The translations under genes were made by a program, and so were the position numbers. The notes below the pieces were generated by a model. The model worked only from the letters and a program-made list of their open reading frames with translations. It was not told the origin of the DNA and searched no databases. Shown piece after piece: positions 1 through 64,000 of a DNA stretch of 64,000 bases; positions within the stretch are counted from its first letter, which is position 1, and the number at the start of each line of letters is the position of its first letter. Origin of the DNA: Pyrococcus sp. ST04 (GTDB lineage Archaea; Methanobacteriota_B; Thermococci; Thermococcales; Thermococcaceae); the NCBI RefSeq assembly GCF_000263735.1, contig NC_017946.1, positions 1,529,348 to 1,593,347 on the forward strand, read 5' to 3'.

Positions 1-200
1 ATACTTGCTATCTCATCTTCCATTTGTATTACGACTCCATCAACTAGAGGCATATAAAGGGCCATTGCTTCAAAAATTTCACTCGCGGGAGTTATTGGAT
101 AGCCTGCATAAAACCTACACCCCGCCAGTATAGCTGCTCTCGCTATTGCCTCATCTCCTTGAATAAAATCAGCTTTACCAACTGGAAAAGGGAGTTTCAT
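1..200 (-). CDS. 2-oxoacid:ferredoxin oxidoreductase alpha subunit, second copy (5' part only)
   Basis: This is the N-terminal 66 or so residues of a second KorA-type alpha subunit, cut by the window edge. It starts at the ATG at 200, which overlaps the stop codon of the preceding gamma-subunit gene as ATGA, so it belongs to the same transcript. The visible part carries [20 protein letters not shown], then YPITPASEI and QMEDEIAS, matching the same blocks in the alpha subunit at 1555-2748. P. furiosus is known to carry two adjacent oxidoreductase sets of this kind, one called KGOR and one of unknown substrate. I infer that this opens the second set; its substrate cannot be told from this fragment. 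Confidence 0.85.
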
Positions 201-709
201 TTTGAACCCACCTCAAGCCCCTTTCTAAATGCCTTTATGTTAATCTCTTCGGTTCCTTTCGGAACTCTTCTTCTAATTGCCTTCTCAACACTCTCAGGTT
301 TTACTACTCTAGTTTTTGCTATCAGATATCCAAGAGCAACCATATTAACAGTCAAGGCTAAACCCGTTGTTTCTTCAGCTATCCTCGTAAAGGGTGCACC
401 CACATACTCTCTATCCGGCTTGACAAGGTCTGTGTCGATTATCAATAGGCCATCATCTTTCAGCTTGGATTTAGCCGTTTCATAACCCAATTGATGGAGG
501 GCAACTAGAACATCGGCATTTGTAACCATAAGGTCATATATCTCCCCATTAGAGATTATAACATCAGCTATCGAGTGACCTCCTCTTGAAGCTGAGCTGT
601 AATCCTGAGTTTGGAGAACTTTAAGTCCTTCGATAGCCGCGGCCTCACCAAGAATAACTCCCGCAAGCACGACTCCCTGCCCACCAATTCCTGCAAACCT
701 TATCTGCAT
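197..709 (-). CDS. korC: 2-oxoacid (probably 2-oxoglutarate):ferredoxin oxidoreductase gamma subunit
   Basis: This 170-residue protein is the gamma subunit of the CoA-dependent oxidative decarboxylase that reduces ferredoxin. It opens with [17 protein letters not shown], the glycine-rich signature of the gamma domain, followed by the [13 protein letters not shown] block typical of the family. The length is normal. The start at 709 is preceded by GAGGTGAAGGG. It is fourth in the leftward korD-A-B-C run, seven bases after korB, and overlaps the next alpha gene by four bases. Family assignment is firm; 2-oxoglutarate as substrate is inferred from resemblance to the P. furiosus KGOR cluster. Confidence 0.92.
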
Positions 710-715
710 TTCCCT

Positions 716-1558
716 TCACCTCACATACTTCTCCTGGACTTCCTTAATCAATTTATTAAGCTCCTCAGTGAATTCAGGCCTTCTTCTATGGACAAACTCC
801 CCAATGACAAATTTACCTTCAAGCTCTTCCTCGCTCATTTTCTTTGCCTTACTTATAGGAACACTATTCTTTAAGAACCAGCGAAGCATTTCCGCAGGTT
901 CTTTCATTTTATTCCTCCTACCAAATTGAACCGGACACTGAGAGATTACCTCAACCAAAGAGAACCCCTTAGTTGTTAGAGCCTTTTTTATGCTCTCTAT
1001 TAGCTGATAAACATGGGCCGTAGTCCACCTAGCAACATAAGAGGCCCCAGCCGCTGCAACAGTCTCAGCTATCTTCAGAGGATGTTCTACATTTCTATAA
1101 GGTGTTGTAGTTGTTATTGCCCCAAAAGGTGTTGTTGGAGCAACTTGACCACCAGTCATTCCATAGATAAAGTTGTTGACAAGAATCACCGTTATGTCTA
1201 TGTTCCTTCTCGCCGCATGAATTAAATGGTTTCCTCCAATGCTCGCTAAATCGCCGTCACCACTAATAACCACTACATACTTATCTGGAAGCCCAACTTT
1301 AACGCCCGTTGCGAATGCTATAGCCCTTCCATGAGTCGTGTGGAGCGTGTCGGCTAGGAAGTAGGGAGAAGCTATCCAAGCCGAACATCCTATACCACTC
1401 ACAACAACTAGATCTCTAGGATCTATCTTAAGCTGATCAATTGCATTTGCAAAAGCGTTCAGAACAGTCCCACCCCCACATCCGGGACAGAGAGCCGTTG
1501 GAAGGGCTTCCTGCCTTAGGTACTTAACCATGGGATAACGGGAATATATCTTCTTCAT
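716..1558 (-). CDS. korB: 2-oxoacid (probably 2-oxoglutarate):ferredoxin oxidoreductase beta subunit
   Basis: This 280-residue subunit binds thiamine diphosphate and a [4Fe-4S] cluster. The early CPGCGGG motif (about residues 24-30) and IGCSAW supply cluster cysteines. GDGDLASIGGNH with the downstream NNFIYGMTGGQ forms the TPP and magnesium binding motif. The sequence also has the THGRAIAFATGVK block of the family. The ATG overlaps the korA stop as ATGA, so translation is probably coupled. Together with KorA, KorC and KorD it would form the four-subunit enzyme converting a 2-oxoacid and CoA to acyl-CoA, CO2 and reduced ferredoxin in the cytoplasm. Confidence 0.94.
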   Translation of the reverse strand: MKKIYSRYPMVKYLRQEALPTALCPGCGGGTVLNAFANAIDQLKIDPRDLVVVSGIGCSAWIASPYFLADTLHTTHGRAIAFATGVKVGLPDKYVVVISGDGDLASIGGNHLIHAARRNIDITVILVNNFIYGMTGGQVAPTTPFGAITTTTPYRNVEHPLKIAETVAAAGASYVARWTTAHVYQLIESIKKALTTKGFSLVEVISQCPVQFGRRNKMKEPAEMLRWFLKNSVPISKAKKMSEEELEGKFVIGEFVHRRRPEFTEELNKLIKEVQEKYVR

Positions 1559-2748
1559 ATGGCAACACCTCTAATCTCCCTAAGAATTTCTTCAACGGTA
1601 AGGGGAACACCTCCAATCTTGTTAACACCCTTTAGAAGAACATCGTCGTTGACGAATCTTTGAACCTCAAGTATCATCTGCCCAAGATTCATTTCAGGAA
1701 CAAGAATTGCTCTAACTTTCTTCCCTAATTCTCTCATTCTCTCACCTGGGAAAGGATGGACGGTCTTCGGAACAAAGAGACCTACTCTAATTCCCTCTTT
1801 TCTTGCCTTAAGAACGGCCCCAAGTGAGGGTCTTGCAGAAACTCCCCAACTTACAACCAAGATTTCTGCATCTTCAGTGTAATACTCTTCATATTTCTCG
1901 TAAACATCCCGATTTTTCTCTATTTTCCTATGAATTCTTCTTATCAGCCTGTCGTGGACTTCAGGAGTGTATACATCTCTAAGGCCATTTTCTTTATGGG
2001 TTGAGCCCGTTACATGAGTAAAGTAGCCATGCCCAAAAAGTGGCATTGGTGGGATTCCATCCCCGTGAGGATCACCAAAAGGAAGCTTAGCCTCCTCCTC
2101 ACTCTGAGGAAGCTTCCTATAGGCTATCTCAACCTCATCGGGGTCGGGAATTCTTATCTGCTCCCTTGTATGACCAAGGATGCCATCGAACAAAACAACA
2201 ACGGGAGTTCTAAGTTTCTCTGCGATGTTGAACGCTCTTATAGTTTCCCAGAATGCATCTTCCACACTCACTGGAGAAACAGCAATCATTGGATGGTCTC
2301 CATGAGTGCCCCACCTAGCCTGGAAGAAGTCTCCCTGGGCTCCTTTTGTAGCCTGTCCTGTTGATGGACCACTTCTTTGAACATCAACAAGAACCAAAGG
2401 AGTTTCAGTCATCACTGCATATCCAAGGTTTTCCTGCATTAGGCTAAATCCAGGACCTGAAGTTGCTGTCATTACCTTAAACCCTGTCCATGAAGCTCCT
2501 ATCATTGCAGCTATACTCGCTATTTCATCTTCCATCTGGAGATAATATCCTCCAACTTTAGGAAGCTCCCTTGCCATTGTTTCAGCAATCTCACTCGAAG
2601 GTGTTATTGGATAACCAGCGTAAAATCTGCAACCTGCAAAGATTGCTCCATAAGCTATTGCCTCATCTCCCATCATAAAGTAATTTCCTGGCTTATAAAG
2701 CTTCTTTAAGAGTTCTTTTTGTTCAGGTTCATCTCCTCGAATTATCAT
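1555..2748 (-). CDS. korA: 2-oxoacid (probably 2-oxoglutarate):ferredoxin oxidoreductase alpha subunit
   Basis: This alpha subunit (about 397 residues) carries the pyrimidine-binding domain and a transketolase C-like domain. Visible blocks are [65 protein letters not shown] and RSGPSTGQAT, all typical of KorA. I place the start at the ATG at 2748, because GGTGGTAAGG precedes it and korD ends next to it. A longer in-frame start exists at 2757. It is second in the korD-A-B-C operon. Function is secure at the family level and the 2-oxoglutarate specificity is by analogy. Confidence 0.94.
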   Translation of the reverse strand: MIIRGDEPEQKELLKKLYKPGNYFMMGDEAIAYGAIFAGCRFYAGYPITPSSEIAETMARELPKVGGYYLQMEDEIASIAAMIGASWTGFKVMTATSGPGFSLMQENLGYAVMTETPLVLVDVQRSGPSTGQATKGAQGDFFQARWGTHGDHPMIAVSPVSVEDAFWETIRAFNIAEKLRTPVVVLFDGILGHTREQIRIPDPDEVEIAYRKLPQSEEEAKLPFGDPHGDGIPPMPLFGHGYFTHVTGSTHKENGLRDVYTPEVHDRLIRRIHRKIEKNRDVYEKYEEYYTEDAEILVVSWGVSARPSLGAVLKARKEGIRVGLFVPKTVHPFPGERMRELGKKVRAILVPEMNLGQMILEVQRFVNDDVLLKGVNKIGGVPLTVEEILREIRGVAI

Positions 2749-2750
2749 CC

Positions 2751-3020
2751 TTACCACCTTACAGCAATTGCAAAGTCTGGACAGAGTAGTTCACAGAGCT
2801 TACATCTCACACATTTCTCTGCGTGCACAGGAATTGGGTAGTGAACTCCCTTCTCGCTAAGCTCTTTGCTCCACTCAAAGACTTTTCTTGGGCATAACTC
2901 TACGCATATTCCGCAACCTTTGCAGAGAAAAGTATCGACACTTATCTCAACATTTTTGGCCTTCCCTATGACAAGATATTCCTCTTTACTAACCTGTGTC
3001 TGGGTTTCGTCATTTGCCAT
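2751..3020 (-). CDS. korD: 2-oxoacid:ferredoxin oxidoreductase delta (ferredoxin-like) subunit
   Basis: This small protein with two [4Fe-4S] clusters passes electrons from the catalytic subunits to ferredoxin. Two cluster motifs are plain: CKGCGICVELCP and CVRCKLCELLCP. I choose the ATG at 3020 (89 residues), since GGTGGTC lies just before it. The longer frame to 3065 would start inside the promoter. It is the first gene of the leftward operon, and a TATA-like element lies at 3063-3072. Confidence 0.92.
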   Translation of the reverse strand: MANDETQTQVSKEEYLVIGKAKNVEISVDTFLCKGCGICVELCPRKVFEWSKELSEKGVHYPIPVHAEKCVRCKLCELLCPDFAIAVRW

Positions 3021-3062
3021 ATCGACCACCTGCAATCCCCTACTGACTTTACATTTGTAAAA

Positions 3063-3072
3063 CATTTAAATC
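3063..3072 (-). promoter_or_regulatory. TATA element of the korDABC operon
   Basis: On the minus strand the sequence reads GATTTAAATG, a good archaeal TATA box. It sits about 43-52 bases before the korD ATG at 3020. Transcription would start near 3040 with a short leader holding the GGTGGTC ribosome binding site. Confidence 0.55.
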
Positions 3073-3255
3073 TTTCGTGAGTGAACCGAATGTTTAAAAA
3101 ATAAAGTTCAGATGTTGCCATTTGGTTAAAAAACTTGGTTTTTTAGAAATATTTAGTTTAATTCTGGCAAGATGATTTTCTATATAACTTCAAAGTTAGT
3201 AAAAATTGGGTATATGTTCCCACGACATTTGGATTCATTTTTCTTAACTAAAATC

Positions 3256-3264
3256 CTTATATAG
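3256..3264 (+). promoter_or_regulatory. TATA element and RBS of ftsY
   Basis: CTTATATAG lies about 30-38 bases before the ftsY ATG at 3294. A strong ribosome binding site, GGGAGG at 3284-3289, lies between them. The preceding 150 bases are AT-rich and show no other gene or RNA that I can recognise. Confidence 0.6.
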
Positions 3265-3293
3265 CCTTCACAAATTCTTCGTAGGGAGGAAAA

Positions 3294-4262
3294 ATGTTTG
3301 GAAAATTAAAGGAAAAGCTCAAGTCATTTGTAAAGAAAGTCGAAGAAAACGTTGAAAAGGAAGAAAAAGAAGCCGAAAAGAAAGGCCTGCTCGATAAAAT
3401 ACTCATGGTAGAAATAAAAGAGAGGGATATTGATGAAGCACTGGATGAGCTTGAGCTCGAATTATTGGAAGCTGATGTCGCACTAGAAGTCGTTGATGCA
3501 TTGAGAGAAAAGATAAAGGAAAAACTTGTAGGGAAGAAAGTAAGAATCGGAACAGACAAGGAGAAAATAATTGAAGATGCCGTAAAAGAGGCTGTTTCAG
3601 AAATTCTTGAGACTTCTAAAAGGATAGACCTTCTCGAAGAAATTAAGAGATCTGAAAAGCCATACGTTATAATGTTTGTAGGCTTCAACGGCTCTGGAAA
3701 AACAACTACAATAGCAAAGCTTGCCCACTGGCTTAAGAAAAATGGACTAAGCGTTGTAATAGCTGCAAGCGATACATTTAGAGCTGGAGCAATAGAGCAA
3801 CTAGAAGAACATGCCAAGAGGATAGGAGTAAAAGTGATAAAGCACAAGTATGGTGCAGATCCAGCTGCTGTTGCTTACGATGCAATACAACATGCAAAGG
3901 CAAGAGGAATCGATGTCGTGCTCATAGACACAGCTGGAAGGAGCGAAACTAACAGGAACCTCATGGACGAAATGAAGAAGATTGCAAGAGTTACGAAGCC
4001 CAATCTCGTGATATTCGTGGGAGACGCATTAGCTGGAAACGCAATAGTCGAGCAGGCAAGACAATTCAACGAAGCTGTTAAAATAGACGGAGTAATACTT
4101 ACAAAGCTCGACGCAGATGCAAGAGGTGGTGCTGCTTTAAGTATAAGTCACGTAATAGATGCCCCGATACTCTTCGTTGGAGTTGGCCAAGGTTACGATG
4201 ACCTTATGCCATTTGACAAAACCTGGTTCCTAGAGAGAATTTTTGGTGATATGAATGATTAA
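3294..4262 (+). CDS. ftsY: Signal recognition particle receptor FtsY
   Basis: This is the membrane-associated GTPase that docks the SRP-ribosome complex at the translocon. The protein has 322 residues. Its N-terminal 45 residues are highly charged, rich in Lys and Glu, as in other archaeal FtsY. The helical N domain follows, then the G domain with [10 protein letters not shown] (P-loop), [16 protein letters not shown] and [10 protein letters not shown]. Length fits archaeal FtsY. It has its own TATA box and GGGAGG site and overlaps the downstream DUF167 gene by eight bases. Its partner SRP54 is encoded at 31007-32338. Confidence 0.97.
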
Positions 4263-4533
4263 AGAAAGCAGAGAAGGCACAATCCTTCAGATAATAGTTA
4301 AGCCAAACTCAAAAGAAACAAAAATTGAAGGAATAGATGAGTGGAGGAAGAGAATAAAGATTAGCGTTGCAGCACCCCCAGTGGGCGGAAAGGCAAACAG
4401 AGAACTAGTAAGATTTCTTTCGAAGCTTTTAAATACAGAGGTTAAAATCGTGAGAGGAGAAACATCAAGAGAAAAAGACATCCTTATTAAGAACCTAAAA
4501 ATCCAAGAAGTTAAAGAGAAATTAGGAATTTAA
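4255..4533 (+). CDS. DUF167 (YggU-like) family protein
   Basis: This 92-residue protein is of the DUF167/UPF0235 family, whose biochemical role is not established. The family signature is clear in [32 protein letters not shown] and [14 protein letters not shown]. The ATG at 4255 lies inside the end of ftsY, with GGTGAT just upstream, so it is probably co-translated with ftsY. It runs tail to tail with the MBL hydrolase, overlapping its end by four bases. Confidence 0.88.
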
Positions 4534-5207
4534 AGCTCTAGGGTTTCTCCTGGCTTCAAGATAACAACCTTTGCCTTTTCTCCAACTAATTTCTTGAACT
4601 CCTCAGGATCAGCTGAAATAGGTGGCCAGGTGTTGTAGTGCATTGGAACAACATACTTTGGCCTAAGCAGCTCAACAGCCTTAGCAGCTTCTCTAGGTCC
4701 CATTGTAAAGTGACCACCAATAGGTAGGAGGGCAACGTCTATAGGGCCGTAAAGCTCAGCAAAGAGCTCCATATCTTTGAAAACGAAGGTATCACCTGCA
4801 TGGTATATCTTAACACCATCCAGCTCTACTATGTAGCCACAGGCATTACCTATGCTGTACTTCCCGTCACTACTTGAGTGCCAGGCTGGAACTTGGATGA
4901 TCTTAACACCATCAACCTCGGTAGGTCCATAGTTCATTCCAATGGTCTCAACTCCTCTGTACTTTTCACTTATGTAGTTAGCAATGTCATACATTGCAAC
5001 TATCTTAGCCCCGCTAAGCCTCGCTATCTCTCCTGCGTCTCCAAGGTGATCTCCATGGGCATGAGTAACTAGAATCAAATCAACATCCCTGAAGTCATCT
5101 GGTTTTGCCGCTGCCTGGGGATTTCCACTTAAGAATGGGTCGATCAGTATCTTTTTGCTCCCCTCTATGTAAAATGCAGCATGTCCAAGGAACTTCACCT
5201 TCACCAT
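4530..5207 (-). CDS. Metal-dependent hydrolase, MBL fold (UPF0173 type)
   Basis: This metallo-beta-lactamase-fold protein (225 residues from the ATG at 5207) opens with VKVKFLGHAAF. It carries the metal motif THAHGDHLGDAGE, then PAWHSS, YHAGDTF and a late VVPMHYNTWPPI histidine, the full ligand set of the family. GAGGTGAT precedes the chosen ATG; a GTG nine bases upstream is possible but weaker. Members of this group act on small esters or nucleotides, but the natural substrate is unknown. A TATA-like GATTTAAAGT at 5241-5250 on the minus strand would drive it, divergent from the GTPase gene. Confidence 0.9.
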   Translation of the reverse strand: MVKVKFLGHAAFYIEGSKKILIDPFLSGNPQAAAKPDDFRDVDLILVTHAHGDHLGDAGEIARLSGAKIVAMYDIANYISEKYRGVETIGMNYGPTEVDGVKIIQVPAWHSSSDGKYSIGNACGYIVELDGVKIYHAGDTFVFKDMELFAELYGPIDVALLPIGGHFTMGPREAAKAVELLRPKYVVPMHYNTWPPISADPEEFKKLVGEKAKVVILKPGETLEL

Positions 5208-5240
5208 TCCTATCACCTCAGGATATAATAACCAAAGCTT

Positions 5241-5270
5241 ACTTTAAATCTTTCGCGGTACTTTTATAAA
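5241..5270. promoter_or_regulatory. Divergent promoter pair between the MBL hydrolase and the DRG-type GTPase
   Basis: Two TATA-like elements face opposite ways in the 108-base intergenic region. ACTTTAAATC at 5241-5250 (read GATTTAAAGT on the minus strand) faces the hydrolase. TTTTATAAA at 5262-5270 faces the GTPase gene starting at 5316. Confidence 0.5.
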
Positions 5271-5315
5271 ATTCCACTATCCCAATATCAACAGAACTTC
5301 TCAGGGTGTTCAACG

Positions 5316-6479
5316 ATGCCAACCAACGTTACCGCCGAATACCTCGCCGCAGAGGAGGAATATAGAAGGGCAAAAACGATCCCCGAGAAAATCAGGGCAC
5401 TTGAGAAAATGTATGCGCTAGTTCCCAAACACAAGGGAACAGAGAAACTGAGACTCCAAATAAAAAGAAGGCTAGCCGAACTCAGGAAAGAGCTAGAAAA
5501 ACAGAGACAGCAGAAAAAAGGAGGAGGTTATTCACTAGCTGTCAAAAAAGAGGGAGCAGCTCAAATAGTCCTCGTTGGGCTTCCTAACGTTGGAAAGTCA
5601 GAACTCCTAAGAGCCCTAACAGGAGTCGATGTTGAGAGTGCAGACTATCCCTTTACAACAACAGAGCCAATTCCAGCAATGATGAAGCATAAGGATGTCC
5701 AAATACAACTAGTTGAAGTTCCAGGCCTCTTAGAAGGAGCGGCCTTAGGAAAGGGGATGGGGCCCCAACTGTTAGCAGTCATTAGGAATGCTGATGCAAT
5801 TGCATTAGTAATAGATCTCACGGAAGACCCCATAAAACAGATGGAAATTCTACTCAGAGAATTTGAAAGGGCAGGTATTAAGGTGAACAAGAGAAGGCCA
5901 AGGGTTGAGATAAGAAAAACCCCCAGCGGTGGAATAGTTATCAACGGAGCTGAAAACATAAAGGGAGACATAAATGAAGTCATGAAGATGCTTAGAGAAG
6001 AAAAAATACATTCCGCCGAGATTACAGTAAAAGAACCAGTAACTTTGGAGGAATTCGCAGATGCTCTTGATGAAAGCCTTGTTTGGAGAAAAGCTATTAT
6101 AATAGCAAACAAAGGAGATGCCCCAGGTAGTAAGGAGAATTATGAGAAACTTGTGAAGGCTTATGGAGATAGATTCAAGATAGTCCCAGTCTCTGCAAAG
6201 AAGAAGATAAACCTTGATGCCGTGAAAGAGGCTCTCTATGATGTGGCAGATATAATAAGAGTGTTCACTAAAAGTCCAGGGGAAGAACCTGCCTACCCCC
6301 CAATTGCCCTCAGAAAAGGGGCTACAGTCATTGATGTTGCCGAAAGAATTCATAAAGATTTAGTGAAAAACTTCAGATACGCAAGAGTTTGGGGAAAAAG
6401 TGTAAAGTTTCCCGGCCAAAGAGTTGGCCCCGATCACGTCCTCGAGGATGGGGATATAGTGGAGATCCATGCGAGATAA
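5316..6479 (+). CDS. DRG-like (Obg family) GTPase with TGS domain
   Basis: This 387-residue GTPase resembles developmentally regulated GTP-binding proteins. An N-terminal helical, Lys/Arg-rich region (residues 1-75) precedes the G domain with GLPNVGKSELLRAL, the switch stretch SADYPFTTTEP, VEVPGLLEG and NKGD. The last 70 residues form a TGS domain ending in VLEDGDIVEIH. Relatives associate with ribosomes or rRNA, and a translation-linked role is an inference from them. It is monocistronic and ends tail to tail with the CWB2-like gene. Confidence 0.93.
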   Translation: MPTNVTAEYLAAEEEYRRAKTIPEKIRALEKMYALVPKHKGTEKLRLQIKRRLAELRKELEKQRQQKKGGGYSLAVKKEGAAQIVLVGLPNVGKSELLRALTGVDVESADYPFTTTEPIPAMMKHKDVQIQLVEVPGLLEGAALGKGMGPQLLAVIRNADAIALVIDLTEDPIKQMEILLREFERAGIKVNKRRPRVEIRKTPSGGIVINGAENIKGDINEVMKMLREEKIHSAEITVKEPVTLEEFADALDESLVWRKAIIIANKGDAPGSKENYEKLVKAYGDRFKIVPVSAKKKINLDAVKEALYDVADIIRVFTKSPGEEPAYPPIALRKGATVIDVAERIHKDLVKNFRYARVWGKSVKFPGQRVGPDHVLEDGDIVEIHAR

Positions 6480-7601
6480 TCATGGCCCTCTTCTCCCACG
6501 CCCTGGCACTTTTCCATGTACTGGAGGTGAAGGATGGTTTTCTTCTCTAATTTTCCTTAAGAGATCCTTGGCTTCTTCTAAGTACCTACTTGCTGTCACG
6601 TAATCCCTATTCTTCAAGGCCTCCTGAGCCTTTTGGAGTAACTCTTTTATTGTATCGACATTATATCCAGCTTTCTCAAGCCTTAACGTTACAGTCCAAA
6701 GGAGTCTCAGTTCCATTGTAAGTTTTCTTTCTGCAGATATCGTTATGTGATATGCAGAGGTTAGTGATATGCTAAGAGCCCTCTCAGCAAGCCACTTTGA
6801 GTGGAGTGCCAAAACATAGGCCTCAACATAATTTCCGGCAGAAAACTTCTCTTTGGCCTTATTCAATAGATCTTCCGCCTTATCCAGCAATCTAGAGACA
6901 AGAGGAGACGTCACATTTCTTTCAATAATCCTCTCAGCCCTTTCTAATGCTATCTCGGCATTCTTTATTGACTCGTTGGCAACTTCTGGGGTGATGTTTG
7001 CCTTAATAATAGGAGCATGGTGGAACATCTCCTTATACCTAAACATGAACTTTTCTGAGAAAGGTGTTTCTATTATCAAAATATTTGAAGCATTGATCGA
7101 CACGTTGGTGTTCTTGGAGACAAACAACGGAATTACATGCTTATCTTTTAAGTGCCTAAGCCTCGCAATACCACTAAGATCCCACCCGTAAACTATTACT
7201 AGAGTTACATTTGAGAATAATTGTGGATAATCCTTCATAAGGAATTCAATTACTTTCTCACTAGTTTCCACTCTGTCTTTTCCCCAGATTGGGGTATAAG
7301 ATATCCCTAGGCTCTGGAGGGCATCATAGTACTGCGGAGAAACAGCTTTAGGACCTCCTATTATTATTACAAGAGAAGGATTCAGGCTCATTATCTCGGC
7401 AACAACGCTCTCATTGTAAATCCCCCAGGGGGTTACTACAACTTTTGCATTGAGTATTTCAGCAACTTTCTCGGCCAATGCACTGTCAGCTTCATTGTCA
7501 CTAACCAATATGACTATGTTCTCGGCCTGTGCAGAGACAAAGCTCTCGAGCATGGGGAGAATGACTAGTAGAGATAAAAGAAGGGAGAGAACCTTTTTCA
7601 C
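6480..7601 (-). CDS. Exported CWB2-like protein with helical C-terminal domain (second of a tandem pair)
   Basis: I recognise the domain type but not a precise function. The protein has 373 residues. A signal peptide (KKVLSLLLSLLVILPMLESF, ending near SAQA) leads into a roughly 160-residue alpha/beta domain with IVILVSDNEAD, SLVIIIGGPKAVS and GKDRVETSEKVIEF. These resemble cell-wall-binding repeat 2 (CWB2) units. The rest is alpha-helical with regular Ala/Leu/Glu spacing. The end is basic and proline/glycine-rich (HPSPPVHGKVPGRGRRGP). The gene overlaps its paralogue at 7598 by four bases. A location outside the membrane is inferred. Confidence 0.75.
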   Translation of the reverse strand: MKKVLSLLLSLLVILPMLESFVSAQAENIVILVSDNEADSALAEKVAEILNAKVVVTPWGIYNESVVAEIMSLNPSLVIIIGGPKAVSPQYYDALQSLGISYTPIWGKDRVETSEKVIEFLMKDYPQLFSNVTLVIVYGWDLSGIARLRHLKDKHVIPLFVSKNTNVSINASNILIIETPFSEKFMFRYKEMFHHAPIIKANITPEVANESIKNAEIALERAERIIERNVTSPLVSRLLDKAEDLLNKAKEKFSAGNYVEAYVLALHSKWLAERALSISLTSAYHITISAERKLTMELRLLWTVTLRLEKAGYNVDTIKELLQKAQEALKNRDYVTASRYLEEAKDLLRKIREENHPSPPVHGKVPGRGRRGP

Positions 7602-8725
7602 GGCCTCTCACCCCTCCCCGGCTTCTCTGGTTTTTTAATCCTGCTCTCCCTTTCCTCTTTTAACTTCACCTTAAGCCCTTTTTCGATCTCTTCAATTAAG
7701 TTCTTAGCAATTTGAACATTTCCAGCATTTAAAGCTTGTTTGGCCTGCTCAAGTAGTTGAAGTTCAGTTGAAACATCAATTCCTCTTGCCTTAAGCCTCA
7801 GCATGATCTTTTCTAGAACTCTAATCTTCAGCTCAAGTTTCAGGGAGTAGTTTGCAGATATTTTCTTCTCAAATTCTTCTCCAGCCCGAGCTATCACTAC
7901 TTCAGCTATGTTCTTTGCTGCAACGGCTAGTCCAAAGGCCTCTCCATACTTGCCCTCTTTATATGCCAGTTTGGCCATCTCCAGCTTCTTCTCAGCCTCT
8001 TCAATGAGCTTCTCTGCACTTGGAATTGTTGCATTCTCAACAAGTTGCTTCGCAAGTTCAATTCTCTCCTCTGCAACCTTTATAACATCCTCAGCTCTCT
8101 CTGCGGTTATATTTACGAAAATTTCCCTACTAACATTTCCGACTTTCTCCCTGACTCTTTCCATTACTTTCTCACTAAATCTACTCCTCACGATTTCCAC
8201 GTTTCTAAACTTGGAGGCTATTGTCATGTTCAAGGTGTCATTTTTAACGAGTAGAGGTATAACTCCACTCTGATTTCTGATCTGCATCATAGCAGCGTAG
8301 TCCCATCCATAGGCCAAGGCTAGAGTTAGGTTTTCTGCTAGCTCTGGATACATTTGAAGTATCAACTCAACTGCCTTTTCGCTTGTCTCAACCCTGTCCC
8401 TGCCTCCAACTCTTGTAACATTTATTCCCAAGGCCTGGAGTTCCTCCTCGTAAAGTGAGACTACTGCTAGAGGACCACCTATTATTATTACCAAGTCAGG
8501 ATTAAGCTCCGATATTTCTGCAGTTATCGTGTCGTTATACACTCCCCACTTTGTGACAACGACAGTTGCGTTTAGTACATCACTTATCTTCTGGGCCAGT
8601 GTTAAGTCTGCCTCATTGTCACTTACTAGTATTACTATGTTCTGAGTTGCTGCCTGTGTCTCAGGTAAGCCAACTATACTCATAATTAATAACACTATAA
8701 TACCGGCCGCTCCAACCCATCTCAT
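7598..8725 (-). CDS. Exported CWB2-like protein with helical C-terminal domain (first of a tandem pair)
   Basis: This is the paralogue of the gene just downstream, with the same plan. A signal peptide ends near TQA. It is followed by the CWB2-like domain with IVILVSDNEADLTLAQ, DLVIIIGGPLAVV and GGRDRVETSEKAVELI, then a long helical region rich in Glu/Lys/Ala and a basic Pro/Gly tail (KPEKPGRGERP). I place the start at 8725 (375 residues), after GGTGATGAG; longer in-frame starts reach 8737. The pair looks like a local duplication expressed as one operon. Surface attachment through the CWB2-like domain is a guess from the bacterial family. Confidence 0.75.
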   Translation of the reverse strand: MRWVGAAGIIVLLIMSIVGLPETQAATQNIVILVSDNEADLTLAQKISDVLNATVVVTKWGVYNDTITAEISELNPDLVIIIGGPLAVVSLYEEELQALGINVTRVGGRDRVETSEKAVELILQMYPELAENLTLALAYGWDYAAMMQIRNQSGVIPLLVKNDTLNMTIASKFRNVEIVRSRFSEKVMERVREKVGNVSREIFVNITAERAEDVIKVAEERIELAKQLVENATIPSAEKLIEEAEKKLEMAKLAYKEGKYGEAFGLAVAAKNIAEVVIARAGEEFEKKISANYSLKLELKIRVLEKIMLRLKARGIDVSTELQLLEQAKQALNAGNVQIAKNLIEEIEKGLKVKLKEERESRIKKPEKPGRGERP

Positions 8726-8828
8726 TCTCATCACCAATATTACCTAAAACTTGAAAATAGAAAAGGGATCTGAAGTTTCTACCCCGTTTCAAAGCGTTTC
8801 TTAGCTTCCCTATTAAAAAAATGCCATT

Positions 8829-9959
8829 TCAGATAACTTTAACAAGCTTTTCCATCCATGGAGATACTCTGATTTTTATATAGCCCTTGAATTTGCTGTC
8901 AACATTCTTATCACCAGTATAAACCCTAACGATGCCATCCCTAATCTTAGATTGAGTAGCAACTACAATGATATTTTCCTTCGGAATCTTCCTCAGAACC
9001 TCTGGAGAGAACTGCTGATTTCCTCTCCCAAACAAGAAGTTCAACCCTCCAATTACCGTAACCACGATTTTTGGATTTTTGTGAAGAAACTTGAGCAGAT
9101 CACTTTCACTGGCATCTTTAACTAGAAGTCTAGCCTTTCCATCTTTGACCTCGACCACATCAACACCTAAGAGAGTTCCCTGAATCCCTATCTTATCCTT
9201 TATCCTCTTTATAGTTGAACCAGCTCCAAGGAAGTATATGCCATCTTCAAGCAGTATGTCCTCTGCAACAGCTTCTGTTAGTGCCTCGAGCTCTTCTTCT
9301 TCATCAATCTTAACAGCCTCTTTACTCCCTTGAACCAAGCTCTCAACTATCGGAGTTAGAACATCGTAGAATTTCCTTGCCTTGAGTTCATCTCTCCTGT
9401 AGGAGTCTTCATCAAGATCCATGACAGCCCTTTCCTCGATTTTAGCATTCCCTTTGGTGAATTCAGCTAGAACTTTGGCTGCATCCTCTGGGGAGGTAGC
9501 AAAAACACCAGAGAACATCTTAACCCCAGTGGGAATTCCAAGGATAGGAACCTTTTTGCCAACAACCTCGGCTATGTCTCTAGCGGTTCCATCCCCGCCT
9601 GCAAAAACTATCAGCATAACTTTATCGAGCATTTGCTTAGCTAAGAACTTTGTATCTTCCGCCGTTGTATCTGGAATTTTAACTCCCATAATATTCCTCC
9701 ACTTGATATCCCTATGCCTCAGGACATGATAAGGGAAGTGAAACTCTTTCAGTATGTCCTCTCCCAACGGTCCAGGACCCGTCAAGAACTCTACATTCAC
9801 TCCATATCCCTCAAGTTCTTTAAGGAAAAGTCTGGCAAGTTCTGGAGTTACCGGTCTAGCTCCTCTCTTTATAGCCTCTTCAACAACCCCATCAGTGCCC
9901 TTAAGTGCCACTCTTCCACCCATTCCAGCTATTGGATTAACTATAAGCCCAATTTTCAT
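8829..9959 (-). CDS. ATP-NAD kinase-like protein (COG3199 type)
   Basis: This 376-residue protein carries the NAD-kinase/diacylglycerol-kinase fold. It begins KIGLIVNPIAGMGGRVALKG and contains FAGGDGTARDIAEVV (the GGDG nucleotide motif) and LGIPTGVKMFSGVFA, both typical of the COG3199 group. The ATG at 9959 follows GGTGAGAAC. It differs from classical NadK by its longer C-terminal half, so the phosphate acceptor is uncertain. It lies four bases downstream of the channel gene and is probably in the same leftward transcript. Confidence 0.82.
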   Translation of the reverse strand: MKIGLIVNPIAGMGGRVALKGTDGVVEEAIKRGARPVTPELARLFLKELEGYGVNVEFLTGPGPLGEDILKEFHFPYHVLRHRDIKWRNIMGVKIPDTTAEDTKFLAKQMLDKVMLIVFAGGDGTARDIAEVVGKKVPILGIPTGVKMFSGVFATSPEDAAKVLAEFTKGNAKIEERAVMDLDEDSYRRDELKARKFYDVLTPIVESLVQGSKEAVKIDEEEELEALTEAVAEDILLEDGIYFLGAGSTIKRIKDKIGIQGTLLGVDVVEVKDGKARLLVKDASESDLLKFLHKNPKIVVTVIGGLNFLFGRGNQQFSPEVLRKIPKENIIVVATQSKIRDGIVRVYTGDKNVDSKFKGYIKIRVSPWMEKLVKVI

Positions 9960-9963
9960 GTTC

Positions 9964-11406
9964 TCACCTCATATACTTTCTCGCAAATACAGTCAGGAAA
10001 ACCGCCCACATGAACATTCCAAATATAGCCTCTATTGAAGCTATCACCTTTCCAACTCCAACGGGGTGAAGATCACCATACCCAAGTGTCGTCGCGGTAA
10101 CTATGCTGAAGTACACATAGTCAAAGGGAGAGTTAACAGGGATAACACTACCCGTTAAAGCATAGGCTATGGGGAAACCAAAAATCACAAGTGCAAGCCA
10201 CAAAAACACTGGTCTCCTCCAATCAGTTCCGTACTTACACGTTAAATCTGCAAACAGGAACTCAAAAATAACTTCCAAAAGCCTAAGGGCCTTTTTAATG
10301 GTCTTAGGTCCCTTCCTATAGTGAGCCAAAACCCTCTTTCTCCTAGCCAGCATTTCAAGGTAGTAATATTCATCCGCCTTTTCCTTGTCCCCACTACCTT
10401 CCCATGTCGTTCTAGCTATCCTGTAGAAAACTTCCGCAAGATAGGGGTTGTTGAAGGTACAATTCTCTATAACAATAAAACCAAAAACACTCAACTCTGC
10501 TAAAAGGTTGGGAAGGTATGTAAGATTCCAGTTCTCATCACTATAGAACTTGGAGTTCCTCAGAACGAGGTTATTTAGAATCGTTACGTGAACAAACTCC
10601 GGGTATCTAACCTTACTATTCACGATTTCAACATGTCCGGGCACTTGAGAATTCTCAATAAGTAACTGGCCAGCAAATCCATTGACGAAAATCCTCACCT
10701 GCCTCTTGAATCGCGGACTCTCGTCAAAACTAATATTAGCTATGTGAAGTATATGAGCCTTGACAGGTCTTTTCTTGCTCTCAAACTCTATACCAAGCTC
10801 TTGGCGTAATCTTTCGATCAGAGGATACCTAGAGTTCAAAGCTATCCTCCTAACACCCGAAAGATTCGAAAGTTCTATTCTACCAGCCATTCTTCCAGCC
10901 TCTCCAAACTCCTCTTCAGCCGTGACTTCCTTGGGGTAGTATTCTGTAGAGTTTATCATGACATACCTCACATTAGAGTTCCTAACGAGAATTGAAGAAG
11001 AGAACTTCGTGGAGCATATGCTCACGCCGTAACCACTCAGACCATTTAGGTATAGAAAATCCACGGTCGAATCTATTATAGCTATTGAATCAACTTCAGA
11101 GTTTATTATTGTCAAACTTGCTAACTCAGACTTTCCAATTATTATCCTCTTGATTTTTGAATTTCTGAATATTACAGGATGATCTATCTTCTTTTCTAGG
11201 ATGATAACATCGTACAGTTGAACCCCTTCAAACGTCCTAACACCTCTCTCAAGAGCCCTTTCAAACGCTCTTCTTTTTATTTCTCTTATCTTGTCTCCAT
11301 AGAGCAACTCCCCTTCCTCAAAGGGTATGTGAAGAGAACAATATTTGGATCCCTTCAGGGGCTTTCTTCTGCACTTCTTTCCACTTGAGTAAACGTACTC
11401 ACACAC
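9964..11406 (-). CDS. Potassium-channel-like protein with N-terminal zinc-knuckle and repeat domain
   Basis: This 480-residue protein has an unusual order. Residues 2-26 hold Cys2, Cys12, Cys23 and His26, a likely zinc knuckle. Residues about 45-330 form short repeats with recurring NS-x-V/I-x-x-I and S/N-L steps, suggesting a beta-helix of the pentapeptide kind. At the C terminus there are two hydrophobic helices around the selectivity filter TATTLGYGDLHPVG, the K+ channel signature. The start is GTG at 11406 after GGAGG. The gene overlaps the upstream TrkA-C membrane protein by eight bases, so the two probably work together. Gating by the N-terminal domain is an inference. Confidence 0.82.
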   Translation of the reverse strand: MCEYVYSSGKKCRRKPLKGSKYCSLHIPFEEGELLYGDKIREIKRRAFERALERGVRTFEGVQLYDVIILEKKIDHPVIFRNSKIKRIIIGKSELASLTIINSEVDSIAIIDSTVDFLYLNGLSGYGVSICSTKFSSSILVRNSNVRYVMINSTEYYPKEVTAEEEFGEAGRMAGRIELSNLSGVRRIALNSRYPLIERLRQELGIEFESKKRPVKAHILHIANISFDESPRFKRQVRIFVNGFAGQLLIENSQVPGHVEIVNSKVRYPEFVHVTILNNLVLRNSKFYSDENWNLTYLPNLLAELSVFGFIVIENCTFNNPYLAEVFYRIARTTWEGSGDKEKADEYYYLEMLARRKRVLAHYRKGPKTIKKALRLLEVIFEFLFADLTCKYGTDWRRPVFLWLALVIFGFPIAYALTGSVIPVNSPFDYVYFSIVTATTLGYGDLHPVGVGKVIASIEAIFGMFMWAVFLTVFARKYMR

Positions 11407-12178
11407 TTATCCCAGCCTCCCTTTCCTCCTGCATTCTCCTAAGCTTTGCCATCTCTACAGCTTCTTCATGCTCTTTCTCTCCTCTGGCACCTTTAATTCT
11501 CTTGGAAAGCTTGGATAAAACTTCCTCCGGGCCATAAAGTATTACAACATCTCCTGGGAGTATCACGGTATCTCCATGAGGGGCTCCTATATAGACTTCC
11601 CTTCCCTCAACCTTCCTATATATTCCAAGAACTAAAATACCCTCCTTATCAAGCTGGAGTTCTCTCAATGATCTGTTAGCAAGCCAGCCAGTTTTCTTTA
11701 CCTTAATCTGTGCTATTGAATAACCCTTTGTTATCCCTAAAAGCTGGGAATAATCGAGAACCCTCAATGAGGGAGCAACTCTAGAAAGAACTCTTCTTAT
11801 TATCTTCCTCATAACTCTTTCAATGTACTTAGAGCGGAAGAAGAGATACAAAATTATTAATCCAAGAATTAAGATTATTATCCTTTGCCCAGCTTGTTCC
11901 CTTGTTATGCCAGTAAAGCTTAATACAAGAGTAGCTATAGCGGACGTTATTCCAGCACTCCCAAGGAGCATGAGTATCCTTATTATTCTCCTCCTAACAG
12001 GATGGGAAACAACGTACTCACTTTCACTAGTGGTGAAGCCAACTCCAGAAAACGCCGACTGAGCCTGAAAGGCGGCAACATCCTTGGATAACCCTGTCAT
12101 CTCTAGGGCTACCGCACCTATCCTCACTATTATTGCCGATATTAGAACTACCAAGAGGAAAGTTATTATGGGTATCAT
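11399..12178 (-). CDS. Membrane protein with C-terminal TrkA-C (RCK_C) domain
   Basis: This 259-residue protein has an N-terminal hydrophobic helix (about residues 3-24), then a pair of membrane helices at about 65-115. A soluble C-terminal domain follows with SLRELQLDKEGILVLGIYRK and GDTVILPGDVVILYGPEEVL, the TrkA-C ligand-binding fold found in potassium transport regulators. The charged tail is probably a short helix. It is the first gene of the transcript that continues with the K+ channel gene, so I read it as a regulatory or accessory subunit. No pore motif is present. Confidence 0.8.
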   Translation of the reverse strand: MIPIITFLLVVLISAIIVRIGAVALEMTGLSKDVAAFQAQSAFSGVGFTTSESEYVVSHPVRRRIIRILMLLGSAGITSAIATLVLSFTGITREQAGQRIIILILGLIILYLFFRSKYIERVMRKIIRRVLSRVAPSLRVLDYSQLLGITKGYSIAQIKVKKTGWLANRSLRELQLDKEGILVLGIYRKVEGREVYIGAPHGDTVILPGDVVILYGPEEVLSKLSKRIKGARGEKEHEEAVEMAKLRRMQEEREAGISV

Positions 12179-12234
12179 GGCTAACTTTCATTAATCTACG
12201 ACAGGTTTTTAACTTCTTGGTATATCTTCGGCCA

Positions 12235-12290
12235 GGGGATGATGAAGGAGATTTCGGCCGAGTGATGATGACACTCGCATGGGCTGACCC
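12235..12290 (+). ncRNA. C/D box guide sRNA (one guide matches the 5' region of 16S rRNA)
   Basis: This is a canonical archaeal C/D box sRNA: GGG stem side, C box ATGATGA (12239-12245), a 12-nt guide, D' box CCGA (12258-12261), a 3-nt spacer, C' box ATGATGA (12265-12271), a second 12-nt guide CACTCGCATGGG, D box CTGA (12284-12287), then CCC closing the stem. The D guide complements CCATGCGAGT, which I recall from the conserved 5' part of archaeal 16S rRNA. The rule of five then points to the U of CCAU (about U52 in E. coli numbering), a known archaeal sR1 target. I could not assign the D' guide. A TATA-like TTTTTAAC lies about 25 bases upstream. Confidence 0.85.
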
Positions 12291-12334
12291 AAGGAATATA
12301 AAGTTCCCAAGTTTCTAATTTCTAGACGGACATT

Positions 12335-12371
12335 CTTTTAAATTTGGAAGAACTATAATTATAATTGGGTG
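12335..12371 (+). promoter_or_regulatory. TATA element and RBS of the unknown two-gene operon
   Basis: CTTTTAAATTT at 12335-12345 is a plausible TATA box. GGGTG at 12367-12371 is the ribosome binding site for the ATG at 12379. The predicted leader is only about 10-15 nt. Confidence 0.5.
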
Positions 12372-12378
12372 TTATAAT

Positions 12379-13812
12379 ATGGAGACTAACAACAACGAAA
12401 ATAGAATAGATATCATAGAGTGGGCTAAGAATAAAAAGATATACAAAACAGAAAGCTGGAAAGAGTTTATCAATCAACTACTCGACTTTTTAAGTTACCT
12501 TTACTCATTTCGAGAATTCCAGAACTGGCTAAGAAAAACATTTCATGGAAAGAAAATAGGTCTTCTCCCCGAAGACCTAAAAGAACCGGCAAAACTCATA
12601 ATAGCTGGGGGAGGATATGAGGAAAATGCCTTTGGCAGGGTCATGTTTAAATTATTTGACGTAAAGACTGGAGACTTTTCAAATTATGAAACAAGCCTAG
12701 AGGTTTATCTAAAAAGAGGAGAATATACAACAATATTTGTTGGAAAGAACATTTTTGGCCAATCTAAAGAATTCTTTGAGAATCTGATTGCCAAAATAGA
12801 AAGCATACTTCGAGAATTTGAAATTAAAACATATAAGGAAAGAGTGTATAAAAAAATTTCAAATATTGATTATTACTCATGGATTAATCCAGAAGAACCT
12901 CAACTTCAAGAAGTTCTGACTAACTTCCTAAACCTATCATTAAGCTTGCTCGAGCCATCAAGTCCTTATGTTCAGTTCATTGTGTACTTTAACACATCAA
13001 CCCTCAGTCTTTTAAGAGAAGTATTAGACTGCAGTATAACTGATATAAGAGAATTAGTGGAATTGTTTAAACCAAAGATACTTACGGAAAGCTTAAACGA
13101 AGTAGAAAAAATTGACGAGGATTATGGAGGAGACTACATCCTCCTCTTTGAAGATTACGGATTGTCAAAAGAAATACTGGAAGTGTTTGGAGAAGAAGGT
13201 TACCTCCACCGTCTCTTGAAGGGAGTATTTTCAAAAGAAACTAATGTTGATAGAATGTTTGATGAACTCTGGAAAGAAAGGAAAAAAGCAGTTTTAGAAC
13301 TTGTAAAGAAAAGAATATGGAGGCCACACAATCTCCTTAAGGAGGCACTATTCTCTAAAGAACTTTGTGAGGACAACATTAACTCAGTTGTGTTTGTTAA
13401 ATCTACATCTAAATTATATCAAGATTTAACTGGTGTAGATATCCTAAGAACTAACGAGTATCCCTCCTTTGCTGTTTATGAAATTAAAAAGGCCAAGGAA
13501 TACGCCTATGAATACGCCCGTTCACCAGGTTATCTTTTCACAATAATAGATAATATCGCTGAAAAGCTTAGAAAATGGTTCCCGTCTTCTAAAACAGAAC
13601 TACCAGTTTCAATTCTACTTGAAGATGCATTTCCTCTGCTCTCCACAAAATATCTACAGAGCAAATTTCAAAAAAGTTCATGGGGTCATAGTAATACAAC
13701 TGTTGTGTTTAAGTATCTAGTTTTAAAACCAAGAAACTGCGAAGATCCTCCTAATCCAAGATCTTACTTAACCCTACTCAAGGAGTTGGAGAGTATAGGT
13801 GAAACTCTATGA
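12379..13812 (+). CDS. Unknown 477-residue protein, first gene of a two-gene module
   Basis: I do not recognise this protein. It is soluble-looking, acidic and rich in Lys, Glu, Leu and aromatic residues, with no signal peptide or membrane segment. Visible landmarks are LIIAGGGYEENAFGRVMFKL (near residue 70), a central helical stretch with repeated leucines, GGDYILLFEDYG near residue 250, and a more mixed alpha/beta C-terminal third. I see no P-loop or metal-binding motif. The stop overlaps the start of the next gene by four bases (ATGA), so the two are translationally coupled. Codons look more AT-rich than in the neighbouring housekeeping genes. A defence-type or accessory role is speculation. 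Confidence 0.8.
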   Translation: METNNNENRIDIIEWAKNKKIYKTESWKEFINQLLDFLSYLYSFREFQNWLRKTFHGKKIGLLPEDLKEPAKLIIAGGGYEENAFGRVMFKLFDVKTGDFSNYETSLEVYLKRGEYTTIFVGKNIFGQSKEFFENLIAKIESILREFEIKTYKERVYKKISNIDYYSWINPEEPQLQEVLTNFLNLSLSLLEPSSPYVQFIVYFNTSTLSLLREVLDCSITDIRELVELFKPKILTESLNEVEKIDEDYGGDYILLFEDYGLSKEILEVFGEEGYLHRLLKGVFSKETNVDRMFDELWKERKKAVLELVKKRIWRPHNLLKEALFSKELCEDNINSVVFVKSTSKLYQDLTGVDILRTNEYPSFAVYEIKKAKEYAYEYARSPGYLFTIIDNIAEKLRKWFPSSKTELPVSILLEDAFPLLSTKYLQSKFQKSSWGHSNTTVVFKYLVLKPRNCEDPPNPRSYLTLLKELESIGETL

Positions 13813-16100
13813 AGAAGCAACTAAAAGGCATCGAGAAAACAACAAAAGAGGCAATACTCCAAATAATGTATTCCTCTTTTAAAGAAGAAACAGAACCAAA
13901 TCAAAAAACTCAGGTAAAAGAGGAAGCCCAAAACCTTTCACTCAACAAAGTGTCAATACCTCCAATCTATATAAATGCCAGGTTATTGAATGTTAATATT
14001 AGTATACCAACTCACATACCCTTTACCATTCTTCCTCCACTTCCACAATCCAAGCTCATCAAGAGAATAACATCTCTCAGATTTAAGAAAGAAATTCCAA
14101 ATATCTCTCTCCCTCTCTCCAAACTAAGACCTATGAAGATCGCCTACAAGAGGGTTTCACTAAATTCAAAAGTACCAGATAAAAAAAGATGTCCATTACC
14201 CAGATTAAACGTCAAAAGGAGAACACTTACCAAAACAAGGGAGGTTAGAACAATAAACAAAGTTATCCGAGTGAGTTCTCATGAGTTTGGAATGTTAAAC
14301 CCTCCTAAGGTTTCAAAAATACAGAGCTCTAAGATCTCAATTAACATTAATATCCATGCTCAAGAGGATACTCACTTTCCAAGATCTCTTATTTTCCCAA
14401 AAATTAAGATCCCGCTTATAAAAGCAATAACTTTTTTTGAGATAACTAAAACACTCCCATATTCACAGCAGAAGCTCTCAAAAGTGTCATCCTTAGCTCT
14501 GCCAAGAATTTTTGTTACGCCACTATCATCGCAAGGAACCATTATTTTGAGAATTTCAAAACTCTCCTTGCTACCCACCCTCAATAGTTTATTCCCTCAA
14601 ATTACTCCCATAGACGCCTCTACTTTATCGATAGGGATTTTAAAAATTAATAGTTCCATACTGCGTGGAAACGATGGTTTCCCCTTTCCAAGTCTTACTA
14701 TAAAAAGGATGCCCATAATATCAGACTTCAATATCTTAAAAGAAATTCTATATGCAAAGTCTATAGGCATATACCCTAAGGTAGCCCTTAAATCATGGAA
14801 ATATTTGCCAGTTCTCCAATTCTCAAGCAATGTCGCTGAGTTATTGGATATTGGAGGTTTTATAGTAGAGGAGGCGAAAAAAATGAAAGAGAAAGCTCTC
14901 TTAGAGGAACTCTTTAGAGTCAAAGAAGGGGCGTTTCCAAAAGGTGCCAGCGAAGTACTAGAGAAACCAATTCTAATTTTGATGTTTGACAAATATGAAA
15001 ACGAGCTCCACATTCCTCTTGCATATGTCTGTGCAGAGTTATATAAGGAAATAAAGGGAGGAGAGACACCAATTCCTGCCTATAGAGATTTCGATAAACC
15101 AGAACAAGTTGATTCTACTCAAGATGTTAGCCTATTATTTCCATTTAAGTTCACAAAAAGAGTAGAGATTATAGATGGAAGAATAGCTGAACATGTGTCT
15201 ATTCAAATGTTCCTACGAACCGTAAGAGGAAGGATAAAAACAGCATATCTACAAGGACTAGGTTTCCTAATTATTAACTTCGGCGACCCTCGGAGATTGA
15301 AAGATAGGTATTTTTCAAGTACCTTACAAGAGATTAAAAATGAAAGTAAGGGAGCACATATCATTAAAATAATCAACAATATTAATGATCCTATATTAAA
15401 AAAGGCCATAATATATGGAGTTCTCGGTATTAAAAATCCATCAGATCTAGATTTTAAGTCAATGTTGGAGAAATATCATAAATCACTAAGGGACACAGTC
15501 AAAGTATTATCAATATTTGTTCCAATGGGAGAGAGTGTAAATGGAAGGCATCAGTTTAGAGAGACTCTCCATTATCCCATGAAAGTTGCAACATTTTCCT
15601 ATTTTGTGAACAGGGAGTTGGAAAAACTTGAAAAAAAGCCACTCTCAGAAGATGAATTTTATCAATTTATAGCGGGACTGCTCAGAAATGGAACAATAAA
15701 AATTGAAACCCCTATCAAAGAAGGGATAATTCCAGATATGGTATATGAGGGAGATAATAGGGTAATTATCGAGATAGAAACCCTCATAGGAACAGGAGAT
15801 CCTCTCAAGAAAATTGACAAAACTGTATCAAAGTACTTAAGTGATGAGGGGAGATATTTGTTCCCAGATTATGAGTTCTGGATAATTCTAAGACCAGTGT
15901 CAGCACTCATTCATTATGAAGAAATATTCAGAAGGGCTAAAATTTACAATACCATATACGAGGAACTTAATCCAAGCTTTAAAGTTTTAACACTCGAGTT
16001 TGATAAGAAAAACCGACTTAAATGGCATTTAGTCGATATAGAAGACTTCGGAAAAGAAATTAAGAAGGCTCTAAATAGAATAAAAGAAATTGAAACATAA
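13809..16100 (+). CDS. Unknown 763-residue protein with candidate C-terminal PD-(D/E)XK-like nuclease domain
   Basis: This protein is not recognised as a whole. Residues about 45-335 are strikingly basic and rich in Ile, Pro, Ser and Lys with few acidic residues, and look like an extended or beta-rich segment. Residues about 340-570 appear globular. Residues about 580-735 look like a restriction-endonuclease fold: a helix near Glu585, then IIPDMVYEGD (Asp643), VIIEIET (Glu655, Glu657), a KKIDKTVSKYL helix and the strand FWIILRP. The core reads PD-(x)11-E-x-E, with Glu where Lys is usual; BamHI is a known ExE case. It is coupled to the preceding gene through ATGA. Nuclease activity is an inference. 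Confidence 0.75.
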   Translation: MKKQLKGIEKTTKEAILQIMYSSFKEETEPNQKTQVKEEAQNLSLNKVSIPPIYINARLLNVNISIPTHIPFTILPPLPQSKLIKRITSLRFKKEIPNISLPLSKLRPMKIAYKRVSLNSKVPDKKRCPLPRLNVKRRTLTKTREVRTINKVIRVSSHEFGMLNPPKVSKIQSSKISININIHAQEDTHFPRSLIFPKIKIPLIKAITFFEITKTLPYSQQKLSKVSSLALPRIFVTPLSSQGTIILRISKLSLLPTLNSLFPQITPIDASTLSIGILKINSSILRGNDGFPFPSLTIKRMPIISDFNILKEILYAKSIGIYPKVALKSWKYLPVLQFSSNVAELLDIGGFIVEEAKKMKEKALLEELFRVKEGAFPKGASEVLEKPILILMFDKYENELHIPLAYVCAELYKEIKGGETPIPAYRDFDKPEQVDSTQDVSLLFPFKFTKRVEIIDGRIAEHVSIQMFLRTVRGRIKTAYLQGLGFLIINFGDPRRLKDRYFSSTLQEIKNESKGAHIIKIINNINDPILKKAIIYGVLGIKNPSDLDFKSMLEKYHKSLRDTVKVLSIFVPMGESVNGRHQFRETLHYPMKVATFSYFVNRELEKLEKKPLSEDEFYQFIAGLLRNGTIKIETPIKEGIIPDMVYEGDNRVIIEIETLIGTGDPLKKIDKTVSKYLSDEGRYLFPDYEFWIILRPVSALIHYEEIFRRAKIYNTIYEELNPSFKVLTLEFDKKNRLKWHLVDIEDFGKEIKKALNRIKEIET

Positions 16101-16156
16101 CCACCATTGCCCCATGAACTTTAAAAGTTAAGCATTCTCTTTTCATCCGAACAACC

Positions 16157-17131
16157 ATGAAGTGCTCAAAGTGTGGAAGAGAAGCAGTATACTTTGCAAG
16201 ATATGAAGGGAGGTATTATTGTCACAAACACTTTAACGAGCTAGTGGAGGGTAAGGTCAAGAGAACTATTAGAAAGTACAGAATGATAAGAAGAGGAGAA
16301 AGAATCGGCGTGGCTGTCAGCGGAGGAAAAGACAGCGTTGTCCTAATGCACCTGCTCGCAAAGCTAAGAAAAAAATTCCCCTTCGAGCTAGTCGCGATAA
16401 CGATAGACGAGGGAATAAAAGGGTACAGAGACAAAAGTGTCGAAGTTGCGAAGAAAAATGCAGAGCTCCTTGGAATAGAGCATCACATATACAGGTTTAA
16501 GGATTACATAGGCTTTACTCTAGATGAAACCGTTGAGATAATGGGGCCAAGAGGAGAGAGAGTTGGTGCATGTTCCTACTGTGGAGTTTGGAGAAGGTGG
16601 CTCCTTAACAAGGCCGCAGAAGAGCTCAAAGTAGATAAACTTGCTCTAGGTCTAAATCTAGATGATGAAGTCCAAGTATTTCTAATGAACTTGATGAGAG
16701 GAGATATAGCCAGGCTAGGGAGAACTGGCCCTTATTATGAAGTTATCCATGAAGGGCTTATCCCAAGGATAAAACCCCTAAGAGAGGTCCCCGAAAAGGA
16801 GATAGTCTTGTACGCCGTTCTGAATAACATTGAGGTAGATTTAAGTGAGTGCCCCTACGCCGTTGAGGCATTCAGAGCCGAGATAAGGGACTGGCTTAAC
16901 GAGATGGAAGAGAAGCACCCTGGAACCAAGTACCAACTCCTAAGGAGCTATGATAAATTGTTCCCCTTACTTGCGAAAACCTACGCCAAGGAGGTAAAGC
17001 TAAACCGTTGTAAAATATGTGGCCAACCAACAAGTGGAGAGATCTGCAAAGCCTGCATGTTCAGGCTTCAAGTTCAGCAAAAAGCCAAGGAGAGGGGGTT
17101 TAACTTTAAACTAACTGCGGCAAAGGATTGA
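16157..17131 (+). CDS. tRNA 2-thiolation protein, TtuA/Ncs6 (NcsA) family
   Basis: This 324-residue ATP-dependent tRNA thiolase of the TtuA/Ncs6 group makes a 2-thiouridine-type base using a sulfur-carrier protein. Zinc fingers bracket the protein: CSKCGREA with CHKHF at the N terminus, and CKICGQPTSGEICKACMF at the C terminus. The PP-loop SGGKDSVVLMHLL lies near residue 55. GACSYCGVWRR and a later cysteine (SECPYAVEAFR) give the three cysteines that hold the catalytic Fe-S cluster in this family. The P. horikoshii relative has been studied structurally. Whether it acts at U54 or U34 cannot be settled here. Confidence 0.93.
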   Translation: MKCSKCGREAVYFARYEGRYYCHKHFNELVEGKVKRTIRKYRMIRRGERIGVAVSGGKDSVVLMHLLAKLRKKFPFELVAITIDEGIKGYRDKSVEVAKKNAELLGIEHHIYRFKDYIGFTLDETVEIMGPRGERVGACSYCGVWRRWLLNKAAEELKVDKLALGLNLDDEVQVFLMNLMRGDIARLGRTGPYYEVIHEGLIPRIKPLREVPEKEIVLYAVLNNIEVDLSECPYAVEAFRAEIRDWLNEMEEKHPGTKYQLLRSYDKLFPLLAKTYAKEVKLNRCKICGQPTSGEICKACMFRLQVQQKAKERGFNFKLTAAKD

Positions 17132-17160
17132 GTCAACTCAATTCACGTAGGGTATCTCGT

Positions 17161-17355
17161 ATGATAATCGAGACTCCTATCCCTATTAAAGAGCTTGAGG
17201 ATATTAAGAGGAAAAGTAAGGCAAATGTAATAGTGTTCCTTGTTGAAAAGGTTGAAAGAAACGGTATTATTCTAAATCGCGTTCAAATTTTAGGACCTAA
17301 GGAGGAGATAGAAAAGTTCATCAACACACTAAAACTGGCAAGAGCCGGAGGATAA
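17161..17355 (+). CDS. Small conserved-looking protein, 64 residues
   Basis: A small alpha/beta protein reading MIIETPIPIKELEDIKRKSK, then VIVFLVEKVERNGIILNRVQ, and ending in a short helix. I take the ATG at 17161. The longer frame back to 17128 would need a TTG start overlapping the thiolase stop. It follows the thiolase gene by about 30 bases and is likely in the same transcript. No function is recognised. The strong strand-forming middle suggests a compact fold, perhaps a partner of the thiolase, but that is guesswork. Confidence 0.65.
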   Translation: MIIETPIPIKELEDIKRKSKANVIVFLVEKVERNGIILNRVQILGPKEEIEKFINTLKLARAGG

Positions 17356-17436
17356 CACGTTACATGAGAAAACAGTTAAAATACCTACGCAGAACTCTTG
17401 AACAAAGCTGAAATGCAACATAACGGAGGGCCTTAA

Positions 17437-18819
17437 ATGAGATCAAAAGTTGCTCTACTCGGGATATTTACATTTGCCTTTCTCCTACAACTCTTGACCT
17501 TTCCCCCTTGGAACACTCTGACATATGACGGAGCTCTGTATATATGTATAGCGAGAAGCCTAACCCAAGGAATAACAAACTTCACATACCAGGGGATTTA
17601 TATGATGTATAGACCACCCCTTTACCCTTATACACTTTCTCTCTTCTTCCACTTCATTAATGATCCCCTCTTCCAGCTTAAAGTCGCTAGAATTATATCT
17701 GCAGTGTTCTTTGCAATGACCGCAACGTTAACATACAAATTTGCAGGGGAAATATTTGAGGGAAAGAACGTTGAAGGAATTCTAGCAACCTTGTTTTTCA
17801 TTTTTAATGGACTAGCATTGACAATGGGAGGAAGAGAGCTAGTTCACAGTGAATTCACATTCTTCTATACACTAGCTGTATATCTCTTTTACACCGGAAG
17901 AAAGCTTAAAAAACCAAAGAGAATCTATGGAGCGTTTATATCCGCTGGCTTGGCTATATTAACAAGATACACAGGGCTTTCAATAGTTGGAGTTTTTCTG
18001 GCATATCTTTGGATTATAGACGATCTTAAGTGGGTAAGAAAAAAGGAATATTTAATTGGATTTTTCCTTCTGTTTCTAACACTACTCCCCTGGCTTTACA
18101 TGGGGCACCTTTACTATGGAGGATTCCTGAGGCCTTTTGAAATAGCCAACAGAGTCGTCACTCTTGACAAGCCAACTTCAGTAGTTCAATTCTTATCCCT
18201 CCTAATAGAGGATGTCGGGATAGTTCTCCCAGTTCTTGCAGTCTTCGGATTACTGTTGTTGGAAAAAGATGAGAAAGGATGGTTGCTGATAAGTTGGGTT
18301 CTCGTTGGATTCGGAATGATAATGATGGTTATTCACAAAGAGACTAGATTCATAACATTTCTCTCCCCTGCCCTGGGAATACTTGTTGCATACTTCATTC
18401 ATAAGGCATCGTTGTTGATCAATTTTTTCAGGAGAGATAAGATAAAACAGGAAGTAATTGCCATTGTTCTTGGAATTATCTTACTAATACCCATTGCACA
18501 GGCAGGTTTCTCTTTGAAGAACAGATGGAACTCTTTTGGAGTCTATGATTCCGAAGTTCTACTATTCGCTAGTAAGAATTATCCTGCATCCAGTATTCTC
18601 GTTTCCCCAAGTCTCTATACAATGGCAGGCTTCTACTATCCGGGAGCCAAAGTGGATATGATACTAAATAAGGAAGCCGTTAGGGACAAGATATTGAACG
18701 GATATTATGAAGTGGTAATCTATAAGGGAGAAGGTCCATATTTGAACCTTGTTAAAGAAAGATACAAGCTTGTCAAAGAATTCTATGGAGGAAAATTCAA
18801 GGTCTTCATAAAGGATTAG
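17437..18819 (+). CDS. Polytopic membrane glycosyltransferase, GT-C fold (GT39/ArnT-like)
   Basis: This 460-residue membrane protein has about ten hydrophobic helices. After the first helix comes NTLTYDGALYICIARSLTQG, which matches the acidic loop after TM1 that binds the lipid-linked sugar in GT-C enzymes, and MYRPPLYPYTLSLF follows as in PMT/ArnT families. A globular C-terminal stretch holds KNYPASSILVSPSLYTMAGF. It probably transfers a sugar from a dolichyl-phosphate donor to a protein or lipid outside the membrane; donor and acceptor are unknown. It starts after GGAGGGCCTTAA and ends tail to tail with the PadR gene. Confidence 0.8.
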   Translation: MRSKVALLGIFTFAFLLQLLTFPPWNTLTYDGALYICIARSLTQGITNFTYQGIYMMYRPPLYPYTLSLFFHFINDPLFQLKVARIISAVFFAMTATLTYKFAGEIFEGKNVEGILATLFFIFNGLALTMGGRELVHSEFTFFYTLAVYLFYTGRKLKKPKRIYGAFISAGLAILTRYTGLSIVGVFLAYLWIIDDLKWVRKKEYLIGFFLLFLTLLPWLYMGHLYYGGFLRPFEIANRVVTLDKPTSVVQFLSLLIEDVGIVLPVLAVFGLLLLEKDEKGWLLISWVLVGFGMIMMVIHKETRFITFLSPALGILVAYFIHKASLLINFFRRDKIKQEVIAIVLGIILLIPIAQAGFSLKNRWNSFGVYDSEVLLFASKNYPASSILVSPSLYTMAGFYYPGAKVDMILNKEAVRDKILNGYYEVVIYKGEGPYLNLVKERYKLVKEFYGGKFKVFIKD

Positions 18820-19172
18820 TTCTCCTTTTTTACATGCTCTATGATTGAAATTATTGACAATATTTCTCCATCCAATTCTCTAAGAACAGATTTTCCAAGA
18901 TCCGTTATTCTGTAATATCTCCTTTCTCTACCACCAACCTCTGCCCAGTAATCTTCAACCAAACCATACTTCTTTAACCTCTTAAGCAGATCATATAGGG
19001 TTCCCTCACTTGGCACTATCTTACCTCCACTAACCTCCTCAAGCTCCTTTCTTATCCCATATCCGTGTATTTCTCCCTTTCTTTCAAGGAGCAATAAAAT
19101 TAAATAAGCATATAAACCAGCTCTTATGTCTCTTTTGAACTTTTTGGCAACGTCTCTTTTCAAAATCACCAC
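18816..19172 (-). CDS. PadR-family transcriptional regulator
   Basis: This 118-residue winged-helix protein is of the PadR family. The hallmarks are LLLERKGEIHGYGIRKEL, IVPSEGTLYDLLKRLKKYGL and GGRERRYYRITDLGK, followed by a short C-terminal dimerisation helix. The start is a GTG after GGAGGTGGA, overlapping the end of the YhfC-like gene. It is the last gene of the leftward ybjQ-yhfC-padR run. PadR proteins usually repress their own operon, and the inverted repeats at 20209-20244 near the promoter are a reasonable operator. Confidence 0.93.
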   Translation of the reverse strand: MVILKRDVAKKFKRDIRAGLYAYLILLLLERKGEIHGYGIRKELEEVSGGKIVPSEGTLYDLLKRLKKYGLVEDYWAEVGGRERRYYRITDLGKSVLRELDGEILSIISIIEHVKKEN

Positions 19173-19867
19173 TCCACCTCCTCTTCGTCTTCCTTACCTT
19201 TCAAAGCCACTGGAACGGCAAAGAGAAGGATAACAAATGTCACAATGCCCAATACTCCCTCAGAAATTATCAAGACCTTAAACGCCATTTCCTGACTTAT
19301 CAGTTTTGAGAGAGTATAGAACGACGCTAATGTATCGACCACTGCATGGGCTCCAATCACGCTTAGAAGAACCTTCCACGTTCCATTAGCCAATAGAATT
19401 GCAGTACCAACATGGAACAACAGAACCAAGTACCTTTCGGCCATTGTTAAGAGGGCTATTGTCAGTGGAACGTCCACATGAACTTTCATCCCTACGAGAG
19501 TCACATTAAGAGCAAGCATTAGAACCTCAGCTGTCCCAAATCCTAGCCCAACAGAGTAAGCGAAAGAATAACTCTTCCTCCTAACAAAGAAGAACTTTGA
19601 CCCCTCTTGAAATAGAGCCGCTGTAAGTCCTATCCAAACGCTAGCCAATATAATTACCTTAATTCCCTTGGAAACTAGATCTGCATTAGACTTTATTCCA
19701 GTCCAAAGAAAAGGAACTTGTTGGATTATTCCCTGGGCAAATATAGCCAGGAAAAATAGAAATACACCAAGAATAAATTCGCCGGCTCTGATCTTCTTAA
19801 GTCCAAAGAGGAATAGTGTTAACCAAGCTAAAGCACCACCAAGGATTATCATTGGAGCAGGGTTCAT
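19166..19867 (-). CDS. YhfC-like putative intramembrane protease
   Basis: This 233-residue membrane protein has about seven predicted helices. The pattern FQEGSKFFFVRR followed by GLGFGTAEVLML, VLLFHVGTAILL and GAHAVVDTLA places conserved Glu and His residues in membrane helices. This resembles the YhfC group of putative glutamic intramembrane proteases related to CAAX/ABI enzymes. It lies between ybjQ and padR in one operon, overlapping padR by seven bases. Activity and substrate are inferred only from the family. Confidence 0.7.
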   Translation of the reverse strand: MNPAPMIILGGALAWLTLFLFGLKKIRAGEFILGVFLFFLAIFAQGIIQQVPFLWTGIKSNADLVSKGIKVIILASVWIGLTAALFQEGSKFFFVRRKSYSFAYSVGLGFGTAEVLMLALNVTLVGMKVHVDVPLTIALLTMAERYLVLLFHVGTAILLANGTWKVLLSVIGAHAVVDTLASFYTLSKLISQEMAFKVLIISEGVLGIVTFVILLFAVPVALKGKEDEEEVEW

Positions 19868-20196
19868 TACTCCTCCCTCTCAACGACGACGGCAGTCCCA
19901 TATGCATAAACCTCAGCCATACTAGAACCAACGTTCGAAGTTGCAAACCTAACATTCACAACGGCATTTGCTCCTAGCTCTTTTGCGTGAATTATCATTC
20001 TCTTTAGAGCCTCTTCCCTGGCCTGAGCCATCATCTGGGTGTACTCCTTTACTTCACCACCCTTAATGTTTCTTAGAAAGGCCATTATATCCCTTCCAAG
20101 ATGTGTCGCCATAACTATTCCTCCCCTTGCTATTCCCTTAACTTCAACTATCCTATAGCCCGGGATCTCAGGAGTTGTCACAACCATTATCTCCAT
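19867..20196 (-). CDS. YbjQ family (UPF0145) protein
   Basis: This small heavy-metal-binding-like family protein has 109 residues from the ATG at 20196, which follows GGGGGTGT. The family blocks are clear: VVTTPEIPGYRIVEVKGIA, GGIVMATHLGRDIMA, AREEALKRMIIHAKELGANA and VVNVRFATSNV. YbjQ proteins form pentamers of unknown role. It is the promoter-proximal gene of the operon with the YhfC-like protease and PadR regulator, and its stop abuts the start of the next gene. Confidence 0.92.
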   Translation of the reverse strand: MEIMVVTTPEIPGYRIVEVKGIARGGIVMATHLGRDIMAFLRNIKGGEVKEYTQMMAQAREEALKRMIIHAKELGANAVVNVRFATSNVGSSMAEVYAYGTAVVVEREE

Positions 20197-20208
20197 ATGC
20201 ACACCCCC

Positions 20209-20266
20209 ATACCTCGGACGTAAATACATCGAAGTTCGAGGTATATTGGAGCTTCACATATAAAAA
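20209..20266 (-). promoter_or_regulatory. Promoter of the ybjQ-yhfC-padR operon with nested inverted repeats
   Basis: A TATA box reading TTTTTATATG on the minus strand lies at 20257-20266. Between it and the ybjQ start are two overlapping dyads: ATACCTCG (20209-20216) with CGAGGTAT (20237-20244), and TCGAAGTTCGA at 20229-20239, symmetrical about its central base. They cover the expected transcription start, as a repressor site would. PadR as the binder is inferred from its place in the operon. Confidence 0.55.
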
Positions 20267-20276
20267 CCTTTCTCTC

Positions 20277-20948
20277 TTAATCCTGGTACAATCTGTATTT
20301 TATTGGGAAGTGCTTCGAAAGACCTATATACCAAGGTATGAAAACTTCCTCTTTCCCCTCTTCTATAGCCCTCACTATCCTCATCGCAACATCCTTAGGA
20401 TCTAAAGATCCTCTCGGAGCATTTCCTTTCCAAAAATCAGTATTTACTTGCTTGGGATAAACCCTGAGAACCTTAATTCCTCTCTCCTTCAATTCACTCG
20501 ATAGTATAGTTGCAAGATAGTGAAGAGCCGATTTGGAAGCTCCATACGCGGGCATATCAAGTGTTTTCACAAATGCAGCACCACTTATCACAAAAACAAC
20601 CGTAGAGCCCTTCTTTAGATTGCCCAGCAACTCCTTTGTTAAAACTACAGGGGATATTGTGTTAACTCTGAAAATCTCTTCAATTTCATCCCATGTATGC
20701 TGGAGAAGAGGCTTAACTATCCCAAAACCAGCATTATTAATCATGATATCTATTTTCTTTTCCCCCAAAGCTTCTCTAACTTTAATTATTCCTTCAAACC
20801 TCGAAAGATCGGCAACTATGTGAGTGTATCTCTCGCCTAGGGAAACTTCCCTCCTACTCACGCCAATAACTTCAAACCCCTTATTGAGGAATATTCTAGC
20901 CAATTCTAGCCCTATTCCAGAAGATGAACCTGTTATCAGGACAATCAT
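20277..20948 (-). CDS. Short-chain dehydrogenase/reductase
   Basis: This 223-residue SDR-family NAD(P)-dependent oxidoreductase shows the cofactor motif TGSSSGIGLELARIF at the N terminus, NNAGFGIVKP in the middle, VISGAAF as the catalytic-serine strand, and YGASK with the catalytic Tyr and Lys. The C-terminal part is short, as in the atypical archaeal members. The substrate is unknown. It appears monocistronic, running divergently from the fumarase genes. Confidence 0.92.
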   Translation of the reverse strand: MIVLITGSSSGIGLELARIFLNKGFEVIGVSRREVSLGERYTHIVADLSRFEGIIKVREALGEKKIDIMINNAGFGIVKPLLQHTWDEIEEIFRVNTISPVVLTKELLGNLKKGSTVVFVISGAAFVKTLDMPAYGASKSALHYLATILSSELKERGIKVLRVYPKQVNTDFWKGNAPRGSLDPKDVAMRIVRAIEEGKEEVFIPWYIGLSKHFPIKYRLYQD

Positions 20949-21047
20949 CTCCTTTCCCCATATAATTCTCTAGCACATGTAGTTAAAAACATCTGGACAA
21001 TACTTAATAGGAGGCAACTCAAGGGCTCCGAGGGATGGGTGTGTAAA

Positions 21048-21878
21048 ATGGATGTAGTGGATGCCATTGTAGAAGGGATAAGGCTCGCGGTAACTAAAAT
21101 TCCCGAAGATGTCATTGATGCATTGAAAAGTGCATATGAAAAGGAAGAAAGTGACGTTGCTAGGTATAATTTAGAACTTATTCTTAGAGCAATAGAGATA
21201 TCTAGAGAAAATTCAATCCCAGTCTGTCAAGATACTGGGACACCCATATTTTTTGTCAAAGTTGGAGAAGATTTCACTGTAAAGGAGCTATCAAGAGCAA
21301 TAAAGGAAGCCGTAAACAGGGCTACCGAAGAAATTCCCCTCAGACCAAACGCAATATCCCTCCTCACTGGCAAGGTCATAGGAAATTCCCCTGAGATACA
21401 CTTTGAGGAGGGGAGAACTACTAGGATATCAATACTAATGAAGGGAGGAGGAAGTGAAAACTGTTCTTCCCTCTTCACTCTAACACCTGCCCAAGGGTTT
21501 GAAGGAGTCAAAGAGGAAGTCATCAAAAGAGTTAGGAAATGCGGGGGAAAACCTTGCCCTCCTGTAATATTGGGAATAGGAATCGCAAGTCCAGCTGAAA
21601 AGGCAATGAGGCTCGCAAAGATTGCTCTCCTCAGGAAAATCGGAGAAAGAAGCAAACACAAAATGATAGCCAATCTCGAAAGAGAGATACTTAGAGAAGT
21701 AAACTCCCTTGGAATTGGACCAATGGGGCTTGGAGGGAAAACAACGGCCTTAGATGTTAAAATCGAAGTAGAAACTAGGCATCCTGCAAGCTTTATTGCA
21801 GCCCTTTCAGTTCAGTGTTGGGCCCACAGAAGGGCCTTTATAGAGTTCACAGATGGGGGTGTTAGGATTTGGCAATAA
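21048..21878 (+). CDS. Class I fumarate hydratase, alpha subunit
   Basis: This is the N-terminal-type subunit (276 residues) of the oxygen-sensitive [4Fe-4S] fumarase that interconverts fumarate and malate. Cluster and active-site blocks visible are PVCQDTGTPIFFVKVG, MKGGGSENCSSLF and RKCGGKPCPPVILGIGIAS. The start at 21048 follows GGGATGGGTGT; a GTG nine bases upstream is the alternative. It overlaps the beta-subunit gene by ten bases. Two-subunit class I fumarases are normal in archaea, and the family also contains tartrate dehydratases, which sequence alone does not exclude. Confidence 0.93.
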   Translation: MDVVDAIVEGIRLAVTKIPEDVIDALKSAYEKEESDVARYNLELILRAIEISRENSIPVCQDTGTPIFFVKVGEDFTVKELSRAIKEAVNRATEEIPLRPNAISLLTGKVIGNSPEIHFEEGRTTRISILMKGGGSENCSSLFTLTPAQGFEGVKEEVIKRVRKCGGKPCPPVILGIGIASPAEKAMRLAKIALLRKIGERSKHKMIANLEREILREVNSLGIGPMGLGGKTTALDVKIEVETRHPASFIAALSVQCWAHRRAFIEFTDGGVRIWQ

Positions 21879-22369
21879 AGCTTACCACACCTCTAGACAT
21901 TGAGGATGTCCTTAAGCTGAAAGTTGGGGATAGAGTACTCCTAAGTGGAACTATATATACAGCTAGAGACCTTGCCCACAAGAGATTTCTTACGAAGGGA
22001 TTCCCATTTAATCCCGAAGGTGCCGTTATATACCACTGCGGGCCTTTGGTTAAGAATACAACGATAATATCAGCAGGCCCAACCACGAGTGCTAGGATGA
22101 ATCCCTATTTAGAGTCTATATTTAGGGCCGGTGTAAGAGGTGTCATCGGAAAGGGCGGCATGAAGGTCGAGCCCTTTAAAGGAAGAGCTGTATATTTTGC
22201 ATTCCCTGGAGGAGCAGGAAGTCTGGCGAGAGAGTTTATTGTCAGAATAAGAAACGTATACTGGAGAGATCTTGGAATGGCAGATGCCGTTTGGGAACTT
22301 GAGGTTCGGAACATGCCCCTTTTGGTAGCTATAGATGCCCATGGAAGATCGCTGTATAGAGAACCGTGA
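21869..22369 (+). CDS. Class I fumarate hydratase, beta subunit
   Basis: This is the C-terminal-type subunit (166 residues) of the two-part class I fumarase. The family signature includes VLLSGTIYTARDLAHKRF, YHCGPLV, AGPTTSARMNPY and GKGGM. The start is a TTG at 21869 inside the end of the alpha gene with a GGGGGTG site upstream; no ATG fits better. Co-translation with the alpha subunit is likely. The last 41 bases overlap the convergent permease gene on the other strand. Confidence 0.93.
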   Translation: MAIKLTTPLDIEDVLKLKVGDRVLLSGTIYTARDLAHKRFLTKGFPFNPEGAVIYHCGPLVKNTTIISAGPTTSARMNPYLESIFRAGVRGVIGKGGMKVEPFKGRAVYFAFPGGAGSLAREFIVRIRNVYWRDLGMADAVWELEVRNMPLLVAIDAHGRSLYREP

Positions 22370-23408
22370 GTATAAAAGCGACGATAAGGTAGGGAATTGA
22401 ATACCTATGAAAATCTCTCATGCTTATATTTCCGATCCTCACAGCTATTAAATTCGCCAGAGAGCCTATCACAATCCCATTACCACCAAGGTTCACTCCT
22501 AAAAGAAGGGGAATAGGATCAAGAGAACCAACCAGCATTACAGTCGCTGGAACATTGCTCACAAGCTGGCTAAGACCGAGAGAAAGTAAGAAGGATTGAA
22601 GGAACCCTTTGGGCTTTGGAACCGGGAGAAGAGCTGAGAGAGCTCCAAAGTCCATAAAAATAAAGACAAAAGTCAGAGCCAAAAAGATGTCAAATGCAAA
22701 CAAAACCTCTCTGCCCAATGCCAGGTAAGAGAACAGCGTTAATATGAAAGCATAAACCTCAAGGTTGAATTTAGATAGGAGTATATTCATCCCAAGAAGG
22801 GTTGTGGAGAGAACAAACAGCCTCTTATTAACCGCTACCATGGGTATCTCCACAACTTCAATCCTGCCCTTCTCAGGTATTACAATGGCAAGTAAGGGAA
22901 GCATCCAAAGGATCATATAAGGGAGCATTATCCTAATAAAATCTAAGAACGGGATTTGATAGAACTTCCATATTATTACATTCTGGGGGTTTCCTACGGG
23001 AGTTAAAGAAGAGCCGACATTAGCTGATATTGTTAAAACGATTACAAGCTTGCTAAGATCAATTGGGAAAATTCTCGCCAATGTAACAGCCAATGGAATG
23101 AAGACAAGCATCGCCGTATCGTTCATTATTATTGGAGACGAAAGCAACACAGAGACTACAAGAAGGAAATAAAGCCTCCTAAATGACCCTTTAGAAAAAT
23201 GAACTATATATATTGCTAAGTTAGTGAATGCACCGGAAAGCTCTATCCCCTTTGAAGCCATTATAAGAGAAATTATCAAGAGAACACTCTTCCAGTCAAT
23301 AAAGGAGAGCAGAACCTTAAATGAGAAGCCAAAGAAAGGTAAAACTAACCAGATTGTGACCAAGATAAATAAAAACCATTCTCTCTTTATTAGCTCTTTC
23401 ACGTTCAC
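22329..23408 (-). CDS. ArsB/NhaD-type ion transporter (IT superfamily permease)
   Basis: This 359-residue protein with about ten membrane helices is of the ion-transporter superfamily containing ArsB, NhaD and CitM. The repeats typical of the fold are visible: SSPIIMNDTAMLVFIPL and SSLTPVGNPQNVIIWKF in the first half, and LVSNVPATVMLVG with GGNGIVIGSLANLIA in the second. The two halves each end in a helix-breaking Asn/Gly pair. It could exchange Na+/H+ or export an oxyanion; the substrate is not evident. It runs convergent to and overlapping the fumarase genes. Confidence 0.85.
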   Translation of the reverse strand: MNVKELIKREWFLFILVTIWLVLPFFGFSFKVLLSFIDWKSVLLIISLIMASKGIELSGAFTNLAIYIVHFSKGSFRRLYFLLVVSVLLSSPIIMNDTAMLVFIPLAVTLARIFPIDLSKLVIVLTISANVGSSLTPVGNPQNVIIWKFYQIPFLDFIRIMLPYMILWMLPLLAIVIPEKGRIEVVEIPMVAVNKRLFVLSTTLLGMNILLSKFNLEVYAFILTLFSYLALGREVLFAFDIFLALTFVFIFMDFGALSALLPVPKPKGFLQSFLLSLGLSQLVSNVPATVMLVGSLDPIPLLLGVNLGGNGIVIGSLANLIAVRIGNISMRDFHRYSIPYLIVAFILTVLYTAIFHGHL

Positions 23409-23446
23409 GAGCTTCGTTGTGAATTACCTCTTTTAGGTTTTAACTG

Positions 23447-23872
23447 TTACAGCCTTCTCCTGATCTCCTCAGTTAATGGATAATCAGGAACTATACTTCT
23501 TCCATCCTCGGAAACTTTGACATGAAGAACTATAAAGCTCTCCCACGCAACAGGAACCACCCAGCTTCTTTCTGGTTTCCTAAATTCACAGGCCTGAAGA
23601 GGCTTTAGTGCCCTCAATACACCCTCAACTGCATTCATCACATCCTCAATGTTAACATCTCCTTGGAAATGAACAGGGTATCCCTTTGGAGAAGGCTTCA
23701 TAGTCATTGGGTCAAAATGCATCCTATCGACAGCAAAGTCCATATATAGAATAGGAACGTCAATGTGAAGGCCCTCGGGGGTTCTATGGACTATTGGCCT
23801 TCCCACCCTCATAAGGGGAATTGCATTCTCGACAGTTTGTATTGCTCTCCGGGCATTTTCAACGTCCAGCAT
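23447..23872 (-). CDS. Hypothetical protein, 141 residues
   Basis: I do not recognise this protein. It is soluble, with alternating strands and helices: DVPILYMDFAVDRMHFDPMT, VHFQGDVNIEDVMNAVEGVL and SWVVPVAWESFIVLHVKVSE. There is one cysteine (QACEFRKPER) and no repeat. The clean frame and charged, proline-containing loops make it look like a real gene. It lies 31 bases downstream of the broken cbiZ end in the same direction, so it may once have been co-transcribed with cbiZ. Confidence 0.75.
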   Translation of the reverse strand: MLDVENARRAIQTVENAIPLMRVGRPIVHRTPEGLHIDVPILYMDFAVDRMHFDPMTMKPSPKGYPVHFQGDVNIEDVMNAVEGVLRALKPLQACEFRKPERSWVVPVAWESFIVLHVKVSEDGRSIVPDYPLTEEIRRRL

Positions 23873-23903
23873 ATATGGTATACTTCCAAAGTAACATAAA
23901 AGA

Positions 23904-24104
23904 CTATCTACTTCCCTCCCACTTTCTGAGGCTCTCCTTCAAAGCTTCCCTAACAGCTTTCCCAATAGAAATACCAAGTTTGGTTGCTGTACCAGCCCAT
24001 TCTATGTCCCCCATAGGGGCAAATACTCCAATGCCATCGCTAGTCGTTCCCGTCGCATTGTAGCCAAGTTTGAGAAGAACGTAGGTTTTAGCCTCGGTAG
24101 CACT
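23904..24104 (-). pseudogene. cbiZ: 3' fragment of cbiZ (adenosylcobinamide amidohydrolase)
   Basis: On the minus strand the sequence from 24104 to the TAG at 23904 translates without a stop as SATEAKTYVLLKLGYNATG, then TTSDGIGVFAP, and ends KESLRKWEGSR. This is the C-terminal third of CbiZ, which removes the aminopropanol side of adenosylcobinamide during corrinoid salvage (ATEAKT and ATGTTSD are the recognisable blocks). It has no start codon of its own and begins exactly at the right end of the TnpB element. The matching N-terminal fragment is at 25476-25565, and the middle of the gene is not in this window. Confidence 0.82.
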
Positions 24105-24240
24105 GACCTCCTCCCCGCCCTGAAGGGCGAGGGTTCCAGCGAGTTAACCCCTCGCTATGGGTGGGGAGGTTTGAGGGGCTTCATTAAAGCTCAACTCAAA
24201 GCGAGCTTTCAGCCCCTCCGGCCGGGTCTCCGGCCAATTA
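24105..24240 (-). ncRNA. Predicted omega-RNA (guide RNA) region at the TnpB element right end
   Basis: In TnpB systems the 3' end of tnpB and the following right end are processed into a guide RNA, and the flanking bases serve as guide. Here the segment after the tnpB stop holds a perfect hairpin CGCCC-TGAA-GGGCG (24116-24129 on the plus strand) in a GC-rich run that stands out from the AT-rich surroundings. The 5' boundary inside tnpB is a guess. The guide would begin GTGCTACCGAGGCTAA, that is, cbiZ sequence. Confidence 0.5.
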
Positions 24241-25454
24241 CCCCTACCTGCCGTTAAACCCGGCAGGCTCGGGGTTATCGTCCTCACAACCTTCTTCAAA
24301 ATGTTAAAAGCACCAACTAAATCAGCATTCATTACAACGCCCTCCCCGTGGCACTTAAACAAACCCCTAAAGATTCTCCCATTCGAGTGGCGTTGGCCAC
24401 AGAGAGGGCAGGTTTGTGAAGTGAAAGCCTCATCCACTAAGACAACTTGAATACCATACTCCTCAGCCACTTCCTTCAAGCGTTTAATAACATAGTTAAA
24501 ACGCCAAACGTGGGAGAGGAGGAAATTCTGTTTTTCACCCCTTTCAGAGTTTCTACTGATGCCCTTGGGGTATCCGATGACAATCTTCGAAACCCCGAGC
24601 TCGTAGAGCCTCTTAACAGTCTGTCTCACCACAGTATTGATGTAATGTTTGGCTTGGAGTTTCGCCTTCTCGTGCATTTTCCTTAGCTTCCTACTTGTTT
24701 TAGTCCCAGACTTGTTTAGTTTTGACTGGTAATCGGCAACCCTCTTCCGCCAGTAAAAAGCTATTGCCTTCAGAGGGCGACCATTCACGAGGAAGCTTTC
24801 CCCATTCTCTACATAAACAGCCATCAGATTGTTTATTCCTAAATCAATTCCAGCCGTGAGGTTTCCCTTTGGCTTCCTCGGAAGTTTAATCCACTCCTCG
24901 CCCTCGAGTTTTTCCTCAACGGTGAAACTAACGTGAGCATACCATTTGCGTTTAACTTCGTCATACTGGATTTCCAAGCGCCCCTGCTTGCCCTTAAAGT
25001 GAACCCTCCCCTTGAACTGGATTCTCAACCTCCCGAATTTACCGAGTCTTCTCAGCTCCAGAACGTTCCCCTCAATCCGATACTGGTCATTCCTGAGGGG
25101 AATAATGAATAACTTTCCACCGTTTTCTCCCTTGATGAATTTTGGAGGGTTAAGCTTGAACCACTCAGGCAATTCCCCAGACTTTTTCTTCCTATTGAGT
25201 GAGAAGAATGAACGCCAAGCCTCCGCATTCTTCCTCGCCAACTGCTGGACTATTGAGCCACCAACCCAGTCCTTAAAGGCGTGGTACGCCTCCTTTTCTG
25301 TGGTGGCAAAGTCTATCACGCCGAACTCCTTGAACTGTTTTAACCTCTCATAATTAAGCTTATTCCAGATTACTGCTGATGCTTGAGCTAATTCGAGTAG
25401 GATTCTTTCCTGCTCTTTTGAGGGCTGGAGTTTTACCGTTACTGTCCGCTTCAT
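24144..25454 (-). CDS. tnpB: RNA-guided endonuclease TnpB
   Basis: This 436-residue TnpB of the IS200/IS605 group is the ancestor-type relative of Cas12. The RuvC-like triad appears intact: Asp204 in AGIDLGINNL, Glu342 in VLVDEAFTSQ and Asp378 in NADLVGAFNI. The zinc ribbon starts with CPLCG (Cys349, Cys352), but the second half reads FKCHGEGV, so only Cys368 remains of the usual C-x-x-C. An N-terminal basic domain (VTVKLQPSKEQERILLEL) and the RGLFKCHGEG linker are typical. The tail after residue 395 is Pro/Gly-rich. The ATG follows GGGAGGAGAA. There are no frameshifts, so it may still be active. Confidence 0.95.
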   Translation of the reverse strand: MKRTVTVKLQPSKEQERILLELAQASAVIWNKLNYERLKQFKEFGVIDFATTEKEAYHAFKDWVGGSIVQQLARKNAEAWRSFFSLNRKKKSGELPEWFKLNPPKFIKGENGGKLFIIPLRNDQYRIEGNVLELRRLGKFGRLRIQFKGRVHFKGKQGRLEIQYDEVKRKWYAHVSFTVEEKLEGEEWIKLPRKPKGNLTAGIDLGINNLMAVYVENGESFLVNGRPLKAIAFYWRKRVADYQSKLNKSGTKTSRKLRKMHEKAKLQAKHYINTVVRQTVKRLYELGVSKIVIGYPKGISRNSERGEKQNFLLSHVWRFNYVIKRLKEVAEEYGIQVVLVDEAFTSQTCPLCGQRHSNGRIFRGLFKCHGEGVVMNADLVGAFNILKKVVRTITPSLPGLTAGRGNWPETRPEGLKARFELSFNEAPQTSPPIARG

Positions 25455-25475
25455 TTCTCCTCCCGTTCAACTTTT

Positions 25476-25565
25476 TCAATCCAGAGTTTTTAGGCCCCCT
25501 CTGTACGGTGCATTGCTTAAGGCCAATAAAGGAACTTCAAAATATTTAATAAAATAAGAAAACAT
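25476..25565 (-). pseudogene. cbiZ: 5' fragment of cbiZ (adenosylcobinamide amidohydrolase)
   Basis: From the ATG at 25565, preceded by a strong GGGGGGAT site, the frame reads VPLLALSNAPYRGGLKT and then stops after two more codons. LSNAPYRGG is the N-terminal signature of CbiZ. The frame ends at the left side of the TnpB element, whose insertion separates it from the C-terminal fragment at 23904-24104. The two fragments together cover only about 95 of the 200 or so residues expected from the family, so the central part has been lost. It lies downstream of gltX in the same direction. Confidence 0.75.
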
Positions 25566-25620
25566 GTAATCCCCCCTTAGTACAATAGCGCCAGCAATAA
25601 AATTATAGATGGAAAAAGCA

Positions 25621-27339
25621 TTACTTATGCGCGAAGATGGCAATGACTTTTTCTCCTTCAATCTTGTCAATTCTCACAAAGCCAAACCTTTCAAACTGTA
25701 CTATCTCATCAACTTTGACATTTGCATCTTTTTCCAAGAGGCCTCTCCTAATAATCAACTCATCCCCCTGTGGAACTATAACCTCACAAGGTCTTCCCTC
25801 TGTAACCCAGTGAATCATTCTCCACTTGTTTTCTTTGGCTATCTCGTACTCATAGCTATGGAACTTAGCCCTTATGGAATCTTCGGTTACTTCTAGCACT
25901 TCAACGTTGAAGAGATCCTTAAGCCTAACAAATCCTCCTGGCTTCAGAAGATTTAGATCATCCTTTGAAACATATATTGGCTTATCTGGAGAGAATTTAA
26001 GAACCCTATATCCCCTCTCTGGATGGTCTGGATGAAGGGGGATCTTAGCTTCGAATTCGGTGGCATTTTCTACATACATTGGTATTGGATCCGCGACAAA
26101 GAAGTATCTATTTGCTACGGGGTCTACAAGTTTCCTATTTATTGCAGCTAAGTTATCCCAGCTTATTGTAGCGTCGCTCTTCTTGAGGCCAACTTCTATT
26201 ATTAACTCCCTTATGGCCTCGGGAAGTATACCTCTCCTTCTTAATGCCCTTATTGTGCCAAGCCTTGGATCATCCCATCCAAGGTATTTTCCTTCTTCTA
26301 TTCCTTTCCTTGTCTTTGACTTGCTCAGAATAACACCCTCAATGCTTAACCTTCCATGGTGAACCGTTACCGGGTACTCCCAACCCAAGTATTCGTAAAT
26401 ATACCGTTGTCTAGTTTCATTCTCTGCATGTTCTTGTCCTCTGAATATGTGGGTGACTCCTAGTTCGTGGTCATCTATAGCAGAGGCAAAGTTATAGAGG
26501 GGCCACACCCTGTATTTATTTCCAGTTCTTGGATGGTTCGGATTGTCTATTATCCTAAGGGCAGGCCAATCTCTAACCGCTGGATTTGGATGATCTAAGT
26601 CCGTCTTTATTCTAACCACTGCCTCTCCTTCTTTGTACTCCCCGTTTAGCATCTTCTTCCATCTTTCGAGCTGAACTTCCACTGGTTCATCCCTGTGCGG
26701 ACAGGGGATTCCCTTATCACGAAGTTCCCTGAACTTCTCAGGCGGACAGGTGCAGACATAAGCCTTTCCCATTCTTATAAGCTTCTCAGCGTAGGTATAG
26801 TATATCTCCAGCCTATCACTAGCATATACTATCTCATCGGGTTCTATACCTAGCCACTTAAGGTCTTCTATTATCATTTCATAGAAGATTGGCTCGGGTC
26901 TCTTCACCTTTGGATCTGTATCATCAAACCTTAGGATGAATTTTCCACCGTACATTTTAGCGTATTCATAACTTAAAATTGCTGCCCTTGCATTTCCTAA
27001 GTGGAATGCACCGTCAGGGTTCGGTGCAAAGCGCGTAACGACCTTACCCTTTTCTGCCTTCGGAAGAGGTGGAAGACCCTTCTTTTCTTCTCTCTTCTCT
27101 GCCTTCTTTTCAAAATATTCAGGATAGATTTCTCTGAGCCTTTTAATCTGCTCATCTATGCTCATCCTATTAACGTTCTCAACAACCTCGTTTACTATTG
27201 GAACTATCTCCCTTGCCTTTGGTCTCAATTCTGGATTCTCACCAAGTATTTTACCTATAACTGCCTTTGGATTAGCTTTACCATCGTGCTCTATCGCATT
27301 TATCAATGCGTACTTCAGTGCTATCCTCTCAACATCCAT
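25621..27339 (-). CDS. gltX: Glutamyl-tRNA synthetase, archaeal type
   Basis: This 572-residue class I aminoacyl-tRNA synthetase charges tRNA-Glu. After an N-terminal helical extension typical of archaeal/eukaryotic GluRS come TRFAPNPDGAFHLGNARAAI (HIGH motif as HLGN), FDDTDP, and VILSKSKTRKG (KMSKS equivalent). CTCPPEKF with CPHRDEP could hold a zinc ion. The C-terminal third is the beta-barrel anticodon-binding type of GlnRS/archaeal GluRS. The ATG at 27339 follows AGGTGGCG; a longer GTG start at 27348 is unlikely. Confidence 0.97.
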   Translation of the reverse strand: MDVERIALKYALINAIEHDGKANPKAVIGKILGENPELRPKAREIVPIVNEVVENVNRMSIDEQIKRLREIYPEYFEKKAEKREEKKGLPPLPKAEKGKVVTRFAPNPDGAFHLGNARAAILSYEYAKMYGGKFILRFDDTDPKVKRPEPIFYEMIIEDLKWLGIEPDEIVYASDRLEIYYTYAEKLIRMGKAYVCTCPPEKFRELRDKGIPCPHRDEPVEVQLERWKKMLNGEYKEGEAVVRIKTDLDHPNPAVRDWPALRIIDNPNHPRTGNKYRVWPLYNFASAIDDHELGVTHIFRGQEHAENETRQRYIYEYLGWEYPVTVHHGRLSIEGVILSKSKTRKGIEEGKYLGWDDPRLGTIRALRRRGILPEAIRELIIEVGLKKSDATISWDNLAAINRKLVDPVANRYFFVADPIPMYVENATEFEAKIPLHPDHPERGYRVLKFSPDKPIYVSKDDLNLLKPGGFVRLKDLFNVEVLEVTEDSIRAKFHSYEYEIAKENKWRMIHWVTEGRPCEVIVPQGDELIIRRGLLEKDANVKVDEIVQFERFGFVRIDKIEGEKVIAIFAHK

Positions 27340-27448
27340 AATCGCCACCTAAAGTTTTGGGGGTTTATGCGAATATAAATCTTCGCCGAAGTTTTAGAAA
27401 CGAAAGGTTAATAAAATTTTAAGAGAACTATAAACTGGGTGAGTGAAG

Positions 27449-27793
27449 ATGGTTCACGAGTACATTAAGGAGAGGATGAAGGAGTTCTCAAAAGAAGAGA
27501 AGGAGAGGAGATACAAGTACCTCGGAAAAGAGGTTATAGATGTTGGAGATCCAGGACTGGACAGCATACCAGAGTTCTACGGAATAGCCAACGCTATATG
27601 GAGAGATTGGAAAAACGGTGAGATAAGCACTAAAACGGCAATCGGAAGATTAGCTCTCCTCAAGTTACTAACATACAAGAGCAAGAATAAGAAGATAAAG
27701 GACATTCCAGAAGAGGAGCTTGAGGAAGTTAGAAAGTTCATAGACTACGTAATCCAGGTTATCGAAAACGAAAGCAGAAGAGGTCAGCGATAG
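27449..27793 (+). CDS. Hypothetical protein, 114 residues
   Basis: This small, highly charged and mostly helical protein is not recognised. Landmarks are HEYIKERMKEFSKEEKERRY, GDPGLDSIPEFYGIANAIW and ISTKTAIGRLALLKLLTYKS. The ATG at 27449 follows GGTGAG. The clean codon pattern and Trp/Gly-containing core suggest a real cytosolic protein. It is read divergently from gltX. Its 3' end overlaps the antisense C/D box sRNA at 27782-27835 by about ten bases. Confidence 0.75.
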   Translation: MVHEYIKERMKEFSKEEKERRYKYLGKEVIDVGDPGLDSIPEFYGIANAIWRDWKNGEISTKTAIGRLALLKLLTYKSKNKKIKDIPEEELEEVRKFIDYVIQVIENESRRGQR

Positions 27794-27835
27794 CTGGTTT
27801 CATCACGCTTCAGTCCCGAAACCGGTCATCATCCC
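27782..27835 (-). ncRNA. C/D box guide sRNA with two 23S rRNA guides
   Basis: Read on the minus strand the order is GGG, C box ATGATGA (27826-27832), guide CCGGTTTCGGGA, D' box CTGA (27810-27813), spacer AGC, C' box GTGATGA (27800-27806), guide AACCAGCTATCG, D box CTGA (27784-27787), CC. Both guides are exactly 12 nt. The D guide complements GATAGCTGGTT and the D' guide complements CCCGAAACCGG, both of which I recall as conserved in 23S rRNA domain II (about E. coli positions 815 and 670). The methylated bases would be the A of GAUA and the G of CCCGAAA. It lies antisense to the stop codon of the small ORF ending at 27793. Confidence 0.9.
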
Positions 27836-27952
27836 AAACATTTAGAAATGCACGTTCATTTAAACTTTTCTTGTTAAGATTGCTCTACAAAACCTGAGGT
27901 TTTAAACTCCAACATTTTTATGTTCTGCTCAAATAGTGAGTTGGGTGGTTCA

Positions 27953-28074
27953 ATGAATCCCATGGCAAAGGCGTTTGAGGAGGCTAAAAAGAATCCAAGG
28001 TTAAGGAAAAAGCTAAACATATTGCCATGAACAGGGAAATAATGAAAAAGGAGCTCGAGATGCTGTTCACCTAG
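27953..28074 (+). pseudogene. Frameshifted small gene, about 40 residues if restored
   Basis: An ATG after GGGTGGTTCA opens the frame MNPMAKAFEEAKKNPRLRKK, which stops soon after. Shifting one base at the AAAAA run (28007-28011) continues as AKHIAMNREIMKKELEMLFT to the TAG at 28072-28074. The joined product would be a Lys/Glu-rich helical microprotein of about 40 residues. Cause unknown: a real frameshift, a programmed shift, or a one-base sequencing error in the A run. It is too short for standard gene callers, and the end overlaps the convergent membrane-protein gene. Confidence 0.5.
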
Positions 28075-28351
28075 TATAAAAGGACATCATGAAGATCCCG
28101 AGTATCAGACAAACTATCCAGACTACGGCAGATTTTGCTATATATCCCTTTTCTTCTTCGCTAATACCAATTATCCCAACCTTAACTATAAGTGCTGGTA
28201 GGTACAGAACCAGGGAGGGAATTAAAATTAGAGCTAGGAGAGCAGCAACTCCACTTCCTTGAATTCCACTTGTCTTAGCAGCACTTCCTAGAATACCTGT
28301 TGTAATAGAGCCAAAAACTGGCAAAACTGCTAAGAGATAAAGCAACTTCAT
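28067..28351 (-). CDS. Small membrane protein, 94 residues
   Basis: No family is recognised. From the ATG at 28351, preceded by GGTGAGTGGA, the protein has three hydrophobic segments: KLLYLLAVLPVFGSI at the start, VAALLALILIPSLVLYLPAL in the middle and VVWIVCLILGIFMMSF near the end. A short charged loop (GISEEEKGYIAKS) separates the last two. It is probably an integral membrane protein of three helices. The longer frame to 28390 lacks a good ribosome binding site. Confidence 0.7.
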   Translation of the reverse strand: MKLLYLLAVLPVFGSITTGILGSAAKTSGIQGSGVAALLALILIPSLVLYLPALIVKVGIIGISEEEKGYIAKSAVVWIVCLILGIFMMSFYTR

Positions 28352-28421
28352 TCCACTCACCGTTAATATAAATTTGAAAAAATTAAACATAAAACTTTAA
28401 TAACATTTCTTAAACCTTTGG

Positions 28422-28898
28422 TTATACTTTACTATGTGCAACTCTAGTTCCCCAAAAAGCAACTTCTCTTCCTGGCTTTAAATCGTTAGAGTACAGAATA
28501 TCCGAGTACTCACCCCTAGATACAAAGTAGATTTTCATTCTTTCAAGCTTCTTAACGCCAGCTATCACCATTTTACTCTTAAGCTCTTCACTTCTAATGA
28601 ACCTTATTATAGCCGTAAATCTTTCCTCGGTTTGCATATCCATTAATGTTCCTATGTACGTCGACGGCTCCCCATATGCTATTCCAAAAACATCGATTCC
28701 TTCAGGCTTTTCCATATCAAAATCTGCCTTTTCTGTATGGAATTCAAACACTCCTCTAGCTATCTCTGGACTCGATGTAACAAAGTTTTCTATGGCTATC
28801 CCATCCCTAACATTATATACATCAAACCTCCTAACGAACATCAAATTCCTAAGTTTTTTCGAAAAGAATATTAACTTTTTGGAAATTTTCTTGAACAT
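28422..28898 (-). CDS. Hypothetical protein, up to 158 residues
   Basis: This soluble alpha/beta protein is not recognised. Visible stretches are VYNVRDGIAIENFVTSS, IDVFGIAYGEPSTYIGTLMD and GREVAFWGTRVAH. The start is uncertain: the ATG at 28898 gives a basic hydrophobic leader with no clear RBS, while the ATG at 28841 follows TTAGGAATT and gives 139 residues, which I slightly prefer. It is followed by the small membrane protein in the same direction and preceded by tRNA-Val. Confidence 0.65.
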   Translation of the reverse strand: MFKKISKKLIFFSKKLRNLMFVRRFDVYNVRDGIAIENFVTSSPEIARGVFEFHTEKADFDMEKPEGIDVFGIAYGEPSTYIGTLMDMQTEERFTAIIRFIRSEELKSKMVIAGVKKLERMKIYFVSRGEYSDILYSNDLKPGREVAFWGTRVAHSKV

Positions 28899-28944
28899 GT
28901 TCCAAAAAAGTAACTAAATAAAACTTCTAAGGTTAACAGAATTC

Positions 28945-29022
28945 TGGTGGGCCCGCGGGGATTTGAACCCCGGACCTCCGCCTTGTGAGGGCGGCGTCAT
29001 AACCAGTCTAGACCACGGGCCC
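28945..29022 (-). tRNA. tRNA-Val (anticodon CAC)
   Basis: The minus strand reads GGGCCCG for the acceptor 5' side, a D arm around GACTGGTTATGA, the anticodon stem CCGCC/GGCGG enclosing loop CTCACAA (anticodon CAC, codon GUG, valine), a T arm with GGTTCAAATCC, and CGGGCCC closing the acceptor, followed by A and an encoded CCA. All four stems pair. It contains no intron. Confidence 0.95.
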
Positions 29023-29127
29023 ATTCTCAATTCCGATGATGAAGGGTGGGTATTTAAGAATTTCGAAAGTTAATGAAGCGAAAGCCATTTATACATACTT
29101 TTGTCAATTGCCCATTGGGGGAAAGTA

Positions 29128-29841
29128 ATGAATCAACTCGAGGCCATGAAAGAAAAACTCAAGGTCATTAGAATGCTTAGAGTTCTAAAGAAAACCTATA
29201 CATACGAGGAGCTTTCAAAAATCACTGGTCTCCCAATTACAGTTCTCAACAGATACGTAAGGGGAAAAGTTTTACCAAGTGTTGAGAGGGCGAGAGAACT
29301 TACCGAAAAGCTTTCTCCGTACATAAACCTCGAGGATGAAGTAAAGAGGAGGCTAAAGTATGACTCATTTGGGTTCTTTGACACTATGAGCGTTTTGAGT
29401 GACACAAATCTCCTTGCTCTTATAGCTGAAGAAGTTGCCTTGAGATACATAAAAACGGGTGTAAGTAAGGTTCTAACGGCCGCAACTGATGGAATTCCCC
29501 TAGCAGTTCATATTGCCAATGAGCTTGGAATAGACGTTGTATACGCAAAGAAGAAAAAAGAAGTTGGGGTTACAAAGTTTTACGAGGTCAACTATGTTCC
29601 GAGTGCCTCGGGAAGTATAACCACGCTGTATTTACCTGCATGGGCATTAAAGAGAGGGGAGAGAGTTCTGATAGTGGATGACGTCATAAGAAGTGGGGAG
29701 ACTCAGAGAGCATTGCTAGAACTTTGTAGACAGGCGGATGCAACTCCCGTTGGGATGTTCTTCCTCATAAGCGTTGGGGATGTAATTGACAAACTCAGGG
29801 AGGAGTATAACATTCCAGTAGATGCACTTGTTAGGCTCTAA
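29128..29841 (+). CDS. GfcR-like regulator: HTH plus orotate-phosphoribosyltransferase-like domain
   Basis: This 237-residue protein has two parts. Residues 1-75 hold a helix-turn-helix (YTYEELSKITGLPITVLNRY, then RGKVLPSVERA). The rest is a phosphoribosyltransferase-like domain with the PRPP-binding motif RVLIVDDVIRSGET and a TAATDGIPLAVHIA loop. This is the plan of GfcR-type archaeal regulators, which have been studied in haloarchaea as controllers of glycolytic genes and may sense a phosphorylated sugar or PRPP. Targets here are unknown. The ATG at 29128 follows GGGGGAAAG. It ends convergent with the Lrp gene, overlapping by four bases. Confidence 0.88.
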   Translation: MNQLEAMKEKLKVIRMLRVLKKTYTYEELSKITGLPITVLNRYVRGKVLPSVERARELTEKLSPYINLEDEVKRRLKYDSFGFFDTMSVLSDTNLLALIAEEVALRYIKTGVSKVLTAATDGIPLAVHIANELGIDVVYAKKKKEVGVTKFYEVNYVPSASGSITTLYLPAWALKRGERVLIVDDVIRSGETQRALLELCRQADATPVGMFFLISVGDVIDKLREEYNIPVDALVRL

Positions 29842-30284
29842 GGCTCGAGTCTAAAATCTTCCTTTACTATTTCCAGCGCAACATGAGTGTTTGTTTTTTC
29901 AACGCCATCTATACTTAAAACACTCTTTACGAATCTGTTCATATCTTCCCTATTCCTAAATTTTGCAACGACTATTATGTCATACTCTCCAGTTACATCA
30001 TACACACAAGTTACGTGTTTATCTTTCGCTATTATTCTCTCTATTTCCCTAATTTTCTTTCCTTGGGCTTTTATTCCTATTATCGTTGTTAATTCGTAAC
30101 CTATGACCTCATAGTTTAGCTTTACAGTAAAACCCTGGATAATTCCCGAATCTTCAAGCTTCTTTATTCTATTGTAAATCGTTCCAACAGCTACATTTAA
30201 TTCCTTGGCTATTTCTCTATACGACGTTCTTGAGTCCCTTAGTAAAATGCTGAGTATTTTCCTGTCCAAATCGTCTAGCTCCAT
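29838..30284 (-). CDS. Lrp/AsnC family transcriptional regulator
   Basis: This 148-residue feast/famine regulator starts MELDDLDRKILSILLRDSRT, followed by the helix-turn-helix (YREIAKELNVAVGTIYNRIK) and a C-terminal RAM ligand domain with VTGEYDIIVVAKFRNREDM. The ATG at 30284 follows GTGGGGAAT. Its start lies 68 bases inside the end of the upstream YkgJ-type gene, in a different frame. Lrp proteins bind amino acids and act as repressors or activators; the target set here is unknown. Confidence 0.93.
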   Translation of the reverse strand: MELDDLDRKILSILLRDSRTSYREIAKELNVAVGTIYNRIKKLEDSGIIQGFTVKLNYEVIGYELTTIIGIKAQGKKIREIERIIAKDKHVTCVYDVTGEYDIIVVAKFRNREDMNRFVKSVLSIDGVEKTNTHVALEIVKEDFRLEP

Positions 30285-30765
30285 ATTCCCCACCCATTTC
30301 CTTGATAACTTCACCAAAGTACTTTGGGATTATCTCCTCTATAGGCTCACCATCAGGATGATTTATTCCTGGGCAGATTTTATCTCTCTTCACATATATT
30401 TCAAGTTTCTCCCCATGCTTCACTAACACGAAAGGATAGAGCTTACATGCCAGAGGTCTATGTTCATATATGGTACACTTTTTCGTTTCTGGGTCGAGGA
30501 AGACACAAGCATCGTCAAAAGGCCTCTTTCTCATTCCGTAACCCAGGAATTTTGGACCTCTATAGAACATTTTTGTGAAGTCCACAAAGTATTCTTCATC
30601 GTATCCAAGAGCTTTTATCCTCTCAATGTCCTCCTCTCTAAGAGGGATGTCATTTTCTATACAACATCTTGCACAGTACTCTATACACTTAAACCTGAAA
30701 TCCTTTTTAATTACCTCAAGTTCCCCTGTTTTGACGTTTAATACCGCTATCAGCTCCTTCTCCAT
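30217..30765 (-). CDS. YkgJ-type cysteine-cluster protein
   Basis: This 182-residue protein is of the YkgJ/CxxCxxxxC family, thought to bind zinc or an Fe-S cluster. The cysteine pattern is FKCIEYCARCCIENDIPL, then DDACVFLDPETKKCTIY, RPLACKLYPF and DKICPGINHP. The ATG at 30765 follows GGTGAGATT. The protein ends with about 23 residues (EYGARRFGQENTQHFTKGL) encoded over the start of the Lrp gene, a long overlap for this genome. Its role is unknown. Confidence 0.85.
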   Translation of the reverse strand: MEKELIAVLNVKTGELEVIKKDFRFKCIEYCARCCIENDIPLREEDIERIKALGYDEEYFVDFTKMFYRGPKFLGYGMRKRPFDDACVFLDPETKKCTIYEHRPLACKLYPFVLVKHGEKLEIYVKRDKICPGINHPDGEPIEEIIPKYFGEVIKEMGGEYGARRFGQENTQHFTKGLKNVV

Positions 30766-30776
30766 TAATCTCACCA

Positions 30777-31010
30777 TTAATAAGAGCTTGCAATTAGGGT
30801 TTCACTTATTTCTATTCCAGGGATTTTTCTTAGAACTGAATCATGGAATTCATCGAGTGCTTTTATACCATCAACAGATATCCTTAAGATTATATCATAG
30901 TCACCATAAACCTTGTATATTTCTTTAACTTCTGGCCTTTCCTTAAGTTTTCTATAGACCTCTTCCTCCCGTCCAGGATGGATTACTAAGAGTATGAACA
31001 CATCCATCAC
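30777..31010 (-). CDS. Stand-alone Lrp-type ligand-binding (RAM) domain
   Basis: This 77-residue protein consists only of the alpha/beta RAM domain seen at the C terminus of Lrp/AsnC regulators, with no DNA-binding part. [38 protein letters not shown] and [11 protein letters not shown] are the telling strands. Such proteins can form mixed rings with Lrp regulators. It overlaps the end of the SRP54 gene as ATGA and lies just before the YkgJ and Lrp genes, so pairing with the nearby Lrp regulator is a reasonable guess. Confidence 0.85.
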
Positions 31011-32338
31011 ATACCAAACCTCCTTGCAAGCCTTGCAAGTTGTCTTTTGTTCATGCTCTTGAAAAATTTCTTCATCTGCTTATACTGATTTAATAATTCC
31101 CTAACGTCTCTTATTGAAGTTCCGGAACCCCTAGCTATCCTTTTAATCCTTGAGTAGTTGATTATATCAGGATTCATAAGTTCCTCCTCAGTCATAGAAT
31201 CCATGATGACTTTGAATTTCCTTAACCTTTCTTCTCCAACTGAGATAAGCTCGTCAGGCAGTGAATAGCCAAGCCCAGGGATCATCCTGAGGATTTGCTT
31301 AAGGGGGCCCATTTTCCTCATAGCCTCTAACTGGGCGTACATGTCCTTGAGAGTGAACTTGCCTTTTAGGAATCTTTCAACGTCCTCCTCACTGAGTTCA
31401 ATTTCCTTTTCAACTTCTTTAAACTTCTCAAGCAATCCTTGAATGTCTCCAAGGCCTAAAAGCCTTGAAACAAATCTTGCGGGATCAAATGGCTCTAAGT
31501 CATCTATCTTTTCTCCAACACCAATAAACTTTATTGGAGCCCCAGTTGCGGCTACTGCGGATAAAGCACCACCACCCTTAGCACTACCATCCAGCTTTGT
31601 CACGATTATTGATCCTATTGGAGTTGCTTCTTTGAATGCTAAAGCCTGATTGTAAGCCTGCTGTCCAATCGTTCCATCTATGACCAATATAACTTCATGG
31701 GGATTTATCGCCTCACTTATCTGCCTCATCTCCTCTATTAGATCTTTCTCTTCCTTGTGTCTTCCAGCGGTATCTACTATTATTAGGTCAACTCCCTTTG
31801 ACTTGAAATGTTCAACTCCCTCTTTGGCAAGCTTTATTGCATCTTTTTCTTTAGGATCCCCAAAGACTTCTATGTGATAAGGATCAAGTAGTTGCTTCAG
31901 CTGGTGATATGCCCCTGGTCTCCAAGTGTCAGAACATACGACGCCAACTTTATAGCCCCTCTTTTGGAAGTACCTCGCAAGCTTTGCGACTGTCGTTGTT
32001 TTACCGCTTCCCTGAATTCCGACCATTAGTAAAATTGTGGGCTTCGCCCTTATCTCTATAGGTCTTGCCTCGGTGCCGAGTAGCTTTGTTAGCTCCTCAT
32101 AAACTATCTTTATTATGTGTTCTTTCCTTGATATTCCAGCAGGAGGCTTTTCCTCTAGGGCTCTTCTTTGGATTTCTTTTGTGAGCTTTAAAACTAATCT
32201 AACGTTAACGTCAGCCTGAATCAGAGCCCTTTGAATATCCCTAACAACTTCCTTAATTAGTGCTTCATCAACACTCCCCGCTCTCGCTATCTTCTTAAGG
32301 GCATTGCTGAGTGCCTTACCTAATGTGTCTAGAACCAT
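31007..32338 (-). CDS. ffh: Signal recognition particle protein SRP54
   Basis: This 443-residue GTPase of the signal recognition particle binds 7S RNA and signal sequences. N domain to about residue 95; G domain with [39 protein letters not shown] and [15 protein letters not shown]; methionine-rich M domain from about residue 300, with [12 protein letters not shown], and [20 protein letters not shown] at the end. Length is normal. Its receptor FtsY is encoded at 3294-4262. The stop overlaps the next small gene as ATGA. Confidence 0.97.
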
Positions 32339-32376
32339 TTCTCTTCACCAACCAATTTATTGAGAGAAGTGTGGGC

Positions 32377-32988
32377 TTATAAAAGCTCGTGCTCCACTAA
32401 GGCCACAATGTCCTTGTGAACATCTTCTATGCTGGCCATTGCATTAACTATTTTCATCTCCGGAAACATCTCAGCAAGTTTGAGATAGTTCTGCCTTACT
32501 CTTTTCTGAAGTTCCACAAGCTTATCAAATTCCGTCGCACCACCTCTAACTTTTATTCGCCTTATGCTTTCCTTAGTTGGAAGATCCAGAAGGATAGCGA
32601 GATTTGGCCTTATTGCAAACTCATTAATCTTAATAAGCCATTCAAGGCTAAGCCCTCTGGCCCACTGATAGGCGAGGGAAGAGTAAAAATACCTGTCACA
32701 TATTACAACCTTTCCCTCTTGAAGGGCTGGCTCGATAACCCTTTTGACGTGTTCTGCCCTATCAGCGGCAAAGAGCAGGGCTTCAGTTTCATAACTGACC
32801 CTTGAGCCATCTATTATTCCTCCTTCAACGATTAACTTCCTTATAATTTTCCCCAAATCACTATCTGTTGGCTCTTTGGTCAAAACTACCTCGTATCCTC
32901 TCTCTTCAAACCACTCTGCAAGGAGTTTGGCCTGAGTACTCTTTCCTGAACCATCAATGCCTTCAAACACTATAAAGATACCACTCAT
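32377..32988 (-). CDS. tmk: Thymidylate kinase
   Basis: This 203-residue P-loop kinase phosphorylates dTMP to d[22 protein letters not shown] is the Walker A region. [14 protein letters not shown] is the acceptor-binding DR/E loop of the family, [20 protein letters not shown] follows, and [12 protein letters not shown] forms the lid. The ATG at 32988 follows AGGTGATTC; a TTG/GTG-type start nine bases upstream is less likely. It lies between srp54 and the phosphohexomutase-like gene in the leftward run. Confidence 0.95.
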
Positions 32989-33021
32989 TTGAATCACCAG
33001 AATGAAAAGTACAAAAGAATG

Positions 33022-33726
33022 CTAGAGCCTCTTGAGATAATCTAAGAACTTCCAGAGACTGTTGAACTCCTCTACCTCCCCATCTTTATATACTTCTACA
33101 ACTCCGTCCGGCCTAAACCTGAGACCAAAATCATAATTCCCCTTTGTCAGCTTCTGCACGAATACTTCCTTGGGCTTTGGAGGGAGGTAACTTGTCATCA
33201 TATCATTCATTAGTTCAACTTCAAATCCAAATCTTTCACTGAGTCTTGGGAAAAGGAGAACGGCTGGAGTGTTCATACAATCAACTAATGCCTTCCCTTC
33301 TATTTTGAAGTCGTAGTGCTTGAATAACTCATGCAACATGTCATCAAGCGCGTTAGGATAGTAAACAGTAGCACCTATGTCATTAGGAGGAGCCTCAACA
33401 AACGCTCTGTTGTTTAATATGGCATTAACTTCATCAACTTCAAGCCCGCTGATTTCAACCCTAACTCCTCCATAGTAATACACATAGGCGAATGGGTAGC
33501 CTTTTTTCTTTGCAAAGTCCCTAAGTGCTATTAGAGGTATTAATCTAACGTCCATAATAGTAGAGCCTGTGCTAACTATTCCCACAACCAATGCTCTTTT
33601 GCCGTATCTTGAAATTGCTCTACCATCTCTTCCCACAACAATAGTTCCTTGAGCGGCTGTTCCTATTGCTCTTCCAAGGAGCGCGAGCTCCTCAGGGTTA
33701 AATTTTTCTGACTTATATAATTCCAT
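33022..33726 (-). CDS. Degenerate phosphohexomutase-like protein
   Basis: This 234-residue protein matches only the first two domains of the phosphomannomutase/phosphoglucomutase family (normal length about 450). VVGRDGRAISRYGKRALVVG and VSTGSTIMDVRLIPLIALRD are domain 1 strands. The catalytic loop TASHNP is replaced by YYYGGVRVEISGLE, and the metal loop DGDADR by DFGLRFRPDGVVEVY. The sugar and phosphate-binding domains 3 and 4 are absent. It is therefore probably not a mutase. It is adjacent to the nucleotidyltransferase gene, so a regulatory or binding role in sugar-nucleotide synthesis is possible. Confidence 0.78.
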   Translation of the reverse strand: MELYKSEKFNPEELALLGRAIGTAAQGTIVVGRDGRAISRYGKRALVVGIVSTGSTIMDVRLIPLIALRDFAKKKGYPFAYVYYYGGVRVEISGLEVDEVNAILNNRAFVEAPPNDIGATVYYPNALDDMLHELFKHYDFKIEGKALVDCMNTPAVLLFPRLSERFGFEVELMNDMMTSYLPPKPKEVFVQKLTKGNYDFGLRFRPDGVVEVYKDGEVEEFNSLWKFLDYLKRL

Positions 33727-33739
33727 TCACTCCACCCCC

Positions 33740-34825
33740 TCAATCAGGTAGTATAATGCTCTCTTTCCCAACTCTTGAGTCAGCCCAAATTTTAACATTC
33801 GCTCCAATTTTGCTATATTCTTCTATAATAGAGTTATCCCCTATAACGCTACCCGGCTCAATTACTACTCCTTTTCCAATATATACGTTTTCACCAATTA
33901 TTGCCTCCCTAATTTCTGCTCCCTCTTCTATTACAACATTGGAAAATATTACAGACCTCTCAATCCTAACATTTCTCCCGACCTCTACATTGTCCCCCAA
34001 CACTGCAAAGCCCACTATATTTGGCCTTCTAAGGATGCATCGACTCCCAGTAAAGAGGCTACCTCCCTTCTCAATATTCCCTTTTAAGGAACCAACATTT
34101 ATCTGAGGCAGCTTAAGCTTCCCTGCGAAAACATCTTCAGTTGCCTGAAGATATGTTGAAGGTCTTCCAACATCGTTCCAATATTCATCAAAAGGAAATC
34201 CATATATTGGTATTCCTTCCTTAAGCATCTTTGGGAATAAGTTTAGTGAAAAGTCATAATTTTCGCCTTTAGGTATCAAATCAAATATATCAGGCTCAAA
34301 AACGTAAATTCCAGCATTAACTAAATTACTTGGAGCCTCTTCTCTTTTTGGCTTCTCTTTAAAATAGAGGATTTTATTATCTTTATCCAAAACGGCAACT
34401 CCATAATGACTTGGATCCTCGACTTTCGTCAAAGCCATTGTAGCTATACCACCTTTCTTCTTGTGAAATTCTAATAAAGCTTTAAAGTTCAAATTCGTCA
34501 AAATGTCACTCGATGCAACAATGAACGTGTCATCTATGAAATGCTCTGCCTTTTTGAGTGCACCAGCTGTTCCTAGTTTAATATTTTCCCCATTAGAATA
34601 CTTTATTTCAATTCCGAACCTTTCACCATTGCCAAAGTATTCGAATATTTTCTCTTTCAGGTAGCCAACAAGTATTATCACCTCTTCTATACCAATGTCT
34701 ACAAGGCTTTGAAGGATATATTCCATTAGGGGCTTATTGAAGAAAGGCATCATCGGTTTTGGCCTATATATAGTCAAGGGAAGAAGTCTCGTTCCCTTTC
34801 CACCCGCTAGTAATACTGCCTGCAT
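33740..34825 (-). CDS. Sugar-phosphate nucleotidylyltransferase, mannose-1-phosphate guanylyltransferase-like
   Basis: This 361-residue enzyme has an N-terminal nucleotidyltransferase domain and a C-terminal left-handed beta-helix. QAVLLAGGKGTRLLPLTIYR is the NTP-binding signature, PKPMMPFFNKPLMEYILQSL continues the active site, and DVGRPSTYLQATED ends the catalytic domain. Hexapeptide repeats run from about residue 250 (VEVGRNVRIERSVI, ENVYIGKGVVIEP). Relatives make GDP-mannose or other nucleotide sugars; the sugar cannot be told from sequence. It lies directly upstream of the degenerate mutase gene. Confidence 0.9.
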   Translation of the reverse strand: MQAVLLAGGKGTRLLPLTIYRPKPMMPFFNKPLMEYILQSLVDIGIEEVIILVGYLKEKIFEYFGNGERFGIEIKYSNGENIKLGTAGALKKAEHFIDDTFIVASSDILTNLNFKALLEFHKKKGGIATMALTKVEDPSHYGVAVLDKDNKILYFKEKPKREEAPSNLVNAGIYVFEPDIFDLIPKGENYDFSLNLFPKMLKEGIPIYGFPFDEYWNDVGRPSTYLQATEDVFAGKLKLPQINVGSLKGNIEKGGSLFTGSRCILRRPNIVGFAVLGDNVEVGRNVRIERSVIFSNVVIEEGAEIREAIIGENVYIGKGVVIEPGSVIGDNSIIEEYSKIGANVKIWADSRVGKESIILPD

Positions 34826-34904
34826 AGTTCACTCCCAAAATTCTAATGAATTTTTCCTTATTAAATAATTGCGGTCTTAAATTTAGAGAAAAGAAGGAAG
34901 AAAA

Positions 34905-36266
34905 CTATTCGGCAAAGGTTATCACCTTAAGGTGAATTGGCCTCCTGACAACATTAGCTTTTTTAGCTCCAATAAGGTACCTAACACCCTTCTCACTAAC
35001 AACATCTATCAGTCTCTGGGTTATTATACCATTGAACACTATCGCATAGACCGATTCATTTTCTTCAATTGCACTTAGCAGATCTCTTGTATGTACCTCA
35101 CTTATGACATTCTTGTTTTCATCGAGCAATAGTGCAATTGGATCTGAAGAATTCTTAACTTTCTCAATAAATGGTTCAAATTCTTTATAATTTGGCTGAA
35201 GAACTTTTAGTGGTTTAACTATTTTTTCATTTGCTTTCACAACCGTTCTTTGCTGAGTTATTTGCTTATTCTCCTCCTTCTGTTCTTCTGTTTCCTTTAT
35301 TTCAGTTTCTTTCTCTCGCTCCTTAACTATCTCATAGAAACTTTTGCCCTTGTTGAATAGTTCATTCATAACTTGCTCGGCAGGAACCTTGCTTCTTAGG
35401 GCCTTAATTATTTCCTTCTTTGTTAACTCCTCAACCTCCTTGCCCTCGGGAGCCCTCGCTACATAGTCTATGTCAGCAACCTGGAGAAGTTCTTTGAGTA
35501 TCAGCTCTCCACCCCTATCACCATCAGTAAACGCTGTAACTATCCTTTCCTTACTGAGCCTAATTATAGTTTCTGGAATTGAAGTTCCCTCAACAGCTAT
35601 TGCATTCTTTATACCATGCCTTAGCAAGTTTAGAACATCCGCTCTGCCCTCAACTACTATTATTGAGTCAGAGAACGGGACATGAGGACCTGCAGGGAGC
35701 TTTTCGGGACCGTATTCAATGAGCTCCATTTCTCTTACGGCCTTCCTTACCTCCTCGACGAGTTCCTGAGTCTCTGGAATCTCTTCCTCCATGAGGGTTT
35801 CGAGGATTTCCTTGGCCCTCTCTATGATGTATTTCCTCTTTGTTGCCCTAACATCTTCTATTTTTATTACCCTGATTTTTGCCTCACAGGGCCCTACCCT
35901 GTCAATTGTTTCAAGTGCTGCAGCTATTATTGCAGTTTCCACCCTGTCCAAGCTTGAAGGGACGAGAATTGTTCCATAAGTTTTACCTGCTTTTGTGTGA
36001 ACTTCAACTTTTATTCTTCCAATTCTTCCAGTTTTTTGAAGCTCTCTTAGATCTAGGTCGTCTCCCAGTAATCCCTCAGTTTGACCGAATATTGCTCCAA
36101 CAACGTCAGGCCTTTCAACGACACCATTAGCCTCAAATTCAGCGTGAATTATGTATTTTGTAGTCCCAAAATCATCTTTTCCTGCCATAACACCACCCTC
36201 TTTTAATTTTTCGAATCTCTGCTTTTCAGATAGGATATGCTGAAGTATCGTTCGTTTTCTTTTCAT
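34905..36266 (-). CDS. dnaG: Archaeal DnaG-like primase
   Basis: This Toprim-domain DnaG homologue (453 residues from the ATG at 36266) is known in archaea as an exosome-associated, poly(A)-binding protein and a primase. KYIIHAEFEANGVVERPDVV and IFGQTEGLLGDDLDLRELQ are the family N terminus. The Toprim motifs are IIVVEGRADVLNLL and TAFTDGDRGGEL. I choose 36266 because its ATG overlaps the stop of the upstream gene as TAATG and GAGGAGGGG precedes it; the internal ATG at 36188 also has a good GGGTGGTG site. A charged linker follows residue 320. Confidence 0.95.
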   Translation of the reverse strand: MKRKRTILQHILSEKQRFEKLKEGGVMAGKDDFGTTKYIIHAEFEANGVVERPDVVGAIFGQTEGLLGDDLDLRELQKTGRIGRIKVEVHTKAGKTYGTILVPSSLDRVETAIIAAALETIDRVGPCEAKIRVIKIEDVRATKRKYIIERAKEILETLMEEEIPETQELVEEVRKAVREMELIEYGPEKLPAGPHVPFSDSIIVVEGRADVLNLLRHGIKNAIAVEGTSIPETIIRLSKERIVTAFTDGDRGGELILKELLQVADIDYVARAPEGKEVEELTKKEIIKALRSKVPAEQVMNELFNKGKSFYEIVKEREKETEIKETEEQKEENKQITQQRTVVKANEKIVKPLKVLQPNYKEFEPFIEKVKNSSDPIALLLDENKNVISEVHTRDLLSAIEENESVYAIVFNGIITQRLIDVVSEKGVRYLIGAKKANVVRRPIHLKVITFAE

Positions 36267-36661
36267 TAAATCCCCTCCTCGGGGGGCCAGAAACGGAGAC
36301 TCAGGCTCTCCCACAGGGAGTATAAATCTTCTATTCCTTTTGCATCTTTCATCGCAATGAACTTAAGTTCTCTCCTGGTTTCAATGTCTACCTTAGTTAA
36401 ACCTTCAAGGAGGGAATGCAATTTCTTAGCCAATTGCTCTCCCGTGTTATCAAAGTCTGTGAGGATCATTACTTCTTCGTATTCAGATGCCATTAGTGCA
36501 ATATCTGCAAGGGATGAGCGGGAGAGCCTGAGTATCTCCGTTCGGACCCCCAATTTCCTCAGGGATTCCTCATCTCGCTTTCCTTCGACGATTATTAGGC
36601 CCGTAAACTCTCGCAGTTTTTCGATTATCCTTTCAAATCTGTCAATATTTTCGGGGTACAT
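36266..36661 (-). CDS. Small Toprim-domain protein
   Basis: This small protein (131 residues from the ATG at 36661) consists of a Toprim domain: LIIVEGKRDEESLRKLGV carries the catalytic Glu and VMILTDFDNTGEQLAKKL the Asp-x-Asp. It resembles RNase M5-type or primase-like single-domain proteins. An in-frame TTG at 36715 would add 18 hydrophobic residues, and I cannot exclude it. It is coupled to dnaG by a TAATG overlap, which suggests a role in the same RNA or DNA process. Confidence 0.82.
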   Translation of the reverse strand: MYPENIDRFERIIEKLREFTGLIIVEGKRDEESLRKLGVRTEILRLSRSSLADIALMASEYEEVMILTDFDNTGEQLAKKLHSLLEGLTKVDIETRRELKFIAMKDAKGIEDLYSLWESLSLRFWPPEEGI

Positions 36662-36708
36662 AGCCCCGTCAAGTAGTAAGGCTAACTTGAGAGTTATAAG
36701 TTTAGCGA

Positions 36709-37983
36709 TTAACAAACCTCCTTAATTCTCCCATGGTAAGTGAAAGGCTCTTCATAGAATTCTTCAATTAGCCTCTGTAACTTCCTCGATATCTGAATTT
36801 GAACTCCCCACGAACCTTCGATTTTTCCTTCAGCAGCCATTCTACCCAAGAACTTCTTCATTTCCTCACTAAGAGGGGAAGGTTTACACCTAGCCCAGGG
36901 GGTTCCGGGGAGGGGCATAAAGTAATGAGCCCTAACTTTTCCACCTTTCCTCATTATCCATTTCATAAGCTCTATACTTTTTCTCTGGCTCTCAAAGCTT
37001 TCTCCAGGAAGACCCACTATAAAATCAACAACAGGCTCAAGCCCATATTCAAGAGCAAGCTCAACAGCATTCATAACATGTTCAACCTTGTGCAACCTAT
37101 GCATTGCCCTAAGCATCGCATCATCTCCACTTTGGGCCCCTATAGCAAGTCTTCTAGTGTCTGTATATTCGATAAGTAACTCAACGGTTTCCTTAGTAAC
37201 AAATTCTGGTCTAACCTCACTTGGAAAAGTTCCATAAAACAGCCTTCTACCCTCCTTTCTTAGAGGTTGAAGAGCTTTAAGTAGAGCCTCCAGCTTTTCT
37301 ATTTTCAGTATAGCACCAGGACTTCCATAAGCAAAGGCGTTGGGTGTTATGTACCTCATGTCCTTCATACGCCGAGAGTACTTGACGATTTGATCTATTG
37401 GCCTGTGCCTCATTCTAAACCCCTTGGCGTAAGGAGTTTGACAGTAATAGCAACCAAAGGGGCAGCCCCTACTAATTTCCATTGGAGATATCAACCTAAG
37501 TCCTTCCGGATAGGGTGGGAACCTCCAGAAGTCCTCAACTTTTGCAAATCCCGTAAAAACGAATTCACTTCCAAGATAAAAGGCGAGACCTTTAATTTTC
37601 TCCAGATATCTACCAACCTTGTATTCTTTCCTCTTCAACTCCGTTAGAAGATTAAAGAGTACCTCTTCACCTTCTCCAATAACTGCAATGTCAAACCCCA
37701 AAATTCTCAACGTGTGCCTAGGCATTGCCATTGCATGGTAGCCACCTGCAACAAATATTGAGTCGAGTTTACTCTTTAGAAAATCAAGTTCCCTCTTAAC
37801 TTCTTCAACCTCCTGAGAATAAAAGGAATAAAGAACAACTTTGGGCCTAGCTCTCACTATCTCTTCCAAACTCTTGGTTACAAGGATATCTGACAAGTCA
37901 TAGCCCTGGCTCTCCAATGCAGCAAGAAGATGAACGAATGCATTATGATTCCTTCTTGTTATTCTTACAGCAACCTCGACCAC
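36709..37983 (-). CDS. Radical SAM protein with N-terminal B12-binding-like domain
   Basis: This 424-residue protein has an N-terminal cobalamin-binding-like domain (VVLYSFYSQEVEEVKREL, FVAGGYHAMAMPRHTLRILG, DIAVIGEGEEVL). A radical SAM core follows with SRGCPFGCYYCQTPY, which holds the CxxxCxxC cluster ligands, and GLPGESFESQRKSIELMKW. It resembles the class B methylthiotransferase/methyltransferase-like group, but the substrate is unknown. The start is a GTG at 37983. It precedes the Toprim and dnaG genes in the leftward run, but whether it belongs to their transcript is not clear. Confidence 0.87.
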   Translation of the reverse strand: MVEVAVRITRRNHNAFVHLLAALESQGYDLSDILVTKSLEEIVRARPKVVLYSFYSQEVEEVKRELDFLKSKLDSIFVAGGYHAMAMPRHTLRILGFDIAVIGEGEEVLFNLLTELKRKEYKVGRYLEKIKGLAFYLGSEFVFTGFAKVEDFWRFPPYPEGLRLISPMEISRGCPFGCYYCQTPYAKGFRMRHRPIDQIVKYSRRMKDMRYITPNAFAYGSPGAILKIEKLEALLKALQPLRKEGRRLFYGTFPSEVRPEFVTKETVELLIEYTDTRRLAIGAQSGDDAMLRAMHRLHKVEHVMNAVELALEYGLEPVVDFIVGLPGESFESQRKSIELMKWIMRKGGKVRAHYFMPLPGTPWARCKPSPLSEEMKKFLGRMAAEGKIEGSWGVQIQISRKLQRLIEEFYEEPFTYHGRIKEVC

Positions 37984-38033
37984 GAGAAGACGTTACAAAA
38001 TAACTTTAAAAATAATACTAAGGAGAGAAGAAG

Positions 38034-38237
38034 TCAGCTCCTAATTGCGAGCTTAATGTCCTCAGCCTTAACGGTCTTTCTGCCAGCGTGCTTTGCAAGG
38101 TCAACGGCCTTTCTTGCGATCTCAAGGGCCTTCTCTTCGAGGTGCTCAGCAAGAAGCTTTGCTGCCTGCTCGCTAACTCTCTGAGCACCTGCCTTCCTTA
38201 TAAGCCTGTCAACTGGGGCAATTGGTAACTCTCCCAT
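38034..38237 (-). CDS. Archaeal histone, HPfA type
   Basis: This is a 67-residue histone-fold protein that dimerises and wraps DNA. The sequence starts [20 protein letters not shown] and ends [17 protein letters not shown], nearly the same as P. furiosus HPfA1, with Arg and Lys at the usual DNA-contact positions. The ATG at 38237 follows AGGAGGTG; longer frames are not needed. A TATA box lies at 38286-38295. It is monocistronic, downstream of the CitG-like gene. Confidence 0.97.
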
Positions 38238-38285
38238 CATCCACACCTCCTACAAGCTTCTTTCATTGGAATTTGGGCCCTAAAA

Positions 38286-38295
38286 GTATATAAAC
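38286..38295 (-). promoter_or_regulatory. TATA box of the histone gene
   Basis: On the minus strand this reads GTTTATATAC, a textbook archaeal TATA box about 50 bases before the histone ATG. The rest of the 38296-38471 gap holds no gene I can support. A second AATTATATAA element points rightward at 38413-38422 with nothing obvious downstream. Confidence 0.6.
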
Positions 38296-38471
38296 TTTTC
38301 GGAATTCTCAGCCCTCCAATCCCCCTATAGAGGAATGGGGCAATAATGAATAATTAATAGTAGAATATCCTTCCAATGTTAATCATCCAAGGTCAAGATA
38401 GGGTGGCTAAAAATTATATAAGGAACTACCTAGGTAAGAGTTCTAAATTTCCCATGCACTACTATCTAGGC

Positions 38472-39380
38472 TTACAACTTCTTCAAAAATAATCCCCTCA
38501 AATAATAACCCTTGCAAAATAGCAATGACAGGGCTACGGCCATAATATCCGCCAAGCTACCAGGGTTTCTCAAATCACCTCTCTCACTCATAAATCTTTC
38601 GAAATATTCGATTTTTAAAGTCCCATGCAAAACCTTTCTAGCCATCTCCTTCACGAGTTTTGCCTCTTCCTTACCAGCCTTTCTTAGAATTAATGTATCC
38701 TCGTATCTTGCCAAGAGCTCCAGAAATGTTTTTCTAATGCACTCCTCTAATTCCAAAGAGCCACATAGTCTCTCTAGCATTTCAAGAGTTTCATAAGTTA
38801 TCTCGTAACTGTGCAACCACTCACAAAATATCAGCTCCCTTGGACAACTGATTTCCGCAAGCCTCCAGAGGTTTATGTCATCTTCAATGAGTTCCTTAAA
38901 AGAAGAGTCACTATAAACATCGTACTTTACTCCTTTTGGAATTCCCTTTGGATTTGCTATCCTTATGGCCTTATAGAATTCGACGGAGTCTAGGGGTGTT
39001 GAGTTAAAAATCAAGTTAGTAGCAACTTTACCAGCATCCTCAATGGAAGCTCCTGAAGATATAGCCACTATAAGAGGAACTGAAAGCGTAACCACCCCAA
39101 AGTTAGGGTTTGCATCTTGATACTTTTTTGAGTTTGAAACTGCAGTCTTTATCAACTCACCAATCCCTACTTCATTGGGTTTTATCTTCCCCTCCTTGAG
39201 AAGGATCCCCCTTTTAACAGCTTCAATATAAGGGCCAATTAAAGCTGTATTTGCAAATAGAAAATGATAGAATGTTAAATCTTCAAAATCTCTAAGCCTT
39301 GAAACATTTCCTGGCTTGGGAACAGCTACCTCTACTAGGCTCCCCAATATGAAAGCCCTCACAACATCCACACTGCCCAC
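38472..39380 (-). CDS. CitG-like triphosphoribosyl-dephospho-CoA synthase family protein
   Basis: This 302-residue protein is of the COG1767 (CitG/MdcB) family. EVAVPKPGNVSRLRDFEDL is the family signature, with GVVTLSVPLIVAISSG and RNPGSLADIMAVALSLL near the ends. In bacteria CitG makes the prosthetic group precursor of citrate lyase. Archaea without that enzyme carry relatives of unknown role, so the reaction here is uncertain. The start is a GTG at 39380, and the gene overlaps nothing but directly follows the membrane protein gene, so the two may be co-transcribed. Confidence 0.83.
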   Translation of the reverse strand: MGSVDVVRAFILGSLVEVAVPKPGNVSRLRDFEDLTFYHFLFANTALIGPYIEAVKRGILLKEGKIKPNEVGIGELIKTAVSNSKKYQDANPNFGVVTLSVPLIVAISSGASIEDAGKVATNLIFNSTPLDSVEFYKAIRIANPKGIPKGVKYDVYSDSSFKELIEDDINLWRLAEISCPRELIFCEWLHSYEITYETLEMLERLCGSLELEECIRKTFLELLARYEDTLILRKAGKEEAKLVKEMARKVLHGTLKIEYFERFMSERGDLRNPGSLADIMAVALSLLFCKGYYLRGLFLKKL

Positions 39381-39382
39381 CG

Positions 39383-40093
39383 CTATTTCTCAACCGTCAG
39401 CTTCCCAATAAGTTTTTGCACTTTTATTCTAACAGTGAAGTTGCCTTCATTCCCGGCGTTGTTGTTGAACTTCCCAATTATCCTGGATACAGAAATCTCA
39501 GGCTTTGCATTCTTAGGAATAACTACATTAACTTCACCAAGAACGTTTTCTGCTTCAAAGCTCTCAAGAACCTTGACATCAAGCTCACCAAGAACATTTT
39601 CAACGACGACTTTTCTTGCAGACGATATCCTAACTTCACCGAGAATGTTCTCAAAATTTACCTTATCGACGTTAACATCAACAATAAGCTTTCCAAGAAC
39701 ATTGCCCAGTACAAGCTTTGAGATGTTTGTGCTCTCTATTATAATTACTGGCTCTTCATACTCCGCACAGTTGTGGCAGAGAATTATCAACGTTCCATTT
39801 CTATTTGTCACTTCTACTGGAACATTTGAAAGCACCTTTCCTTGTCCTTCTTTAATAATCACCCTTCCAACAGCGTTATCTATGTTGATAGCCGAGAAGG
39901 TGAAAGTTCCAATTTCCATTACAGGCCCCGTGGCTTTTTTGCCGTTGCACTCACAGTGGCACTCCTTGAGATGGGAGGTAAGGTCGGTTATGTGGACAAA
40001 GAGCAACGCAACTGTAGCTAATACCACAACACCCACAACAACAGCAACCAAGATGAGTACACCGAATATAGAGAAACCTCTTCTCAACAACAC
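39383..40093 (-). CDS. Membrane-anchored adhesin-like beta protein
   Basis: This 236-residue protein has an N-terminal membrane helix (IFGVLILVAVVVGVVVLATV) and a mostly beta extracellular part. The body shows a repeating V-L-G-x-x-V/I pattern (NVLGKLIVDV, NILGEVRIS, NVLGELDVKV, NVLGEVNVVI), which looks like a beta-solenoid of the DUF4097 kind. The CHCEC and CHNC cysteines near the membrane could form disulfides. The start is a GTG at 40093, or the TTG next to it. Function is unknown; it is probably displayed outside the cell. Confidence 0.75.
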   Translation of the reverse strand: MLLRRGFSIFGVLILVAVVVGVVVLATVALLFVHITDLTSHLKECHCECNGKKATGPVMEIGTFTFSAINIDNAVGRVIIKEGQGKVLSNVPVEVTNRNGTLIILCHNCAEYEEPVIIIESTNISKLVLGNVLGKLIVDVNVDKVNFENILGEVRISSARKVVVENVLGELDVKVLESFEAENVLGEVNVVIPKNAKPEISVSRIIGKFNNNAGNEGNFTVRIKVQKLIGKLTVEK

Positions 40094-40143
40094 TCACCAA
40101 ACTACAATAAGTAAGAATAAAATATAAAAACTTGTTGGTAAAT

Positions 40144-40644
40144 TCACTTGAGAAGCTTGACAAATTCTCTCATCCATGCGTATAAATCTGCAGGGACTCT
40201 AGAGCTAACCCAATTCCCATCAACGACGACCTCAGCGTCAATCCACTCAACGCCGGCATTTATCATGTCGTCTTTTATCCCTGGATAGCTAGTACCTTTT
40301 CTTCCCCTAAGAACACCAGCCGAAATTAGAATCTGAGGTCCATGACATATGCTTGCAACCGGTTTGCCCTCGCTGAACATTTTTCTGGCTATCTCAACGG
40401 CTTTCTCATTGAGCCTAACCCTCTCAGGAGCCCTACCTCCAGGAAGAACTAATGCATCGAATTCATCAGGGTTAACTTCTTCAAAAGCCAAGTCAACGTC
40501 CACTGAGTATCCGTGCTTCCCAACGATAGTTCCTCTCTTAAAGCTTGCAATAAAGACCTCATGTCCCTCTTCTTTGAGTCTGTGGTAGGGATAGATAAGC
40601 TCAACATCCTCGAACTGGTCAGCACTTAGTATTAACACCTTCAT
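40144..40644 (-). CDS. pfpI: Intracellular protease PfpI (DJ-1/ThiJ/PfpI superfamily)
   Basis: This 166-residue protein is close to PfpI of P. furiosus, a hexameric ATP-independent intracellular peptidase. MKVLILSADQFEDVELIYP opens it, and SICHGPQILISAG holds the nucleophilic Cys and adjacent His. The conserved Glu (LSADQFED) completes the site; the active site is built between neighbouring subunits. The ATG at 40644 follows GGTGATGAG; the longer frame to 40686 would add 14 residues. It is divergent from taw1. Confidence 0.96.
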   Translation of the reverse strand: MKVLILSADQFEDVELIYPYHRLKEEGHEVFIASFKRGTIVGKHGYSVDVDLAFEEVNPDEFDALVLPGGRAPERVRLNEKAVEIARKMFSEGKPVASICHGPQILISAGVLRGRKGTSYPGIKDDMINAGVEWIDAEVVVDGNWVSSRVPADLYAWMREFVKLLK

Positions 40645-40744
40645 GCTCATCACCAACCCTATATTCGAGACCAACGGATAAAACACTACCTATGAAAGAA
40701 CATTCACACTTTTTTTACACAAGTCCTAAAACCTCACAATCCTC

Positions 40745-40804
40745 ATAATTGGCCAATTATATTTTTAAATAACTTTGAGGAACCCCAGATTAGGCGAGCC
40801 TAAT
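40745..40804 (+). promoter_or_regulatory. taw1 promoter with a 16-base palindrome and an inverted repeat
   Basis: ATAATTGGCCAATTAT at 40745-40760 is a perfect palindrome, immediately upstream of a TTTTTAAAT TATA box (40762-40770). A second dyad, ATTAGGC-GA-GCCTAAT at 40789-40804, covers the expected transcription start. Together they look like binding sites for a dimeric regulator in the pfpI/taw1 intergenic region; the factor is unknown. The second dyad could also form a leader hairpin. Confidence 0.55.
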
Positions 40805-40819
40805 TAGGAGGTGGGAGAG

Positions 40820-41836
40820 ATGAATATAAAGCCGGGAAAGATTACAGTTCAAGCTAATCCTAATATGCCAAAAGAAATTGCCGAGTTATTTAAAAAGCAA
40901 CACTATGAACTCGTTGGAAGACACAGTGGTGTCAAGCTATGTCACTGGCTTAAAAAGAGCCTAACCGAGGGAAGATTCTGCTATAAACAGAAATTTTACG
41001 GAATACACTCTCACAGATGCCTCCAAATGACTCCAGTCTTAGCATGGTGTACTCACAACTGCATCTTCTGCTGGAGACCAATGGAGACATTTCTTGGAGT
41101 TGAACTTCCTCAACCATGGGATGATCCTAGCTTTATAGTAGAGGAGAGCATAAAAGCTCAAAGGAAATTACTGGTCGGTTATAAGGGCAATCCTAAGGTG
41201 GACAAAAAGAAGTTTGAAGAAGCATGGGAACCAAGACATGCAGCAATAAGCCTCTCAGGGGAGCCTATGCTGTACCCATACATGGGAGACCTCGTGGAAG
41301 AGTTTCACAAGAGAGGATTCACAACATTCATAGTTACTAACGGAACAGTTCCAGAAAGGCTAAAGGAGATGATAAGAGAAGATAAGCTTCCAACACAGCT
41401 TTACGTATCTATCACAGCACCCGACATAGAGACCTATAATAGGGTAAATATTCCGATGATACCCGATGGATGGGAGAGAATAATGGAGTTTTTAGAGCTG
41501 ATGAAGGATGCGCAAACAAGAACGGTAGTTAGGCTCACCTTAGTCAAAGGAGAAAACATGCATAGTCCTGAAAACTATGCAAAGCTTATACTCAAAGCTA
41601 GACCAATGTTCGTGGAGGCTAAAGCATATATGTTCGTTGGCTACTCGAGAAACAGGCTGACAATCAATAACATGCCAAGCCACGAGGAAATCAAGCAATT
41701 TGCCGAGGCATTAGTAAAGCATCTCCCAGGCTACCACATTGAGGATGAATATGCACCAAGCAGGGTAGTTCTCATAATGAGAGACGACATTGACCCGGCA
41801 GGTACTGGACTTGAAGGAAGATTCATTAAGCATTGA
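40820..41836 (+). CDS. taw1: tRNA 4-demethylwyosine synthase Taw1 (TYW1 family)
   Basis: This 338-residue radical SAM enzyme builds the tricyclic core of wyosine at G37 of tRNA-Phe. The SAM cluster motif is CTHNCIFCW, and a second set of cysteines (LCHWLKKS, RFCYKQKF, HRCLQM) can hold a second [4Fe-4S] cluster as known for the family. SLSGEPMLYPY and VKGENMHSPE are typical of Taw1. The ATG at 40820 follows GGAGGTG, and the stretch from 40811 is not needed. It is monocistronic or joined to aIF2-gamma. Confidence 0.95.
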   Translation: MNIKPGKITVQANPNMPKEIAELFKKQHYELVGRHSGVKLCHWLKKSLTEGRFCYKQKFYGIHSHRCLQMTPVLAWCTHNCIFCWRPMETFLGVELPQPWDDPSFIVEESIKAQRKLLVGYKGNPKVDKKKFEEAWEPRHAAISLSGEPMLYPYMGDLVEEFHKRGFTTFIVTNGTVPERLKEMIREDKLPTQLYVSITAPDIETYNRVNIPMIPDGWERIMEFLELMKDAQTRTVVRLTLVKGENMHSPENYAKLILKARPMFVEAKAYMFVGYSRNRLTINNMPSHEEIKQFAEALVKHLPGYHIEDEYAPSRVVLIMRDDIDPAGTGLEGRFIKH

Positions 41837-41917
41837 TTCCTAATCTTCTTACTCTTCTTTCACTATGGGATAAACCTATAAATGGACTTAGTTGAAACAC
41901 TTCTGGAGGCGAGAGCC

Positions 41918-43153
41918 ATGTCAGAGGAGAGGAAGACAAGACAGGCAGAGGTAAATATAGGGATGGTTGGTCACGTTGACCACGGTAAGACAACCCTAAC
42001 GAAGGCACTAACCGGCGTGTGGACTGATACCCATAGCGAGGAACTGAGAAGAGGAATCACAATCAAAATAGGATTCGCTGACGCTGAAATTAGGAGATGC
42101 CCAAACTGTGGAAGATATTCAACCTCTCCAGTCTGTCCATACTGTGGGCATGAAACTGAATTTATAAGGAGGGTCTCGTTCATAGACGCTCCAGGACACG
42201 AGGCTTTGATGACAACCATGCTCGCCGGGGCATCATTGATGGACGGTGCAATTCTTGTTATAGCGGCCAACGAACCATGTCCAAGACCTCAAACCAGAGA
42301 GCATCTCATGGCTCTTCAGATAATTGGACAAAAGAACATAATAATAGCCCAGAATAAAATAGAGCTTGTCGACAGAGAAAAGGCCTTAGAGAATTACAGA
42401 CAAATTAAAGAATTCATAAAAGGAACAGTTGCAGAAAATGCGCCAATAATTCCAATTTCAGCCCTTCACGGAGCAAACATAGATGTCCTCGTAAAGGCGA
42501 TTGAGGACTTCATACCGACACCAAAAAGAGACCCAAACAAACCACCAAAGATGCTGGTTCTTAGAAGTTTTGATGTGAATAAACCAGGAACGCCCCCTGA
42601 GAAACTCATTGGAGGAGTTCTTGGAGGATCAATAGTCCAAGGTAAACTTAAAGTTGGGGACGAAATTGAGATAAGACCTGGTGTCCCCTATGAAGAGCAC
42701 GGAAGAATAAAATACGAACCAATAACAACCGAGATAGTCTCTCTGCAGGCCGGCGGAAGATTCGTTGAAGAAGCATATCCAGGAGGGCTAGTTGGAGTTG
42801 GAACAAAACTGGATCCCTATCTAACTAAAGGAGACCTAATGGCAGGAAACGTTGTTGGAAAGCCCGGCAAGTTACCTCCAGTATGGGAAGAGCTTAGACT
42901 CGAGGTACACTTACTTGAAAGAGTAGTCGGAACTGAACAAGAGCTCAAGGTTGAGCCGATAAAGAGAAAGGAAGTTCTCCTACTCAACGTCGGAACCGCA
43001 AGAACGATGGGTTTAGTTACAGGACTAGGAAAAGATGAGATAGAGCTCAAGCTTCAGATTCCAGTATGTGCCGAGCCTGGGGACAGGGTGGCAATAAGCA
43101 GGCAGATAGGCTCAAGATGGAGACTTATAGGTTACGGATTCATTAGGGAGTAG
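41918..43153 (+). CDS. Translation initiation factor aIF2 gamma subunit
   Basis: This 411-residue GTPase subunit of aIF2 carries initiator tRNA to the ribosome. [19 protein letters not shown] is the P-loop, [10 protein letters not shown] the switch region, [10 protein letters not shown] the G3 motif, and AQNKIEL the G4 motif. A zinc knuckle with CPNCGRY and CPYCGHE lies between. The length equals the P. furiosus protein. The ATG at 41918 follows GGAGGCGAG; the longer frame to 41882 is unlikely. It is followed at once by the PIN-domain gene. Confidence 0.97.
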
Positions 43154-43155
43154 CC

Positions 43156-43572
43156 ATGAGAAAGATTTGGCTAGTTCTCCCTGATACAAATTTTCTTTTC
43201 ATACCAGGTCAATTTGGAGTCGATATAATTTCAGAATTTGAAAGAATTCTCGATGTCAAGTACAAAGTTATGATACCAAATGTTGTCCTCGAAGAACTCA
43301 AGACGATAATAAAAGAAGGTAAGGTTAAAGGAAAAGATCTAGTAGCGGCAAGAATGGCATTAAAGATTGCTGAAAGGTTTCCAGTCATTTACATTGGGGA
43401 GTTCATGTCGAAGACAACAGATGAGCTACTATACGAATATGCAATAACTAACGACAACGTGATAGTGTGCACAAACGACAGAAGACTAAGAAAGAGACTA
43501 AGGGAGGCAGGTGTTCCGGTTATATTCCTAAGACAGAAGAAAAAGCTTGAACTTGAGGGAATTCTCGATTAA
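43156..43572 (+). CDS. PIN-domain protein (Fcf1-like, possible rRNA processing nuclease)
   Basis: This 138-residue PIN domain starts RKIWLVLPDTNFLFIPGQFG, with the first acidic residue in DTN. NVVLEELKTIIKEG carries the conserved Glu, and NDNVIVCTNDRRLRKRLRE the late Asp pair. It is close in kind to the Fcf1/Utp23 type of archaeal PIN proteins near translation genes, unlike VapC toxins, and no antitoxin gene is adjacent. Two bases separate it from aIF2-gamma, so it is probably co-transcribed. Confidence 0.87.
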   Translation: MRKIWLVLPDTNFLFIPGQFGVDIISEFERILDVKYKVMIPNVVLEELKTIIKEGKVKGKDLVAARMALKIAERFPVIYIGEFMSKTTDELLYEYAITNDNVIVCTNDRRLRKRLREAGVPVIFLRQKKKLELEGILD

Positions 43573-43638
43573 ACTGACATAACGACAAAACCATGCTCGA
43601 AATATTATTTAGGAGCCAAAGAAAATTTTGCATTTTGG

Positions 43639-44442
43639 GTGAAATTGTTGAGGATAGCTGTAATCGGAGCCGGAACTATAGGAAGTGCTGTGGCAAAGGC
43701 ATTAGCAGAGGCAGGCTATGAGGTAATTGCAACGAGAAGAAAGATAGAGAAGGTCAAATGGCTCGAGAACTACGGAGTTAAACTCGAAAAAGACAATAAG
43801 AAGGCGAGTAAATGGGCCGATGTTGTTATAATTGCGGTAAAACCAAACAAAGTCGGTAAAATTCTCGAAGAAATAGAAGAGAATATCAGTAACAAAATCG
43901 TTATTTCCCTCGCGGCAGGCATTCCAATAAGACTACTTAAAAAGTTCGTCCCTCAAGCAAAGTTCGTGAGAGCAATGCCAAACATAGCGGTTCTCGTTAA
44001 AGAATCTTTCACCGCATATTCTGCAGAAGACCTTAACGAAGAAGATATTAAGACGGTAGAGAAAATATTCAGTTCCTTTGGTAAGTGCCTGAAAATTGAC
44101 GAGGAGTACATGGACGCAATAACGGGGCTAAGTGGTTCTGGCCCCGCATACGTTTCAGTATTCTTGGAGGCCATGATATATGGGGGACTTAAAGTAGGCT
44201 TACCACGGGATATAGCGAGGCTCGCAGCGGCTCAAACTCTTCTCGGGACTGCTAAGCTGTTACTTGAACTTGGAGATCACCCGGCGGAGATAAGGGACAT
44301 GGTGATAACTCCCGGTGGAACAACCATCGACGGAATCTTCGAGCTAGAAGAAGGAAAGATAAGGACTGCAATAATGAAGGCAATAGACGCAGCAACCAAA
44401 AAATCAAAGATACTCTCAACAAAGATAGTCAACGAGGAATAA
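43639..44442 (+). CDS. proC: Pyrroline-5-carboxylate reductase
   Basis: This 267-residue enzyme reduces pyrroline-5-carboxylate to proline with NAD(P)H. The Rossmann motif is VIGAGTIGSAVAKALAEAGY, then VIIAVKPNKVGKIL and VRAMPNIAVLV. The C-terminal helical domain has GLSGSGPAYVSVFLEAM and TPGGTTIDGIFELEEG, the active-site signature. The start is uncertain: the GTG at 43639 or the TTG at 43648, both near GGTGAAA. It appears monocistronic and runs convergent to carB. Confidence 0.95.
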   Translation: MKLLRIAVIGAGTIGSAVAKALAEAGYEVIATRRKIEKVKWLENYGVKLEKDNKKASKWADVVIIAVKPNKVGKILEEIEENISNKIVISLAAGIPIRLLKKFVPQAKFVRAMPNIAVLVKESFTAYSAEDLNEEDIKTVEKIFSSFGKCLKIDEEYMDAITGLSGSGPAYVSVFLEAMIYGGLKVGLPRDIARLAAAQTLLGTAKLLLELGDHPAEIRDMVITPGGTTIDGIFELEEGKIRTAIMKAIDAATKKSKILSTKIVNEE

Positions 44443-44446
44443 ACTG

Positions 44447-47400
44447 CTATCCTCTAGCTATAGACAGAGCATACTCTACTTTTTCTTCTTTTAGCTTTGT
44501 CCAGTACTCCCTAAGCTCCTTGACTTCAAAGTCACTGTTGACTTTCCACTCAAGGGCTTTTGCAAGTTCAAAGGCCAAGTTTGCATCTAGGACTAAGGGG
44601 ACATTCATATCCGCTGCAAGCCTCCTAACTATGTAATCCCTCTCAATTGCATACCCAGTCGTCATAACTATGTCAATTTCCCCTCCCTTGAGCATGCTGG
44701 CAATTTCTTGGACACTCTTTGGCTCACCCTTGCTGAGACTACCCTCAACTGTGTATACAGTTATTCCAAGCTTCTCCAGAATCTTCACCGTTTCTCCTAA
44801 GATGGAACTCTTTTCCCAACCATACACAAGGGCAGATTTCTTTGGCATCTCATTTGGCTTCGCCGAGAGCCAGCTCTTGAGAAGAGCGTCCTCATAGTAA
44901 GTTCCCAGAGAAGCCACTTCCCCTGTAGACCTCATTTCTGGGCCTAAGAATGGGTAGGCACCTTGAAGCTGTGCCCACGAAAACTGCGGACTCTTAACAG
45001 CATACGCCACGGGGGGTATCTCGTAATACTCTCCCTCAACACCCATCGACAACTTTCCATCAAGCACGGCCTGAGCTGAAAGCTCCATTAGGTTCACTCC
45101 TCTAGACTTACTCGAGAACGGCATAGAACGACTTGTCCTAAGGTTGAGCTCGAGAACATAAGGCTTCCTATCAACTATAAACTGAACATTAAACGGCCCC
45201 TTTATGTCGAGCTCATTAGCCAATGCATAAACTATCTCTCCCATTTTCTTTGCATTTTTCTCTCCTATTGTCCTCCAAGGGGTAACCATTGTGGAATCCC
45301 CACTATGAACACCGGCGCTTTCGATGTGCTCTAGTGTTACTCCAACAACCCTCTTTCCGTCTGAAACAGCATCTATCTCAGCCTCAACCGCGTTTATGAA
45401 CTTTGAAACGACAACGGGATGATCAGGAGAAACTTCTGTTGCCATCTTTAGGTAATTCACAAGCTCTTCCTCACTCCAAGCGACTTTCATGGCGGTTCCG
45501 CTGAGCACGTAACTTGGCCTCACTATCACTGGATATCCAACGTCTTCAGCAAACCTTAAAGCCTCTTCAATGCTCTCTGCAGAAATCCACTGGGGTTGTG
45601 GTATCCCAAGCTTTTCTAAGAGCGCCGAGAACTTTGCCCTGTTCTCAGCTCTGTCAACGCTCTTTCCAGAAGTTCCCAACAACTTAACTCCAGCTTTTTC
45701 AAGCTTCCTGGCAAGAGAGTTAGCCAGCTGACCACCCGCAAAGGCGACAACACCCATAGGCTTTTCGAAGTTGTATATATCAAGAACGCGCTCGAGTGTT
45801 ATCTCCTCAAAGTACAGCCTATCACTCATATCCCAATCTGTAGAGACTGTTTCTGGATTATAGTTTATTATTGCAACCTCTATCCCCCTCCTCCTAGCCG
45901 CGTTAGTAAAGTTTACAACAGCCCAGTCAAACTCAACACTCACGCCAATCCTGAACACTCCAGCCCCAAGGACAATTATCCTGGGTTTTGAGGGGGAAGG
46001 TATGTCATTCTCAATTCCATCGTGGGTTACATATAGGTAATTTGTCTTTGCTGGAAACTCTCCAGCCAGCGTATCTATGCTCTTGATTACAGGTTGTTTC
46101 CTCTTCCATTTCCTGCCGGTCAGTAGCTCTATCTGAGCATCACTAAACCCAAGCTTCTTTGCTTCTTCCACCAGCTCCTCACTGGGGTTCCTCCTTAACT
46201 GCTCGGCAATGTTAACCAGATCCTCGACAACATACAGGAAAAACTTATCGACTTTTGTAATCTCGTACAGCTGATCAACTGTTGCTCCAAGCCTAAGAGC
46301 TTTTGCCAAGTGCATAAGGAGGTAGGGTTCCCTTCTTTTGAGCCTGAGGAGGACATTTTCAAGAGGCTCATCTCTGAGGTAATATTTCCCTATCAGCTCG
46401 TCCCCAATATCCAACATCCTTATTGCCTTCTGAAAGGCTTCATGGAGGTTCCTTCCTATGGCCATAACTTCACCGATGCTCTTCATCTCACTCCCTATAC
46501 TTCTACTCACACCATCAAATTTCTGAAGATCCCACCTTGGAACCTTGACCACCACGTAGTCGAGGCTTGGCTCAAATGCAGCAGTCGTGACGCCGGTAAC
46601 TGTATTCCTAAGCTCATCCAAAGTGTAGCCTATTGCAAGTTTTGCAGCAATATAGGCCAATGGGTAACCTGTAACCTTACTCGCCAATGCAGAGGAACGG
46701 CTCATCCTTGGATTAGTTTCAATAACGTAGTATTCTTCAGAATTCGGACTGAGGGCCAGTTGCACATTTCCCTCCCCTATTAGTTCAATCGCCTCAGCAA
46801 CCTTTATTGCCGCGGTCCTCAAGATTTGATAATCCCTATTTGTGAGGGTTTGAGACGGCCCAACAACCGTGGATTCACCTGTGTGAACTCCCATGGGTTC
46901 AACATTTTCAAGACAAGCAACGGCAACGGCGTTGCCATTTCTATCCCTAACAACTTCGAATTCTATCTCTTTCCATCCGTCCAGATATTTTTCCACAAGA
47001 ACCTTTCTTATCTCGCTCTGGGCAAAGGCCCTTAGTATGTACTCCTCAAACTCCTCTCTAGAATGAGCTATGAATGAACCCCTTCCTCCTAGGTTGAAAC
47101 TTACCCTAACTATTACGGGGAATCCAATGTTTTCTGCTATCTCAATTGCCTCTTCAGGAGTTTTAGCAGCACCACTCGGAGGAACAGGCAACCCCGCTTT
47201 TATCATGGTCTCCCTGAACTTTTCCCTGTCAAGAGCCCTCTCTATTCCATGAACAGGCGTCCCAAGCACCTTAACATTATACTTCTCAAGCACTCCCTTT
47301 TTGTACAATGACACTCCCAGCGAAAGTGCAGTCTGACCCCCAAATCCCAGTAGAATCCCATCAGGTTTCTCCTTCTTTATTATTTCCTCCACGAATTCCT

Positions 47401-47608
47401 CCTTTAGAGGAACGAGATAAACCTTATCAGCCATTTCATGGCTTGTTTGGATCGTGGCAACGTTTGGATTAACTAAAATTGTCTCAATCCCCTCCTCCCG
47501 TAAAGCCTTCAAGGCCTGGCTCCCGCTGTAATCAAACTCAGCAGCCTCACCTATTTTAATTGCTCCCGACCCTATAATTAGAACTTTTGACAGCTTTTCA
47601 AGCATCAT
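44447..47608 (-). CDS. carB: Carbamoyl-phosphate synthase large subunit
   Basis: This 1053-residue large subunit makes carbamoyl phosphate for pyrimidines and arginine. Two ATP-grasp halves are evident: GSGAIKIGEAAEFDYSGSQA with VRVSFNLGGRGSFIAHSREE in the first, and GAGVFRIGVSVEFDWAVVNF with VRPSYVLSGTAMKVAWSEEE in the second. The C-terminal part is the MGS-like allosteric domain (VYTVEGSLSKG, MTTGYAIERD). The length is normal. Its start overlaps the carA stop; either of two adjacent ATGs may serve. Confidence 0.97.
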   Translation of the reverse strand: MMLEKLSKVLIIGSGAIKIGEAAEFDYSGSQALKALREEGIETILVNPNVATIQTSHEMADKVYLVPLKEEFVEEIIKKEKPDGILLGFGGQTALSLGVSLYKKGVLEKYNVKVLGTPVHGIERALDREKFRETMIKAGLPVPPSGAAKTPEEAIEIAENIGFPVIVRVSFNLGGRGSFIAHSREEFEEYILRAFAQSEIRKVLVEKYLDGWKEIEFEVVRDRNGNAVAVACLENVEPMGVHTGESTVVGPSQTLTNRDYQILRTAAIKVAEAIELIGEGNVQLALSPNSEEYYVIETNPRMSRSSALASKVTGYPLAYIAAKLAIGYTLDELRNTVTGVTTAAFEPSLDYVVVKVPRWDLQKFDGVSRSIGSEMKSIGEVMAIGRNLHEAFQKAIRMLDIGDELIGKYYLRDEPLENVLLRLKRREPYLLMHLAKALRLGATVDQLYEITKVDKFFLYVVEDLVNIAEQLRRNPSEELVEEAKKLGFSDAQIELLTGRKWKRKQPVIKSIDTLAGEFPAKTNYLYVTHDGIENDIPSPSKPRIIVLGAGVFRIGVSVEFDWAVVNFTNAARRRGIEVAIINYNPETVSTDWDMSDRLYFEEITLERVLDIYNFEKPMGVVAFAGGQLANSLARKLEKAGVKLLGTSGKSVDRAENRAKFSALLEKLGIPQPQWISAESIEEALRFAEDVGYPVIVRPSYVLSGTAMKVAWSEEELVNYLKMATEVSPDHPVVVSKFINAVEAEIDAVSDGKRVVGVTLEHIESAGVHSGDSTMVTPWRTIGEKNAKKMGEIVYALANELDIKGPFNVQFIVDRKPYVLELNLRTSRSMPFSSKSRGVNLMELSAQAVLDGKLSMGVEGEYYEIPPVAYAVKSPQFSWAQLQGAYPFLGPEMRSTGEVASLGTYYEDALLKSWLSAKPNEMPKKSALVYGWEKSSILGETVKILEKLGITVYTVEGSLSKGEPKSVQEIASMLKGGEIDIVMTTGYAIERDYIVRRLAADMNVPLVLDANLAFELAKALEWKVNSDFEVKELREYWTKLKEEKVEYALSIARG

Positions 47609-48716
47609 CCTTCCCTCCCAGAAGTTTTACAAACTCATCAAACACCCATGTCGAATCCCAAGGTCCAGGAGAAGCCTCGGGGTGATATTGAGTGGCTATT
47701 ATCGGAAGATTTTCATGCTTTATACCCTCAACCGTATTGTCATCAAGGTTTATCATCCATACAGAAAACTCATTTAGCGTTTCAGGTATTATTGCATAGC
47801 CATGATTCTGAGTTGTTACAAAGGCCTTCCCACTTTCCAGATCCTTAACAGGCTTGTTGATTCCCCTGTGCCCGTATTTCAGCTTGTATATTTCTGCTCC
47901 ATCTGCCAATGCGAGGATTTGCTCTCCTAAACAGACCCCCATTGTTGGTATTTCTTCTTCAATAACTTTTTTGGCACTCTTTGCTACACTTTTAAGCAGT
48001 ACAGGATTACCAGGTCCATTTGAAAAGAACACTCCATCAGCATTATAGTCGTAGTAAGCCTCGATAACATCCCAATTCCAGGGTATTCTTACCACCTTCA
48101 CTCCCCTCTTGAGTAGCTCTCTAAGGATTCCATACTTAACGCCCATGTCGACCATTACAACTGTGTAGAGAACTCTGTCTGGTTCATGAATTATCGGTTC
48201 TTTTGGAGAAACTAGTTCAACAAAGTTCGTTGTTTCGTAGTTGATTTTCTGCACATTGTCAAGAACATCCTCTGGATTTGAACCATCCGTGATTATAGCC
48301 CCCCTCATCACACCCTTTTCCCTAATCTTCTTAACAAGGGCCCTTGTATCTATGCCCTGCAGACCTGGAACTCCCTCCCCCCTTAGCCATTCATCCAAGG
48401 TCATTACACTACTCCAGTGGTTCGGCCTCATTAGTCTTGAAACTATAAAGCCTTCAACTTTTATGGAGTCCGATTCATAATGTTGTGGAAGTCCATTCTC
48501 AGTGAGATTCTTGCTAGGAACGCCGTAGTTTCCCATTAGAGGATTAGTTTCTACAAGTATCTGTCCCCTATAAGAGGGATCCGTTAGTGATTCTGGATAT
48601 CCAACCATGGCGGTCGTGAACACTACCTCTCCGTACCTTACCGTCCTCGCACCAAAGGGTTTCCCTTTAAGAATTGTTCCATCTTCCAGTACTAGATACC
48701 CCACTTCACTACCCAT
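47598..48716 (-). CDS. carA: Carbamoyl-phosphate synthase small subunit
   Basis: This 372-residue glutaminase subunit feeds ammonia to CarB. The N-terminal domain has VVFTTAMVGYPESLTDPSYR. The glutaminase core has GNPVLLK, MGVCLGEQILALADGAEIY (catalytic Cys) and TQYHPEASPGPWDS (catalytic His and Glu). The nucleophile elbow reads CLGEQ where most have CLGHQ, a point to check. The start at 48716 is preceded by GAGGGC. The TATA box is at 48745-48757. It leads the carAB operon. Confidence 0.95.
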   Translation of the reverse strand: MGSEVGYLVLEDGTILKGKPFGARTVRYGEVVFTTAMVGYPESLTDPSYRGQILVETNPLMGNYGVPSKNLTENGLPQHYESDSIKVEGFIVSRLMRPNHWSSVMTLDEWLRGEGVPGLQGIDTRALVKKIREKGVMRGAIITDGSNPEDVLDNVQKINYETTNFVELVSPKEPIIHEPDRVLYTVVMVDMGVKYGILRELLKRGVKVVRIPWNWDVIEAYYDYNADGVFFSNGPGNPVLLKSVAKSAKKVIEEEIPTMGVCLGEQILALADGAEIYKLKYGHRGINKPVKDLESGKAFVTTQNHGYAIIPETLNEFSVWMINLDDNTVEGIKHENLPIIATQYHPEASPGPWDSTWVFDEFVKLLGGKDDA

Positions 48717-48744
48717 GAAGTGCCCTCTCAAGCTGGGAAGTGGA

Positions 48745-48800
48745 ATATTTATATGCCTTTTGTAACTACTGATGCAAAAATGTAAATATAATGTTACAAA
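48745..48800 (-). promoter_or_regulatory. carAB promoter with TATA box and spaced inverted repeat
   Basis: On the minus strand GCATATAAATATT (48745-48757) is a strong TATA box 30-40 bases before the carA ATG. Just upstream the two halves TTTGTAAC (48759-48766) and GTTACAAA (48793-48800) form an exact inverted repeat with 26 bases between. Placement beside the TATA box suggests control of transcription initiation; the regulator is unknown. Confidence 0.5.
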
Positions 48801-48805
48801 TAGAA

Positions 48806-49480
48806 CTAACTTTTCCTCATTTTAAGAATGAGATCCTCTAACACACTATATGCAGAGGGGGCATCTTTTCTGTCAACTAAAAGCACAGTATCTTTGTAGC
48901 AGGAAATCACTTGAGTTAAGTTTATCCCGTTGACTGCAAGGGCCGTTGTAATGAACGCTATTATTCCTGGAGTCTGCATAATTCCATAGGGGCTTATAAG
49001 AATTATTGCAGTCTGACCGTCGACTACATCAACTATTCCCTCTTTAAGGGCTCTAACGACTTCCTCCTTGTCCTCATTGGCTATTGCAATTGTAAAAGTG
49101 TCAACTCCCTGAGACAACTGAAAGAACCTTGTTTTCTTCATAATTTCAAGTATGTCATTTATTCTAGCAAGAGCAACTTGTTTATTTACAGTTATAACAG
49201 CCAAGTCAGACTGGAGCTCAATTACCGTTTTTGCAATAACTCTTCGAATGGACTCTTCAAACTCAGCCCTTTCACTACTCAACTCTTCTCCGAGTCTTAT
49301 GAGAGCCATTTTTATTGCTCCCGTAGACGCTTTAATCCCCTTCTTTTCAAGTTCTACCTGGAACAACCTAGCTAAAGCACTATAATTCACAACTCCAAGA
49401 ATCATTAGCTCCCTTACGCATGGCTTAGTCATTACAAGATCCTTAACGAGCTTAGAAATGCTTTTCTTTTCTTCTTCCAT
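48806..49480 (-). CDS. Putative regulator: N-terminal HTH-like region plus C-terminal ACT domain
   Basis: This protein has 224 residues from the ATG at 49480, which follows AAGGTGTTG. The N-terminal part (CVRELMILGVVNYSALARLF with STGAIKMALIRLGEEL) looks like a winged-helix. The C-terminal part is an ACT domain (TPGIIAFITTALAVNGINLT, SCYKDTVLLVDRKDAPSAYS), a fold that binds amino acids. It is divergent from trpC with an inverted repeat between them. I infer an amino-acid-sensing regulator of the trp genes. An activator of aromatic synthesis (Tar) is reported in Thermococcus, but whether this is its orthologue I cannot say. Confidence 0.75.
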   Translation of the reverse strand: MEEEKKSISKLVKDLVMTKPCVRELMILGVVNYSALARLFQVELEKKGIKASTGAIKMALIRLGEELSSERAEFEESIRRVIAKTVIELQSDLAVITVNKQVALARINDILEIMKKTRFFQLSQGVDTFTIAIANEDKEEVVRALKEGIVDVVDGQTAIILISPYGIMQTPGIIAFITTALAVNGINLTQVISCYKDTVLLVDRKDAPSAYSVLEDLILKMRKS

Positions 49481-49508
49481 ATACAACACCTTGATGAGAT
49501 GAAGTGAC

Positions 49509-49526
49509 AAAATGTTAAAACATTTT
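49509..49526 (+). promoter_or_regulatory. Inverted repeat between the ACT regulator and trpC
   Basis: AAAATGTT-AA-AACATTTT is an exact 8-base inverted repeat with a two-base gap, in the divergent region between the regulator start (49480) and the trp operon. A TTTTAAAT TATA-like element for trpC follows at 49571-49578. It could serve either gene; the bound protein is not known. Confidence 0.5.
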
Positions 49527-49620
49527 CTATTTAGATAGTTCGGAATCAAGGCATGTCAAGTTGTCCAAAGTTTTAAATTCAAAGGCAGAAATTGAACACC
49601 CTGGTGGGCTCAAATGGGTG

Positions 49621-50304
49621 ATGGTTTTTGGACTGAGCAAAGCCATAAGGAGAAGTAAAAAGAACGCAATTATAGCCGAGTTGAAACTCTATTCTCCAAA
49701 GTATGGAGATCTCTTGAGAGGCAGGAACCCCTTTGACATTCTAAGGAAGTATGAAAGAGCAGGAGCAGTTGGCATATCCTACATAACTGATCCCAAGTAC
49801 TTTAGGGGAAGTTTTGAGTTCTTTAAAAAACTCTGCAAAGAGACCGAACTTCCAGTTCTCAGAAAAGATTTCATAACGAGTAAGGAAGAAATAGAAAAAA
49901 CAGCAGAGGCTGGCGGATCTGCAATACTCCTAATAACCAGAGTATTAAAAGAGGATATTTTTGAGTTCGTAGATTACGCCCTAGAACACGGGCTAGATAC
50001 ATTAGTAGAGGTTCATACTACAGAAGAACTCGAGATTGCCGTTCAAACAAAATCAACAATGATCGGAATAAACAACAGGGACATAGGGAAGCTAGAACTT
50101 GACGATGGAACTGTAAAATTAACAGAACTCCTTGCCCCCAAAATCCCAAACAAGTTCATCAAAGTAAGTGAAAGCGGAATAGCAACAATAGAGGACCTAA
50201 AAATAGCCCTAAAGTATGCAGACGCCGCCCTTATAGGAACAGCCCTTATGAAAGCAGATGATCCCGAAAAACTCCTCAAAACTTTTGTGGAGGCAAAACC
50301 ATGA
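49621..50304 (+). CDS. trpC: Indole-3-glycerol-phosphate synthase
   Basis: This (beta/alpha)8 enzyme closes the indole ring in tryptophan synthesis. AIIAELKLYSPKYGDLL carries the catalytic Glu and Lys, then LPVLRKDFITSKEEIEKTAEAG and VEVHTTEELEIAVQ, with NNRDIGK and KVSESGI near the end. I prefer the ATG at 49621 (227 residues), because the TATA-like TTTTAAAT lies at 49571, downstream of a possible TTG start at 49561. TrpC is first in trpCDEGFBA and overlaps trpD as ATGA. Confidence 0.95.
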   Translation: MVFGLSKAIRRSKKNAIIAELKLYSPKYGDLLRGRNPFDILRKYERAGAVGISYITDPKYFRGSFEFFKKLCKETELPVLRKDFITSKEEIEKTAEAGGSAILLITRVLKEDIFEFVDYALEHGLDTLVEVHTTEELEIAVQTKSTMIGINNRDIGKLELDDGTVKLTELLAPKIPNKFIKVSESGIATIEDLKIALKYADAALIGTALMKADDPEKLLKTFVEAKP

Positions 50305-51281
50305 GTCTTCTTGAGAAAATAATAAACAGGGAAAACTTAACTTTTAAAGAGGCGTATAATCTATTTGACGAACTCCTAAGAGAGAATGAAGTCAGGATAG
50401 CTGCCTATCTGGCAGCAATGCAAACAAAAGGATACACAGCTGAAGAAATCGCTGGACTCGCAAAAGCCATGCGAGATAAGGCTGTAAAAGTGGATCTAGG
50501 TAAAGTCGCGGACACCGCGGGAACTGGAGGGGATGGGGCCTCAACAATAAACGTTAGCACTGCATCAGCACTTATTCTCTCAGCCTTTACAAAAGTAGCA
50601 AAGCACGGAAATGTCTCTATAACATCAAAAAGCGGCTCGGCAAACCTCCTTGAAGCACTAGGCATTAACATAAGAATCCCCCCAGAAAAAGCAAAGGAGA
50701 TGATAGAAAAAACAGGATTCACGTTTCTATTTGCCCCAATGTATCACCCCGCTCTTAAGAGAATAATGCCAGTTAGAAAGCTCCTTAGAATAAAGACTGT
50801 CTTTAACATACTCGGACCTCTAGCAAGCCCCGCAGAGCCAAGCTATCAAATCGTTGGAGTCAACTCACAGGATCTAATTGAAAAAATTGCAAGGGCACTG
50901 AGCTACCTTGGAATAGAAAGAGGCTTAGTAGTTCATGGAGAGGGATTAGATGAAGTAAACCCAAGAGGAGAGACTATAATAGCCGAGGTAAATGGAAAGA
51001 AAATAGAAGTTTACACAATAACCCCAGAGGACCTTGGCCTAACACCAGCTAAAATAATCCCATGCAATTCTCCCCAGGAGAGCGCCGAGAGAGTAAAGGC
51101 TGTTCTCTCAGGGAATGGAAGGAAAGAGGACAAAACATTCATCTTGGCAAATGCAGCGGTTGCACTGTATGCCGCAAAAGTTGTTGGTGACATTAGAGAA
51201 GGTGTTGAAGCAGTAAACAACGTTCTTGGAGAAGAAATGATCAGAAAGCTGGAGGAGATAGCATGCATTTCAAAAAGCTGA
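50301..51281 (+). CDS. trpD: Anthranilate phosphoribosyltransferase
   Basis: This 326-residue enzyme joins anthranilate to PRPP. DTAGTGGDGASTINVSTASA is the PRPP-binding glycine-rich motif, followed by KHGNVSITSKSGSANLLEAL and FLFAPMYHPALKRIMPVRK, all standard for TrpD. The length is normal. It is coupled to trpC by ATGA and overlaps trpE by 19 bases, so the three are translated from one message. Confidence 0.97.
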   Translation: MSLLEKIINRENLTFKEAYNLFDELLRENEVRIAAYLAAMQTKGYTAEEIAGLAKAMRDKAVKVDLGKVADTAGTGGDGASTINVSTASALILSAFTKVAKHGNVSITSKSGSANLLEALGINIRIPPEKAKEMIEKTGFTFLFAPMYHPALKRIMPVRKLLRIKTVFNILGPLASPAEPSYQIVGVNSQDLIEKIARALSYLGIERGLVVHGEGLDEVNPRGETIIAEVNGKKIEVYTITPEDLGLTPAKIIPCNSPQESAERVKAVLSGNGRKEDKTFILANAAVALYAAKVVGDIREGVEAVNNVLGEEMIRKLEEIACISKS

Positions 51282-52561
51282 CCCATGTTGATCCAATAAA
51301 GCTGTACAGTGTAATCCGAGAATTTGATTTCCCCTTTATTCTTCTTTCAGCAGAAAAAGACAGCAAAAAGGCCAGATACACATATATCTCAGCCCAGCCA
51401 GAATTCATCGTTGAAATTTCCGGCAAAGGGGCTTACATTGATGGAGTAAAAATAAGCGATAACACAAACCCATTCTCGGCATTAAAAGGCCTCATAAAGG
51501 ACAGAATTGAAGGAGAAAGATTTATGGGAGGCTTCGTTGGCTACATAGCATACGATGCAGTGCACAACTACATAGAGGGAACCGTAGAAGAACCCTCGCT
51601 TTTTGCATATTATCCTTGGGTCTTCGTGTACGATCATCTCAAGGGAGAACTGAAGTTTATATCCCTTAAAGAACCCCCATTCGACCCAGAGAGTATCGTC
51701 AAGAGGGCTAGAAACGAGCAAGTCATAGAAGAAAAAGGCGGAGCTACAATCACGAAAACAGATGCCAACAAGGAGGGATTTATAAAAATCGTCGAGAAAG
51801 GAAAGGAGTACATATTCTCAGGAGACGTGTTTCAAGTCGTTCTTTCGAGGCAGTATGAAGTAAAGTCAGATCTGGATCCGCTAACGATACACAGGAGACT
51901 TACAAGAATAAACCCTTCCCCATACACCTTCCTCCTAGAGTTTAAGAAGACATTAGTCGGGGCTTCGCCAGAAACAATGGGAGCCGTGGAGGGGAAAATA
52001 TTTAGAATAAATCCAATAGCTGGAACAGCTCCTAGGGGGAGAACTCCCGAAGAAGATGAAGAAATAAAAAGAAAACTTCTTTCCGATGAAAAAGAAAGAG
52101 CAGAGCACGTAATGTTAGTTGATTTAGCAAGAAACGACGTTAGGAAAGTTTCAAAGCCAACAACTGTTAGGTTAGTTAGATTCTTCGACGTGATAAAATA
52201 CAGCCACGTCCAGCATATAGAGAGTGAAGTCGTTGGAGAACTTGCAGATGACAAAGATATGTTTGATGCAATAGAAGCATCGTTCCCCGCCGGGACCCTC
52301 ACAGGAGCCCCAAAGATAAGGGCCATGGAGATAATCGACGAGCTTGAGAAGAGCAGAAGAAGGATATACGGAGGTGGCATTGGATACTTCTCAGCAACTG
52401 GATGGGCAGAGTTTGCAATAGGGATAAGAATGGCAGAGATAGAGAAGAAGAAAGCATACGTGAGAGCAGGGGCCGGAATAGTCGCTGATTCACTTCCAGA
52501 AAAAGAGTTCTACGAAACAGAGAACAAAATGAGGGCCGTTTTAAAAGCTCTGGGGGGTTGA
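51263..52561 (+). CDS. trpE: Anthranilate synthase component I
   Basis: This 432-residue chorismate-using subunit of anthranilate synthase has a normal length and the usual motifs: PSPYTFLLEFKKTLVGASPE, NPIAGTAPRGRTPEEDEEI, DLARNDVRKVSKPTTV, SFPAGTLTGAPKIRAMEII and RRRIYGGGIGYF, which form the chorismate and magnesium site. The ATG at 51263 follows GGAGGAGATA inside the end of trpD. Feedback inhibition by tryptophan is usual for the family and not visible here. Confidence 0.97.
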   Translation: MHFKKLTHVDPIKLYSVIREFDFPFILLSAEKDSKKARYTYISAQPEFIVEISGKGAYIDGVKISDNTNPFSALKGLIKDRIEGERFMGGFVGYIAYDAVHNYIEGTVEEPSLFAYYPWVFVYDHLKGELKFISLKEPPFDPESIVKRARNEQVIEEKGGATITKTDANKEGFIKIVEKGKEYIFSGDVFQVVLSRQYEVKSDLDPLTIHRRLTRINPSPYTFLLEFKKTLVGASPETMGAVEGKIFRINPIAGTAPRGRTPEEDEEIKRKLLSDEKERAEHVMLVDLARNDVRKVSKPTTVRLVRFFDVIKYSHVQHIESEVVGELADDKDMFDAIEASFPAGTLTGAPKIRAMEIIDELEKSRRRIYGGGIGYFSATGWAEFAIGIRMAEIEKKKAYVRAGAGIVADSLPEKEFYETENKMRAVLKALGG

Positions 52562-52564
52562 CGG

Positions 52565-53137
52565 ATGATTCTAATAATTGACAACAGAGATTCATTTGTT
52601 TGGAATTTAGCAGAGTATGCATCATTCTTCGACAAAGTAAAAGTCGTATCAAACAGAATAACTCCCCAAGAGGTCAAGAAGATTGACCCTGATGGGATAA
52701 TAGTATCCCCAGGACCAGGACATCCCAGGGATAGAAGAGAAGTAGGGAATTCCCCAGAGATAATTCTAGAAGCAGAGGTTCCAGTTCTTGGAGTTTGCCT
52801 TGGACATCAGATAATTGCAGAGGTGTTTGGAGGAAAAGTTGAGAGAGTTAAGCCCAGGCATGGAAAAGCCAGTCCAATAAGACATGATGGAGAGGGGATA
52901 TTCAGGGGAATAAAGAACCCCCTAATGGGGGGAAGATACCACTCCCTGGCAGTAGTCGAGGTTCCAAAGGGCTTCAAGATAACTGCTGTTTCTCTCGATG
53001 ACAACATAATAATGGGAATAAGACATAAGAAAATGCCAATAGAGGGAGTTCAATTTCATCCAGAAAGTGTTCTCACGGAATGGGAAAGCAGAGAGGGTCT
53101 TAAGATGATTAAAAACTTTGTGGAGATGACAAGATAA
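52565..53137 (+). CDS. trpG: Anthranilate synthase component II (glutamine amidotransferase)
   Basis: This 190-residue class I amidotransferase supplies ammonia to TrpE. ILIIDNRDSFVWNLAEY opens it. VSPGPGHPRDRREVG, VLGVCLGHQIIAEVFGG (catalytic Cys) and GVQFHPESVLTEW (catalytic His and Glu) are textbook. The ATG follows GGGGGTTGACGG, three bases after the trpE stop. Its stop overlaps the trpF start as TAATG. Confidence 0.97.
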   Translation: MILIIDNRDSFVWNLAEYASFFDKVKVVSNRITPQEVKKIDPDGIIVSPGPGHPRDRREVGNSPEIILEAEVPVLGVCLGHQIIAEVFGGKVERVKPRHGKASPIRHDGEGIFRGIKNPLMGGRYHSLAVVEVPKGFKITAVSLDDNIIMGIRHKKMPIEGVQFHPESVLTEWESREGLKMIKNFVEMTR

Positions 53138-53763
53138 TGTTCGTGAAGATTTGTGGAGTTAAGAGCCTAGAAGAGCTTAAAATTGTTGAAAAATATGCAG
53201 ATGCTACGGGAGTCGTTGTTAACTCAAACTCCAAAAGGAGGATAGATTTGGAGAAAGCAAAGAAAATTATAGAGCACTCAACAATACCAACTTTTCTCGT
53301 CTCAACCATGATTGGATTCTCAGAATGGGCAACGGCAATAGAAAGAACAAATGCCAAATATATCCAGATACACTCGAATGCTCTTCCCCAGACCATAGAG
53401 GCTCTAAAAAGCGAGTATGGAGTGTTCATAATGAAAGCCTTTAGAGTTCCAGGGAAAAGCGACAATCCCGAGGAAGACGCGGAGTTACTTCTTGACAAGA
53501 TCCATGAGTACGAAATTGACAGGGTTCTCTTAGATACCGGAGCAGGTACTGGAAAAATGCATGATCTGAGAGTCTCAGCTATAATAGCCAAAAAAATTCC
53601 CGTAGTAATCGCAGGAGGATTAAACCCTCAAAATGTTGAAGAAGTCATTAGAAAAGTAAAGCCATTTGGAGTTGACGTTTCTTCTGGAGTTGAGGGGGAA
53701 AGAGGGAAGGACGAATCTCTAGTGAGAGAGTTCGTTAGGAGGGCAAAAAATGTGGTTTGGTAG
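53137..53763 (+). CDS. trpF: Phosphoribosylanthranilate isomerase
   Basis: This 208-residue (beta/alpha)8 isomerase makes the third step of tryptophan synthesis. [20 protein letters not shown] carries the catalytic Cys. [14 protein letters not shown] carries the catalytic Asp, and [15 protein letters not shown] with [20 protein letters not shown] forms the phosphate site. It starts at the ATG overlapping the trpG stop and runs 14 bases into trpB. Confidence 0.96.
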
Positions 53764-54916
53764 ATTTGGTGGTCAGTTCGTTCCTGAAACCTTAATTGAG
53801 CCCTTAAAAGAATTAGAGAAGGCATATAAAAAGTTGAAAAATGACAAAGAGTTCCAAGAGCAACTAGACTACTACCTAAGAAACTGGGCCGGAAGGCCAA
53901 CTCCCCTATACTATGCAGAGAGGCTAACCAAAAAAATCGGCGGAGCAAAGATATACCTCAAGAGAGAAGACCTACTTCACGGCGGAGCTCACAAAACAAA
54001 CAATGCAATAGGTCAAGCTCTTCTCGCAAAGTTCATGGGGAAAAGCAGACTGATAGCAGAAACTGGAGCCGGCCAGCACGGGGTTGCAACCGCAATGGCA
54101 GGTTCACTGCTTGGAATGAAAGTCGACATATACATGGGCGCAGAAGACGTCGAAAGACAAAAAATGAACGTCTTCAGAATGAAACTGCTTGGAGCCAACG
54201 TTGTTCCAGTTCACTCAGGGTCAAAGACGCTCAAAGATGCAATAAACGAAGCCCTAAGAGATTGGGTAGCAACTTTTGAATACTCTCACTATCTCATAGG
54301 CTCAGTCGTTGGGCCGTATCCCTATCCAATAATAGTTAGAGATTTTCAGTCAGTAATAGGAAGAGAGGCAAAGCAACAGATACTCGAAGCCGAGGGAACT
54401 CTACCAGATGCCATAGTCGCCTGCGTTGGAGGAGGAAGTAATGCAATGGGGATATTCTACCCATTCGTTGGAGAGAAAAGGGTGAGACTGATAGGGGTAG
54501 AGGCTGGAGGGAAGGGACTCGAAACTGGTCTGCACTCAGCATCACTCAACGCCGGAGAAGAAGGAGTATTTCACGGAATGCTGAGCTACTTCCTTCAAAA
54601 TGACGAGGGCCAAATAACACCAACTCACAGCATAGCTCCCGGCTTAGACTATCCAGGAGTTGGACCGGAGCATGCGCACTTAAAAGAGAGTGGCAGGGCA
54701 GAATACGTTGTGGTTACGGATGAAGAGGCGCTAAGAGCGTTTCACGAGTTGTCAAGAACTGAAGGGATAATACCAGCCCTAGAATCGGCGCATGCAGTTG
54801 CATACGCAATGAAACTTGCCAAGGAAATGGATAGAGATGAAGTAATAATAGTAAACTTGTCTGGAAGAGGAGACAAAGATCTAGATATCGTATTAAAGGT
54901 GAGCGGGAATGTTTAA
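53750..54916 (+). CDS. trpB: Tryptophan synthase beta chain
   Basis: This 388-residue PLP enzyme joins indole and serine. [20 protein letters not shown] opens it. [20 protein letters not shown] has the PLP-lysine, [16 protein letters not shown] and [15 protein letters not shown] form the phosphate and carboxylate sites. [15 protein letters not shown] ends the protein. The ATG at 53750 lies inside the trpF end. It is the TrpB1 type that pairs with TrpA, whose gene overlaps it by eight bases. Confidence 0.97.
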
Positions 54917-55670
54917 GGATCATTCCATAATCCCGTATTTAACGGCTGGAGACCCTACTGTAGATTCAACTTTAGAATTCCTCCTGGCAGTCGATGAGTT
55001 TGCTGGAGCAATAGAGCTTGGCATACCTTTTAGCGACCCGATGGCAGATGGAAAAACAATTCAGGAGTCACACTTCAGAGCCCTCAAAAACGGGTTTAGA
55101 CTCGAAGACGCATTCTATATAATAAGAGAGTTCAGAAAGCACTCAGAAACTCCTCTTGTGATAATGACATACTACAATCCAGTATATAGAACGGGTATTA
55201 GGAAGTTCGTTGAGAAGGCTAAAGATGCCGGGGCAGACGGGATGCTCATAGTTGACCTCCCAGTCACCCACGCGGGAGAGTTTTTAGACATTGCGAGAGA
55301 AGAGGGAATTAAAACCGTCTTTCTTGCCGCTCCAAACACGCCAGACGAAAGGCTCAAAGAGATAGATAAAGCAACAACAGGATTCGTTTATCTAATATCC
55401 CTCTACGGAACCACTGGGGCCAGGGATAGAATACCAGAAACTGCTTTTAAGCTACTAAGAAGGGCCAAGAAGATCTGCAAAAATAAGGTGGCCGTAGGCT
55501 TCGGAGTTTCGAAGAGAGAACACGTAGAAAGCTTGTTTGAAGCAGGTGCAGATGGTGTTGTCGTGGGTAGTGCATTGATAGAAGTGATAAATAAATTGGA
55601 ACCATCCCATAGCAAACAGACAATATTCACGGAATTACAGATGAAGATGAGAGAGCTCTCTGGAATCTAA
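54909..55670 (+). CDS. trpA: Tryptophan synthase alpha chain
   Basis: This 253-residue (beta/alpha)8 subunit releases indole from indole-3-glycerol phosphate for Trp[39 protein letters not shown] with the catalytic Glu and Asp, [12 protein letters not shown], and [11 protein letters not shown] with [14 protein letters not shown] form the phosphate-binding site. It is last in trpCDEGFBA. A TTTTT run near 55728 may mark the end of the message. The 55671-55965 stretch that follows contains no other gene I can support. Confidence 0.96.
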
Positions 55671-55871
55671 CAGACCTACCCTAAAAGGAGAGGTTTGAAA
55701 AAGAAAAGTCATATTGATCTGCACTTTTTACTACTATTTGCAAGTTTTATTGTTACACATTTTAAAAATTTAAAACTAAACATGAAAATGCGTCAAAAAA
55801 TAGTACCTTAATTATGTTTTCCTTGAATTCACCACTGTGAGTTAGCCTTAATATTTGTAAAAATGACCATA

Positions 55872-55880
55872 ATATTTAAA
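55872..55880 (+). promoter_or_regulatory. Candidate TATA box of the pyrolysin-like protease gene
   Basis: ATATTTAAA lies 86-94 bases before the protease ATG at 55966, leaving a leader of about 60 nt. A GGAGGTG ribosome binding site is at 55952-55958. Other AT-rich stretches at 55740-55780 could also serve as a promoter. Confidence 0.4.
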
Positions 55881-55965
55881 CATTGAAGCACATAATCTTT
55901 CCGGGACCACCAAACTTGTCTACCGAAATATGTATAGTTGAATAAGTATGTGGAGGTGCAAATGA

Positions 55966-58900
55966 ATGGATAAAAAAGTTGCAACAATGCTTTTGGTATT
56001 TGCTCTAGTGCTTTCAGTATTCCCACCAGCCACAATGGCTCTCTCTCAAGAGACCACTTTGAACTTCAAGAAATCAAATGGAACATATAACGTCCAGGCT
56101 CAGATATCAAAGATCCTCAAAGATAGTACTAATGAAGAAAACATCAGGGTGATAATAGCAACTAAAAAAGAAGGAGATACAAAAACTTATGAAGAGATAG
56201 CCAAATTAGGAAAGATACTACCAATTAGCAGGCCAGAATTCAAATTTATAGTCGCTATAATCCCCAAAGACAAACTTCAGAAGTTAAAAGAAATTTCAGG
56301 AATAGAAGCCGTGTGGAAAGATAGGAAGATATACTTGCCCAAACCACAAGAAGATACGATAAACATTAATCCCAAAGAAGCTCCGAAAATGTTTATCAGC
56401 GACTATACCACCGGAGCATATTATGCATGGACAGTCTATGGCGTTCTTGGAGACAATGTTACTGTTGCAGTCCTCGATACGGGAGTTGATGTTGCGAACC
56501 CATTCCTCCAAGTAACGTTAGATGGAAAGCCAAAGATAATTGATGTTCATGATAGCACAGACGAGGGACTTGTTGAGTTAACAAAAGTGGAGTATAATTC
56601 AACTCTTGGTGGATTTAAAGTTGGGAACACAACATATCTCGTGCCCCAAGTAACGGAATGTACAAACGTCACGTACTACTTCGGATACCTACCAGAGAGA
56701 TATTTTGACATAAACTTCAACGGGAACATTACAGATGAATTCCCAGTGGCGATAGGAACCTGCGATGGTAACGTTGTCTTTGCATCTCTGGATATAGACC
56801 AGGATAACAACCTTACAGAAAGTGAGTACATAATTCATGGAGTCTATAGAGATACCCTCGACTACATAGTTACCCCGGAGAACCTCTCAATAGCTTTAGC
56901 AGACTTCTCTCCAATAAATTCAACGAATGCAGAGGCACACTTCTTCTGGGATGGACATGGTCACGGAACTCACGTCTCCGGAACAATAGCGGGAGTTGGC
57001 CTTCCAACGGATCCACTATTCAACGGAACCTATGGAATAGCACCAAACGCCCAGATAATGGGAGTTAGGGTCTTAGTGTCTGCAGGGTATGGATATGCCA
57101 GCTGGATAATAGCGGGAATGCTATATGCTGCAGTAGGTCCAGATGGAATCCCAGGTACCGGAGATGAAGCAGATGTCATCAACATGAGCCTTGGAGGATG
57201 GCTAGATTACAATGATGGAACTGATAATCCAGAAGACTTCTTTGTAAACTATATAACAGAGAAATTCGGAGTTGTGTTTGCAATAGCTGCAGGAAACGAG
57301 GGTCCAGCCCTTAATACTGGAGGATCCCCCGGAACAGCCGACTTCGCAATTACCGTCGGAGCATATGCTGAGGGAATAAGATGGGAGGTATTCTATGACA
57401 TCCCAGGAGTACAAAATGGCATGGCATACTTCTCCTCAAGAGGTCCTAGGATGGATGGAATGCTCGACCCCGACATATCAGCACCTGGAAGATTAATATT
57501 CTCATCCCTACCAATATGGAGGCCAAGAAGGTATGGAATTTGGAGTGGTACCTCAATGGCAACACCGCATGTTGCAGGAGCAGCAGCATTGCTGATTAGC
57601 TATGCCAAGTCTCACAACCTTAATTATGATCCATTCAAGATAAAGCAGGCACTAATGTTATCAGCAACCAAGACAGAAGGGCTTAGCTATGCCGACGAGG
57701 GATTCGGATTCCTCAACATACCGGGAGCAATCCAGATCCTTGAGAACTTAAGCAACGAGAAGTCAGTTATCATATACGCCGGAGTTCCCGTTACAACATT
57801 CAAGACTCCTCTAGGAACTCCATGGATTCCAGCCAATAAGCTTAACTCCTACATGGTAGTTGAATATGGATTGCCTTACCTGTACAGAGGTATCTACCTG
57901 AGGAATGAGCACCCTGCCTCTGTACCAGTAGAAGTTTATAGCCTCAACTACAATGGCACTCTTAAGGTTTACACCACGGCAGACTGGATTAAACCCTCAG
58001 TAACTGAACTTAATGTATCTACATCAAAACCATCTTCCTTCACTGTAAGCATTGATTATACTAAACTCCAGAAACCAGGGTTGTACGAAGCGATTATTTA
58101 CATCGATGATCCATCTACTACATACATTGAAGGATATGTGCCAGTAACAATACTCATTCCAGAGAAACCAGAAAACGGAGAAGTGAAGTTTGTAGGGGAG
58201 TATGATACAAAGTCAATGAGGGTTAACAGGTACTTCTTTGAGATCCCTGAAGACGTAAGTAAAGTAGAAGTGAGTGTTACAACTAACTCACACAATGACA
58301 TTTGCTTCCAGCTAGTACCACCACAAGGAACCCAGATGCTAAGATACATTGGATATGATTGCTTTGGATTGAGAAATAGAACAATAACATTCAACAATCC
58401 AACGCCAGGAACCTGGGAGCTTGTAGTATTTGGAGAGCCACAATGGACAGACAAGGAAAAGATAACATATGAATTTGACATTAAGCTCTATGGAATAATG
58501 GCAGAGCCAAACGTCATAAGGGTTGACCTACAGCCTGGAGAGGAAAAAACTGTTGAAGTAAAAGTCACAAACAAATACTCAACATTCCTCGGTAAGACAT
58601 TCACAACAGATAACGTAGAGAAGATCACAATGGTACTAAATTCAGGGAACTGGACATATTTCGGGTTCCCAGATACATCAGACATCCTATACTTAGAAGC
58701 AGGGACAATTCCACTTGACTCCCTAGAAGAACTATGGATTGAGATGGGCACAGACCTAAATTCAGATTATCCAATGTTCAGAGTCGCAAGGGGAGGAGTT
58801 GTTGACGCTATTCTCCCTAAGGCCCCAGCATATGTCTACGCAGAAGGATATTATGGAGAATGGGTGTTCTACCTCCTCACAATAAGGAAAGGAGACAAGG

Positions 58901-59961
58901 AATCATCAATGCTCACAGTATCACCAACTGACTTAGCATACTTCTTCCCAGGGGAATCAAGGACGCTCAAGCTCAAAGTGAAGGCTGGTGAAAAAGAAGG
59001 AACATACTTTGGAGCGATAGGGATAGAGGATCAATTTGGAAATGTCCTAGGAGTAATCCCAGTTATAATCCAGGTAGGCATGCCAGAGCTTGAAGTGAAG
59101 CTAGTACAACCAGAAAGCCTTGAAGTGGGTGAAGAAGGTAACTTCACGCTATGGATACTAGACAAGGCAACATCAGAGCCAATAACTGGGAAGCTACTCA
59201 AAGTCATAATAAACGGAGTCGAATATTATACCAATGATGGAAAGGTAGAGTTCTCATACACCCCAACCAAGCTGGATGATAAGATAGCTGTGGATGTAAT
59301 CTCAGAAGAGTACCAAGACTTCCATGGAACATTCAATATAAATGTAAAAGAACCAGTAACAACTTATGTAACCCAGCCACAAACTAAGATCGTTGAGGGA
59401 ACAAACGTCAAGATAACTAAGGAAACAAAGGTATCTGATGGACTAGAAATTACAGTGGAGGGCGAAACAGGTACTACGGCAACTCTCATGATCATGCTTC
59501 CAGAGAATGCCAAAGTTACAGGAGTTGAAGCAGAAGTTGGACACGTACTCAGCTGGTGGGTAGACAAGGGAGACAAGGCCACATACCTATTCGTTGAGGT
59601 CAAGTTCTCATCACCAGTAGTTCTTAAGGTAAGGTACTATATCCCAAGACCCGTGTCAATAGAATCATTGAACATGCTAAGCTATGCATACTACAACATT
59701 TATCTCGAAAAATACAAGGAGATCTTGAAGAAAGCCAAAGAAGTTGGAGTAAGTGACGATGTCCTTAAACAAGCAGAAGCCCTATACAGCCAAGCTCTTG
59801 AATATTATCAGAAAGTCTTAGAGCTCACGGGAGGGGACATAATAGGACACCTCAGAGACATAAGGATGCTACCATTCCTAAGACAAGCATACGTATCATT
59901 GAGAAAAGCAACAGAGTTACTAGAAGAAGCTATAGCAGAAGCACAAGGAGGCTCTGAGTAG
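55966..59961 (+). CDS. Pyrolysin-like exported subtilisin-family serine protease
   Basis: This 1331-residue secreted or envelope-bound protease resembles P. furiosus pyrolysin. A signal peptide covers about residues 1-28. A propeptide follows, then the subtilase domain with Asp171 (VAVLDTGVD), His333 (GHGHGTHVSG), Asn444 (AAGNEGP) and Ser530 (GTSMATPHVAG), all intact. A long insert separates Asp and His, as in pyrolysin. The rest is beta-rich, with many N-x-S/T sites, ending in a helical tail. The ATG follows GGAGGTG. It is a little shorter than the roughly 1400-residue pyrolysin. It lies between the trp operon and the tyrA end of the aro operon. Confidence 0.92.
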   Translation: MDKKVATMLLVFALVLSVFPPATMALSQETTLNFKKSNGTYNVQAQISKILKDSTNEENIRVIIATKKEGDTKTYEEIAKLGKILPISRPEFKFIVAIIPKDKLQKLKEISGIEAVWKDRKIYLPKPQEDTININPKEAPKMFISDYTTGAYYAWTVYGVLGDNVTVAVLDTGVDVANPFLQVTLDGKPKIIDVHDSTDEGLVELTKVEYNSTLGGFKVGNTTYLVPQVTECTNVTYYFGYLPERYFDINFNGNITDEFPVAIGTCDGNVVFASLDIDQDNNLTESEYIIHGVYRDTLDYIVTPENLSIALADFSPINSTNAEAHFFWDGHGHGTHVSGTIAGVGLPTDPLFNGTYGIAPNAQIMGVRVLVSAGYGYASWIIAGMLYAAVGPDGIPGTGDEADVINMSLGGWLDYNDGTDNPEDFFVNYITEKFGVVFAIAAGNEGPALNTGGSPGTADFAITVGAYAEGIRWEVFYDIPGVQNGMAYFSSRGPRMDGMLDPDISAPGRLIFSSLPIWRPRRYGIWSGTSMATPHVAGAAALLISYAKSHNLNYDPFKIKQALMLSATKTEGLSYADEGFGFLNIPGAIQILENLSNEKSVIIYAGVPVTTFKTPLGTPWIPANKLNSYMVVEYGLPYLYRGIYLRNEHPASVPVEVYSLNYNGTLKVYTTADWIKPSVTELNVSTSKPSSFTVSIDYTKLQKPGLYEAIIYIDDPSTTYIEGYVPVTILIPEKPENGEVKFVGEYDTKSMRVNRYFFEIPEDVSKVEVSVTTNSHNDICFQLVPPQGTQMLRYIGYDCFGLRNRTITFNNPTPGTWELVVFGEPQWTDKEKITYEFDIKLYGIMAEPNVIRVDLQPGEEKTVEVKVTNKYSTFLGKTFTTDNVEKITMVLNSGNWTYFGFPDTSDILYLEAGTIPLDSLEELWIEMGTDLNSDYPMFRVARGGVVDAILPKAPAYVYAEGYYGEWVFYLLTIRKGDKESSMLTVSPTDLAYFFPGESRTLKLKVKAGEKEGTYFGAIGIEDQFGNVLGVIPVIIQVGMPELEVKLVQPESLEVGEEGNFTLWILDKATSEPITGKLLKVIINGVEYYTNDGKVEFSYTPTKLDDKIAVDVISEEYQDFHGTFNINVKEPVTTYVTQPQTKIVEGTNVKITKETKVSDGLEITVEGETGTTATLMIMLPENAKVTGVEAEVGHVLSWWVDKGDKATYLFVEVKFSSPVVLKVRYYIPRPVSIESLNMLSYAYYNIYLEKYKEILKKAKEVGVSDDVLKQAEALYSQALEYYQKVLELTGGDIIGHLRDIRMLPFLRQAYVSLRKATELLEEAIAEAQGGSE

Positions 59962-59966
59962 TTTCT

Positions 59967-60758
59967 CTAATTCTTTTTCTCTCCTTTAATTATCTCATAT
60001 ATCTTCTGGTATGCCTCAATTATATCCCTCGAGTCTTCTTCGATATTAAAAAAGGATATATCACCAGCAATGATTCTATTAAGCAAAGAGCAAAAGTATT
60101 TGACATTACTTCCTGACATCCCCAATATGTGCCTAATGAATTCTTCAGAGTCATTCAGCACAAAAAGTCCATATGTTTTGAGAAGCTTATGGGAAGTTCC
60201 ACCAAATTTATCCAAATCGAACTCATGAGTGAGCTTCAAATATGCCAAGCCAATTGCATATGGAACACCAATTACAAAACCCATCATCCTATCATGAGTT
60301 TCAGCATCAACGACAACAACTTCTCCTCCAAAGTCTTCTGATATTATAGTCTTAACAACATCCCCATCCATTTCCCTTCCTGGAACAGGAACAATTAGAA
60401 ACTTCTCTCCATGGAACGAATTAACACCCGGCCCAAACATCGGATGTACGCTAGCAACCTTCACTTCTTCAGGAAATCCGGAGTAGAGTGGAACAATTTC
60501 TCTTTTGAAAGACGCTATATCAAATATCACGATATCCTTCGGAACTTCGGAGCTTATTTCCTTAAGTTCAAGTATCTGAGCCTTAATTTTCTCTATTGAG
60601 GTTGCAAGGATCATTAAATCGGCCCACTCATAGGCATCTTTTAAGGATGAGAAATCTAAAGAAACATGGGAAGAATAAAACTTTACATCATGCTTTTTCT
60701 TCAGAATTTTTCCAAATAGTTTTCCCATTTTCCCATAGCCACTTATTGCAATGCGCAT
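59967..60758 (-). CDS. tyrA: Prephenate dehydrogenase family protein
   Basis: This 263-residue NAD(P)-dependent enzyme oxidatively decarboxylates prephenate for tyrosine. MRIAISGYGKMGKLFGKIL is the Rossmann motif, ASVHPMFGPGVNSFHGEKF the prephenate-binding segment, and VVVDAETHDRMMGFVIGVPY holds the catalytic His. The C-terminal helical domain is short, as in archaeal TyrA. The ATG at 60758 follows AGGAGGAAG inside the end of the aminotransferase gene. It is last in the leftward aro run. Confidence 0.9.
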   Translation of the reverse strand: MRIAISGYGKMGKLFGKILKKKHDVKFYSSHVSLDFSSLKDAYEWADLMILATSIEKIKAQILELKEISSEVPKDIVIFDIASFKREIVPLYSGFPEEVKVASVHPMFGPGVNSFHGEKFLIVPVPGREMDGDVVKTIISEDFGGEVVVVDAETHDRMMGFVIGVPYAIGLAYLKLTHEFDLDKFGGTSHKLLKTYGLFVLNDSEEFIRHILGMSGSNVKYFCSLLNRIIAGDISFFNIEEDSRDIIEAYQKIYEIIKGEKKN

Positions 60759-61777
60759 TCTACTTCCTCCCTAATAATTTTAAGCCCTTCCTCAAGCCTG
60801 TCACTTGTAAGTGAGATCCTAATGAAGTTCGAGTAGTTTCCGAAGGCTATTCCAGGGAATGCAGAGACTCCTCTATTCAAGATTCTCTCAACAAACGCTA
60901 AGCCGTCAGTAGGAACTTTCAGGAATAAGTAGAATGCTCCCTCAGGTTCATAGAACTCCAATCCCCTTAAAATCTTTGAAGCAAGCTTCGCTCTCCGCTC
61001 GTACTCCTTGGTCACAGTCCTAATTAATTTATCTCTCAGTTCGAGAGCCTTCACTCCAGCCTTCTGAACAAAAGGAGGAACACAAGTTACAGTGGATTCA
61101 ATGAACTTCCTTATTCTCCTAATCTCATCCTTACTACTAATGGCATAGCCGAGTCTAAAGCCTGTCATCGAGTACAGCTTAGAGAATCCCTTTATTGTAA
61201 CCACGTTGTCATAGAGATCCCGAGCAGGGGTAAATTCCTTGAACGATATTTCAGCATATATTTCATCGGATAGAACCTTCATTCCCTTATCCTCTGCAAC
61301 CTCAAGAATACTTCTCAACTCCTCTCTAGACAGAACCCTTCCAGTTGGATTATTGGGATAGTTGATTATCAGCAAGTCAGCGTCAGCCCCATCAACTTCA
61401 GGTACCCATGCGTTTTCTAGTGTTGTTTCTATTATTGTTACATCTTTCCCAAATTGACTGGCCATGAGTAGGTAGGCATTCCAATACGGGGAGATTACCG
61501 CTATCTTTTCCGCCATAGCTATTTCTGCAGCTATGAGTATTTTAGCTCCTGGCCCCACAATAACTTCTTCTGGTTCTACTCCCTCAACTTCTGCTATTTT
61601 CTCTCTGAGCTCAGGGATTCCTGCAGTACTCACATATCCCGTCTCCCTATTTCGGAGAGATTCTATCGCTGCACTAATAATTTCCTCTGCAACTGGAATA
61701 TCAGGTTGCCCAACGTCAAGCCTTATCCTCGGCTTTAATTCATTGATCTTGTTGAAAAGTTCATAAACGTTGAACAT
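60743..61777 (-). CDS. Class I/II aminotransferase (aromatic amino-acid type)
   Basis: This 344-residue PLP-dependent transaminase begins LFNKINELKPRIRLDVGQP. NYPNNPTGRVLS, SDEIYAEISF and GFSKLYSMTGFRLGYAI form the PLP site, with the lysine in GFSKLY, and RISLTSDRLEEGLKII closes the fold. Operon position between chorismate mutase and tyrA suggests it acts on phenylpyruvate, hydroxyphenylpyruvate or prephenate, but aspartate is possible. The start at 61777 overlaps the mutase end. Confidence 0.9.
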   Translation of the reverse strand: MFNVYELFNKINELKPRIRLDVGQPDIPVAEEIISAAIESLRNRETGYVSTAGIPELREKIAEVEGVEPEEVIVGPGAKILIAAEIAMAEKIAVISPYWNAYLLMASQFGKDVTIIETTLENAWVPEVDGADADLLIINYPNNPTGRVLSREELRSILEVAEDKGMKVLSDEIYAEISFKEFTPARDLYDNVVTIKGFSKLYSMTGFRLGYAISSKDEIRRIRKFIESTVTCVPPFVQKAGVKALELRDKLIRTVTKEYERRAKLASKILRGLEFYEPEGAFYLFLKVPTDGLAFVERILNRGVSAFPGIAFGNYSNFIRISLTSDRLEEGLKIIREEVECALQ

Positions 61778-61991
61778 CCTTACTTACCTCCAGGATTTTT
61801 TCAAAGATTTCTCTAAACCTACCTGCCCGGGATAGAATCTCCACTTCTCTTTCCTTATCCTCTATAGGAAGGCCCAAGTTCTTCTTAATTTCCCCAATTT
61901 GCCTTGCAATGTCCAATCTCTTTTCAAGAAGAGCTATTATCTGCCTATCTATTTCGTCTATTTCTCTTCTCAATGATTTCAGCTTCGTCAT
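61761..61991 (-). CDS. Chorismate mutase (AroQ class, monofunctional)
   Basis: This 76-residue all-helical enzyme turns chorismate into prephenate. KLKSLRREIDEIDRQIIALL, EKRLDIARQIGEIKKNLG and EDKEREVEILSRAG are the helix 1 and active-site Arg/Lys/Glu blocks of AroQ. The ATG at 61991 follows GGGTGAAGG. The longer frame to 62054 is unlikely. It is encoded between aroC and the aminotransferase gene. Confidence 0.93.
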   Translation of the reverse strand: MTKLKSLRREIDEIDRQIIALLEKRLDIARQIGEIKKNLGLPIEDKEREVEILSRAGRFREIFEKILEVSKDVQRL

Positions 61992-62078
61992 TCCTTCACC
62001 CTTATCTATGTATATTGGCGTGGCATCACCAATCCCCGCAGATAAGTTGAACAAGAATATAAAACAATTTGGCCAGGA

Positions 62079-63152
62079 TCACATGTCCATAAAACTTTCC
62101 CAAGATTTCCTAATGAGAAGATGATCTGCCAAGACAAATGACATCATAGCTTCAACTACTGGCAGGGCTTTTGGAACTATGCATGAGTCAAACCTACCTC
62201 TAAGCTTTATTTCAACCTCCTTCATTTTCTCAAGGTCTACAGTCCTCTGGGGAAGATAAATTGAGGGGGTAGGTTTGAAGGCGATTCTAGCAACTATCGG
62301 CATTCCAGTCGTTATTCCTCCCAATATTCCCCCATGATTATTAGTTTCAGTGACGACCTTACCGTCTTTTATAACAAATGGATCGTTAACTTCACTTCCT
62401 CTTTTTTCAGCAAATTTAAAGCCCAAGCCAAACTCAACGCCCTTAACGGCAGGTATCCTGAAGAATGCCGATGCCAAATCGGCTTCTATGTCTTCATCGT
62501 GAGGACCCCCTAAACCCGGAGGAACGTTGATTGCAACAACTTCAACGACCCCACCGATACTGTCTCCAGCCTTTCTGACACTTTCCATTTCTTCAAGCAT
62601 CTTTTGAAAGGCTTCCTCATCCGGACAGTAAGGGTTAGGAGATGAGAATATTTCAGAAATCTCTACCTCCCTAGCTTCCACTCTCCCTATCCTTTTTATG
62701 TAAGCCTTTACCTTTATCCCATACTTCTCGAGGATCTTCTTAGCAAAGTATCCAGCTATAACGATGCCCACCGTGAGTCTTCCCGAAAAGTACCCCCCAC
62801 CCCTATAGTCGTTGAAGCCAAAGTACTTGAGTTTAGCAGGATAATCGGCATGACCTGGCCTCGGAGTGTTCTTTATCTCCTCATAATATGAGGAATCAAC
62901 ATCCTTATTCCATACAACGACTGCAATTGGCGTCCCAGTTGTGTAACCCCTAAAAATCCCAGAAATTATCATCGGCTCATCTGGTTCCTTTCTCTTCGTT
63001 GAGAATCTCTGAATGCCTTTTCTCCTCTCCAGCTCTTTCTTGATCTCTTGAACATTGACCCTAATTCCGGGGGGGATGCCCTCAATTAAAACCCCAACAC
63101 CCTTACCATGGCTTTCCCCAAAGAGCGTGAAGCTTAGTATCCTTCCCTTCAT
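62079..63152 (-). CDS. aroC: Chorismate synthase
   Basis: This 357-residue FMN-dependent enzyme makes chorismate from EPSP. SFTLFGESHGKGVGVLIEG and RFSTKRKEPDEPMIISGIFR, then PRPGHADYPAKLKYFGFNDY with RGGGYFSGRLT, are the usual signatures, and NNHGGILGGITTGMPIVARI holds the FMN loop. Length is normal. It starts at an ATG overlapping the aroA stop as ATGA. Confidence 0.97.
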   Translation of the reverse strand: MKGRILSFTLFGESHGKGVGVLIEGIPPGIRVNVQEIKKELERRKGIQRFSTKRKEPDEPMIISGIFRGYTTGTPIAVVVWNKDVDSSYYEEIKNTPRPGHADYPAKLKYFGFNDYRGGGYFSGRLTVGIVIAGYFAKKILEKYGIKVKAYIKRIGRVEAREVEISEIFSSPNPYCPDEEAFQKMLEEMESVRKAGDSIGGVVEVVAINVPPGLGGPHDEDIEADLASAFFRIPAVKGVEFGLGFKFAEKRGSEVNDPFVIKDGKVVTETNNHGGILGGITTGMPIVARIAFKPTPSIYLPQRTVDLEKMKEVEIKLRGRFDSCIVPKALPVVEAMMSFVLADHLLIRKSWESFMDM

Positions 63153-64000
63153 TGAGACACCCTCCTCAAATCCTCAAAAAAGCCAGGATAGGATTTATTT
63201 ACAACATTGGGATCAGGTATTACAACTCCCTTTTCAGATCCTAATGCTAGAATTGCCATTGCCATTGCTATCCTGTGATCCCCAAATGTTTCTACTCTAC
63301 CTCCTTTTGGTCTCCCACCATTAATTTCAAGGCCATTGGGAAGCTCTCTGACATTAACTCCAACTTTTGAGAGATTGAATGCCATTGCCCTAACTCTATC
63401 ACTCTCCTTCAGCCTAAGCTGTTTACCAGTTATAATGCTCCTTCCGGGAATATAAGAAGCTAGGACAGAGAGTATTGGAAATAAGTCTGGAAAATTAGAG
63501 CAATCGACTGAAAAAGGTCTGAGTTCGCCTTTTTCTACCTCAACATAATCTTTCCCTACTCGAACTTTCGCTCCAACTTTCCTGAGAATTTCAATGATCT
63601 TCATGTCAGCTTGCACATCATCGGAATGAAGGTTCTCAACCCTAACTCTCCCAAATAAAGCCCCTGCAATAAGAAAGAATGCCGCCGATGAGTAATCCCC
63701 TGGAACCCTAAACTTTGAACCCCTAACTCCTGGCTCTATTTCGAATGTATTCTCAAATACCCTAAACTTCACACCAAACGCCTTCATTGTTCTGAGTGTC
63801 ATATCTATGTACGGCCTAGAGACAGGATTTAGGGCTGTGATTTTCAATCCAGCCCTTGAACCCAGTAGGAGGAGAGCCGTTACAAACTGTGATGACTTTG
63901 AGGCATTAACAACAACTTCATGTTTGCTTAGTCCTCTCCCCCCATAAACTTTAACAGGCAATGTTTTTCCATAAACTTTAACCCCCATTGAAGATAATGC
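63149..64000 (-). CDS. aroA: 3-phosphoshikimate 1-carboxyvinyltransferase (EPSP synthase), 3' part
   Basis: This is the C-terminal two thirds of EPSP synthase; the frame runs open to the window edge (ALSSMGVKVYGKTLPVKVYG), so the real start is outside. NASKSSQFVTALLLLGS, PGDYSSAAFFLIAGALFG, RLKESDRVRAMAFNLSKVG and FGDHRIAMAMAILALGS are the shikimate and PEP-binding motifs. The stop overlaps aroC as ATGA. It is upstream in the leftward aro operon; further aro genes are expected beyond the edge. Confidence 0.95.
   Translation of the reverse strand, partial: ALSSMGVKVYGKTLPVKVYGGRGLSKHEVVVNASKSSQFVTALLLLGSRAGLKITALNPVSRPYIDMTLRTMKAFGVKFRVFENTFEIEPGVRGSKFRVPGDYSSAAFFLIAGALFGRVRVENLHSDDVQADMKIIEILRKVGAKVRVGKDYVEVEKGELRPFSVDCSNFPDLFPILSVLASYIPGRSIITGKQLRLKESDRVRAMAFNLSKVGVNVRELPNGLEINGGRPKGGRVETFGDHRIAMAMAILALGSEKGVVIPDPNVVNKSYPGFFEDLRRVSQ

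Follow-up and report, generated by a model that had tools for sequence, protein, structure and literature searches.

PD-(D/E)XK nucleases, among them the E-x-E enzyme BamHI, have in common the topology of the core, an invariant aspartate, an acidic pair, and a lysine that may migrate between strand and helix. In type IV restriction systems of the McrBC and CoCoNuT kind, coupled genes encode an AAA+-type domain and a PD-(D/E)XK domain, and the systems are patchily distributed and mobile. Hachiman (HamAB) is a two-gene nuclease module whose second subunit controls the nuclease (PMC12278908). Outside CRISPR and restriction, archaeal immunity is poorly known (PMC12988326).

Here we describe A-B, a pair of genes from a DNA stretch of 64,000 nucleotides, the whole of which is referred to as the window. 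We interpret A-B as a mobile two-subunit archaeal nuclease module, which would most likely act against viruses or plasmids; by a small margin, we prefer this reading. The B protein shares the features of PD-(D/E)XK nucleases listed above, but it matches no named family above threshold, has an AAA+-like domain and a repeat tail fused to the putative nuclease, and nearly always occurs together with A. Like McrBC and CoCoNuT, A-B has coupled genes, a patchy distribution, mobility and, as far as the predicted model shows, both types of domain; however, its AAA+-like domain is P-loop-free and resides within the nuclease subunit, and A, judged by sequence, is not an NTPase. Like Hachiman, A-B would be a two-gene nuclease module, with A proposed as the controller, whereas A-B has no helicase, and A matches no family or fold searched.

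The locus and its insertion site

The original prediction described two coupled genes with an ATGA overlap and a TATA box of their own, situated between a K+ channel pair and a tRNA thiolase, and more AT-rich than their neighbors. All of this held. Both open reading frames were found at the predicted positions (Table 1), and their ATGA overlap provides translational coupling. The promoter element is TATA-like, its role being inferred; it starts 43 nt upstream of the ATG of A, a spacing that fits archaeal promoters. The flanking genes, named by eye, are a K+-channel-like pair on the opposite strand and a TtuA-type tRNA thiolase. The GC content of the insert is 34.7% vs 42.2% in the remainder of the window, and A-B is the most AT-rich 3.8 kb there, matched by only one of 602 sliding segments of this length.

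Table 1. Features of the A-B locus (positions in the window)
Feature	Position	Strand	Basis or remark
C/D-box sRNA (sR28-like), left border of the insertion	12235..12289	+	Rfam sR28; belongs to the site, not to the module
Inserted segment with A and B	12290..16116	+	blastn against orthologous sites
TATA-box-like TTTTAAATTT of the A-B operon	12336..12345	+	read from sequence; promoter role inferred
Gene A	12379..13812	+	477 aa, partner protein
GGTGA ribosome-binding site of B, within the 3' end of A	13798..13802	+	sequence
Gene B	13809..16100	+	763 aa, nuclease subunit (assigned from sequence and model)
B residues 1-340, disordered basic Pro-rich tail with imperfect ~30-residue repeats	13809..14828	+	pLDDT ~30 over most of the tail
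B residues 343-570, AAA+/P-loop-like alpha/beta domain without Walker A	14835..15518	+	Foldseek
B residues 579-763, predicted PD-(D/E)XK nuclease domain	15543..16097	+	model topology and motif census
K592, Lys of the first nuclease-domain helix	15582..15584	+	invariant, 55/55 homologues
D643, motif Asp	15735..15737	+	54/54 aligned homologues
E655-x-E657, (D/E)-x-K position	15771..15779	+	ExE in 47, DxK in 7 (55 archaeal homologues)
K668, migrated Lys in the helix after the motif	15810..15812	+	K in 43, R in 3, E in 7; catalytic role inferred

In six other genomes, which we take to be Pyrococcus partly from the match of the Pyrococcus sRNA, the channel gene, the sRNA and ttuA stand together without A-B. 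Alignment (blastn) of the window with these empty orthologous sites shows that flanking identity breaks off at about 12289, where the sRNA ends, and restarts at 16117-16157. The 55-nt sRNA is kept in every Pyrococcus site compared; it matches Rfam sR28 with 34.0 bits (E 1.7e-7), under the gathering score of 39. The empty sites in sister species confirm that A-B is an accessory unit, as had been suggested. A housekeeping role for A-B was considered and dropped because of these clean empty sites. The original prediction did not mention the sRNA (12235-12289), the vacant sites, the repeats in the B tail, or the wide archaeal family and its proteasome-like partner.

The same gap is occupied in genome G006, but there A-B lies upstream of the sRNA and is accompanied by a DUF234 ATPase; in G003, a DUF234 ATPase occupies that position without A-B. 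As the window and G006 insertions are on opposite sides of the sRNA, they are best read as independent. Independent insertions beside the same sRNA could also mean that A-B belongs to an unrecognized mobile element, as its cargo or as a control part, rather than to host defense. Against this, no integrase gene adjoins A-B, the ends of the window insert carry neither a target-site duplication nor terminal repeats (only 6-nt chance repeats), and no A-B homologues were found in viral contigs or in phage and plasmid collections. We consider this explanation very unlikely.

A-B is very likely to be horizontally mobile, which is strongly supported. At 45 of 48 loci its AT content exceeds that of the DNA around it, with a median difference of 5.3 points. 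The B tree, a quick one with long branches included, is discordant with the species: single clades of the Pyrococcus proteins (p-AU 2e-34) and of the Thermococcaceae proteins (p-AU 3e-6) were both rejected. One near-identical pair is shared by an Archaeoglobales MAG and G268, where a misbinned contig is also conceivable. Several genomes harbor A-B two or three times, and broken versions occur frequently (G004, G047, G123, G003, and G268).

These data bear on the possibility that A-B is an accessory nuclease for DNA repair or genome maintenance in hyperthermophiles. In favor of it, A-B occurs mainly in thermophilic archaeal groups, and an AAA+-like domain joined to a nuclease recalls repair complexes. 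Repair genes, however, are normally inherited vertically, while A-B is missing from most relatives, leaves clean empty sites, shows strong horizontal transfer and decays repeatedly. This makes a repair role very unlikely.

Domain architecture of B and A

The original prediction, made from the sequence alone, read the C-terminus of B as a PD-(D/E)XK fold, pointing to D643, E655, E657 and a lysine-rich helix, and called for structure prediction; a model without a nuclease core, or a firm match to a housekeeping family, was to refute it. Models were made for both proteins, and neither refuting outcome occurred. In the AlphaFold2 model of B, built with 30 sequences in the alignment, residues 1-340 are nearly unstructured and are followed by two domains that are, for the most part, modeled with good confidence. 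The last 185 residues are modeled confidently (pLDDT mostly 85-97) as the alpha-beta-beta-beta-alpha-beta core typical of restriction endonucleases, comprising H579-626, E630-632, E644-646, E652-657, H665-674, E689-694, H703-716, and E723-731 (H, helix; E, strand). These residues and the helix match the original description and are retained across homologues (Table 1); E633 is likewise kept in 52. Based on the model and motif conservation, this domain is very likely a PD-(D/E)XK nuclease fold, and both the fold and its active-site geometry are strongly supported.

Similarity searches did not reach known nucleases. None was among the 50 listed Foldseek matches of B, a list dominated by the AAA+-like domain, and no profile match of the nuclease domain to a named nuclease family rose above threshold. 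Matches below threshold included CoiA_nuc, L_protein_N, CdiA_C, and a CDI nuclease; several of the Pfam matches at this level are nucleases of the same superfamily, which is weak support.

One may argue that the nuclease-like domain is inactive and serves for binding only, since the window motif is E-x-E rather than the textbook (D/E)-x-K. However, BamHI is an active E-x-E enzyme, lysine migration occurs in PD-(D/E)XK enzymes, and B keeps a lysine in the next helix. Moreover, glutamate replaces this helix lysine in exactly the seven homologues that have D-x-K, and these form one clade in the B tree and therefore reflect one exchange event. The exchange of ExE...K for DxK...E keeps the charge set of PD-(D/E)XK enzymes and, as far as sequences can tell, implies selection on the active site. 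An inactive domain is thus very unlikely. B is likely to be catalytically active, although both catalysis and substrate are inferred. In our reading, it would be a metal-dependent nuclease cutting DNA or RNA with its C-terminal domain.

The domain preceding the nuclease has top Foldseek matches to the AAA+ proteins ORC, CbbX, and p97 (E 4e-4 to 1e-3), with low TM-scores. The Walker A P-loop (GK[ST] at the expected place) is missing in all 55 B homologues, and therefore ATP hydrolysis by this domain is not expected. The disorder of the N-terminal tail, predicted by the model, is strongly supported by sequence as well. Its repeats start with hydrophobic-Pro-x-hydrophobic-x-hydrophobic; the signature occurs 10 times in the window B vs 2.4 in shuffles, and 150 vs 55 times over the whole B family. 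In G118, the repeats are spaced exactly 32-32-32. As the motif was picked after viewing the sequences, these counts are descriptive. The AAA+-like domain and the tail may serve assembly, probably holding A, nucleic acid, or both.

The model of A is confident (mean pLDDT 87, pTM 0.87); it consists mainly of helices, plus a beta hairpin at the C-terminus. A search with it found no fold match at E 0.001 in the PDB and viral-model libraries, the only two covered. By sequence, A is not an NTPase and matches no known family searched, in agreement with the claim that the first product has no known motif. We lean toward A being a regulator or guide of B, which is an inference: A, made first and coupled to B, would hold B off or direct it.

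Distribution, pairing, and associated genes

Neither A nor B of the window had a significant match among Pfam, NCBIfam, and PADLOC (PADLOC-DB 2.0) families or in a PDB sequence search, and Pfam scans of all A-B family members yielded nothing above threshold. In these collections, the originally predicted lack of a recognizable homologue held, though a wide archaeal A-B family exists. Close relatives were retrieved with A and B as queries, and divergent members were then reached by profiles. In this way the pair, which the original prediction proposed to seek in other Thermococcales, was found there and in further archaeal phyla. The family is present in 33 of 396 relatives, in 30 of 349 genomes of a second phylum, which we take to be Thermoproteota, and in 5 of 36 genomes of a third group. 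The family is patchily distributed: in the two large samples, it occurs in about 8-9% of archaeal genomes.

At 49 of 55 B loci, from several archaeal phyla, A is directly upstream of B on the same strand, mostly overlapping it or separated by no more than 20 nt. At some of the six unpaired loci, a contig end cuts the locus or the upstream gene is divergent. The coupling and the conserved pairing of A with B are thus shown, and A-B constitutes a widespread archaeal two-gene family, without a name in the family libraries searched, whose nuclease activity is inferred.

The pairing could also be that of a selfish toxin-antitoxin system, in which B would be a toxic nuclease, A the antitoxin, and persistence would be due to addiction; the proteasome-like peptidase would then remove A. 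Antitoxin-first order with an overlap is typical of such systems, A-B is patchy, mobile and AT-rich, and its broken copies are frequent. On the other hand, both proteins are large, and B, with its AAA+-like domain and repeat tail, is unlike small toxins; by the criteria for type II systems the coupling fits and the sizes are atypical. In addition, a lone remnant of the nuclease domain of B stands without A in G004. We find this explanation unlikely, but it overlaps with our main reading, as many defense systems are toxin-antitoxin-like.

Some loci carry further genes. In five Thermococcaceae genomes the gene order is c5, c4, A, B; the third copy in G006 has c5, A, B. Among 298 relatives, c5 is present in six, all Thermococcaceae, and adjoins A-B every time. 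In G298, too, c5 adjoins B, on the opposite strand. In the second phylum, c5 neighbors A-B in G577 and G513, while in G485 its neighbor is a divergent B; the exceptions are G576, where it is not beside A-B, and G426, where c5 and A-B are separate. Both c5 members scanned pass the gathering score of PF00227 (28.6 and 23.2 bits vs 22.4). T2 (after the start Met), D25, and K39 are invariant in seven homologues, and their equivalence to the proteasome Thr, Asp17, and Lys33 was established by eye only. A profile search of c5 against PDB gave no proteasome at E<=1e-3 and only a non-significant proteasome match. A CDC48-like ATPase follows B at two other loci (L036 and L085). No peptidase or ATPase gene adjoins the A-B of the window itself.

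Fuchs et al. (2021; PMC8665760) described ACC, an archaea-only proteasome homologue with a coiled coil, whose genomic context was uninformative. c5 resembles ACC in being a divergent proteasome homologue of archaea, in its charged C-terminal helix, and in its occurrence in several archaeal phyla; unlike ACC as reported, it sits with A-B. It is possible that c5 is ACC, but no sequence comparison stands behind this identity.

Possible defense role and significance

Among described defense ATPases, the Hma/DUF499 group is linked to A-B by an HmaC/DUF499-like ATPase near it in G002, but this neighbor was seen at a single locus and is outside the A-B module. Matches to type I restriction, AbiEii, and Argonaute-like proteins also occur near some loci. 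PADLOC families numbered 86 among the 143 genes near A-B, 56 among the 104 located farther away, and 53 among the 132 of the control regions. This comparison is weak, being limited to family tallies, and the control regions held a CRISPR cluster by chance. It did not separate A-B loci from farther genes or controls and is not counted as proof of defense. Also weighing against the main reading are the lack of A-B copies in the phage, plasmid and viral collections and the lack of a peptidase or ATPase gene next to the pair in the window. Defense had been labeled an inference in the original prediction, and so it remains: in the absence of functional data, we regard it as the marginally better supported assumption.

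In a subset of systems, the proteasome-like peptidase, presumably dedicated to A-B, or elsewhere the CDC48-like unfoldase, might plausibly switch the A-B complex by proteolysis. The role of the peptidase is inferred, and we deem such switching in the c5-bearing subset unlikely. A bolder reading is a proteasome-coupled nuclease defense. In it, the repeat tail of B would scaffold several A subunits; on infection, the peptidase or the unfoldase would take away either A or the tail; and the PD-(D/E)XK domain, once released, would destroy nucleic acid. That all these steps hold jointly is unlikely.

About one in ten of the sampled archaeal genomes carries A-B, which moves between phyla. It offers a clear nuclease candidate together with a partner for which no fold relative was found in the PDB and viral libraries. 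The presence of c5 beside A-B supplies genomic context for a proteasome homologue, where the 2021 survey reported none (PMC8665760). We take Thermococcus kodakarensis and Sulfolobus acidocaldarius to be among the genomes with A-B copies; these host identities are presumed, and as such archaea are genetically tractable, the role of A-B is directly testable. It is possible, though without functional data, that A-B represents an uncatalogued defense system. The bolder reading, if true, would make it a previously undescribed type of immune system and would provide the first genomic context for an archaeal proteasome homologue.

Remnants and variants of the operon

Two remnants of B's nuclease domain, 145 and about 100 aa long, stand without A at loci L015 and L034. 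Both adjoin the same phosphomannomutase-like gene that flanks the complete c5-c4-A-B operon in the archaeal genome G003. A subfamily of B without A is also present near a tRNA thiolase-like gene at L136, L137, and L096, loci from one family of the second phylum, which we take to be Thermoproteota.

In Thermococcaceae, A is separated from the proteasome-like gene (c5) by c4, a gene of about 305 aa that had no family match. In G513, two consecutive A-like genes are followed by B and the proteasome-like gene. In G641, at the edge of a contig, a proteasome-like gene is followed by a different gene of 413 aa, judged by eye to be nuclease-like.

Neighboring genes

Four second-phylum genomes (L124, L127, L132, L134) have an HTH-type gene, assigned by eye, in the vicinity of A-B; in one of them it is immediately 5' of the pair on the same strand. 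It could possibly be a regulator. Separately, by eye, the window has a TnpB-like (OrfB) gene ∼8 kb away from A-B, and in G007 a homologue lies ∼1 kb upstream of the pair. In G031, a stretch resembling a CRISPR array, along with Cas2- and Cas4-like genes, was placed by eye ∼6–9 kb from A-B.

Coordinates of features at A-B and related loci (L, individual loci; G, archaeal genomes)
Feature	Location	Strand	Genome	Basis
B nuclease-domain remnants, without A	L015 9968-10405; L034
c4	L043 11980-12894; homologues in L042, L044, L045, L046
Tandem A-like genes, B, proteasome-like gene	L156 2944-7960		G513
413-aa gene, nuclease-like	L157 657-1898		G641	by eye
TnpB-like (OrfB) gene	window 24144-25454	-		by eye
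TnpB-like (OrfB) homologue	L084 5241-6383		G007	by eye
CRISPR-array-like stretch with Cas2- and Cas4-like genes	L014 16900-19500		G031	by eye
C/D-box sRNA, sR28-like	window 12235-12289	+		Rfam match under gathering score
DUF234-type ATPase gene or apparent remnant in the gap	L012 6320-7693; L174 (reverse complement) 2140-3513; L175

The sRNA-ttuA gap

An sR28-like C/D-box sRNA lies 5' of ttuA in every Pyrococcus genome compared. The gap that holds A-B in the window carries a DUF234-type ATPase gene in G006 and G003, and apparently just the two ends of such a gene are left in G004. The gap therefore gains and loses different accessory genes. It is a small insertion hotspot, marked by the C/D-box sRNA.
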